A stretch of DNA of 38,691 nt, taken from Candidatus Methanoperedens sp. Its GTDB lineage: Archaea > Halobacteriota > Methanosarcinia > Methanosarcinales > Methanoperedenaceae. Made by a program: the position numbers and the translations under genes. Below the pieces are notes generated by a model, which saw only the letters and a list, made by a program, of their open reading frames with translations, was not told the origin of the DNA and searched no databases. The DNA lies in contig JAPMTX010000151.1 in the NCBI GenBank assembly GCA_026552855.1, forward strand, positions 1 to 38,691, given 5' to 3'. Within the stretch, counting starts at the first letter, position 1; each line of letters starts with the position of its first letter. Below, one piece after another: positions 1 through 38,691 of this stretch.

Positions 1-24
1 TAGTAATAGGATTAATAGGTCCAA

Positions 25-68
25 AGAAATCCACCTCCACTTTGCAACATTAAAGGAGGTGGATTTCT
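25..68. repeat. Perfect 14-bp-arm inverted repeat (hairpin)
   Basis: The arms 25-38 (AGAAATCCACCTCC) and 55-68 are exact reverse complements, separated by a 16-nt A/T-rich loop. The hairpin lies about 150 bp downstream of the minus-strand lipoprotein gene, so it could be a distal terminator, the end of a small mobile element, or a structured RNA from the gene to the left of the window. I see no coding signal elsewhere in 1-214 apart from a second hairpin at 209-232. Confidence 0.6.
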
Positions 69-208
69 AGAAATAAAAGACTATCACCTTTAGGTTGGCT
101 GTGTGAACATCAGTAAGTAAGAATTAGGAACCAAAAAGAAGGTAATCAAATGGAGAAAAGCTGTTTGAATATCACCAGAAAAGAGCCGATACTATGGAAA
201 TATGAGTA

Positions 209-232
209 GCAGAATCATCTAACAGATTCTGC
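209..232 (-). terminator. Hairpin spanning the lipoprotein stop codon
   Basis: The arms GCAGAATC (209-216) and GATTCTGC (225-232) are perfectly complementary with an 8-nt loop. The TGA stop of the minus-strand lipoprotein gene (215-217) overlaps the distal arm. A T-containing stretch follows on the minus strand. It could be a terminator or a 3'-protecting structure for the five-gene transcript. Only the base pairing is seen; the function is inferred. Confidence 0.35.
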
Positions 233-1252
233 CACTTCGATGAGTTCCTCCCTGCTTATGTCTCCATGGATTGAAATATCGGTTCCTTTCCATGCCCAGG
301 AGAGCGATCTGCCGTACCCTGTATCTATATACCTTGCCTCAATGCCCTTGATTTTTACAGTCTCAAATTTTCCTTTCGGCACTGTTTTACTCTGGTTAGT
401 CTCGAATATCGAGATTGTCATCTCGTCGCCTTTTTTATAGCTTATCGAAAGGCTCTGGGTTTCACCGAATTTGAAAACGGTCGTTTTATCGAGAAGGTAT
501 CCCTCTGGCAGGTATTCCGGCACTATAACAGTAAAGTTCACAGATTTTCTTGCTTCATCCAGCGTCATTTCTTTAGGCAGTATCATCTCTCTGGTTACCA
601 CTCTGGCTCCTTCTGGTATCTTGAACTCAAACTCGCTGTCAGGTATGCCTGTATTGAACTCGACATTCCTGTATTCCATGGTCATCATCAGTTTGCCGTC
701 TTTATCGTAAGTCTCGATGCGCAGGGGCATCCACATCTCTTTGTCCACCCAGAGCTTCTGTTTGAATGCAATTGTCATATTGGTAATGTTCCTGGGTTCA
801 ATCTCAAGAATGAAGGTATCTCTATTCCCTATTTTTTCCGAGCCGGACATTCTGATATCGTTCCGCTTGAGCATGTCCCTGACTAATTTTCCGTAATCAC
901 TCTGGCTCGGATTATTTGTATTATCATTTCGGGAGACGTCCATCACTGCTACTTCATTTGCCGTTGAATTATACAGCCACATAACAGTGCCATTGGAGAC
1001 CATAATGCTCCCTGAGCTCTCGCCCTTTGTGAACTCCTGCCTGAGTTTGTTATCCTGCATCCTGTACATGAAATTCGCTTCTGCGCTTTCTGTCCTGCCT
1101 TCAATGGTCACAGTCGTGACAATCGTTCCCCTGAAATCCTTTATGCTCTCGTACTTTTTCTGCATCTCCTCTGCTATCTGCTCGGCTGACATATCAACAC
1201 AGCCTGCGAGCAGGACGATGCTGAGGAGTGCGATGATTGATAATGTTCTCAT
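215..1252 (-). CDS. LolA-like lipoprotein with C-terminal DUF4367-like domain
   Basis: This 345-residue protein begins with a hydrophobic leader ending in a lipobox (LLAGC, Cys at about 18), so it should be lipid-anchored outside the cytoplasmic membrane. Residues about 20-215 resemble the LolA/outer-membrane lipoprotein-sorting fold that archaea use in secreted proteins of unknown role: repeated beta strands, a 'lwvDke.w.Plriety' segment and an 'fkiPegA' end. Residues about 235-340 (EYLPEGY onward) look like DUF4367. A good ribosome site (AGGAGG, 7 nt upstream) supports the ATG at 1252. It is the last gene of a five-gene minus-strand cluster and lies 11 bp after its neighbour. It is related to the lipoprotein at 1861-2541 but carries the extra C-terminal domain. 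Its function in the cluster is unknown; lipid or peptide binding, or self-protection, is a guess. Confidence 0.8.
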   Translation of the reverse strand: MRTLSIIALLSIVLLAGCVDMSAEQIAEEMQKKYESIKDFRGTIVTTVTIEGRTESAEANFMYRMQDNKLRQEFTKGESSGSIMVSNGTVMWLYNSTANEVAVMDVSRNDNTNNPSQSDYGKLVRDMLKRNDIRMSGSEKIGNRDTFILEIEPRNITNMTIAFKQKLWVDKEMWMPLRIETYDKDGKLMMTMEYRNVEFNTGIPDSEFEFKIPEGARVVTREMILPKEMTLDEARKSVNFTVIVPEYLPEGYLLDKTTVFKFGETQSLSISYKKGDEMTISIFETNQSKTVPKGKFETVKIKGIEARYIDTGYGRSLSWAWKGTDISIHGDISREELIEVAESVR

Positions 1253-1263
1253 TTAAGTTCCTC

Positions 1264-1608
1264 CTATTTAAATACAATCAAATATATTAAAGTAATAATA
1301 AAGCCAAGCAGGATAAACATTAGTATAGTAAGATAAGGATGGTTATAAAAAAATTGGGGGGAATATCTTTTTGACACCTCTTCAACCTTTTCGAATCTAT
1401 TTCGCACTGATTTTAAAAACGGGAGAAACAGAAAAATTAGTAGAAGTACCAGGTACTTCCAATTTATTTTGGATATATCTATGTTTAACTGGCCTTTTGA
1501 GTAAAGATAAACCGTACCAAGTATGCCGCTAAAAATTAAAATACCAATGAGACCTATTAATCTTAAGATAAATTTTTGTGTTTTAGTAAGTTCTTTCTTT
1601 TTATTCAT
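1264..1608 (-). CDS. Small membrane protein, unknown
   Basis: The product has 114 residues from the ATG at 1608. An upstream in-frame ATG exists at 1644, but 1608 has AAGGAGA nine bases before it and leaves a normal 13-bp gap to the preceding gene. Three hydrophobic segments are visible: about residues 15-37 (FILRLIGLIGILIFSGILG), about 49-65 (YLVLLLIFLFLPFL) and about 90-112 at the C-terminus. Lysines in the first eight residues suggest a cytoplasmic N-terminus. I do not recognise a family. Its place inside the candidate archaeocin cluster makes an immunity or export role possible, without direct sequence support. Confidence 0.65.
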   Translation of the reverse strand: MNKKKELTKTQKFILRLIGLIGILIFSGILGTVYLYSKGQLNIDISKINWKYLVLLLIFLFLPFLKSVRNRFEKVEEVSKRYSPQFFYNHPYLTILMFILLGFIITLIYLIVFK

Positions 1609-1621
1609 GTCAATTGTCTCC

Positions 1622-1855
1622 TTAAAATTGTTTTGCCTTCTCAATTTCTTTTTTATAGTATCTCATCATAATGAAATAAATAACTGTCATTAATAATGCC
1701 AAAATAAATGCTATTACTAAATCAGTTTTCGTATAATTCCGTCCTTTCAAGAAATTAGACCTTATTATTGAGCCCATTACAATAAAAAGCGAAAACAAAA
1801 AAACAGTTATTAATTGTAATAATTCTTTTTTTGTTACAAAATTTGATTGCCGCAT
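1622..1855 (-). CDS. Small two-TM membrane protein, unknown
   Basis: The product has 77 residues with two hydrophobic helices, about 11-30 (LLQLITVFLFSLFIVMGSII) and about 46-66 (LVIAFILALLMTVIYFIMM), joined by a basic loop, and a lysine-rich tail. It starts 5 bp after the stop of the upstream lipoprotein gene, with no strong ribosome site, which suggests translational coupling. No family is recognised. Small two-helix proteins beside bacteriocin precursors are often immunity proteins, but here that is inference from position only. Confidence 0.6.
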   Translation of the reverse strand: MRQSNFVTKKELLQLITVFLFSLFIVMGSIIRSNFLKGRNYTKTDLVIAFILALLMTVIYFIMMRYYKKEIEKAKQF

Positions 1856-1860
1856 ATAAT

Positions 1861-2541
1861 TTAATCCTTTTTGATTATTACTTCTGCACTATTTGGAACT
1901 TTAAATATGAAATCTTCATCCTTCAGGTCAGAATTTATAATAACGTTTCGATATTCTATCACACTAATGGGTTTCCTATTATCATATGTTATAATTTTTA
2001 GTGGAAACCAGTTTTTACTTTCCACCCATAACTGATAACTCCAGTTGCCTGGAACACTATATCGGCTTTCATTTGGGATTAGGTTAATTATATATATTGG
2101 ACTTTTATTGCTTATATTATTATGCTCTACTGCTTCAAGTTTGATTGTATAGTTTTCTATCATGGAATTTACTAAATCAAAATAAGTCAGTTCTGGAATC
2201 ACGTTAGGCAACGATGCACTAATAAAAACAAAATTTTTATCTCTGTCATATACCCAAGTGGTAGTACCATTTGAAAAGATTAATTGATTTGTTAGACCTG
2301 TGGAATTATTTAGCCCTTTTTTGAACATATTAGGCTTCTGATAAGTAAAATCTAGTTCAGAAGTTTTTGCCAGTCCATTATCAAAAAAATTCAAAACCTC
2401 TGTGTAAGAGATATCTTGAATTTTCCCCTGATTATTTATCATTTTTTCAGCAATCATTTCCGGTGCGATTTTTTCTTCAATGCATCCTATTGACAAGCCC
2501 AATAATATCATTATCAATGTACAGATATATGTTGCTCTCAT
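1861..2541 (-). CDS. LolA-like lipoprotein
   Basis: This 226-residue protein has a hydrophobic leader and a lipobox-like end (GLSIGC, Cys at about 20). The body matches the archaeal LolA-like pattern also seen at 215-1252: an early 'aekMi.n.gkIqDisyTe' helix-strand, a 'sNGtttWvYdrdkn' hairpin, a 'qLWVesknWfPLkiityD' strand and a 'ViEYrNv' near the end. It lacks the DUF4367-like extension of its paralogue. GAGGT precedes the ATG at 2541. It lies 36 bp downstream of the Cys-rich precursor gene and 5 bp upstream of the small membrane protein gene, so it is very likely co-transcribed. The ligand is unknown. Confidence 0.75.
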   Translation of the reverse strand: MRATYICTLIMILLGLSIGCIEEKIAPEMIAEKMINNQGKIQDISYTEVLNFFDNGLAKTSELDFTYQKPNMFKKGLNNSTGLTNQLIFSNGTTTWVYDRDKNFVFISASLPNVIPELTYFDLVNSMIENYTIKLEAVEHNNISNKSPIYIINLIPNESRYSVPGNWSYQLWVESKNWFPLKIITYDNRKPISVIEYRNVIINSDLKDEDFIFKVPNSAEVIIKKD

Positions 2542-2577
2542 TTATTTACCTCAAAATAAAAAAAAGAAATGTTGGCG

Positions 2578-3402
2578 CTAGTAGCAATGCCACATGCAAT
2601 ATGCTAAATCTACCCCAAGACATAACGCACAAGGAGCACATGTGATTTGTGTTTTTACCCAGTAACATGGTTGGCATATTATAGCGCAAGCATCACATAT
2701 CGATGGTGTCCCCGGGGGGCAAATATCTCCTAAAACGGCGCATAGACACTCTTCGATAATGCAATTTACCACGCAATCCCAGTAACTTTCAGCTGTTGTA
2801 GTAAACTCGTTTGGAATGTCTTTAATGACGTTTACTGTTCCGTCAGCATTTTTCGTTTTGGTGATCCTTGCTTCTATAAGTTTGTTGTTTTCGCCGATTA
2901 CTGTAAACCTGAATTCAGTAGAGCCATCTTTTTTACTTACAGTATTGGTATACCGCATAGCCCTTGTTTTTTCAGCATCCCAAATAATCACTATATTGGA
3001 GATTTCTACCGCTGCTTCTCGGTCAATCACTCCGGCCGGCAAGATAACTGATGTTGCCTTTTTGATAGATCCATCTTCCAGTTTCTTCTCTAAAATCATT
3101 GCATTTGCTGTATCAATAGTTGATGCAATGTCATTCTCCATAGAAGCGGTTTTTAACGCCTGGACTTCCGGAAGGTTTAATGCACTTATTATAGCGCTCT
3201 TTTTCTCGATTCCCTTTAACTCTGCTCTCTCTATATTGGATTTGTTCAACCCACATGCAGTGCATGTACTACATTTTCCAGATGAGCCAGATCCTGCGTT
3301 ATTACTAATAGATGGTTCTGCTTGTGCAGTTACAACTGGCATTGCTACTGTTGCCATCAGTACTAGCATAGTGATGGCCAAAACTATTCCTTTTCTTATC
3401 AT
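2578..3402 (-). CDS. Secreted Cys-rich precursor, halocin C8-like archaeocin candidate
   Basis: The 274-residue product starts with a Sec-type signal peptide (cleavage likely after AQA, residue 28) and has no twin-arginine motif. A short Cys cluster (C44, C47, C50) follows, then a charged domain of about 150 residues. The last 68 residues (207-274) contain 14 cysteines and many hydrophobic residues. The layout resembles pro-halocin C8, known to be about 283 residues: an N-terminal immunity part plus a 76-residue, Cys-rich antimicrobial C-terminus. Halocin C8 is Tat-exported with 10 Cys, so this would be a divergent relative. A strong AAAGGAGGT site precedes the ATG, and a TATA box lies at 3463-3468. 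It is the first gene of the minus-strand cluster and is divergent from a regulator. The alternative is a metal-binding secreted protein. Homology is judged by eye. Confidence 0.6.
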   Translation of the reverse strand: MIRKGIVLAITMLVLMATVAMPVVTAQAEPSISNNAGSGSSGKCSTCTACGLNKSNIERAELKGIEKKSAIISALNLPEVQALKTASMENDIASTIDTANAMILEKKLEDGSIKKATSVILPAGVIDREAAVEISNIVIIWDAEKTRAMRYTNTVSKKDGSTEFRFTVIGENNKLIEARITKTKNADGTVNVIKDIPNEFTTTAESYWDCVVNCIIEECLCAVLGDICPPGTPSICDACAIICQPCYWVKTQITCAPCALCLGVDLAYCMWHCY

Positions 3403-3462
3403 ACAATACCTCCTTTATTTTTGTCCTGTTCCCGTTTTTAGAGTAAATTGAAAAGAAAAAAG

Positions 3463-3468
3463 ATATAT
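3463..3468 (-). promoter_or_regulatory. TATA box of the Cys-rich precursor operon
   Basis: ATATAT sits about 60 bp upstream of the ATG at 3402 and directly beside the inverted repeat at 3474-3503. It is followed by an A/T-rich leader carrying AAAGGAGGT. Transcription would start near 3435-3440 and read the five minus-strand genes. Confidence 0.5.
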
Positions 3469-3473
3469 CCTGC

Positions 3474-3503
3474 TTTTTTGGACACCTCAAGGTGTCCAAA
3501 AAA
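3474..3503. promoter_or_regulatory. Perfect inverted repeat between divergent promoters (operator candidate)
   Basis: The arms TTTTTTGGACACCT (3474-3487) and its exact complement (3490-3503) flank a 2-nt centre. The repeat fills the space between the minus-strand TATA (3463-3468) and the plus-strand TATA (3510-3519), so a protein bound here would touch both pre-initiation sites. The obvious candidate ligand is the winged-helix protein encoded at 3540. The dyad is seen directly; the operator role is inferred. Confidence 0.65.
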
Positions 3504-3509
3504 GAAAAA

Positions 3510-3519
3510 TATTTAAATA
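3510..3519 (+). promoter_or_regulatory. TATA box of the regulator gene
   Basis: TATTTAAATA is centred about 26 bp upstream of the GTG at 3540, which places the transcription start at or next to the start codon. No ribosome site precedes the GTG, so the mRNA is probably leaderless. Confidence 0.55.
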
Positions 3520-3539
3520 AGAAGTAAGTGGTATAAAAT

Positions 3540-4046
3540 GTGACAAACGGGGATTTATTAGAATCATTATCCGATGGTGAGATACTTAAAGCGGTTACAT
3601 CAAGCACAAAACTGAAAATCCTGAGCAATCTCAATGTAAGACCGATGACAGCGGCAGAACTGGCACATAATTTAGGTATATACAAAAGCGGCATTAATAA
3701 GCATATAAGTATTTTACTAACTACTAATCTAGTCGAACGAATTGAAAGTGATCAACGCAAGTGGGTATATTATAAACTTACTGAAAAAGGAACAGAAATT
3801 ATTTCGAAAATGTATATGCTTTTCCTCATTGCTGGTATAATTGGTGGATTGGCAATTGTTGCAGCATTGGCTAATTTCTACTTTTCAAAATATTCCGAAA
3901 CGCTAGAATCAGGTCTAACTAGGGGTTTCAATCCAGTAAAACCTCTAATTTCTTTTGGAGATGTCACTTTACTATTAATAGTAATTTTTGTAATATTGTT
4001 GTTTATAGCATGGTTATATTTAAAAAAGAAAAAATACACTCACTGA
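3540..4046 (+). CDS. Membrane-anchored winged-helix (ArsR-like) regulator
   Basis: The 168-residue product starts at GTG; the ATG two bases upstream runs straight into TGA. Residues about 15-85 form a winged helix (KLKILSNL, then AELAHNLGIYKSGINKHISIL as the recognition region, then a wing ending KWVYYKLTEKG). Two hydrophobic helices follow, about 93-118 and about 138-160, with a lysine-rich end. The protein should therefore bind DNA while held in the membrane, as a one-component sensor. It is divergent from the Cys-rich precursor operon, with a perfect dyad between them, so control of that operon and of itself is likely. Neither a ligand domain nor metal-binding cysteines are visible. Confidence 0.8.
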   Translation: MTNGDLLESLSDGEILKAVTSSTKLKILSNLNVRPMTAAELAHNLGIYKSGINKHISILLTTNLVERIESDQRKWVYYKLTEKGTEIISKMYMLFLIAGIIGGLAIVAALANFYFSKYSETLESGLTRGFNPVKPLISFGDVTLLLIVIFVILLFIAWLYLKKKKYTH

Positions 4047-4055
4047 TCAGTGTAT
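4034..4055 (+). terminator. Hairpin at the regulator stop codon
   Basis: The arms ATACACT (4034-4040) and AGTGTAT (4049-4055) are complementary. The nested 12-bp palindrome CACTGATCAGTG (4041-4052) includes the TGA stop (4044-4046). It mirrors the stop-codon hairpin at 209-232 at the far end of the divergent operon. It may be a terminator or an mRNA end structure. The rest of 4056-4134 shows nothing clear. Confidence 0.35.
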
Positions 4056-4134
4056 CAATTCTTTCGATATGACCGGATCAGGTTATCTATCCAAATGAAT
4101 TGGAGCAATCACAGAAGCTTAATATCGTAGTGTG

Positions 4135-5850
4135 ATGATTAAAGCGGCGATGTTAACCACAGATGAACTGAAACTACTCATTAAAAAATACGCCCTCCAG
4201 AATGCGGTCAAATATAGCAAAACGCCGCAGGCAGGCGCAGTGATGGGCAAGGTCATGGCTAATCCTGAGCTTCGCTCGCGGGCTAAGGAAATAACCACGC
4301 TTGTAGGGGAAGTTTTGCAGGAAATAGAGCAGATGACACCGGAGGCGCGTGAAGAGGAGCTAAAGAGACTTGCGCCCGAACTCCTGGATGAACTGAAAGA
4401 GAAGAAAGAGCCCGACAAAGGCTTGCCTCCTCTTGAGATAAACGGTCCCCTCGTGATGAGGTTCGCGCCGAACCCTAACGGTCCGCCCACGCTCGGGAGC
4501 GCGAGGGGAATCGTGGTTAACTCCGAATATACAAGGAGATATCACGGCAAGCTCATAATCCGATTTGACGATACCGACCCGGCGACAAAGCGCCCGATGC
4601 TTGAGGCATACGGATGGTATCTTGAGGACTGCGAGTGGCTGGGCGCCAAGGCTGATGAGATTGTCATAGCATCGGACAGGATACCGAAGTACTACGAGGT
4701 CGCTGAAGAATTAATAAGGAGAGACGGAGCCTACGTCTGCTTCTGCGGGCAGGAAGAGTTCAAGGCGCTAAAGGACGCGAAACAGCCATGCCCTCACAGG
4801 GAGCAGGGTATAGAGAAGAACCTTGAGTTCTGGAGAGAGATGCTTTCAGGATGCCGCAAGGAGCAGGAAGCCGTGCTACGCATCAAGACGGACATAGCCC
4901 ATAAAGACCCTGCAATCAGGGACTGGGTGGCTTTCCGCATCATCAAGACCCCGCATCCAAGACCTGAGGTAGGGGATAAATACTGCGTATGGCCGCTCCT
5001 TGATTTTGAGGGTGCAGTAGAAGACCACCTTCTGGGAACCACGCTTATCATCCGGGGCAAAGACCTTGCGGACAGCGAGACGCGCCAGAAATATGTCTAT
5101 AAGTACATGGGATGGACGTACCCGAAGACCATGCACTGGGGGCGCGTGCAGATATACGAGTTCGGAAAGCTCAGCACGAGCGGTATCAAGAAAGCCATCG
5201 CCGAAGGTAAATACACGGGGTGGGACGACCCGCGCCTGCCCACCATACGCGCAATCCGGAGAAGGGGCATACTGCCTGAGGCGCTGCGCAAATTCATGAT
5301 TGATCTTGGTCTTGGTGAGACCGATATCAGCCTGAGCCTGGATACGCTGTATGCCGAGAACAGGAAGCTTGTCGATCCCATTGCGAACAGGTATTTTTTT
5401 GTCTGGAACCCAGTCGAAGTGGAGGTAGAGGGCGCAGAGCCTAAAGTAGCGAAAGCCCCGCTCCACCCGACCCGCGGGGGTCTGAGGGAGATACCCGTGG
5501 GAACGAAAATACTCATCACCAGGGACGACGCAGATACTCTCAAAGCCGGCGAACGGCTGCGCCTCAAAGATCTCTACAATATCCACGTAATAAGCACCTC
5601 ACCCCTGAGGGTGAAGTTCATAGGCACGGATATGGATTTAGTGAGAAAGGAGAAGGCGCGCATCATCCACTGGGTGCCGCCCGACGGGCTTAAAGTCAAA
5701 GTGCTTGCGCCTGATGGTGAATATACCGGCATCGGTGAGCGCGGGATGGAGAAAGAGCTGGATAAGGTCGTGCAGTTCGAGAGGTTCGGGTTCGTGAGGA
5801 TAGATACGGTTAGGGATGATGAGGTCGTGGCGTATTTTACGCATAAGTAA
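4135..5850 (+). CDS. gltX: Glutamyl-tRNA synthetase, archaeal type
   Basis: GltX charges tRNA-Glu, and in archaea usually also tRNA-Gln, before amidation by GatDE. The product has about 571 residues, with the archaeal helical N-terminal extension (about 1-100), a class I Rossmann domain from about 105, and a GlnRS-like beta-barrel anticodon domain from about 420. The HIGH position reads APNPNGPPTLGS and the KMSKS position reads KLSTSGIKK, so both signatures lack the usual His/Lys residues. The surrounding blocks (RFDDTDP, WGRVQIYEFGKLS, WDDPRLPTIRAIRRRGI) are intact. I recall similar variants in Methanosarcinales, but this needs an alignment. GTG at 4132 and ATG at 4135 or 4150 are alternative starts, and no clear ribosome site decides between them. 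The gene converges on ncsA with a 26-bp gap. Confidence 0.95.
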   Translation: MIKAAMLTTDELKLLIKKYALQNAVKYSKTPQAGAVMGKVMANPELRSRAKEITTLVGEVLQEIEQMTPEAREEELKRLAPELLDELKEKKEPDKGLPPLEINGPLVMRFAPNPNGPPTLGSARGIVVNSEYTRRYHGKLIIRFDDTDPATKRPMLEAYGWYLEDCEWLGAKADEIVIASDRIPKYYEVAEELIRRDGAYVCFCGQEEFKALKDAKQPCPHREQGIEKNLEFWREMLSGCRKEQEAVLRIKTDIAHKDPAIRDWVAFRIIKTPHPRPEVGDKYCVWPLLDFEGAVEDHLLGTTLIIRGKDLADSETRQKYVYKYMGWTYPKTMHWGRVQIYEFGKLSTSGIKKAIAEGKYTGWDDPRLPTIRAIRRRGILPEALRKFMIDLGLGETDISLSLDTLYAENRKLVDPIANRYFFVWNPVEVEVEGAEPKVAKAPLHPTRGGLREIPVGTKILITRDDADTLKAGERLRLKDLYNIHVISTSPLRVKFIGTDMDLVRKEKARIIHWVPPDGLKVKVLAPDGEYTGIGERGMEKELDKVVQFERFGFVRIDTVRDDEVVAYFTHK

Positions 5851-5876
5851 AAGTAGGGGATCCAACAACTGCGCCT

Positions 5877-6770
5877 CTATCCCCGCCCCAGCAGCCTGCA
5901 CGTCTTGCATACCCCTTCGCTGCTCGGCTCCCCGCAGAGCCTGCACTGCACTATCTGCGTATCGAGCGGGCGCAGCGCCGGGGAGATCGCCTCAAACCCT
6001 CCGAGCAGGGAGTATTTTGTTCCCGGATGTCTTACCTCGTAGTTATTGAGCATATCGCGTATCTCGTTCCGCAGTGCCTCTCCTGCATAAGGGCACTCAT
6101 CCGTGCTCACGGGCAGATCATTTAAGAACCCGTAAAGCGCTACCTCTTTTTCAGGGATGCTGCGGAGAGGTTTTATTCTCATCACAAGTCCGGGCTGGCT
6201 TACGTTCGGTATCATCCTGTGCAGCCTGTCCATATCCCCGCGCAGGTAGTTCATCAGTATAGTCTGCGATTCGTCATCGAGGTTATGACCGATGGCAAGC
6301 TTATCAGCGCCAAGCTCACGTGCGGCTTTATTCAGGAGGTTTTTCCGCAGCACACCGCACAATGTACAGGCGGCATGTTCTTTTCTCTTCGTAAGCTCAT
6401 CAAGAGTGATGCCGAACCCTTCCTCGAATGACCGGATGGTGTGAGGTATTCCAAGCTCCTCCGTGAGCTTCACCGCGTGAGACAGAGTGTGTTCCCTGTA
6501 TCCTCTTATGCCCTCATCAATTGTGATTGCCAGAAGTTCGATATCAGGTCTGTTCTTAAATATCTTATGCAGGATATATAGTAAAGATGTGCTGTCCTTT
6601 CCCCCGCTCAGCGCGATTGCTATCTTATCCCCTTTCTCGACCATCCTGAATTTCCGGATATCGCGTTTTATTTTCCTTTCAACATCCTCTATAAAATGCA
6701 CCCTGCACAGGTGAGCATTTGAGTATTTCTGGAATACAACCGCGCTTTTGCTGCATCGCTGGCATTTCAT
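5877..6770 (-). CDS. ncsA: tRNA 2-thiolation protein, NcsA/TtuA family
   Basis: The product has 297 residues. An N-terminal zinc module (C3, C6, H20/C22/H25) is followed by the ATP PP-loop SGGKDS at 55-60. A CTLCG motif sits in the middle of the protein, and a C-terminal zinc ribbon (CRLCG ... CKTC) ends close to the stop. This arrangement defines the NcsA/Ctu1/TtuA group (TIGR00269), which adenylates and then thiolates U34 or U54 of tRNA, using a ubiquitin-like SAMP sulfur carrier or an Fe-S cluster. The Cys in CTLCG and the pair of C residues downstream are the likely catalytic or cluster ligands. Which uridine is modified cannot be read from the sequence. The gene is convergent with gltX. 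The region 6771-6924 holds no recognisable gene. Confidence 0.92.
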   Translation of the reverse strand: MKCQRCSKSAVVFQKYSNAHLCRVHFIEDVERKIKRDIRKFRMVEKGDKIAIALSGGKDSTSLLYILHKIFKNRPDIELLAITIDEGIRGYREHTLSHAVKLTEELGIPHTIRSFEEGFGITLDELTKRKEHAACTLCGVLRKNLLNKAARELGADKLAIGHNLDDESQTILMNYLRGDMDRLHRMIPNVSQPGLVMRIKPLRSIPEKEVALYGFLNDLPVSTDECPYAGEALRNEIRDMLNNYEVRHPGTKYSLLGGFEAISPALRPLDTQIVQCRLCGEPSSEGVCKTCRLLGRG

Positions 6771-6924
6771 GTATTTGCGTAAAATGATCTCATTTTATTA
6801 ATAATCTGTTCAGAAAGTCAGCTAAATCTATTAAATGTATAGAAAAAAAGATGGGAGGAATTTAGAATCCTATCGTTGTGTTTCTGATTCCATCCCTGGA
6901 ACTATGCCTTTTCAGCATCTATTC

Positions 6925-7680
6925 TTATTTTCCTCTTGTAAATAAATTCATCCACCACTTCATACTGCCGGTAAGCCAATCGCCAGCTTGGTGATTATCG
7001 CCAGCTTGGTGAACATCGTTAACTTGGTGACTCTCGTCAGCCTTGTGATTATCGCCAGCCTTGTGATTATCGTCAGCCTGGTGATTATCGTCAGCTTCGT
7101 GTTCATCATCAACTTCGTGATCATCATCAATTACCGGTGTTGGAGTTGGTGTCGGTGTAATAACTGGTGTCGGAGTTGGAGTTGGAGTTGGTGTCGGTGT
7201 CGGAGTTGCTGTTGGTGTTGGTGTTGGTGTTGGTGTCGGAGTTGGAGTTGGAGTTGGAGTTGGAGTTGGTGTCGGAGTTGCTGTTGGTGTTGGTGTTGGT
7301 GTTGGTGTCGGTGTTGGCGTGGGGGTTGGTGTCGGTGTTGGCGTGGGGGTTGGTGTCGGAGTTGCTGTTGGAGTTGGAGTTGGTGTTGGTGTCGGTGTTG
7401 GCGTGGGTGTTGGCGTAGGCGTTGGCACACCAGGTGGTGGACCTAAGGCTATCAACACTGCCGTTGGATTTGATGTATGGGCTGGATCAGCCGCAAATGC
7501 GTTCCCATAGGGGGTGCCTAAGCTGGGGGGGCTGGGGCTATGGCACGTATTACACGAAGTGCCAGTGGTACCATACACTGATTGCAGGGCTGCGAAATAT
7601 GTTGGATTTGCTGAAGCCCCTTGCAGTCCTACCAGAACTACTGCCGTTAGCAGCAGCCCAAATATTATTTTTTTATTCAT
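6925..7680 (-). CDS. Secreted CxxCH protein with Pro-Thr and His-Asp repeats
   Basis: This 251-residue protein has a signal peptide (about 1-24, ending GASA), then a short domain with one c-type heme motif CNTCH at 43-47 and two nearby His. Residues 86-182 are an almost pure Pro-Thr repeat broken by three Ala steps. Residues 185-232 repeat a six-residue unit (consensus DDNHKA) with a His exactly every sixth residue, at 188 through 230. The end is short and Trp-rich. AAGGAGA lies 7 nt before the ATG. It could be a cell-surface monoheme cytochrome on a stiff stalk with a metal-binding tail. Methanoperedens is known to be rich in c-type cytochromes. No standard cytochrome fold is evident, so the heme claim rests on the motif. 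Repeat length may vary between strains. Confidence 0.75.
6985..7128 (-). repeat. 18-bp tandem repeat encoding a His-Asp hexapeptide
   Basis: About eight imperfect 18-bp units encode D/G-D-N/E-H-Q/K-A hexapeptides. The spacing of His is exactly six residues, while third-codon positions and the flanking residues vary. That pattern suggests selection for the His/Asp spacing rather than a recent duplication. Confidence 0.8.
7135..7425 (-). repeat. Pro-Thr coding minisatellite
   Basis: A 6-bp (Pro-Thr) repeat tract runs for about 290 bp, with longer blocks of about 70-90 bp recurring, each containing one Ala codon. It is low complexity on both strands and produces long artefactual open frames. 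It is a likely slippage hotspot. Confidence 0.85.
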
Positions 7681-7986
7681 TTATTTTCTCCTTTTATTTA
7701 GATCCGCTCTGTTTCTCATCTCACTCCATGTATTCAGGATAAAAACCGCCATGCTTGTGCATAGCCTGCATTCATGCCCGACCCATGGAAAGAAGGAAAA
7801 AGGGCGAAATCTCTGTGTTATGTGGTTGTCCTCCCTGCTAAATAAAAGGTGTAACCCGTAATCAGTGATGATTCTCACTGTTAAGAATGGCTGAAAATCA
7901 GCTATCTGCAGTATAAATAAAAACTCACAAAAATAGATACATTAATCCGTAAAATTCGCTGCCCTATTTCAATGATAAGTCAACAC
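7681..7986. other. Intergenic region upstream of the CxxCH gene
   Basis: This 306-bp stretch lies between two minus-strand genes. Its right part is downstream of the ArsR-like gene, and its left part carries the ribosome site and a probable TATA (near 7736-7746, TTTTTATCC on the minus strand) of the CxxCH gene. No convincing gene is seen: the short frames here lack a start signal and family features. Confidence 0.4.
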
Positions 7987-8349
7987 TTATAGCCCGGCTT
8001 CCTGGGAACCTGGCTGGGCAAGCCTTTTCCAGAGCCTGACGATCTTATCGTTGCAATCCTCCATATTCAGATTGACCGAAAGCATGCCCCTATGGAAGCT
8101 AATTTTGACCTCATGGATTACACATCGATAATATTTTTCCTCGTTACCCGACAGGTGTATGATTGTCTTGACATGCTTGATCAACCCTGTATCTTCCAGA
8201 AGCCTGAGCTTTCTGTACACGGTTGCAAGAGGTATGCCTAATTCCCTGCATAGCAGAAGAGCAGAGCATTCCATGCTGGAGGTAAGAGACAGTATCGATC
8301 TTGAGTACTTATCTCCCAGAAGCTCAACAAGTAATTCTTTATTCTTCAT
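7987..8349 (-). CDS. ArsR-like winged-helix transcriptional regulator
   Basis: The product has 120 residues. Residues about 8-75 fit a winged helix: KYSRSILSLTS, a helix-turn-helix around CRELGIPLATVYRKLRLLEDTGLI, then a wing with HLSGNEEKYYRC. The remaining 40 residues resemble the dimer region of small methanogen regulators of this type. Cys residues (28, 34 and others) are not in an obvious metal site. AGGAGG lies 10 nt before the ATG. The gene sits between two secreted-protein genes on the same strand, so they may be its targets. Direct repeats and a TATA upstream (8421-8456) suggest regulated expression, perhaps autoregulation. Confidence 0.8.
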   Translation of the reverse strand: MKNKELLVELLGDKYSRSILSLTSSMECSALLLCRELGIPLATVYRKLRLLEDTGLIKHVKTIIHLSGNEEKYYRCVIHEVKISFHRGMLSVNLNMEDCNDKIVRLWKRLAQPGSQEAGL

Positions 8350-8353
8350 TTTT

Positions 8354-8369
8354 TAACAGCCTCCTGTTA
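8354..8369 (-). promoter_or_regulatory. Ribosome site held in a 6-bp inverted repeat
   Basis: On the minus strand, TAACAG-GAGG-CTGTTA places the GAGG ribosome-binding core in the loop of a perfect 6-bp dyad just before the regulator's ATG. It could be an RNA hairpin that presents or hides the ribosome site, or a DNA operator. Only the dyad is directly seen. Confidence 0.4.
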
Positions 8370-8420
8370 TTTTTTAAACATCTACTTGGTTGCTTTACAA
8401 TTATGCACATGGATTAATAT

Positions 8421-8456
8421 TATTTATAACCTGCGATAGTTTCTATAGTTTCTATC
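8421..8456 (-). promoter_or_regulatory. TATA box and 9-bp direct repeats upstream of the ArsR-like gene
   Basis: TTATAAATA (minus strand, 8421-8429) lies about 75 bp upstream of the ATG at 8349. Immediately upstream of it are two tandem copies of ATAGTTTCT (8436-8444 and 8445-8453), with GATAG/CTATC ends forming a short dyad. The position beside the BRE/TATA fits an operator or activator site. Confidence 0.45.
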
Positions 8457-8492
8457 AGTTTACAGCGACAGCTGAAAAAGAAGGTAAATTTT

Positions 8493-8939
8493 CTATTTTG
8501 ATACTAATTTTACTTGCATTGTCGTATCACCTGCTACCCTGACAACGCCTGTAATTCGCTTGTATCCCCTCTTGTTTACGGTATACCGATGGTCTCCCAG
8601 AGCTATATTAGCGAATACTGCTTTTCCGTCATCGTCTGTTTTGATCTTAACCGTATCTACCGTGACAGCGGCATTCTGGACAGGTAGAGCGGTCGCATTG
8701 TCTGTCACTACAAAGGTCAGGTTAGCTGCAGATATGGATGCTACCGGGGTCGGTACAGGCGCAGACATTGGAGCCGGTGCAGGTAGGGTTGGCGGAGGTA
8801 TTGGAGTCGGTATCGGGGCAGGTACTGGTGCCGGCGCAGGGGTAGGGGGTGGAGGCGGTTGTGGATTTTTTCCCATGTACCATGATGGAATCCATGCGAC
8901 CACAGTAGACAGCAGCCCAAATGCCATTTTTTTCTTCAT
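8493..8939 (-). CDS. Secreted Pro/Ala-rich protein with carboxypeptidase-regulatory-like Ig domain
   Basis: The product has 148 residues. A hydrophobic start (about 5-22) is followed by a Pro/Ala-rich linker (about 27-68). Residues about 72-147 fit the CarboxypepD_reg/PEGA-like beta sandwich: TFVVTDNATALPVQNAAVTV, then KTDDDGKAVFANIALGDH, then YTVNKRGYKRITG. Such domains serve as surface-protein modules. A GGGGG-containing ribosome site precedes the ATG. The first 12 codons match the start of the CxxCH gene at 7680 in both protein (KKxxFGLLxTxV) and DNA, so the two secretion leaders share ancestry. No catalytic residues are visible; a structural or adhesive surface role is likely. Confidence 0.7.
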   Translation of the reverse strand: MKKKMAFGLLSTVVAWIPSWYMGKNPQPPPPPTPAPAPVPAPIPTPIPPPTLPAPAPMSAPVPTPVASISAANLTFVVTDNATALPVQNAAVTVDTVKIKTDDDGKAVFANIALGDHRYTVNKRGYKRITGVVRVAGDTTMQVKLVSK

Positions 8940-9025
8940 CTATTAACCCCCTGTTCCTGAATAAGCACTCTCCAGTTTAATTTTTGATCTCATCCCATAT
9001 ATACCTTATCTGGAATACCCGAAAC

Positions 9026-9034
9026 CTATATATT
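9026..9034 (+). promoter_or_regulatory. TATA box for the first CBS-pair gene
   Basis: CTATATATT is centred about 40 bp before the ATG at 9071, and a GGGAGTG ribosome site lies in between. This supports the downstream ATG over the longer open frame from 8984, which would start upstream of the promoter. Confidence 0.5.
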
Positions 9035-9070
9035 TCAATCTCCCCATTTTTCCTATCAGGGAGTGATTAT

Positions 9071-9493
9071 ATGAAGGTCAGTGAGAGAATGACAAAAGAG
9101 CCGATCACGGTGGACCCTTCGGCTACGGCAAAGGATGCCTCCGAAAGGATGAAGAAGGAGAATATAGGAGTCGTGCTTGTTGCAGAGGGTGACCAACTCA
9201 AGGGTCTGGTGACAGACAGGCAGATAGCTACTAAAGTAGTGGCTGCCGGGAAGGACCCGGCGCAGACCAGGGTAAGTGAAATCATGACAGAGAACCCTGT
9301 TACAGCCAGCCCTGATATGATAATCTGCGATGCTACTGAGATTATAGGGGAGAACGGGTTCAGGAGGCTTCCGGTTGTGGAGAATGACAGGCTCGTGGGA
9401 GTACTGTCTGAAGCCGATATAACCCTGCATGCAAGGAACTGCGATTCATGCACGGAGAATATATTCAGTGAGATCGAGAAAGCAGAGAAATAG
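9071..9493 (+). CDS. CBS-domain pair protein
   Basis: The product has 140 residues: two CBS motifs (about 1-58 and 65-122), each with the typical 'V.e.Mt..pvtv.p...' opening and 'd..GlvtDrqi/eaDI' ending. Tandem CBS domains bind adenosyl nucleotides such as AMP, ATP or SAM and act as regulatory modules. Free-standing pairs are very common in methanogens and Methanoperedens, and their partners are mostly unknown. Two Cys near the C-terminus (CDSC) are a possible metal or redox site. It is followed after 199 bp by a second CBS protein in the same direction. Confidence 0.88.
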   Translation: MKVSERMTKEPITVDPSATAKDASERMKKENIGVVLVAEGDQLKGLVTDRQIATKVVAAGKDPAQTRVSEIMTENPVTASPDMIICDATEIIGENGFRRLPVVENDRLVGVLSEADITLHARNCDSCTENIFSEIEKAEK

Positions 9494-9578
9494 ACTTTAA
9501 ACCTGGTTATCCGGCGCAGTACAGTAACTGCGCTCTATTTATTTTAGTTTAGATATAATCAGATCCGGGGACAGGCAC

Positions 9579-9647
9579 AATCGATCATTAATAATCGATC
9601 ATTAACTGTTATTAATCATCAATTATTATTAATCGTTAGCGATTAAT
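9579..9647. repeat. Cluster of AATCGATCATT / ATTAAT repeats and a dyad
   Basis: Two direct copies of AATCGATCATT (9579-9589, 9593-9603) are followed by ATTAATCATC (9611-9620) and by a perfect 8-bp-arm dyad, ATTAATCG-TTAG-CGATTAAT (9628-9647). All lie in the 199-bp gap before the second CBS gene, and the last overlaps its likely TATA region (AATTATTTAA). This looks like a multi-site regulator-binding region. Confidence 0.5.
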
Positions 9648-9692
9648 TATTTAACGGTGTACTTCTTTAGTATAATCTTGGAGAGATACACT

Positions 9693-10097
9693 TTGAAGAT
9701 AGAAAACAAGTTATTAAGAGATATAATGACAAGAGGCGTAGTAACTGTGCCTATGGGCTCAACAGTAAAGCAGATAGCCGCGCTCTTGAGCAGGAAGGGT
9801 ATTTCCGAAGCTGCTGTCATTGGACGCGACGGCAGCGCTATAGGTGTAATCTCAAACATGGATATACTTGAGGTAATAGGAAAAGAAGACTGGGAGTCCA
9901 TCCCGGCAGAATCGATAATGACACCGTACATTGAGACAGCAAAACCGACTTCCACGCTCGGGGAAGCAGCAAGGATAATGAGGGATAAGCATATCCACAG
10001 GCTGCTCATTTTCTCAGAGAACGGCGTCGGCGCATCCCACAGACCGATCGGAATCATAAGCGCGAACGACATTATCCGGGAAGCGGCGAGAAATTAG
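9693..10097 (+). CDS. CBS-domain pair protein
   Basis: The product has about 134 residues from a TTG at 9693. That start has GGAGAG seven bases upstream, whereas the longer GTG frame at 9657 would begin within the promoter region. Two CBS motifs (about 8-63 and 70-130) are seen, with DIMTRGVVTVPMGSTVKQIAALL and SIMTPYIETAKPTSTLGEAARIM openings. The same nucleotide-binding regulatory role is expected as for the preceding CBS protein, but similarity between the two is moderate, so they are not recent duplicates. The stop is followed by a T-rich terminator-like stretch, and the PHA operon starts 183 bp later. Confidence 0.85.
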   Translation: MKIENKLLRDIMTRGVVTVPMGSTVKQIAALLSRKGISEAAVIGRDGSAIGVISNMDILEVIGKEDWESIPAESIMTPYIETAKPTSTLGEAARIMRDKHIHRLLIFSENGVGASHRPIGIISANDIIREAARN

Positions 10098-10125
10098 GTC
10101 ACAATATACATGGATATGACAACGC

Positions 10126-10149
10126 TTTTTATTTTTTGTTCTTCTTTTT
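10126..10149 (+). terminator. T-rich archaeal terminator-like tract
   Basis: Three runs of five or six T separated by a few bases begin about 30 bp after the CBS stop codon. This is the usual form of archaeal intrinsic termination and separates the CBS gene from the PHA operon promoter. Confidence 0.45.
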
Positions 10150-10223
10150 AAAATATCAGCTTTATAAAGTCGGTAGAGAGCAACATTGGATTGCAATCTC
10201 TCTAAATTATTGTCCAGCAAAAA

Positions 10224-10232
10224 TTTTATATA
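10224..10232 (+). promoter_or_regulatory. TATA box of the PHA operon
   Basis: TTTTATATA lies about 50 bp upstream of the first ATG (10281). It gives a predicted leader of roughly 30 nt containing GGGG before the start. No other promoter is evident before 16533, so the seven genes probably share this one. Confidence 0.5.
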
Positions 10233-10280
10233 CAGGTAAGTTGTATTATCATGATGATTATTAGAATGGGGTAATCCATT

Positions 10281-11366
10281 ATGGTAAAGAAGACTGAAGA
10301 AAGGCGAGATACGCATCAAAAAACGGATGTCTACAGGGTATGGTCTGAAAATTACACCGGCTTTTTGAAGGTATTGGGAGATTCCCAATTAAAGCTGTAC
10401 AAGCCGTGGGTAGAAACCATGGGAGAGATGTCTGAGAAGGCAGCTCTTATATCTCAGGAAGCTGTGCCAGAGAAGTACAAGGAATTTTATGACGAGTGGG
10501 CGAAAACCTACCATAACACCTTTGGTAAATTTTACCCGCTCCCGGCGCAGAACTCAGGTAAGGAGGCTCTTGAGAAACTCCTTAGCAGTGCAGAAGAATC
10601 GAACAGGCTCTACAAATCCTGGATCGCTGAACTGGAGGAGAATTCAAAGAAGACGATGGACCTGATAAAAGGTGAACCAGACCCTGTGAAGTATAAAGAA
10701 TGCTATGATATCTGGATGAAATCGTATGAGAAGATGTTAGAAGATCTTCTCGCGCTCCCTGCAATGGAACATACAAAAGAGATATTCGGAGAATACACAG
10801 GCGTTCCGGATATGATTTCAGGAACGCACAACCAGATGTCGAAACTTTGGAAAGACTCGTATACAAAGATGTACAAACCCTGGATAGGGTCCATGCTGAA
10901 GCTGTGCGAGAAAGCTGCTGAGATCTCCAAAGGCAAAACCAGTACCGAGGATTATAAGGAATTCTATAACCTGTGGATGGAGACGTACCAGGAGAATTTC
11001 GGCAGGTTATTAGACGGTAGCCCAGCTAAAACCTCAAAAGAGGCGTTTGAAGATTTCATGCAGAACGCCGGTGTTTACCTGAACATGTACAAGTCATGGA
11101 TTGCAGCGTTTGAAAAAATGTCAGAGAAAAGCAAGGAACTATCAGACCTCACTGCCAGTCCGGAATCTTATAAAGAATTCTGCGACCTCTGGATGAAGAT
11201 GTATGAGAAAGCGTTTGATTCTTTCTTTGACGACATGCCGATGATAGGACCAATGAAGGAGACGATGGAGCCTGTAAAGCTCGCAGCCAAGACGTATTCG
11301 GACGCAGTCGTAAAGATGTCCAGGGCGTGGACCAGATATAATTTCAGTTCTGCAAGCCGGGCTTAA
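10281..11366 (+). CDS. PhaE/phasin-like protein with four internal repeats
   Basis: This 361-residue, strongly helical protein has four copies of a unit of about 75-85 residues. Each has a YK(P/S)W motif (40, 111, 198, 270) followed about 25 residues later by YKE(F/C)xxxW (66, 138, 225, 297). The same YK-D/E-FYxxW signature occurs in the PhaE encoded by the next gene. It lacks the C-terminal coiled coil of PhaE. It probably coats PHA granules or scaffolds synthase as a phasin-like expansion of PhaE. It is first in the operon, and the next ATG comes 2 bp after its stop. I know of no described four-repeat PhaE, but that is from memory. It could also be annotated as class III PHA synthase subunit E. 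Confidence 0.75.
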   Translation: MVKKTEERRDTHQKTDVYRVWSENYTGFLKVLGDSQLKLYKPWVETMGEMSEKAALISQEAVPEKYKEFYDEWAKTYHNTFGKFYPLPAQNSGKEALEKLLSSAEESNRLYKSWIAELEENSKKTMDLIKGEPDPVKYKECYDIWMKSYEKMLEDLLALPAMEHTKEIFGEYTGVPDMISGTHNQMSKLWKDSYTKMYKPWIGSMLKLCEKAAEISKGKTSTEDYKEFYNLWMETYQENFGRLLDGSPAKTSKEAFEDFMQNAGVYLNMYKSWIAAFEKMSEKSKELSDLTASPESYKEFCDLWMKMYEKAFDSFFDDMPMIGPMKETMEPVKLAAKTYSDAVVKMSRAWTRYNFSSASRA

Positions 11367-11368
11367 GT

Positions 11369-11917
11369 ATGGATAACACCAGTTTTGAGCCTGCCCACGA
11401 TTTTTTTAATGCGTGGTTAGACACCTACGAAGCGACCTTAGGCAGGCTGGTAGAAGTGCCTGCCCTAGGACCTTCGCGCGAGAAATACGATAAAATGATG
11501 ACCGGTTTCTCGAAGTTCGTGAACTTCTATTCAACCTGGATGGAGGTCAATTCCGATTTCCAGAAAGTGTTCGCGGATGCCATGAACAGGGTAAATGAGA
11601 GGGTTGCTGCTGAGATGGGTGAGGAGATAAGCCCGGATAAGTATAAGGATTTTTACAATATCTGGATCGAGACCTACAGTTCGGCTTTCAAGGAATTTCT
11701 TAAATCAGGTCATTTCGCTTCTGATATGGGTAAATTCACGTCATATTTCCTGGAATTCCAGAAATACAACAGGGAAATGCTTGAGGAGAACTACCTGAAA
11801 CAGATGAACCTTCCCACGAAGAGCGATATCGATGAAATAAACAAAGAATTGTACTCCCTGAGGAAAAAAACGAAGGAATTAGCCCGCCAGATACAGGAGT
11901 TATCCGGGAAAGGATAA
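11369..11917 (+). CDS. phaE: Class III PHA synthase subunit PhaE
   Basis: The product has 182 residues, shorter than the roughly 350-residue bacterial PhaE. Helical segments carry FYSTWMEV and YKDFYNIWIETY. The end is typical of PhaE: LPTKSDIDEINKELYSLRKK, followed by a heptad coiled coil to the C-terminus, the region that binds and activates PhaC. It starts 2 bp after the repeat protein and lies 31 bp ahead of phaC, as expected for a PhaEC pair. PhaE has no catalytic residues; it raises synthase activity and controls granule growth. Confidence 0.85.
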   Translation: MDNTSFEPAHDFFNAWLDTYEATLGRLVEVPALGPSREKYDKMMTGFSKFVNFYSTWMEVNSDFQKVFADAMNRVNERVAAEMGEEISPDKYKDFYNIWIETYSSAFKEFLKSGHFASDMGKFTSYFLEFQKYNREMLEENYLKQMNLPTKSDIDEINKELYSLRKKTKELARQIQELSGKG

Positions 11918-11948
11918 CCTCCTCCTCAGATTAGGGAAGGGATGCTCT

Positions 11949-13100
11949 ATGAGCGAGACTTGTTTGATACAGAACGATTTTAATAAATTATTAACAGGAA
12001 TGGATCTACTTTTTAAACACCCCGATTTCTCTGTAGGGACAACGCCCTCAGAGATAGTCTACAGGGAGGACAAGATGAAGCTCCTCCACTATATCCCTGC
12101 AGTAGAAAAACCGTATCCGGTCCCGATACTTATTTCGTATGCCCTTGTGAACCGATACTATATTCTTGATCTGCAATCTGATAAGAGCGTGGTAAAGAAG
12201 CTGCTTGACCAGGGTTATGATGTATACGTCATGGACTGGGGATATCCTTCCGGGATGGACAGGTACCTGACGCTTGATGACTATGTGAACGGTTATATGA
12301 ACAACGCCGTAGATAAGATCAGGCAAATATCAGGAATAGATAAGATTACTTTACTGGGAGTATGCCAGGGCGGGACTTTCGCTGTGATGTATGCCTCTTT
12401 GCATCCTGAGAAAGTAAAAAACCTGGTCACCCTGGTAACGCCGGTGGATTTTGATACAGATAGAGGTCTTCTCCACATCTGGGCTAAGAACATGGATGCG
12501 GACAAGGTCGTGGATTATTACGGGATAGTGCCGGGAGACTTCCTGAACTCAGGATTTTTACTCACCGACCCGTTCAAGCTCATTATCGCAAAGTATGTAG
12601 GGCTTTTCGAGCAGCTCGAATCCGAGAACGATGATGAGAGCATATCGCACAACCAGGAGATAATCGAAAATTTCCTCCGGATGGAGAAATGGATTTTCGA
12701 CAGCCCGGACCAGGCTGGTGAGACCTTCAGGCAGTTCATCAAGGACTGCTACCAGAAGAACCTGCTTATCAAGAACGCGATGGTGATCGGAGGAAAGAAG
12801 ATCAATTTGAAGAAAATCACCATGCCTCTGCTCAATGTCATGGCTGAGTTTGACCATCTCGTTCCCACAGATGCAAGTAAACCGCTTAACGAAGCGGTAT
12901 CAAGCACGGATAAAGAGATGCTGGTTTTCCCGACCGGGCATATCGGCATCTTCGTGGGTTCAAAATCCCAGAAAGAGGTCTGTCCAAAGATCGCGGAGTG
13001 GTTAAAACCCAGGTCTTATCCTGACGGGACAGGTGATATTCATGAACGGAAAAATAAACGCAAAAAACCCAATCGCAAATCGAAGGAGAGTGTAACATGA
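11949..13100 (+). CDS. phaC: Class III poly(3-hydroxyalkanoate) synthase subunit PhaC
   Basis: This 383-residue alpha/beta hydrolase polymerises (R)-3-hydroxyacyl-CoA into PHA at the granule surface. The lipase-like box GVCQGG carries the nucleophile Cys139. Asp302 in AEFDHLVP and His331 in TGHIGIF complete the triad, at or very near the positions known from Allochromatium PhaC. The conserved VYVMDWGYP and NLVTLVTPVDF blocks are present. The last 25 residues are Lys/Arg-rich and not part of the fold. The stop overlaps the next start (ATGA), so translation is coupled to the reductase. Its length suits class III. Confidence 0.95.
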   Translation: MSETCLIQNDFNKLLTGMDLLFKHPDFSVGTTPSEIVYREDKMKLLHYIPAVEKPYPVPILISYALVNRYYILDLQSDKSVVKKLLDQGYDVYVMDWGYPSGMDRYLTLDDYVNGYMNNAVDKIRQISGIDKITLLGVCQGGTFAVMYASLHPEKVKNLVTLVTPVDFDTDRGLLHIWAKNMDADKVVDYYGIVPGDFLNSGFLLTDPFKLIIAKYVGLFEQLESENDDESISHNQEIIENFLRMEKWIFDSPDQAGETFRQFIKDCYQKNLLIKNAMVIGGKKINLKKITMPLLNVMAEFDHLVPTDASKPLNEAVSSTDKEMLVFPTGHIGIFVGSKSQKEVCPKIAEWLKPRSYPDGTGDIHERKNKRKKPNRKSKESVT

Positions 13101-13837
13101 GACTTGAGAACAAGGTAGTAATTATAACAGGCGCAGGAAGCGGCATAGGGAAACAGACAGCCCTGATATTCGCCCGTGAGGGAGCTAAGATCGTTGTGGC
13201 GGATATGAACGAAAATGGAGCAAAAGAGACGGTCGAGGAGATCGAAAGTCAAGGGGGAGAGGCGTTCTTTGCCAAGCTGGATGTATGTAACAGGGAACAA
13301 TCAAAGCAGGTCGTTAAAGATACCCTGGAGAGGTACGGCAAGATCGACGTGCTGATAAACAATGCAGGCATCAACCAGGACGCACTCGTACAAAAAATGA
13401 CAGAAGAACAGTGGGATAAGGTCATCACTGTTGACCTTAAAGGTCCTTTTAACTGCATACAGGCTGTGGTCGATGCCATGACAGAGCACGGCACAGGAGA
13501 GATAATTAACGTTTCCTCTATCGTGGGATTATACGGCAATATCGGTCAGACGAATTACGCCGCAGCAAAAGCCGGGCTGATAGGTATGACAAAGACGTTA
13601 GCAAAGGAACTGGGCAAACGGGGGATAAGGGTCAATGCAGTGGCTCCCGGATTCATATCAACCCCGATGACCGCAGGGGTTCCTGAGAAAATCCTTGAGA
13701 TGATGAAGGAAAAGACTCCCCTGAAGAGGCTCGGACAGCCTGATGATGTTGCATATGCGCTCATGTACCTGGCTTCGGATGAAGCGAATTTCGTGAACGG
13801 AGCAGTGCTCAGCGTGGATGGGGGACTGCTCATATAG
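13097..13837 (+). CDS. phaB: SDR 3-oxoacyl/acetoacetyl-CoA reductase, likely NADH-type
   Basis: The product has 246 residues, a full-length FabG/PhaB-type short-chain dehydrogenase. TGAGSGIG (11-18) binds the nucleotide, NNAG is at 88-91, and the catalytic residues are Ser141, Tyr154 and Lys158. Asp36 at the end of the second strand usually selects NAD(H) over NADP(H). It would interconvert acetoacetyl-CoA and 3-hydroxybutyryl-CoA next to PhaC. The operon has a second, different SDR after the thiolase; this one may serve oxidation or NADH-linked synthesis. The ATG overlaps the phaC stop, and phaA follows after 8 bp. Confidence 0.9.
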
Positions 13838-13845
13838 GGGGGACT

Positions 13846-15024
13846 ATGAGGAACGTAGTTATTGCATCAGCCTGCAGAACGGCTATCGGGAAATTCGGAG
13901 GCAGTCTTAAGGACATGAGTCCGGGGCAGCTTGGCTCAGCGGTGCTGAAAGAGGCGCTAAAGCGGGGCGGCGCAGAAGCGAAAGCGGTCGAAGAAGTTAT
14001 CATGGGGAACGTTCTCTCGGCAGGTCACGGTCAGAATATCGCAAGGCAGGCAGCTATTGCCGCAGGTATCCCTGTTGAGGTCTCGTCTTACTGCGTGAAC
14101 AAGGTTTGCGGCTCAGGACTGAAATCTGTCATCCTTGGCGCCCAGGCTATCATGCTCGGCGACGCCGATGTTGTCCTCGCAGGAGGTATTGAATCCATGT
14201 CCCTGGCTCCGTATATTCTGAGGAAAGCCCGCTGGGGAGCGAAGATGGGGAACGATGAGCTTGTGGACGTGATGGTACACGACGGACTGTGGGACATCTT
14301 CAATAATTATCATATGGGCATCACAGCCGAGAACGTAGCGCAGAAGTTCGGCATTACCCGTGATGAGCAGGATGAGTTCTCAGCAAAAAGCCAGAACAAA
14401 GCCGAGGCAGCCATCAAGGCAGGGAAGTTCAAGGAAGAGATAGTCCCTGTATCCATCCCGCAGCCAAAAGGCGAGCCCGTGGTCTTTGATACAGACGAAT
14501 TCCCCAGGTTCGGGACAACGAAAGAGGCGCTCTCCAAACTCAAACCCGCCTTTAAAAAAGACGGGACAGTGACCGCTGGCAATGCATCAGGCATAAACGA
14601 TGGAGCAGCCTGTGTCCTCCTGATGTCCGAGGAAAAGGCAAAAAGCAAAGGCATAGAACCCCTTGCGACGATCAAAAGCTACGGCATGGCTGGAGTGGCT
14701 CCTGAGGTAATGGGGACAGGACCCATAGCAGCGAGCAAAAAAGCCCTGAAGCGTGCGGGTTTAAGCGTAGACGACCTTGACCTGGTTGAGGCGAACGAGG
14801 CTTTTGCTGCACAGAGCGTCGCGGTCAACAGGGAACTTGGTCTTGATACTGATATCGTTAATGTCAACGGCGGCGCTATAGCCCTGGGACATCCCATAGG
14901 AGCCAGCGGCGCAAGGATACTGGTCACTCTTCTCTATGAATTAAAGAGAAGGAAAGGCACTCATGCCCTCGCGACCCTCTGCATAGGAGGGGGTCAGGGC
15001 GTGGCGCTTGTGGTAAAGAGGTGA
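13846..15024 (+). CDS. phaA: Acetyl-CoA C-acetyltransferase (beta-ketothiolase)
   Basis: The product has 392 residues, the usual length for a biosynthetic thiolase. Cys88 in NKVCGSG is the acyl-carrying nucleophile, His349 in the GHP motif and Cys379 in CIGGGQG are the other catalytic residues, and NEAF is present. It condenses two acetyl-CoA to acetoacetyl-CoA, the first step of PHB synthesis. It looks like the bacterial PhaA/AtoB type rather than the archaeal mevalonate acetoacetyl-CoA thiolase, which fits horizontal acquisition together with phaEC. The next start is one base after its stop. Confidence 0.95.
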
Positions 15025-15025
15025 A

Positions 15026-15886
15026 ATGATGGGCTGCAAGAGAAATGGAAAACTGGAAGGAAAAGTAGCCCTTGTAACAGGGGGCTCACGGGGAATTGGA
15101 AGGGCGATTTCCCTGCGGATGGCAGAAGAAGGGGCTGATGTTGTTATAAACTACCAGACGACGCAGGAGCACGCTGAGAAGGTCTCAAAACTGATAGACC
15201 AGATGGGCGCTGCGGATGAGCTTGAGAAGTTATCTGAGAAGATAGGGCGGATGGATAACAAGGAACTGGCAAAGGAGATCGCAAAATCAATCGATAATAT
15301 CAGAAGACACTCCTACATATACAAGGCGAACGTCAGCAATATGGAGGAAGTGAACAGAATGCGGGATGAGGTCTTCAAAGAATTCGGCAAAGTGGATATA
15401 CTGATCAACAATGCAGGCATCGTACGGGATAAATCCTTTGTCAAAATGACCCCTGATATGTGGGACGATGTCCTATCCGTGAACCTGGATGGAGCCTTCT
15501 ACTGCACCAAAGCGTTCGTTGAGGGTATGCTTGAGCGCAAGTACGGAAGGATAATAAACATCTCCTCAGTCATCGGAAGGATGGGCAATTTCGGACAGGC
15601 GAACTATACTGCCTCAAAAGCAGGTATGATTGGTCTTACAAAAGCACTGGCGAAGGAATTCGCAGGCAGGGGTATAACTGTGAACGCAGTCGCACCCGGG
15701 TTCATTGATACGGATATGGTCAAATCCGTTTCCGACGAAATATTGAAGGGTATTCTCTCCAGGATACCCCTGGGAAGGCTGGGGAGAGCCTCCGAGGTTG
15801 CAGGGACTGTGGCTTATCTTGCCTGCGAAGATGGCGATTATATAACAGGTCAGGTCATAGATATCAACGGGGGACTCTACATCTGA
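15026..15886 (+). CDS. phaB: SDR acetoacetyl-CoA reductase with helical insertion, likely NADPH-type
   Basis: The product has 286 residues, about 40 longer than its operon paralogue. TGGSRGIG (18-25) has the Arg typical of NADPH enzymes, and no Asp ends the second strand (VVINYQ). The catalytic residues are Ser181, Tyr194 and Lys198. A charged, helical insertion of about 30-35 residues (about 58-95) lies between the second helix and third strand, beside the cofactor pocket, where FabG has only a short helix. It may mediate contact with another enzyme, perhaps the npdG product, or oligomer formation. It probably makes (R)-3-hydroxybutyryl-CoA. Tandem ATGs at 15026 and 15029 are equivalent starts. 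The stop overlaps the npdG start. Confidence 0.88.
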   Translation: MMGCKRNGKLEGKVALVTGGSRGIGRAISLRMAEEGADVVINYQTTQEHAEKVSKLIDQMGAADELEKLSEKIGRMDNKELAKEIAKSIDNIRRHSYIYKANVSNMEEVNRMRDEVFKEFGKVDILINNAGIVRDKSFVKMTPDMWDDVLSVNLDGAFYCTKAFVEGMLERKYGRIINISSVIGRMGNFGQANYTASKAGMIGLTKALAKEFAGRGITVNAVAPGFIDTDMVKSVSDEILKGILSRIPLGRLGRASEVAGTVAYLACEDGDYITGQVIDINGGLYI

Positions 15887-16533
15887 GAATAGCTATCCTC
15901 GGCGGAACAGGTAAGATAGGGGAGGGGCTGGCTTACAGGTGGTCCAGGGATCATGAGATATATATCGGCTCAAGGGATGTGGATAAAGCGAAAAAGGCTG
16001 CAGACGAGTATGCATGCGAACTCACCGACCGCGGCATGAAGTGCCGCATCGAGGGAATGAGCAATAAGGACGCTGCGGCGAAAGCGGATGTTATTGTGCT
16101 CTCAGTCCCTTACGATGCCGCTCTTGAACTTGTTGAGTGCCTGTGCCCTGTCCTTAAGAACCAGATAGTCATCTCTGTCGTGGTGCCCATGAAAAAGGGA
16201 AAGAGCTTTGAATATTCCCCTCCCAGCGACGGGTGCGCAGCACTGCGTATCCAGCATCTTGTGCCGGGTGTAAAAGTGGTCTCAGCTTATCATAACCTCT
16301 CCTACCGCAAGTTAGCCGACATGGATAAGGTGATAGAGGGCGACGTGGTGATATGCGGCGACGACGCTGCTGCGAAGCGAGCGGTGATGGACCTGACACG
16401 GGAGATAAAAAGCGTCCGACCTCTTGACGGCGGAGCGCTTTGCGAGTCGCATATGATTGAGTCGCTCACGCCTTTCCTGATAAATATGGCTATGAGGAAC
16501 GGGTTATCAGATCTTGGCGTGAAGTTTGTATAA
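15883..16533 (+). CDS. npdG: NADPH-dependent F420 reductase (F420H2:NADP+ oxidoreductase)
   Basis: The product has 216 residues when read from the CTG at 15883. The essential N-terminal Rossmann motif LRIAILGGTGKIGEGLA is coded only upstream of the first in-frame ATG-like start (GTG at 15979), so the true start must be upstream. CTG (15883-15885) overlaps the phaB TGA and has a GGGGG ribosome site nine bases before it. IGSRD binds the NADP phosphate. The enzyme passes hydride between F420H2 and NADP+. In this operon it would make NADPH from methane-oxidation F420H2 for acetoacetyl-CoA reduction. CTG initiation is rare, and a sequencing error replacing ATG is the alternative. Confidence 0.9.
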   Translation: MRIAILGGTGKIGEGLAYRWSRDHEIYIGSRDVDKAKKAADEYACELTDRGMKCRIEGMSNKDAAAKADVIVLSVPYDAALELVECLCPVLKNQIVISVVVPMKKGKSFEYSPPSDGCAALRIQHLVPGVKVVSAYHNLSYRKLADMDKVIEGDVVICGDDAAAKRAVMDLTREIKSVRPLDGGALCESHMIESLTPFLINMAMRNGLSDLGVKFV

Positions 16534-16596
16534 TTTCGTTTTAATTAAACTATTTATTCTTTAATGTCATTTACTTGATGGTATTGAGAGGTCATA

Positions 16597-17559
16597 ATGA
16601 TAAAAAGTCTGGAAGTTAAAAACTTCAAGTCTATAAAACATTTGAAACTTGATTGCAAAAGGGTGAATGTTTTTATAGGGAAACCAAATACTGGAAAGTC
16701 GAATATATTGGAGAGCGTGGGGATTTTTTCGACTCCGTATGGTGATCTTAAAAGGTTTGTCCGGTTTGAGCATATGGACAATCTATTCTATGACCAGAAT
16801 CTGGAAGAGAGAATAGAAATAAAAGCAGATGATAACTATTGCGAAATAAAATTTGAAAATGGGCAGTTTATAGGAAAAGGTGGAGATAAAGAGAAAAAGG
16901 TCTTCAATTTTAATTTTGATTTTAATTTTGAAGGAAAAGGTAGTGCAGGGGCTTCAAGTACGTCTCCTTTCAAGTTTTATAGGTTCTCAATAAGGGGTAC
17001 GTTTCCAAAACGGGAATCCGCGTATCTTTTACCTCCAAAAGGGGATAACCTTCTATCAATTCTATTAACAAATAAGGCTTTAAGAAAATCGGTAGCTGAT
17101 TTATTCACTGAGTTTGGATTACGGATAGTTTTAAAACCCCAGGAAACCAAAATAGAAGTCCAAAAAGAAGTGGATGACGTAATAATCTCTTATCCCTACT
17201 CTTTAGTTTCCGATACCCTACAAAGAGTTGTCTTCCATCTCGCAGCGATAGAAACAAACAAAGATTCAATAATTATTTTTGAAGAGCCTGAAGCCCATGC
17301 TTTCCCTTATTACACCAAATTCCTTGCAGAAAGAATAGCTCTTGATAAGACAAATCAGTATTTTATCGCTACGCATAACCCCTATATCCTCTCACCAATT
17401 TTAGAAAAAGCGCCTAAAGAGGAAATTGGTATATTCATAACTTATTTTGAAGACTATCAAACCAAGGTTAGAGCAATCAAGGAAGATGAGATGCCTGAAA
17501 TACTCGATCTTGACACCAATATCTTCTTTAACCTTGACCGATTCCTGGAACAAAAATGA
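16597..17559 (+). CDS. OLD/AAA15-like ATPase, possible defence component
   Basis: This 320-residue ABC/SMC-like ATPase has an N-terminal strand (MIKSLEVKNFKSIKHLKL) typical of RecF/OLD/AAA15, Walker A GKPNTGKS (28-35), a middle region of low similarity, a Walker B-like IIIFEEPEAHAF (E229-E230), and the H-loop ATHNP. No nuclease domain is present in the same chain. The following gene overlaps by 4 bp (ATGA) and encodes a Toprim-like protein. The pair recalls OLD nucleases or the AriA-AriB (PARIS) anti-phage system, split and much reduced. The gene is more AT-rich than the neighbouring PHA operon, consistent with transfer. Confidence 0.75.
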   Translation: MIKSLEVKNFKSIKHLKLDCKRVNVFIGKPNTGKSNILESVGIFSTPYGDLKRFVRFEHMDNLFYDQNLEERIEIKADDNYCEIKFENGQFIGKGGDKEKKVFNFNFDFNFEGKGSAGASSTSPFKFYRFSIRGTFPKRESAYLLPPKGDNLLSILLTNKALRKSVADLFTEFGLRIVLKPQETKIEVQKEVDDVIISYPYSLVSDTLQRVVFHLAAIETNKDSIIIFEEPEAHAFPYYTKFLAERIALDKTNQYFIATHNPYILSPILEKAPKEEIGIFITYFEDYQTKVRAIKEDEMPEILDLDTNIFFNLDRFLEQK

Positions 17560-17960
17560 TATACCTTGAATGTTACACTGATAAAGCCTTAGTTATGGCT
17601 CTTGGTATCCATAAAAAAGAGATATACCACTCAGGCAGTAAAGGGAATGTTTGCAGGAATCTGGCGAAGAACAGCAGGGCCAGGGGACTGGTGGACGAAG
17701 ACCCTTCCAGCGCACAGCCGGGCTATATCGGGAAACTGAGACTTCTATCCCTTGAGCATGAGATCAAGCTCATGCATGATGAGAAGAGCAGGAATTATCT
17801 GATTGTGCTGTGTCCAAGACTTGAGGATTGGGTACTGAAAGCGGCTAAAGAGGTAAAAGTGGATGTTGAGGACTATGGATTGCCGGATGATGCCGAGGAA
17901 TTGCACAGGATTATAAATATAAACCCTAAAAAATTCTGCCATCTTGTCGGGGATATATAA
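17556..17960 (+). CDS. Small Toprim-like protein paired with the ATPase
   Basis: The product has 134 residues. The N-terminus IYLECYTDKALVMALG has the Glu5 and spacing of a Toprim first strand, and LVDEDPSS gives D47-x-D49 as the metal-binding DxD. A third acidic patch, RLEDWVLKAA, follows. This is far shorter than PARIS AriB (DUF4435) or OLD C-terminal nucleases. The 4-bp overlap with the ATPase gene argues for a complex. It may be a minimal Toprim nuclease or a nucleotide-sensing partner. The Toprim assignment is by motif only. Confidence 0.55.
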   Translation: MIYLECYTDKALVMALGIHKKEIYHSGSKGNVCRNLAKNSRARGLVDEDPSSAQPGYIGKLRLLSLEHEIKLMHDEKSRNYLIVLCPRLEDWVLKAAKEVKVDVEDYGLPDDAEELHRIININPKKFCHLVGDI

Positions 17961-17999
17961 AAGGGAAAAAGTAAGATGCTAAAGAGCTTGGAGATGCTG

Positions 18000-18587
18000 T
18001 TAAAAGCCCGTAAATCTTGAAACCACCAGCGGCGTCACGTAGGACTCAATGGCAGCAGCCACGAGGAGCAGGGGAACGACCCATCTTATATAAAACCACA
18101 TACCCTGTATAAGTTCCTGCGTTATATCTATCCTCATGCCTTTTAAGAGCAGGTACATCGCATGCCCCAGCCGAAGACCGATACCCACGCTTATCAACAC
18201 CATTGGAAGTTCGATGATGCCGTGAGGCAGAAGTGCTGCAACAACAAAAAGGACTCCCTGCTGCCTTGAGACTATTTCCGCCAGCATGCCCAGGACAAGC
18301 CCGTTCGATGCCGCAATGATGAACGGGACGATGCAGAAGATTATACCCAGTACAAGAGCCATCAGGCTGTTGCGTACATTATTCTTGAAGATCTCAAGCA
18401 TCCTCTCGAACGGATCAAGCGTCGTAATCCTGCTGAATGCTTCCTTTAACATCTGAAACAATCCCTCAGACGCCTGCGGATTCAGTGCAGAGACCAGTAC
18501 ACCGATGAGCAGCGAAAAAACGAAAATACCAGCAGATGCAAGGATGTATTTCCTCAAAGAATAGATATATTCCAGATCTTTTTGCAC
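18000..18587 (-). CDS. SpoIIM-like (stage II sporulation protein M / DUF95) membrane protein
   Basis: The product has 195 residues with about five hydrophobic helices. The characteristic SpoIIM core is visible: NNVRNSLMALVLGIIFCIVP, then LPHGIIELPMVLIS, then a C-terminal VVPLLLVAAAIES. Archaea do not sporulate; these proteins are probably membrane remodelling or transport factors of unknown function. It starts with GTG directly after the TAA of the DUF63 gene (zero spacing), so the two are co-translated. It converges on the ATPase pair. Confidence 0.85.
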   Translation of the reverse strand: MQKDLEYIYSLRKYILASAGIFVFSLLIGVLVSALNPQASEGLFQMLKEAFSRITTLDPFERMLEIFKNNVRNSLMALVLGIIFCIVPFIIAASNGLVLGMLAEIVSRQQGVLFVVAALLPHGIIELPMVLISVGIGLRLGHAMYLLLKGMRIDITQELIQGMWFYIRWVVPLLLVAAAIESYVTPLVVSRFTGF

Positions 18588-19448
18588 TTATACCCCCATC
18601 AACAGCCGCAGGGTGTTTCGAGTTGCAGGCGAAAGCCCCAGCACTAATATGGCTAGTTTCATCAGATTTATAAGTTTCCTTTCTTTTTCGATATCGAACT
18701 TGTTATCCAGCATGTACAGCACAGGTATGAATACAAGGAGCTTCAAGGGGTACATCACGAACGAGGGATGGTTTGTAAAATTGCCTGCAAAATCAATAAA
18801 AAACGTAGGAACCACGTGCTTCTCATAATACCCGAGCCAGTCCATACCGATAAAGGTAGAAGAGGCATCGAGCATATGGGTGAGCAGTATAGATATGTTG
18901 AGCCTGTTCGTAAGAAGTGTAAAATCGAGCATCCTGGATATCGAGTAGATAATGCCAGTTGAAATCACGCCCAGCGTTAATATGGCTGCCGCAGGGACAG
19001 GGTTCTTTATTTGGTCTACTGAAAGCAGGATTGCCAGGTTTATTAGTGTCCACGCCACTCCCGCATAGCCGAACAAGGTATGGTAGTCTTTGATTACTCC
19101 CTTCCTCTGGAGGGTAACAGCGAGAGTAAGCAATGTTATAGTAACTGCGAACATGAGGAAATAGATAACCGGCGTCACAAAGAGATACCGCAGCGGAGGA
19201 GTGAATACATTTGAATCTTCAAGCACGCGCAGGACAGAGCCTGCAAGCACATAAGGCGTTACTGCGACTATGAACCGTGTATCTATCTCCACGTCAAGCT
19301 TCTCAAGCAGCCTCAGGACGCCGAAAATGCTAACGCCAAGTAGTATTGCATAGGTAACTGTATCCACCGGGTTATAGGACGTATCATTGACTATGCCGCT
19401 AATGTAATACTTATATATATACTGCCAGAGTGTATCTATAATACTCAT
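18588..19448 (-). CDS. DUF63 family membrane protein
   Basis: This 286-residue polytopic protein has about seven or eight hydrophobic segments. Its N-terminal '[20 protein letters not shown]' and middle '[22 protein letters not shown]' blocks match my memory of the archaeal DUF63 family, whose function is not known. The His/Asp/Glu in HMLDASST...YEKH may form a site in the membrane. Its ATG (19446-19448) lies only 11 bp from the divergent egsA ATG. Its own TATA-like TTTTTATAA appears inside the egsA coding sequence near 19478-19487. Confidence 0.85.
19411..19420 (+). promoter_or_regulatory. TATA box of egsA inside the DUF63 coding sequence
   Basis: TTATATATAT is centred about 45 bp upstream of the egsA ATG and within the first 40 bp of the divergent DUF63 gene. 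With only 11 bp between the start codons, both promoters must overlap coding sequence. Confidence 0.45.
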
Positions 19449-19459
19449 ATCGAGACCCT

Positions 19460-20524
19460 ATGAAAAATAAAGATAGTTATAAAAACAAAGGGATGCAGCT
19501 CCCCAGGAATGTTGTAGTAGGTCATGGTGTGATCAATGACACTGGTAAGGTATGTAAAGACCTTAAGCTTAATGGGAGCGCCCTTATAGTTGCGGGCGAA
19601 TCAACAATTAAGGCGGCGGGAAAGACGGTAGAAGTTTGCCTTGAGGACTGCGGCTTTGATGTGGATGCCGTTATCATAAAAGATCCCACCATCGATGAAG
19701 TCAAGAAAGTTGAGAACAGAGCGGTCGAGACAGGAGCCTCGTTCCTGCTGGGCGTGGGCGGCGGGAAGTCCATTGATATTGCCAAGCTCGCATCCATGCA
19801 CCTTGACCTGCCGTTCATAAGCGTACCCACGGCTGCATCGCATGACGGTATAGTTTCATCCCGCGCCTCCATCCGTGAGAACAATGTAACCGTATCAGAG
19901 GCAGCATCAACCCCGATAGCAGTCATTGCAGATACTGCCATAATAGCCGCAGCGCCTTACAGGCTTCTGGCTGCGGGATGCGGCGATATCATCTCCAACT
20001 ATACAGCGGTGCGGGACTGGGAACTGGCGTACAGGCTGCGCAACGAGCCTTTCAGCGAGTACGCATCTATTATCTCAAAGATGACCGCAAAGATATTGAT
20101 AGAATCAGCCGAGTCAATAAGACCCGGCATTGAGGAATCAGCCTGGACTGTGATGAAAGCGCTTGTAGCAAGTGGCGTGGCTATGAGCATTGCAGGCTCA
20201 TCGCGCCCTGCAAGCGGCTCAGAGCACAAATTCAGCCATGCGCTGGATGAGATAGCGCCGAAACCTGCCCTGCACGGCGAGCAGTGCGGCGTGGGGACGA
20301 TAATGATGATGTACCTGCACGGCGGCAACTGGCAGGAGATACGCTGCGCTCTAAAAGCGATCGGTGCGCCTGCATGCGCCTCTGAGCTGGGAATAAAGGA
20401 AGAGTATATTATCCAGGCGCTCCTTCATGCGCATGAAATCAGACCTGAGAGATACACTGTACTCGGAACAGGGCTGACGCGTGAAGCAGCAGAAAAGGTT
20501 GCAAGGATAACAAAAGTAATTTGA
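19460..20524 (+). CDS. egsA: sn-glycerol-1-phosphate dehydrogenase [NAD(P)+]
   Basis: This 354-residue enzyme makes the archaeal lipid backbone sn-glycerol-1-phosphate from dihydroxyacetone phosphate. It begins with [13 protein letters not shown] (from residue 12), followed by nucleotide-binding GVGGGKSID (98-106), PTAASHDG and a Zn-site region (Asp176 in GCGDIISN; His in [10 protein letters not shown] and LHGEQCG). This is the Fe-ADH-like fold of the EgsA/AraM family. The ATG at 19493 is an alternative start, but 19460 gives a normal family length. It is an essential archaeal marker gene and is divergent from DUF63. Confidence 0.96.
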
Positions 20525-20534
20525 TAATTATATA

Positions 20535-20554
20535 AGCCCCCGTATTTCGGGGCT
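20535..20554 (+). terminator. GC-rich hairpin between egsA and the UPF0179 gene
   Basis: The arms AGCCCC (20535-20540) and GGGGCT (20549-20554) flank an 8-nt loop just after the egsA stop. The A-rich stretch behind it (TAAAATAAAA, about 20557-20566) may be the TATA region of the next gene. The hairpin is therefore either an egsA terminator or an operator for UPF0179. Confidence 0.4.
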
Positions 20555-20580
20555 GATAAAATAAAAACCAGGTGAATTAT

Positions 20581-21051
20581 ATGGAAGAATCGGATGTAAT
20601 AATAACGTTAATAGGAACAAAGTTAGCTAAAGTAGGGAATGAGTTCATTTTTAAGGGGGCTGCTAAAGACTGCGAAGCCTGTAAACTTAATAAAACGTGC
20701 CTTACGCTGAATATAGGCAGCAAATATAAAATAACCAGCATCAGGAACGGGGGGAGACTTGAGTGCTCCATACACGATTCCGGCATCTGCGCAGTGGAAG
20801 TCGTGGAAACCCCGATAGTTATTGCAATTGAGGCAAGAAAGGCCATCAAAGGCTCAAAGATAGTGTTCGAACCCATAATATGTAAGCTCTCAAGCTGCGA
20901 GAATTACAGGATATGCCGCCCTGCCGGGCTCGCACCGGGCGATAAGTTCACAATAGTGAACGTGATAGGCGATACCTCCGGCGCCTGCGAACGGGGCTAC
21001 CTGTTAAAAGTGGCTGAGGTGAAGAGGAATGACAGATCAAGATCAGAATAG
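20581..21051 (+). CDS. UPF0179 family protein
   Basis: The product has 156 residues from the ATG at 20581, preceded by AGGTGA; the upstream GTG is part of that ribosome site. It shows the family's cysteine pairs: CEACKLNKTC (10 residues), SIHDSGIC, and CKLSSCENYRIC, which probably bind zinc or an Fe-S cluster. UPF0179 is restricted to euryarchaea and has no established function. It overlaps the next gene by 23 bp, followed by hisD and polC, so a four-gene operon is likely. Confidence 0.88.
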   Translation: MEESDVIITLIGTKLAKVGNEFIFKGAAKDCEACKLNKTCLTLNIGSKYKITSIRNGGRLECSIHDSGICAVEVVETPIVIAIEARKAIKGSKIVFEPIICKLSSCENYRICRPAGLAPGDKFTIVNVIGDTSGACERGYLLKVAEVKRNDRSRSE

Positions 21052-21268
21052 GTGCATGGATTGCAAGGCTCCACTGACAATTAAAAACAGGTACCCTGTA
21101 TATTCATCTCATCTTGCGGTCATCGGGTACAGGTGCGCAGACTGCCGCGAAAAGAACAAATCCCCTGAAGCGAAAAAACGAGAGGAAGAGATAAGCAGGC
21201 TCACGAAAGATGTGCCCAGGCAAGAGAATATCAAGCATAACTTACTGAAGACATTAGAGAATAAGTAA
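21029..21268 (+). CDS. Small zinc-ribbon-like protein
   Basis: The product has 79 residues. CMDC (9-12) and CADC (about 36-39) form a single zinc ribbon, followed by a charged helical tail. The start overlaps the end of the UPF0179 gene by 23 bp, and the stop overlaps the hisD start (TAATG), which supports a real, coupled gene. No precise family is recognised. A nucleic-acid or protein-binding adaptor is possible. Confidence 0.65.
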
Positions 21269-22527
21269 TGTTAATCAAGCCGATTTCTGAGCTCACTGAA
21301 CAGGAGACTTCCCGGCTGCTGGACCGCAGTGCCGGGCTGCAGGATGTGATGGATTCGGTAAACCCCATACTTGAAGAAGTTAAGAGAAATGGGGATGCGG
21401 CACTGCGCAAATACACTCTGCAGTTTGACAGGGCGAGCATAGAGAAGATCGAAGTCTCTCATAAGGAAATCCATGAGGCGCTTTTTTCACTGGATAAGAA
21501 CCTCATCTCTCATCTTAAAAAAGCTGCCTCAAATATCCGCGCTTTCCATGAGGCGCAGACCCAAAAAGACTGGATAAAGGAGTTCACGCCTGGAATCAGG
21601 CTCGGTCAGCGCATCACTCCTCTTGAGACCGTAGGCGCCTACGTCCCCGGCGGAAGGGCTTCTTATCCCAGCACAGCCCTGATGACTGTAATTCCCGCAA
21701 AAGTGGCAGGCGTAAGTCAGGTCATCGTATGCACCCCGCCAAAGCCTGACGGGACGGTGAACCCTCTTACGCTTGCAGCCGCCCATATAGCAGGCGCAGA
21801 CAGGGTGTTCCGCATCGGCGGCGTGCAGGCGGTAGCGGCTATGGCTTACGGTACCAGGACAGTACCGAAGGTTGATAAGATAGTCGGACCGGGCAACGTG
21901 TACGTTACAGCGGCGAAAATGGCATGCGGGACTGCTATCGATTTCCCGGCAGGTCCAAGCGAGGTGCTTATAATAGCCGACGGCTCAGCGAGGGCTGATT
22001 TCATTGCATCAGACATGGTTGCCCAGGCTGAGCATGACCCGAACGCTGTATCCGTCCTCGTGACGCCATCAGAGGAACTCGCAGAGAGGGTTAAGCGGGA
22101 GATTGAACTGCAATTAAAGAACGAGGCGAGGCTTGAAATTATCAAGAAATCACTTGAGAATGCCGCGATACTCACTGGCAGCCTTGATGAATGTATCGAG
22201 TTCTCCAATAAATTCGCGCCCGAGCATCTTGAGATAATGACTGAGCAGGATATCCTCGGAAGGATAAAGCATGCAGGGTCGATATTTATCGGCTCCTACG
22301 CGCCAGTATCAGCAGGGGATTATGCCTCAGGCACGAACCACGTGCTTCCTACAGCCGGGTATGCGCGTATGTTATCGGGTCTGAATACGGATTATTTCGT
22401 GACGAAATCAAGCGTGCAGATAATCGAGAAGAAGGGGCTTGAGAGCATAGGTGAGACTGTTATCGGACTGGCTGAGGCTGAGGGGCTTTCTGCTCATGCG
22501 AACGCTGTAAGGATACGGAAAAAATAA
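21268..22527 (+). CDS. hisD: Histidinol dehydrogenase
   Basis: This 419-residue, full-length HisD catalyses the two NAD-dependent oxidations of histidinol to histidine. Conserved blocks are [56 protein letters not shown] and FAPEHLEIM (catalytic Glu/His). The ATG shares a base with the previous stop (TAATG). It is separated from other his genes and lies in an informational/unknown operon ending in polC, an arrangement not explained by pathway. Confidence 0.96.
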
Positions 22528-22550
22528 TAAAGAAAAAAGGAGACTGATAA

Positions 22551-25500
22551 ATGAAATTCGCAGCAAGCGAAGCTATGCTGGCTTATTTCAACGCCCTTGA
22601 ATCCGAGCTTAACCGCGCCATAGCTCTCGCCAACCGCGCGCGTGCCAACGGCTCAGACCCGAAACCGGAAATAGAGATACCCATAGCAAAAGACCTGGCT
22701 GACAGGGTCGAGAAGCTCCTCGCCATCGAAGGCGTGGCGAAGCGGCTCAGGGAACTGGAAACCACGGTTTCGCGCGAGGAAGCAGCCCTGCGCCTGGCTC
22801 TTGCAGTGGCTAAAGGGGAAATCAAAAGCTTTGAATCGAACAGGGATGCCATTGAGGCTGCAGTGAGAGTTGCGATGGCTGTACTTACCGAAGGAGTGGT
22901 TGCAGCGCCTATAGAAGGCATCGCAAAAATCGACCTGGCGAAGAACGATGACGGTTCCGACTATATACGGATATATTACGCCGGTCCTATAAGAAGCGCG
23001 GGCGGCACGGCGCAGGCGCTTTCTGTTCTGGCTGCCGACTATATCCGCGCAAATCTGGGGATTAACCGTTTCATTCCCCGACCTGAAGAGGTGGAGAGAT
23101 ATGTAGAAGAGATCACCGCGTATCACAGAGCCGTCCACCTCCAGTATCTGCCCACTGATGAGGAGATGCGGCTCATCGTGCGGAACTGCCCGATATGCAT
23201 TGACGGCGAGCCGACCGAGGAAGCTGAGGTTGAGGGACGGCGCGATCTTGAACGTATCGAGACGAACAGGATACGCGGCGGCATGGCGCTTGTCATCGCT
23301 GAAGGCATAGCGCTCAAAGCACCGAAGGTGAAAAAACATGTGGACAAGCTCGGACTTGGAGGCTGGGACTTTCTTGAGAAATTCGTGGTGACGGTGAAAA
23401 CAGATGATGCCTCGGCGCAGCTTAAACCAAAGGATAAGTATTTGCAGGACCTGATCGCAGGAAGACCTGTTTTCTCCTATCCCTCAAGAGCAGGGGGCTT
23501 CAGGCTCAGGTACGGCAGGAGCAGGAACACGAGCTTTGCCGCTGCTGGCATCAGTCCTGCAACAATGGTGCTGATGGATGATTTCATAGCCGCAGGCACA
23601 CAGATAAAGGTGGAGCGCCCAGGCAAAGCAGCAGGCATAGCGCCCGTGGATACGATAGATGGTCCGACCGTGCGCCTGTTCAACGGCGATGTGGTGCGGG
23701 TGGATACGGCTCAGGAAGCCCTTAAAATCAGACCCTCGGTGCAGAGGATACTTGATATTGGTGAGATCCTGATAAACTTCGGGGATTTCCTTGAGAATAA
23801 TCATCCACTTGTACCTTCATCGTACTGCTATGAGTGGTGGCTCAAGGAACTTGCTGCGAAAACGTCCTTAAAGGAACCGGGAGACCTGAAAAATCCAGAT
23901 CAGAAGACCGCGCTCTCGCTGTCAGATACATATAAGGTCCCGCTTCATCCGAAGTATACCTATCTCTGGCATGATATCAACCTTGAGGATTATATAGCGC
24001 TTGCCGGGTACATCCAGAGTAACGGGAAATTAGCTGAAAAGCTCTTGTTCCCGGTCGATGATAAAATAAAGAACATTCTTGAGACGCTTCTTGTTCCGCA
24101 TACCGTACGCGAGAAGATCATCTATATCGAGGAACCGCTTCCTCTGATGAGATGCCTCGGTCTTGATTCAAGCCTGAAGAAGACGTGGACTGCGCCTGAG
24201 CCCGGTATCATGGACCAGGTCTCAAAAGCGAGCGGGATAACCATCCGGAGCCGTGCCCCTATCAGGATAGGCGGGAGGATGGGAAGACCTGAAAAATCCG
24301 ACAAGCGCGAAATGAAACCTGCCCCCCATGTGCTGTTCCCCATAGGTGAAGCCGGGGGACGGCGGCGATCGCTCCAGAGCGCAAAGGACTATGTTGAGGA
24401 TAACGACAGCGGTGAAGTGAAAAATGCGGATTTTAAAACAGGACTGTCTTTCCAGAAAGAAAAGGTAGGGACAATAAAAGTGCAGATAGGCGAACGCTTC
24501 TGTCCCTCATGCAAAACCAGGACGTTCAAGAACAGGTGCAAATGCGGAAAATTCACTCACGCGTTACTTAAATGCCAGTCATGCGGTATCGAGGTACAGA
24601 AGCCCCAGTGCCCGAAATGCAAAAAAGAGACAACTTCTGTCACCGAGATGGAGATAGATTTCAAATCAGAGTATCAAACTGCACTGAATAACGTAGGAGA
24701 GAGGGATACCTTTGAAGCGGTAAAAGGCGTGCTGGGTCTCATTTCGAAGAACAAGACGCCTGAGCCTCTTGAGAAAGGCATTCTGCGCGCAAAGCACGAT
24801 ATCGTGATGTTCAAGGACGGCACCGTGAGGTATGACCTCTCAGACCTACCCCTCACGCATATCAAGCCAAAAGAGATAGGCGTTCCTGTGGAAAAGCTAA
24901 AAGCGCTTGGGTATGCGAACGACATATACGGGATACCTCTTATCGAGGAGAACCAGGTGCTTGAACTTAAGGTGCAGGATATCGTTGTTTCAAGGGATTG
25001 CGCTGAGTACCTGCTGAAAACAGCAAGGTTCATCGACGACCTGCTCGTAAAATACTACAGGGTCGAGCCGTATTACAACATAAACAGCACAGACGAACTT
25101 ATCGGGAAACTGGTGATAGGGCTTGCACCCCATACCTCTGCCGGTGTGCTCAGCCGCCTTATCGGGTTCACGGGCGCATCAGTGGGCTACGCGCATCCCT
25201 TTTTCCATGCTGCAAAGAGAAGGAACTGCTTCCATGGGGATGAAAAATTATTGATTTACAGAGGAGACGGTTTTGAGCTTTTAACGATTCGCGAGCTTGT
25301 TGAACTCAGTCTTACCGGCAAAACAGAAAAAGATGATTTTGGAACCGAATACAAGGAGATACAAGGCCTGAAAACATTTGCTTTCAACATAAAAACGAAA
25401 AAATTCGAGCTGGCGGATATAACCCATGTTTCAAAACATATCTCTCCTGAGAAGCTGATCGAAATAAAAACGAAAAGCGGTAGAAAGATGGTCGTGACTA

Positions 25501-27317
25501 AAGATCATCCGTTCCCGGATAAATCAGGAATAAAAGTGAGGGCGGAGGATGCAGATGAATTATTAATCCCCTGGAACCTCAGAAGACCTCCCATCGAAAC
25601 TAAAGAGAATATCGACCTGCTTTCGATAACAGACGCTAAAGATATAATGATAAGGACAGAAAGCGATGTTTTCGAAGAGGATGTACCTCTTTCGCAGATA
25701 AGCGAAAATCTTGGAATGAGTTATAAGACATTTACGAATTATATTTACAGGAAATCATATCCGTTAGAGATGGTCAACAGATTTAATCCTGACATGATCG
25801 ATACAGGAAATTACCTGATAGGAAGCAGGAGAGATAAGGTATCTATAAAGCCCAGCATAACCGTGGACGAAGATTTCTTATCGCTGTTAGGATTTTATTT
25901 AGCTGAAGGGTTTATTAAGAAGAATCAAATCAAGTGCCATCAGGTATCTATAACTGCTACTAAAGAATGGACAAAACGCATATTAGAGGAGAAAATAAAC
26001 ACTGTTTTTGGCTTGTCCCCCAGCATTTCAGGAAACCATGTAACGATATGCTCAAGATTCGTCTTTGAACTTTTTGAGGAACTGAAAATCGGTAAAGATG
26101 CGAAAACAAAAAGGGTTCCGAACTTTGTGTACGCTCTGTCAAAGGATAAGATAAGTGCATTTTTGAGAGGTTATTTCGCTGGAGATGGATCGTGCTCTCT
26201 GCAGAGCACGTTAGAGGTCAATTTAACCTCAGTAAATAAATGGTTGATAGATGGCGTATCCTTCCTTCTGATGTTTTCCGGGATTAGGCACTCTATCTGC
26301 GAGGATAAGATAAGGATTTATGGCAGCGAAGCAAGAAGATTCATAGAAGACATAGGCTTCCTCGGTGAAAAGCAAAAGCATGCTGAAGAATTGCTTAAAA
26401 AATGGATGGCCAAAAAAGGTCGGGCAAGAACCTGTTTTGATGAAGATGTGTTCATTGATAAAGTTGTAGAAAGAAAAGAGATAAGCTCTCAAGATAAATA
26501 TGTATATAATCTGACAGTCGATACTCACCACAGCCTCATTTGCTCGGGAATTACTACCTTTCAGTGCGACGGCGACGAGGACTGCGTGATGCTGCTGATG
26601 GACGGGCTCCTGAATTTCTCGCGCTCGTACCTCCCTGACAAGAGAGGAGGTCAGATGGATGCGCCCCTTGTGCTGACCTCGCGCATCGACCCCAACGAGG
26701 TGGATAAGGAGGCGCATAATATAGATGTGCTTTTCCAGTATCCACTTGAGTTCTATCAAGCTACGCTTGAATATAAAAACCCGAAGGATATCGTAAAGCT
26801 CATGGATACAGTGAGCGGCAGGCTGGGGACGCCTGCGCAGTACGAGGGCTTCGGTTTCACGCACGACACTGCCGACATAGCTGCAGGACCGAAGAACAGC
26901 GCGTACAAGACGCTGGGAACAATGATCGAGAAGATGGATGCGCAGCTCGCACTGGCGCGGAAGATTAAGGCTGTTGACCCGCAGGACGTGGCGGAGAGGG
27001 TGATTGAATCGCATTTCCTCCCCGATCTTATCGGGAACCTGCGCTCGTTCTCAAAGCAGAAGGTGAGGTGCACGAAGTGCAATGCCAAGTACAGGCGCCC
27101 GCCCCTGCGCGGGACGTGCCCGAAGTGCGGCGGGAATGTGGTGCTTACGGTGCATGAGGGGTCGGTGAGGAAGTACCTTGAGACTTCGCTGCGGATAGCG
27201 GATGAGTACAATGTGAGGCATTACACGAAGCAGAGGCTTGAATTACTGGAGCTTGAGATGAGGTCGCTGTTTGAGAGCGATAAGGTGAAGCAGAAGGGGC
27301 TGGCGGATTTTATGTAA
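22551..27317 (+). CDS. polC: DNA polymerase D large subunit DP2, with intein
   Basis: The ORF of 1588 codons comprises a 1142-residue DP2 extein and a 446-residue intein (residues 893-1338). DP2 is the catalytic subunit of the archaeal replicative PolD, partner of DP1. Visible features are the N-terminal [16 protein letters not shown] block, a Cys-rich zinc module (about 651-700: CPSC, CKC, CQSC, CPKC), KRRN followed by CDGDEDC with the catalytic acidic residues, and a C-terminal zinc finger (about 1507-1530, CTKC...CPKCGG). The intein splits the active-site motif between Asn892 and Cys1339, so no active polymerase can form without splicing. The start is ATG after AAAAGGAG. Confidence 0.96.
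25227..26564 (+). mobile_element. LAGLIDADG intein in polC, C-terminal Gln
   Basis: The 446-residue intein runs from CFHGDEKLL (Cys1 nucleophile) to ITTFQ, followed by extein Cys. Block B is seen as TKDHPF. DOD endonuclease motifs appear as LLGFYLAEG (about 1112-1120) and [10 protein letters not shown] (about 1205-1214), with a helix-turn-helix-like [12 protein letters not shown] segment before them. The last residue is Gln instead of Asn, and the penultimate residue is Phe instead of His. A C-terminal Gln is known for Pyrococcus PolII inteins at this locus. The intein is visibly more AT-rich than the extein, a sign of separate ancestry. Confidence 0.92.
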
Positions 27318-27456
27318 ATAATTTATTGAATATGCTTAACCTTAGCATTCATCCATTAGGATTCAAGAACGTAGAATATGCATATACACAGATTCTACTA
27401 ACAAGAATTAAATATACCTTATTAAAATCTAATATACTTGATGGCTGGAGCCGTTA

Positions 27457-29976
27457 ATGCAAAAAGAAGCAAAAGCACGCATCAAGATCAATAAACTCCT
27501 TGAACAATCGGGCTGGAGATTTTTTGATGATGAAAAAGGAAAAGCCAATATCGTTTTAGAGAATAATGTCAAGATCACCAGGAAAAATCTTGATGAGTTC
27601 GGGAACGATTTTGAAAAAACAAAGAATGGTTTTACGGATTTTCTTCTTCTGGACGAAAAAAGCTTCCCATTTGTTATTGTAGAGGCGAAGTCAGAAGATA
27701 AAAATCCTCTGGATGGAAAAGAACAGGCAAGAAAATACGCACAATCTCAAAATGTGAGGTTCGTAATACTATCAAATGGCAATTTGCATTATTTCTGGGA
27801 CTTGGAGCGTGGAAATCCCAGTGTAATAACCAAATTTCCAACATTAGAGTCGCTTCATCATACAGGTTCGTTTCAGCCCAATCCCTCTACTCTTGTTAAA
27901 GAAATAGTCGGAGAGGATTACATTGCCCGAATCCAGAACCCACTTTTTGACAAAGACCCGCGCTGGAGCACTGACAAAACAAGAGCGGACTATATACATG
28001 AATCCGGGTTGAAATTCTTAAGACCGTATCAGTTAGATGCGGTTCATGCTTTGCAGGAATCCGTGGAGGATGGACACGACAGGTTCCTTTTTGAAATGGC
28101 GACAGGAACCGGAAAAACACTGATTTCAGCCGCAGTTATCAAGCTGTTTTTGAGATCGGGGAATGCAAAGAGGGTGCTTTTTCTTGTTGACCGGTTAGAA
28201 CTTGAAGATCAGGCAAGGAAAAATTTTGTGAAATATTTGAAAAACGACTACAAAGTAGTTATTTATAAAGAAAATAAGGATGACTGGCGAAAAGCTGAAA
28301 TTGTTGTCTCAACCGTTCAAAGCCTCTCTTTTGATAATAAATACCTGAGGCTTTTTTCACCCACGGATTTTGACCTTCTTATATCGGATGAAGCTCACCG
28401 TTCAATAGGATGGAACAGCAGGGCTGTTTTTGAGTATTTTGTTGGCTATAAACTCGGTCTTACTGCCACACCTAAAGATTATCTGAAGCATTTAGACCCT
28501 GAGAAAGTAAGTAAGAAGGACCCGCGCGAATGGGAAAGGAGACAACTGCGGGATACTTATATTACTTTTGGCTGTGAGCGGGGTACTCCGACTTTTCGAT
28601 ACAGTCTTATTGACGCGGTGAGGGATGGATATCTCGTGAATCCTGTAGCGGTAGATGCAAGAACAGAGATCACGACGGAGTTACTTTCTGAAAAAGGCTA
28701 TTCTGTGATGATCGAAAATGATGATGGGAATAAAGTTGAGTATATATATTATCACAAGGATTTTGAAAATAAATTCCTTTCTGGAGAGACAAACAGAATT
28801 TTCTGCAAGACTTTTATTGAAAATGCCCTCCGCGATCCAATAAGCGGTGAGATAGGCAAAACCATTGTTTTTTGCGTGAGCCAGAATCATGCCTCTAAGA
28901 TAACCCAGGTATTGAATGAGCTTGCCGACAGGTTATATCCCGGTAAATATAATTCCGATTTCGCTCTTCAGGTGACCTCAAATGTTCAGGATTCCCAGCA
29001 ATTTACCATCAATTTTACGGACACAAGCAATAACCTATCCGGTCACTCGCGTTTTCTTGATGGTTATAAAACGAGTAAAACAAGGGTGTGCGTGACCGTT
29101 GGAATGATGACGACAGGATATGATTGCCAGGATATTTTGAATATCTGCCTGATGCGTCCCATATTCTCGCCAACGGATTTTATCCAGATAAAAGGAAGAG
29201 GTACAAGAAAGTATGATTTTTCATTGAAGATGAAAAATGGGAACGATAATGAAGTCATTAAGAAAACTAAAGAAAAATTCAAGCTTTTTGATTTCTTTGC
29301 AAATTGCGAGTATTTTGAAGAGAAATATAATTATGATGAAGTTTTAAAATTACCTCCAAGGAGTACATATACAGGGGGTGGTGATGGCACGGAAAGGGCA
29401 AGTGAATATGAGAATCTCAGTTTAGACCCCCTAACAAGCCTTGAGGAATACGCTATCGGCATGGATGGGATGAAAATAGATCGCATGTTCTTTGATAAAT
29501 TTGAGACTGCTATCAAAAACAATCCATTCATAAAGGAAAATATTGAAAAAGAAAATTTTGATGCAGTTGAAGAATATATAAAAAGTAAGGTTTTTGAGAA
29601 GCCAGAGGATTATTTTAATCTTGATAAATTGAGGAAATCATTGAGGATAGACCGCCGCCTGAGTTTAAGGGAGATGATAGAGAAGATATTTGGAAAGATA
29701 TCTGCATTCAAGACGAAAGAGGATTTGCTTGAAGAGGAAGTTGAAAGATTCATCTCTATTCATAAGCCCGAAAGCAGGGAGGTGCCGCTCATCAGGAATT
29801 TTATAAAAGCATATATTATGGACAATGAAGTCAGGGATATTATTGAATCAAAGGAATTCGGGCGTTTTTCCACGAATACTCAAATCTCAATGGAGGATTT
29901 TAAAGAACTGAAGAAATGGCGCGAAATGATACCCGAATATGTGAAAGATTATGTTTCGTTAAATAAGTTCATGTAG
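27457..29976 (+). CDS. hsdR: Type I restriction enzyme subunit R
   Basis: The product has 839 residues. The N-terminal nuclease domain (HSDR_N) has Asp61 and E76-x-K78 (VEAK). A SF2 translocase follows with Walker A ATGTGKT (215-221), DEAHR (311-315), LTATP, and a second RecA domain (TIVFCVSQNHASK, then QIKGRGTRKYD). The C-terminal part resembles the EcoEI R tail that binds the methylase. It cuts unmethylated foreign DNA after ATP-driven translocation, in complex with the HsdM-HsdS fusion downstream. The upstream 139 bp are AT-rich with TATA-like ATTAAATATA (about 27408). AT-rich codons mark the start of the defence island. Confidence 0.94.
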   Translation: MQKEAKARIKINKLLEQSGWRFFDDEKGKANIVLENNVKITRKNLDEFGNDFEKTKNGFTDFLLLDEKSFPFVIVEAKSEDKNPLDGKEQARKYAQSQNVRFVILSNGNLHYFWDLERGNPSVITKFPTLESLHHTGSFQPNPSTLVKEIVGEDYIARIQNPLFDKDPRWSTDKTRADYIHESGLKFLRPYQLDAVHALQESVEDGHDRFLFEMATGTGKTLISAAVIKLFLRSGNAKRVLFLVDRLELEDQARKNFVKYLKNDYKVVIYKENKDDWRKAEIVVSTVQSLSFDNKYLRLFSPTDFDLLISDEAHRSIGWNSRAVFEYFVGYKLGLTATPKDYLKHLDPEKVSKKDPREWERRQLRDTYITFGCERGTPTFRYSLIDAVRDGYLVNPVAVDARTEITTELLSEKGYSVMIENDDGNKVEYIYYHKDFENKFLSGETNRIFCKTFIENALRDPISGEIGKTIVFCVSQNHASKITQVLNELADRLYPGKYNSDFALQVTSNVQDSQQFTINFTDTSNNLSGHSRFLDGYKTSKTRVCVTVGMMTTGYDCQDILNICLMRPIFSPTDFIQIKGRGTRKYDFSLKMKNGNDNEVIKKTKEKFKLFDFFANCEYFEEKYNYDEVLKLPPRSTYTGGGDGTERASEYENLSLDPLTSLEEYAIGMDGMKIDRMFFDKFETAIKNNPFIKENIEKENFDAVEEYIKSKVFEKPEDYFNLDKLRKSLRIDRRLSLREMIEKIFGKISAFKTKEDLLEEEVERFISIHKPESREVPLIRNFIKAYIMDNEVRDIIESKEFGRFSTNTQISMEDFKELKKWREMIPEYVKDYVSLNKFM

Positions 29977-29985
29977 TGGTGATTT

Positions 29986-30507
29986 ATGAAGAACATTCAA
30001 AAAACCCGGGACTGGCTGCATATGGCATTGAAAGAATTTGATGCCGCGCTCTCTGATTTTAAAGAGGAAAGGAACAGTGAGTCCATTCAACATGCGCAGC
30101 AATGCGCTGAGAGAATCGGTAAGTCTATTTTGTCTTTTTTGGGTTTTGCACCTGAAAAAACACATCATCCATCAAATTATATTGTTAAGGAGATCTTGCA
30201 AAATCCAGAAGTGCTCAGATCACTTGAGATTACTGAAGATGAAATAAAAGATCTTGTTGATATAGCGACATTATCTTCACCTTTCGAGCGCCAGGGCACT
30301 ATGCCAAGATATGGCTGGGAGACAAAAGAAAGAATCATTACACCAGATGAGATATACACGAACGAGATTGCTTCCGTAATGATTAAAAATGCATTTCAAT
30401 TGCTTATCAAATCTTGTGAATTTTATCGATTAAGAGATATGGATGAAATACTCGCAACAAAAATACTGGAGATTGATGAATATGTTAAAAAACATAGAAC
30501 TGATTAA
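29986..30507 (+). CDS. HEPN-domain protein (candidate toxin)
   Basis: This 173-residue helical protein has the HEPN opening 'RDWLHMALKEFDAAL...' and the helix 'SIQHAQQCAERIGKSILSFLGF', then THHPSNYIVKEI, as in proteins paired with MNT nucleotidyltransferases. The RNase signature R-x4-6-H is not evident, so catalytic activity is uncertain. GGTGAT lies before the ATG, 9 bp after hsdR. The next gene overlaps by 26 bp and encodes the MNT partner. A type VII-like toxin-antitoxin pair inside a type I R-M operon is the best reading. Confidence 0.75.
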   Translation: MKNIQKTRDWLHMALKEFDAALSDFKEERNSESIQHAQQCAERIGKSILSFLGFAPEKTHHPSNYIVKEILQNPEVLRSLEITEDEIKDLVDIATLSSPFERQGTMPRYGWETKERIITPDEIYTNEIASVMIKNAFQLLIKSCEFYRLRDMDEILATKILEIDEYVKKHRTD

Positions 30508-30958
30508 ACAGAAAGAATATTGCATTCCGATCAAAGAATATTTTGAAATAGTTACTAAGAAGGTCGATGTTTATGCAGCTCTACTCTTTGGTTCAGTGGC
30601 AAGAGGAGATGCTAAACCTTTTCGAAGTTATGAAAGTGATATCGACATAATTGTAGTTATCAATGATATTCCTCTTGATCTTGGTAAGCGGATGCTTTAC
30701 AAAATAGATGTAGAATCCGGAACGCAATCAAGAGTTCAATCTATATGGATGACGCCGCATGAACTGGAAGAACATATCGAGGCAAAATCAGAATACATCC
30801 TTGAGGCATTTGAATCCGGAATCATCCTTTTTGACCGTGAAGGGTATCTTGAGAAAAAAATATCCGATCTGGCTATGGAATTGAAATCGAAAGGTGTTTC
30901 AAGATTAAAGTGGGGCTGGTCATGGAATATCAAAGCAGGGGAAGTTGTGGAATTATGA
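30482..30958 (+). CDS. MNT-type nucleotidyltransferase (candidate antitoxin)
   Basis: The product has 158 residues from the ATG at 30482 (GGAG about 10 bp upstream; longer frames start inside the HEPN gene without a site). The polymerase-beta motif is G37-S38 followed by D53-I-D55, with 14 residues in between, slightly longer than usual. MntA enzymes neutralise HEPN toxins by adding AMP to them, and this pair overlaps, implying stoichiometric translation. It stands between hsdR and hsdM; a repeat element follows its stop. Confidence 0.8.
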   Translation: MLKNIELIKQKEYCIPIKEYFEIVTKKVDVYAALLFGSVARGDAKPFRSYESDIDIIVVINDIPLDLGKRMLYKIDVESGTQSRVQSIWMTPHELEEHIEAKSEYILEAFESGIILFDREGYLEKKISDLAMELKSKGVSRLKWGWSWNIKAGEVVEL

Positions 30959-30967
30959 AAAAAGAAC

Positions 30968-30997
30968 CGCAGATAAACGCAGATGAACGCAGATACT
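30968..30997. repeat. 10-bp tandem repeat (CGCAGATRAA)
   Basis: Three units occur: CGCAGATAAA, CGCAGATGAA and CGCAGATACT. I recall the same motif as a dispersed repeat in many archaeal and bacterial genomes, usually beside other repeats. Here it directly follows the MNT gene and precedes the nested palindrome at 31012-31141. Confidence 0.65.
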
Positions 30998-31011
30998 CGC
31001 TATTTGGTTTT

Positions 31012-31141
31012 AGAGCCTGTCTGAAAAATCAATCAATGGCATATTTCCAAATAAGCCACAGAGGCACAGAGACACGGAGAGTCTTCAAACAAACCTCTGC
31101 GTCTCCGTTTCTCTGTGGCTTTAACTTTTCGGACAGGTTCT
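31012..31141. mobile_element. MITE-like nested palindrome
   Basis: The outer arms 31012-31027 and 31126-31141 match at 14 of 16 bases (AGAGCCTGTCTGAAAA against the complement). An inner imperfect dyad starts AGCCACAGAG at 31054 and ends CTCTGTGGCT at 31120, and it contains GAGGCACAGAGACACGGAG-type repeats. The element has no gene of its own; the frame running through it (30910-31161) is not a protein. It separates the HEPN/MNT pair from hsdM. The region 30959-31203 otherwise holds only repeats and the hsdM ribosome site (GAAGGT). Confidence 0.55.
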
Positions 31142-31203
31142 TAGAGAAACAAAAGTTATGAGTGGTACTATATTTCTGAAAATCGTGAAATGAAGGTCAA
31201 AAA

Positions 31204-33681
31204 ATGTTAGATCAGGATACAAAAAGAAAAATCGATAACGCCCGCGATATCCTCGTGGGAAAAGTTCCAGACCCGAAGTCGCAGGTCGAGCAGATAACTA
31301 TCGCGCTCATCTACAAGTTCATGGACGACATGGATAAAGAATCGCAGGCGCTTGGCGGAAAAGCTGCATTTTTCACAGGGGAGTTCGAAAAATACACATG
31401 GTCGCGAATTTTTGACCCGCGCCTCGGAGGCTTCGAACTCATTGCGCTGTATGGCGAAGCTATTACAAAGATGAACCAGAACCAGAATATCCCGCAGCTT
31501 TTCAGGGATATTTTCAAGAACGCTTTTCTTCCATATCGCGACCCTGAAACTCTTAAAAGTTTTTTGAAAGAGATAAACGAGTTCAAATACGATCACAGCG
31601 AGAAGCTGGGGGACGCTTTTGAATATCTCCTGTCAGTGCTTGGCTCTCAGGGCGATGCAGGACAGTTCAGGACACCGCGCCATATTATTGATTTTATTGT
31701 TTCTGTCATTGACCCGAAGAAGAACGAATCGATCCTTGATCCAGCGTGCGGGACTGCGGGTTTCCTGATATCCTCTTTCAAGCATATCCAAAAGCAGAAT
31801 ACGAAGGAGAGAAAAGGGGACTGCCTGACAATGGATGAGAAAAAGAGGCTGATGAACAGCCTTGTCGGGTATGATATTTCCCCGGATATGGTGAGGCTCT
31901 CGCTTGTGAATATGTATCTTCACGGCTTCCAGACCCCGAAAATTTACGAATACGATACCCTCACGAGCGAGGAGAAATGGAACGAAACCTATGACGTAAT
32001 TCTTGCAAATCCTCCTTTCATGACCCCTAAAGGCGGCATCCGCCCCCATAAGCGTTTTTCAGTGCAGGCAAACAGGAGCGAAGTCCTGTTCGTGGATTAC
32101 ATCATGGAGCATATTTCCACAAACGGCAGGGCTGGCGTGATCGTGCCAGAGGGCATAATCTTCCAGTCTGCGAATGCCTATAAGGCGCTTCGCAAACTGC
32201 TTGTCGATACCCATCTTTTCGCCGTCGTTTCCCTCCCGTCCGGCGTTTTCCAGCCCTACGCAGGCGTGAAAACAAGCATCCTGCTGATGGACAGGACTCT
32301 TGCAAAGCGCGCGCCCGATATCCTTTTCGTGAAGATCGAGAGCGACGGCTTTGACCTTGGCGCGCAGAGGCGCCCGAACGGCAAGAGTGACCTCCCGGCG
32401 GCGCTTTCGGCTCTTTTGAAGTTCAGGAGGAGTTTGCATGAGGGAAAGGAGTGCGAGTTTAGCGAGGAGGAGAAGAGGCTTGCGCATCGGGTGGCGAGGG
32501 TGAGGATTGCTGAGGGCGGGGATTATAATCTGTCGGGGGAGAGGTATAAGGAAACGATTAAATCCAAAAGATCGGAATATGAATTGTTTGAAATCAATGA
32601 TATTTGTGAAGTGGTTCGTGGAAGTTCACCGAGACCAAAAGCTGACCCAAAATATTATGGTGGAACTGTTCCAAGATTAATGATTTCGGATGTAACAAGA
32701 GACGGTATGTATGTTACTCCTTTGACTGATTTTCTTACCACAGAAGGGGCTAAACTAAGCAGACCCATGAAAAAGGGTGAAGTTGTTGTGGCTGTAAGTG
32801 GGAATCCTGGGCTACCTGCGATTTTGAAAGTTGATGCATGTATTCATGACGGTTTTGTTGGGTTTAGAAATCTAAGTCCCAAAATATTACCTGAATTTTT
32901 ATATTTTTTTCTATTTCATCAAAAAGAGAGATCAAATTCTCAATCTGTAGGTGCTATATTTAAGAATTTAACAACAGATCAAATTAAGAAAATCAAAATC
33001 CCACTCCCGCCCCTGGCAGTCCAGCAGGAGATCGTGGCTGAGATTGAGGGCTGCCAGAAGGTCGTTGATGGGGGGCGGCAGGTGGTGGAGAATTATAAGC
33101 CGAAGATAAAGATGGATGAGAGGTGGGAGGTGGTTGAGCTGGGAGCTGTATTCAATAAAATCACTGATTCCATTAATCCTAAAGAAAATAATGGAAATGT
33201 CAAATATATCGGTCTTGAGAATATCAAATCAGGAACGGGTAATCTAAATGGTGATTTTAATAAAGAAATCTCAGATATTAAGAGTACAAAATTAATTTTT
33301 TTAATAAATGATATTCTATATGGCAAATTGCGACCAAATTTAAATAAAGTTTGGCTGGCCACATGTGCGGGAATTTGCTCTACTGATTTTTTATTATTAA
33401 GAGCTAAAAATAATAATGTAATTCCTAAATTCTATTCATTTATTCTGAGAGACAATGATTTTAATGCTCAAGTTTTGAAAGGAATTAAGGGAGCACAGTT
33501 GCCAAGAGTCGGGTTTGAGTATATTTCAAAGATAAAAGTCCCTCTCCCACCGATTTCTATACAGCAAGAGATAGTTTTACGAATTGAGGAGGAGCAAAAA
33601 CTGGTGGAGGCGAATAAAAAATTGATTGAAATATTTGAAGGAAAAATAGAAGCGAAGATTGAAGAGGTTTGGGGTGAATAA
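31204..33681 (+). CDS. hsdM: Type I HsdM-HsdS fusion (methylase plus specificity)
   Basis: The product has 825 residues. Residues 1-455 are an N6-adenine methylase with a helical N-domain, SAM motif DPACGTAGFL (179-188) and NPPF (269-272). Residues about 456-825 are a complete two-half HsdS: first target-recognition domain (about 460-595), central conserved repeat (IPLPPLAVQQEIVAEIEG), second recognition domain (about 640-775), distal repeat (VPLPPISIQQEIVLRIEE) and a helical tail. Fusing M and S fixes their ratio. The recognition domains are sharply more AT-rich than the methylase and central repeat, a sign of domain exchange. It would methylate and recognise a bipartite site and complete the HsdR complex. 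Confidence 0.93.
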   Translation: MLDQDTKRKIDNARDILVGKVPDPKSQVEQITIALIYKFMDDMDKESQALGGKAAFFTGEFEKYTWSRIFDPRLGGFELIALYGEAITKMNQNQNIPQLFRDIFKNAFLPYRDPETLKSFLKEINEFKYDHSEKLGDAFEYLLSVLGSQGDAGQFRTPRHIIDFIVSVIDPKKNESILDPACGTAGFLISSFKHIQKQNTKERKGDCLTMDEKKRLMNSLVGYDISPDMVRLSLVNMYLHGFQTPKIYEYDTLTSEEKWNETYDVILANPPFMTPKGGIRPHKRFSVQANRSEVLFVDYIMEHISTNGRAGVIVPEGIIFQSANAYKALRKLLVDTHLFAVVSLPSGVFQPYAGVKTSILLMDRTLAKRAPDILFVKIESDGFDLGAQRRPNGKSDLPAALSALLKFRRSLHEGKECEFSEEEKRLAHRVARVRIAEGGDYNLSGERYKETIKSKRSEYELFEINDICEVVRGSSPRPKADPKYYGGTVPRLMISDVTRDGMYVTPLTDFLTTEGAKLSRPMKKGEVVVAVSGNPGLPAILKVDACIHDGFVGFRNLSPKILPEFLYFFLFHQKERSNSQSVGAIFKNLTTDQIKKIKIPLPPLAVQQEIVAEIEGCQKVVDGGRQVVENYKPKIKMDERWEVVELGAVFNKITDSINPKENNGNVKYIGLENIKSGTGNLNGDFNKEISDIKSTKLIFLINDILYGKLRPNLNKVWLATCAGICSTDFLLLRAKNNNVIPKFYSFILRDNDFNAQVLKGIKGAQLPRVGFEYISKIKVPLPPISIQQEIVLRIEEEQKLVEANKKLIEIFEGKIEAKIEEVWGE

Positions 33682-33747
33682 AATTATTAATGAAGATGAA
33701 TTAGGTGAGATACTGCTTTATTGTTTTCTTGAAATTTAAGAGAGATT

Positions 33748-36700
33748 ATGGGAGTAATATTTGAACAATTTCATTCAATAAATTATGAAAATGAAGCTGA
33801 TGTTAGTCAAAACTTTGTTATAACTCTTTTGACTAAATATCTGGGTTTTTCATTAGAGGATATTAAACCTGAAAGAGATTTCCCAGCAAGGGATATTTTT
33901 TACGGTAGAAAGAAAATAAACTCAAAGGATTTTCCTAAGAGTCAACGTCCAGATTATGTCATTTGTATTAACGATATTTCAAATCCAAAATTTGTCGTGG
34001 AGAGCAAAGCTCCTAGTGAAGAATTGGAAAAACATTTGCCGCAAATGCAATCTTACTCTTTGGGTGTTGGCGTAAATTTATTAGTTATAACAAATGGGGT
34101 TAGCTTAAGAATTTATGATGTAAACAATTTAATATTTAAAGCAAATAATATTGAGGATTTAGATTTAAACTTTGATATAGTTAAGAAAATACTTTGTAAA
34201 GAAGTTCAAGCCTGTTCTTCCCCTCTAGAAATAATAAAAAGTATTGATATCGACAAAGCTTTAGGTAAATCGTCTATACAACTTATCGAGGAAGAAAAAA
34301 GAAAGCTACAACTAAAAATTTCTGATTTTCAAGAATATCTCAAAAATGTTAAAGAGCAATTTCAAGACTGGCAAATCCCAAGGGAATTCCAAGCTTTTTC
34401 TTTAAAAATAGAACAATATCCACCCGATAGATTGCATAGGTTTAAGATATACAAAATGTCGAAAATTAGTTTAGGGGAGGAAAAAAGTTATACTTTCGCT
34501 GAAATAGAGCAGAAGTTTAATACCCCCATTAAAATTTTTATTGGCCCATCAGGTATTGGCAAAACAACGCTACTTAAATATATTGCATATCTAAAAGCAA
34601 GTGATTGCTTAAATCTCCATAATGTTGAGATTCCAATATATATTCCATTGAGAAATTTCGGCCATAATTTAGGTTTGGAGAATCTAATCATCAAATCACT
34701 GGGAAAAAGAGGCTTTAACACCTCATCACAGGATTTGCAAAAGCTCTTACAAAAGAACACTTTTATTTTTTTGTTAGATGCATTTGATGAGGTTCAAGAG
34801 AAATACTTGGAGGATGCAAAAAGAGAGATCGAAGAATTTACAGGCATAAATACCAATAAAATTATCATTACATCACGGGAAACAAGATTGATAGATTTAC
34901 CCTCATCTTCACGATTTCTTGTAAATCCGCTAGAACAAAATGAGATTGAGAATCTTCTCGAACAATATCTTGGTAATGAACGATTTAAATTTTTGCATGA
35001 AATAAAAAGGAAGGGCTTAGTTGATGAGTCGAAAAATACCTTATTACTTACATTGATGATACTAATCTATAAAGAAGATCAAATACTTCCGATTTCAAGG
35101 ACAAAAATTGTTGGGAAAGTTGTTGAGAAAATAAAAGAGTGGGAGGAAAGTAAGGGCAAAAGACTCACAAATGGATTAAGTTGGGGAATTAAAGAGAAGA
35201 TACTTAGTGAGCTGGCTTTTAAAATTGTCGAGGCTCAAGAAAACCTAACGTTATCTGAAAAACAATTTGATAGCGTGCTGATACCATTACTTGAATGCTT
35301 AGAGGAGAAAAGGGAAATTCCCCAAGGTATAGATAAACATCGGGTTATAGAGGATTTAGCTCTAACTGGAATTGTTGGTTATGATGATGATGCGGTTTCT
35401 TTTTGGCATAGGGCGTTTCTTAATTACTTTGCCTCTAAAACCCTTGCGGATAAATATGTTGAATCTCCAAAAATCCTAGAAGAAATTAAGAATAAAGTTG
35501 CTTGGGAGCCTATTATTGTCGGCTCAGTAGAACATTTATATGATTCAACGAAATTCATAGAAACTCTCAGAGACACAAATCTATTTTTAGCTTCTGCCTG
35601 TCTTGGGGAGGCTAAAAAAATTAGTGAACATACTATTAAGGATATAGTATCGCAACTCTCAATAAAATGTTTCTCTCCTATTAACGAAATAAGATTAAGA
35701 GCAATTTGGTTTCTCAAGCGGATAAATCCAACATATACCATAGACGTATTTTTTGGCTTTTTGGAAAATAATCCATATCCTGATATTCGAAAAATTGCGA
35801 TAGAAGAGGCTGCTAAAGAAAAATCTAGTAGAGCAAGAATGGCTGTCTATAAATTGATAGATTGGGATGAAAGGGGAGGTATTTTTCTTGGAAGTACTCA
35901 AGGGAGCATTGCTAAGGCGCTATCAAATTTTGATGTAGATGATCAATTAAAAATAATTAAAATATGGAGAACAAAACCAGATATTTTCACCAGTGAAGAT
36001 TGCGAAGAAGCTATACGAAATATTATTAGAGAAGGAGGACTGACCGAAAGGGTTAAAGAAGCATTATTAGACTTCTATCTTGAAAAAGAAGAAGGTGACA
36101 TCCATAAACACCATAAAGATCGAGGACTAGCCGACATTTTGATAGAAATTAGTGATGAGAAAATCGTACCTAAACTAATAGAAAGTTTTGAAGTCAAAAA
36201 TTCTGATAGCCTTGATGGGATGAGAACAGAAGATATTCTTGCTAGTTATAAATTAGAAAATGTAATAGAACAGCTTTCATCCAAAGCATTAGATCAAAAA
36301 ATTGGCGATAAAATTAGAGAAGGATGTTCGGGTGCATTAAGTAAATCAAAAGGAATGGTTCCACTATCTATCTTTGAGAAACTTCTTGAAGATAAAAATC
36401 CACGAGTTCGCAGAAATGCCATTAAAAGTCTAGATAGATTCCCTACTTCCGAAGTCAAGGATTTATTACTCATATACGTGAACGATAAGGACGGTAGGGC
36501 GCAGTATGAAGCCATTAAAGTTTTAGGAGATAAAGGCTTGCTCGTAGAATTAGCGGATAAAAACAAATTTCCTAAAAGATTTTACGATATAAGTGTGGAG
36601 GTGCTTTTAGAACAGACAAGAAAATACAAACTTCGAGAAATGTTGCCTATTCTCGATTGGTTGAAAGATAAAGTTCGTAACGATGATAGAAAGAAGATTG

Positions 36701-37314
36701 ATGTTGCCCATGCTTATAGCATAATTGGGGAGAAAGAAAAGGCAAAGAAGATTATCGAAAGCTTCTTCCACGAGAATGAATTAGTGGTAAGCGAATACGG
36801 TCTTGCAGACTTAGCAGAAATATCTCCTGTCTTTGATCCACCATATTCTTTGAGAATTATAAAAGAAGTTTTAAAATCTATAAATAAATTGAGCGATAAA
36901 AGTAGCTTTTGGGTAGATAAATGCATTGAATCTCTTGAAAGAATTGGCAATATAGAAGCACTTGATCTGCTAAAAGAATTAGCCACAGGGTATGCTGCCA
37001 AAAGAGAACTGTTACTCATAGAAAGATCATTAAGAGCAATTAATAGTTTAGCCACAAATAAAGATGAGGAGTGGTATATTAACTTCATAAAAAGAAACTC
37101 TCATCTTGAAAGGTCTGATTTAAGGAGAGCAATAGAAGGATTGGGAATAGTTGGTTCAGAGAAATCAATTCCAGTTATAAAGGAAATAGCCGCTTTGCAT
37201 AAGAAGGAGGAATATATTATAGCTATTTGTTTTTTAAGCATAGAAAATATCTATAGAAATTCAGGTATATTAATAGAAATTACGGAAAAAGAGGTTTTAA
37301 ATGAAAATAACTAA
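33748..37314 (+). CDS. PD-(D/E)xK nuclease - NACHT - HEAT repeat protein (STAND-type defence)
   Basis: The product has 1188 residues. Residues about 1-150 form an HSDR_N-like nuclease (D69, E85-S-K87, QMQSYS, LLVITNG). A linker follows, then a NACHT ATPase: Walker A GPSGIGKT (266-273), Walker B FIFLLDAFDE (D344, D347-E348), and a sensor ITSRE. A helical region ends at about residue 620. The remainder is HEAT-like helical repeats (for example LEDKNPRVRRNAIKSLDRFP). This is the effector-NTPase-sensor layout of STAND/Avs anti-phage proteins, which oligomerise on sensing phage protein and cut DNA. It is one gene behind HsdMS, and very AT-rich. The target is unknown. Confidence 0.85.
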   Translation: MGVIFEQFHSINYENEADVSQNFVITLLTKYLGFSLEDIKPERDFPARDIFYGRKKINSKDFPKSQRPDYVICINDISNPKFVVESKAPSEELEKHLPQMQSYSLGVGVNLLVITNGVSLRIYDVNNLIFKANNIEDLDLNFDIVKKILCKEVQACSSPLEIIKSIDIDKALGKSSIQLIEEEKRKLQLKISDFQEYLKNVKEQFQDWQIPREFQAFSLKIEQYPPDRLHRFKIYKMSKISLGEEKSYTFAEIEQKFNTPIKIFIGPSGIGKTTLLKYIAYLKASDCLNLHNVEIPIYIPLRNFGHNLGLENLIIKSLGKRGFNTSSQDLQKLLQKNTFIFLLDAFDEVQEKYLEDAKREIEEFTGINTNKIIITSRETRLIDLPSSSRFLVNPLEQNEIENLLEQYLGNERFKFLHEIKRKGLVDESKNTLLLTLMILIYKEDQILPISRTKIVGKVVEKIKEWEESKGKRLTNGLSWGIKEKILSELAFKIVEAQENLTLSEKQFDSVLIPLLECLEEKREIPQGIDKHRVIEDLALTGIVGYDDDAVSFWHRAFLNYFASKTLADKYVESPKILEEIKNKVAWEPIIVGSVEHLYDSTKFIETLRDTNLFLASACLGEAKKISEHTIKDIVSQLSIKCFSPINEIRLRAIWFLKRINPTYTIDVFFGFLENNPYPDIRKIAIEEAAKEKSSRARMAVYKLIDWDERGGIFLGSTQGSIAKALSNFDVDDQLKIIKIWRTKPDIFTSEDCEEAIRNIIREGGLTERVKEALLDFYLEKEEGDIHKHHKDRGLADILIEISDEKIVPKLIESFEVKNSDSLDGMRTEDILASYKLENVIEQLSSKALDQKIGDKIREGCSGALSKSKGMVPLSIFEKLLEDKNPRVRRNAIKSLDRFPTSEVKDLLLIYVNDKDGRAQYEAIKVLGDKGLLVELADKNKFPKRFYDISVEVLLEQTRKYKLREMLPILDWLKDKVRNDDRKKIDVAHAYSIIGEKEKAKKIIESFFHENELVVSEYGLADLAEISPVFDPPYSLRIIKEVLKSINKLSDKSSFWVDKCIESLERIGNIEALDLLKELATGYAAKRELLLIERSLRAINSLATNKDEEWYINFIKRNSHLERSDLRRAIEGLGIVGSEKSIPVIKEIAALHKKEEYIIAICFLSIENIYRNSGILIEITEKEVLNENN

Positions 37315-37444
37315 ACCCCTCCCCCTCTATCAAAAGCCCTCCACCCATACTGAAGAGGGGCAAAAGCTGGTCGAGGTAAATAAGAAACTGATCGAGATTT
37401 TCGATGGAAAGACGAAGGCGAAGATTGCGGAGGTATGGGACTAG
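37301..37444 (+). pseudogene. Relic HsdS C-terminal tail (copy 1)
   Basis: The frame from 37301 ends EEGQKLVEVNKKLIEIF, then DGKTKAKIAEVW. It closely matches the tail of the intact HsdMS (EEEQKLVEANKKLIEIF, EGKIEAKIEEVW), preceded by KPLPL reminiscent of the conserved PLPP block. Codons are GC-richer than the intact copy, so it is a relic of another hsdS allele, not a recent duplicate. It overlaps the last 14 bp of the NACHT gene. A 47-residue peptide could still be made. Confidence 0.75.
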
Positions 37445-37472
37445 TTCTATACGATGATATTATGTGATGAAT

Positions 37473-37483
37473 CTATAAAAATA
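37473..37483 (+). promoter_or_regulatory. TATA box of the toxin-antitoxin pair
   Basis: TCTATAAAAAT is centred about 25 bp upstream of the ATG at 37502, so the transcript would be leaderless. This favours 37502 over the upstream ATGs at 37454 and 37463 and gives the pair its own promoter, independent of the hsd genes. Confidence 0.5.
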
Positions 37484-37501
37484 AACTGCGTGGTAGAAAA
37501 C

Positions 37502-37780
37502 ATGAGCACACTAACGAAAATTTCTTCAATCCTAAACATAAACCAGGAGAAATTAGAGAAAGAGAGTTTAAGAACATACCTGCATATCAGGTTAAGGCGA
37601 TGCGAGTCAGAAATATTCAATATTGCGAAGAAGTATGGAATTCTCTCAATAGAAGAATTTGAAGACCGATATAAAAAGGGAGAAATTGAAGAAGAGGGAA
37701 CATGGGAAGATTTCTTCAAGTTAGACCATCTTGAGGCAGAAAAAGCATCTCTAAAAAAAGCATTAGAGGCAGTCCAGTGA
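37502..37780 (+). CDS. Small acidic/helical protein, putative antitoxin of TumE-like toxin
   Basis: The product has 92 residues when started at 37502. It is helical and highly charged, with an internal segment RTYLHIRLRRCESEIFNIAKK and an acidic EEFEDRYKKGEIEEE stretch. I do not recognise a named domain. Its stop overlaps the start of the TumE-like gene (GTGA), the usual order for such pairs, so an antitoxin (TumA-like) role is inferred from position. It lies between two hsdS-tail relics. Confidence 0.6.
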   Translation: MSTLTKISSILNINQEKLEKESLRTYLHIRLRRCESEIFNIAKKYGILSIEEFEDRYKKGEIEEEGTWEDFFKLDHLEAEKASLKKALEAVQ

Positions 37781-38136
37781 ATATTAACAAAAGACTATCT
37801 CAAATTGCTGAGATCGAATTCTCAGATATTGTTGAAATGGCAGAGGAATCTGAAGACAAACTGAGGATATATTTGATCGATGAAAGTTTTATTGATGTGT
37901 GGTTTTCAAGAAAGATGGAGGGGCGGTATGCGTATCATTGGGAACGAGGGCATATTGATGGGAAAATTTACAGACATGACAATATCCCTCATAAAAGATG
38001 GGAATATGTTAAAACTTTTCCAAAGCATTTCCATAATGGACATGAAAACGAAGTTGGTGAGAGTTTTATCAGTGATGAACCTGCCGAAGCAATCAAGGAA
38101 GTATTGGAATTTGTAAGAAAGAGCATTAACTCTTAA
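37777..38136 (+). CDS. TumE/DUF6516-like toxin
   Basis: The product has 119 residues from a GTG overlapping the previous stop. The core YAYHWERGHIDGKIYRHDN, then PHKRWEYVKTFPKHFHNG, matches the pattern I associate with the TumE (DUF6516) toxin family: an early 'IDVWFS' strand, YHW, R-x-DN and a His cluster. Its mode of action is not established here. The stop codon lies in the first codons of the second hsdS-tail relic, as if the gene had been joined onto it. Confidence 0.7.
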   Translation: MNINKRLSQIAEIEFSDIVEMAEESEDKLRIYLIDESFIDVWFSRKMEGRYAYHWERGHIDGKIYRHDNIPHKRWEYVKTFPKHFHNGHENEVGESFISDEPAEAIKEVLEFVRKSINS

Positions 38137-38188
38137 TCGAGCTTTTCGAGGGAAAGATAAGGCGAAAATTGCAGAGATATGGAGCTAA
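38133..38188 (+). pseudogene. Relic HsdS C-terminal tail (copy 2, frameshifted)
   Basis: The DNA aligns with the first relic base for base except for a one-base deletion after GGAAAGA. The upstream part reads LIELFEGK in one frame and the downstream part reads GKDKAKIAEIWS-stop in another. It is clearly a decayed hsdS end. It starts at the TumE stop codon. Confidence 0.7.
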
Positions 38189-38213
38189 TAGATGGAAGAG
38201 AAGATTAACGAAA

Positions 38214-38247
38214 ATCCGTGCGTATCCGTCCAATCCGTGTCATCCGT
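38214..38247. repeat. ATCCGT repeats, 9-10 bp period
   Basis: Four ATCCGT units at 38214, 38224, 38233 and 38242 (extended ATCCGTGT) lie just ahead of the GxxExxY gene. Like the CGCAGAT units at 30968, this looks like a widespread dispersed repeat. The 38189-38271 stretch holds no other clear feature. Confidence 0.6.
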
Positions 38248-38271
38248 GTTCCATGCTGAGGATGATACCAG

Positions 38272-38601
38272 ATGCTTTACGCTGAAATAACCGACAAAAT
38301 CATCAGTTCTTTTTACAAAGTCTATAACACACTGGGCTATGGCTTTCTGGAAAAGGTTTATGAAAATGCCCTCGTCATAGAATTAAAACGGGCAGGGCTC
38401 AAGGTTTTGCAGCAACAAAATATCAAGGCTTATTATGAAAACCAGGTGGTAGGGGATTATTTCGCCGACATCATTGTAAACGACCAGGTAATCATGGAAA
38501 TCAAAGCTGCTGAGGGTTTTAGAGAAGAAAATAGGGCTCAGTTAATCAATTATCTCAAAGCCACAGATAAAGCCTTACCTCCCATACTTTTAGGCACATA
38601 A
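38272..38601 (+). CDS. GxxExxY protein, C-terminally shortened
   Basis: The product has 109 residues. The family signature is present as YNTLGYGFLEKVYENALVIELK, with GDYFADIIVNDQVIMEIKA as the PD-(D/E)xK-like core (D-x(n)-ExK). The family usually ends with a 'glLiNFg...' strand and about 15 more residues. Here the reading frame ends early with PPILLGT, so it is truncated or frameshifted. Function is unknown; such proteins are common beside dispersed repeats. GAGGATGA precedes the ATG. Confidence 0.8.
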   Translation: MLYAEITDKIISSFYKVYNTLGYGFLEKVYENALVIELKRAGLKVLQQQNIKAYYENQVVGDYFADIIVNDQVIMEIKAAEGFREENRAQLINYLKATDKALPPILLGT

Positions 38602-38691
38602 GCCCATACAGTCTAAAATATCTTTTTGTTTTTTCGTGAGTTCCGATACTATTGTTTCCCCATTAGTCAAATCGATCTTCTTAATTTTCTC
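38590..38691 (-). CDS. Partial ORF entering from the right edge, possibly a transposase end
   Basis: The last 33 codons of a minus-strand frame read from the edge to TAA at 38590-38592. They contain IDLTNGETIVSEL, then TKKQKDILDCMGL. The frame overlaps the GxxExxY 3' end by 12 bp. The 'LTxGETxVSxLTxxQKxIL' style recalls some transposase C-termini, but I cannot name a family. An insertion here could explain the shortened GxxExxY protein. Confidence 0.35.
   Translation of the reverse strand, partial: EKIKKIDLTNGETIVSELTKKQKDILDCMGLCA

Follow-up and report, generated by a model that had tools for sequence, protein, structure and literature searches.

The precursor gene and its surroundings

The window analyzed here, i.e., the whole stretch of 38,691 nucleotides from Candidatus Methanoperedens sp., carries on the minus strand at 2578–3402 an intact open reading frame for a protein of 274 amino acids (P0001), which starts with ATG and is preceded by a GGAGGT Shine-Dalgarno sequence at 3408–3413, 5 nt upstream. 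Since full-length relatives with aligned tails exist, the reading frame did not arise by chance. The initial annotation had described a secreted protein of this length with 14 cysteines in its last 68 residues but had not stated the strand, and the description was borne out. The protein comprises a Sec-type signal peptide (residues 1–26; 3325–3402), a pro-region of about 180 residues (residues 27–206; 2785–3324) and a cysteine-rich tail (residues 207–274; 2581–2784), all on the minus strand. The signal peptide, recognized by sequence and similar to those in relatives of every tail type, lacks a twin arginine and ends in VTA-QA (AxA type). The tail, defined by the alignment of five tails, is the predicted mature peptide, with a putative exact cleavage point. 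Cysteine makes up 20.6% of residues 207–274, and the runner-up among 36 non-overlapping open reading frames of the window has 8 cysteines per 68 residues as compared to 14 here. Two features had been overlooked previously, namely three further cysteines shortly after the signal (CSTCTAC) and a co-directional operon downstream of the precursor gene. A secreted lipoprotein was considered and rejected, as there is no lipobox cysteine at the cleavage site (VTA-QA-EPS) and the first cysteine is residue 44.

The genome contains mcrA, and the best structure match of its product is 9QQT, the methyl-coenzyme M reductase of ‘Ca. Methanoperedens’ Vercelli strain 1 (PMC12413448). The gltX gene adjoining the cassette is 78–88% identical to gltX of genomes of the same genus, which shows that the contig is no contaminant.

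The cysteine-rich tail

Seven tail types were distinguished among the precursors: A (halocin C8), B (P0001 type), C, D, F, G and H. Ten tail cysteines are invariant in all five type B sequences, which have the motif CLCxxLGxxCPPG.P.ICDxC in common. The remaining cysteines come in pairs: C214 and C269 are jointly present only in P0001 and its relative L063, and C243 and C258 only in P0001. Moreover, the number of cysteines is even in 29 of 29 tails, all types included. Even numbers and pairwise gain point to disulfide pairs rather than metal sites. The tail is acidic and hydrophobic, with a pI of 4.05 and a GRAVY value of 0.89, similar to the values of 4.14 and 0.89 for the peptide of L131, a haloarchaeal protein in the profile described below, whose C-terminal end we take to be the 76-aa halocin C8.

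A search of residues 207–274 against the halocin C8 model TIGR04449, which the initial annotation had proposed as a check, gave no match (model cut-off 24 bits). The full-length P0001 was not hit either, nor was anything in the whole genome at an E-value of 10, which places the peptide outside the halocin C8 domains. C8 domains hold 10 cysteines with C8 spacing in about 70–76 aa, and the P0001 tail has 14 cysteines, ten of them conserved, in a different spacing. Profile comparison of the tails (21 hhalign pairs, 15 permutations each) yielded at least three mutually undetectable clans, {B,F}, {A,G} and {C,D,H}. Relatedness of the B tail to the A (C8) tail was undetected (hhalign 4%), which counts against reading P0001 as an archaeocin precursor, as do the AlphaFold models of the full-length protein and the tail, whose pLDDT values of 40 and 57 were too poor for use. 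Membership in the immunity/bacteriocin fusion family TIGR04450 was likewise rejected (5.7 bits vs. a cut-off of 27).

The CxxC pairs in the tail would also suit a cysteine-rich envelope or metal-binding protein with a storage, redox or structural role and a pro-region acting as mere folding helper. The adjacent LolA-like lipoproteins are in line with such a role, as is the thioredoxin-DsbD protein encoded close to the precursors of relatives. However, tail cysteines that are always even and gained pairwise, a patchy distribution and tail turnover inside one genus speak against it, and the tail matched no NCBIfam or Pfam model and no PDB chain, metal proteins included; we thus regard this explanation as quite improbable. 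A metal enzyme with a cysteine-rich end was rejected since no such Pfam, NCBIfam or PDB match exceeded the cut-off. The initial annotation had named a missing halocin match together with metal-enzyme or lipoprotein homologues as evidence against itself; the match is missing for the tail, and the relatives of P0001 belong to neither group.

Homology of the pro-region with halocin C8 precursors

The pro-regions were compared by held-out tests, in which signal peptides were removed, a profile was built from all types minus one and the omitted type was scored. These tests linked the pro-regions of types A, B, C, D, F and H; type G has only the signal in common with the others. None of 1000 shuffles scored as well for five of five P0001-type and eight of nine C8-type members, the exception being the A-type fragment L005, and the same held for every member of types C, D, F and H. 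P0001 on its own was marginal, with 14.2 bits as compared to 12.7 for the best shuffle, and did not exceed shuffles with a profile of C8-type precursors alone, both of which count against the archaeocin reading. Its relatives reached 17–32 bits and P0001 is alignable with them lengthwise; it is through these close relatives that P0001 is connected to the C8 pro-region. Additionally, the Methanosarcinales profile matched haloarchaeal Tat-type C8 precursors with an hhalign probability of 95.1% and a score of 50.4, as compared to 11.2 for the reversed control and a maximum of 12.6 over 100 permutations.

The part aligned to the haloarchaeal pro-regions by hhalign comprises residues 57–130 of P0001. 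ProC8 (283 aa) is cleaved into the immunity protein HalI and the 76-aa HalC8 (PMC11509114), and the matched stretch may correspond to the HalI region. The pro-halocin C8 layout claimed in the initial annotation was thus upheld, and the likeness of the pro-regions is raised to homology by the profile tests and hhalign; in its pro-region P0001 groups with the ProC8 type, marginally when taken alone and via its close relatives. Like ProC8 (PMC11509114), P0001 is predicted to be secreted, of similar size, homologous in its HalI-type pro-region and equipped with a cysteine-rich, hydrophobic and acidic C-terminal peptide. Unlike ProC8, it has a tail of 14 cysteines in another spacing that gives no TIGR04449 match, a predicted Sec instead of a Tat signal, and separate lipoprotein and membrane protein genes downstream; the differences in cysteine number and signal had been noted correctly before. 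By sequence, the Methanosarcinales C8-type members also have Sec-type signals, whereas the haloarchaeal ones have twin-arginine signals. P0001 is best read as a precursor with ProC8 layout and pro-region and a putative new toxin tail outside the halocin C8 domain family.

Relatives and distribution

When 60 related genomes were searched, the single partial match was L002 of the same genus, a precursor of 322 aa whose tail has 18 cysteines. A profile search of 186 genomes of the order detected precursors in about 30. Three of these genomes, all from g26 (a genus that is probably Methanosarcina), encode full-length relatives of P0001, namely L043, L046 and L047. L043 matched P0001 with a BLASTP E-value of 8e-57 and 37% identity, and L063, from a Methanomicrobiales MAG (JAAZOW010000116.1), is 41–42% identical. 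TIGR04449 precursors above the cut-off were found in 9 of the 186 genomes, including one of this genus (G008), so P0001 is not the sole candidate antimicrobial of this methanotroph genus. These Methanosarcinales TIGR04449 precursors (L003–L012) resemble P0001 in the pro-region and, in several loci, in F2 or F1 genes downstream, and differ from it in tail clan. The spread is sporadic, and four genomes of the same genus (G000, G008, G025 and G029) each have a different tail. A tail-only match, L089, was dismissed as antisense noise.

Truncated or frameshifted precursor remnants were observed at G148:C1:1814499-1814633 (L025), G163:C94 (L070) and G174:C34:11900-12052 (L052), adjoining F14 or other cassette genes, which indicates that cassettes decay as well as spread. 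Such decayed fragments, the sporadic distribution and the fact that other genes occupy the place upstream of gltX in genomes of the same genus would fit a selfish cassette, of the addiction or contact-inhibition kind, whose victims are the cells that lose it and not competitors. Nevertheless, the precursor is secreted, viral contigs and plasmids gave no match, and no mobile-element genes were identified beside the window copy, which makes this explanation highly improbable.

Downstream genes and tail-specific gene sets

Four genes follow the precursor gene on the minus strand. The first (1861–2541) encodes a LolA-like lipoprotein of 226 aa (family F2; Pfam PF17131 sub-threshold, BLAST E-value of 5e-30 to the gene in the same place in L046), a candidate immunity or lipid-handling partner. 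It is followed at 1622–1855 by a gene for a 77-aa membrane protein, a candidate immunity protein that shares homology with the N-terminal portion of F5, a protein of 216 aa (profile E-value of 3e-8, above 2000 shuffles). A small membrane protein encoded at 1264–1608 (from the ATG at 1608) and assigned by its position between cassette genes is possibly the C-terminal part of F5; combining the 77- and 126-aa reading frames into one split F5 was rejected because the second half was unsupported. The last gene (215–1252) encodes a 345-aa lipoprotein with LolA-like and DUF4367 regions (F2 long form; Pfam PF14285, PF17131), which is 68% identical to a cassette protein of G008.

The order precursor-F2-F5-F1 is repeated in L043, L046, L047 and L063, and F1, a thioredoxin-DsbD membrane protein, is among the neighbours in most loci. 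In the window cassette, F5 is short or split and F1 is absent, with only a 29% copy elsewhere; both observations count against the archaeocin reading. The downstream genes go with the tail: type C is followed by F11 and F4 (5/5), type D by F15 and F4 (4/4), C8 subtype A2 by F14 and F2 (2/2) and the P0001 type by F2 and F5 (4/4, and L063), counts that are not independent events because the cassettes share descent. Within the single genome G153 (L044), F14 comes after each C8 subtype A2 precursor, and F15 after the D-type one. In our interpretation, the lipoproteins and small membrane proteins are putative cognate immunity modules.

Predicted regulation and maturation

Between the precursor gene and a divergent gene on the plus strand (3540–4046), encoding an ArsR-type winged-helix regulator of 168 aa with two C-terminal transmembrane segments (Pfam HTH_5), lies a perfect 15-bp inverted repeat with a 2-nt centre (3473–3504), the predicted operator. 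The only near copy of this repeat in 3.4 Mb is situated on another contig before a gene for a secreted Peptidase_C39_2 protein (L153; G000:C165:233-1501), and the two promoter regions are alignable over about 118 nt. The common repeat and aligned promoters suggest co-regulation, and the C39-like peptidase is a candidate maturation protease of P0001. Its family is expanded in g26, with up to seven matches per genome, and peptidase and precursor co-occur in 16 genomes as compared to about 4.6 expected (p = 5e-8), a figure confounded by that genus. Subtilase genes are present in some other cassettes.

An operator and divergent regulator beside P0001, together with membrane winged-helix (F3) and secreted beta-sandwich (F6) genes adjoining many precursors, might also be expected if the disulfide-rich peptide served in signaling or kin recognition, with surface proteins and membrane winged-helix regulators as its sensors, and were not a killer. 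Bacteriocins are, however, often similarly regulated, and a toxin/immunity function is favoured by the exchange of unrelated tails, by downstream gene sets specific to the tail and by C8-type precursor ancestry; we consider a signaling role unlikely.

A second element, TGCC-N4-GGCA (mostly TGCCCGAAGGCA), was observed 83–106 nt before the start of about nine precursor genes of several tail types, among them L043:8100-8876, L045:6321-6965, L046:7099-7875, L049:2105-2773, L058:2803-3441, L060:3826-4641, L061:55-1023 and L063:2157-2921. Its overall frequency is 0.05 per kb, and it is likely a common operator of several precursor genes. The promoters of the L043–L058 precursors are nearly identical across tail types, as seen in their 5′ leaders (e.g., L046 at about 7050–7098), which have in common a pairing TTGCCTCT...AGAGGTG that would mask the ribosome-binding site. 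The L051 and L063 leaders show changes on both sides of the pairing (CCTCC/GGAGG), and translational control is possible.

Proposed function and relation to known systems

Taken together, pro-region homology, tail-specific gene sets, paired cysteines and F1 neighbours, as well as the sporadic spread, the operator with the C39 peptidase and the pI and GRAVY values resembling those of the L131 peptide, favour the view that P0001 is probably a secreted disulfide-rich archaeocin precursor consisting of an immunity-type pro-region and a toxin and accompanied by an immunity operon. The initial annotation as a candidate archaeocin precursor thus gained support from the pro-region homology, with antimicrobial activity predicted. 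Following this, we propose that P0001 is exported via the Sec route and that its HalI-like pro-region keeps the tail harmless, probably with a role in self-protection, until an extracellular protease, possibly the C39-like peptidase with the same inverted repeat, frees the 68-residue peptide. Seven disulfides would hold this peptide in a compact, hydrophobic, acidic and helical form, and its target would probably be the membrane of close relatives. Protection of the producer would fall to the downstream lipoprotein and small membrane proteins, and control of the cassette to the divergent ArsR-type regulator, acting via the inverted repeat.

In the haloarchaeal antagonists HmHapP/HlyR4, an extracellular protease likewise presumably activates a precursor that is secreted; P0001 differs in protein family, in its C39-like candidate as opposed to a serine protease, and in its C-terminal tail, since the active part of the former is N-terminal (PMC12893001). 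The Gram-positive TIGR04450 fusions have the two-part concept and a similar length in common with P0001. There is, in our estimation, an even chance that methanogens and anaerobic methanotrophs possess a polymorphic archaeocin system with a C8/HalI-like pro-region combined, after the manner of polymorphic toxins, with at least three unrelated disulfide-rich toxin clans, each having its own membrane immunity module, and with a common promoter design, in which the Methanoperedens peptide would be a new toxin class.

Characterized archaeocins derive from haloarchaea and Sulfolobales, and the halocin C8 family was reportedly expanded by Makarova in 2019 (mBio), so that the P0001 family may be partly predicted already. 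The pro-region recurring on unrelated tails offers a search handle for candidate archaeocins in uncultured methanotrophs as well as cultivable methanogens, and the latter would permit direct tests of killing, immunity and disulfide mapping. If true, the proposed function would imply chemical warfare in communities controlling methane release.

Elsewhere in the window, inspection at a glance suggested a polyhydroxyalkanoate synthesis cluster at 10281–15024 (PhaE/PhaC-like proteins, reductase and thiolase) and a restriction-modification-like region at 27457–37314 with an embedded HEPN/nucleotidyltransferase-like pair at 29986–30958.
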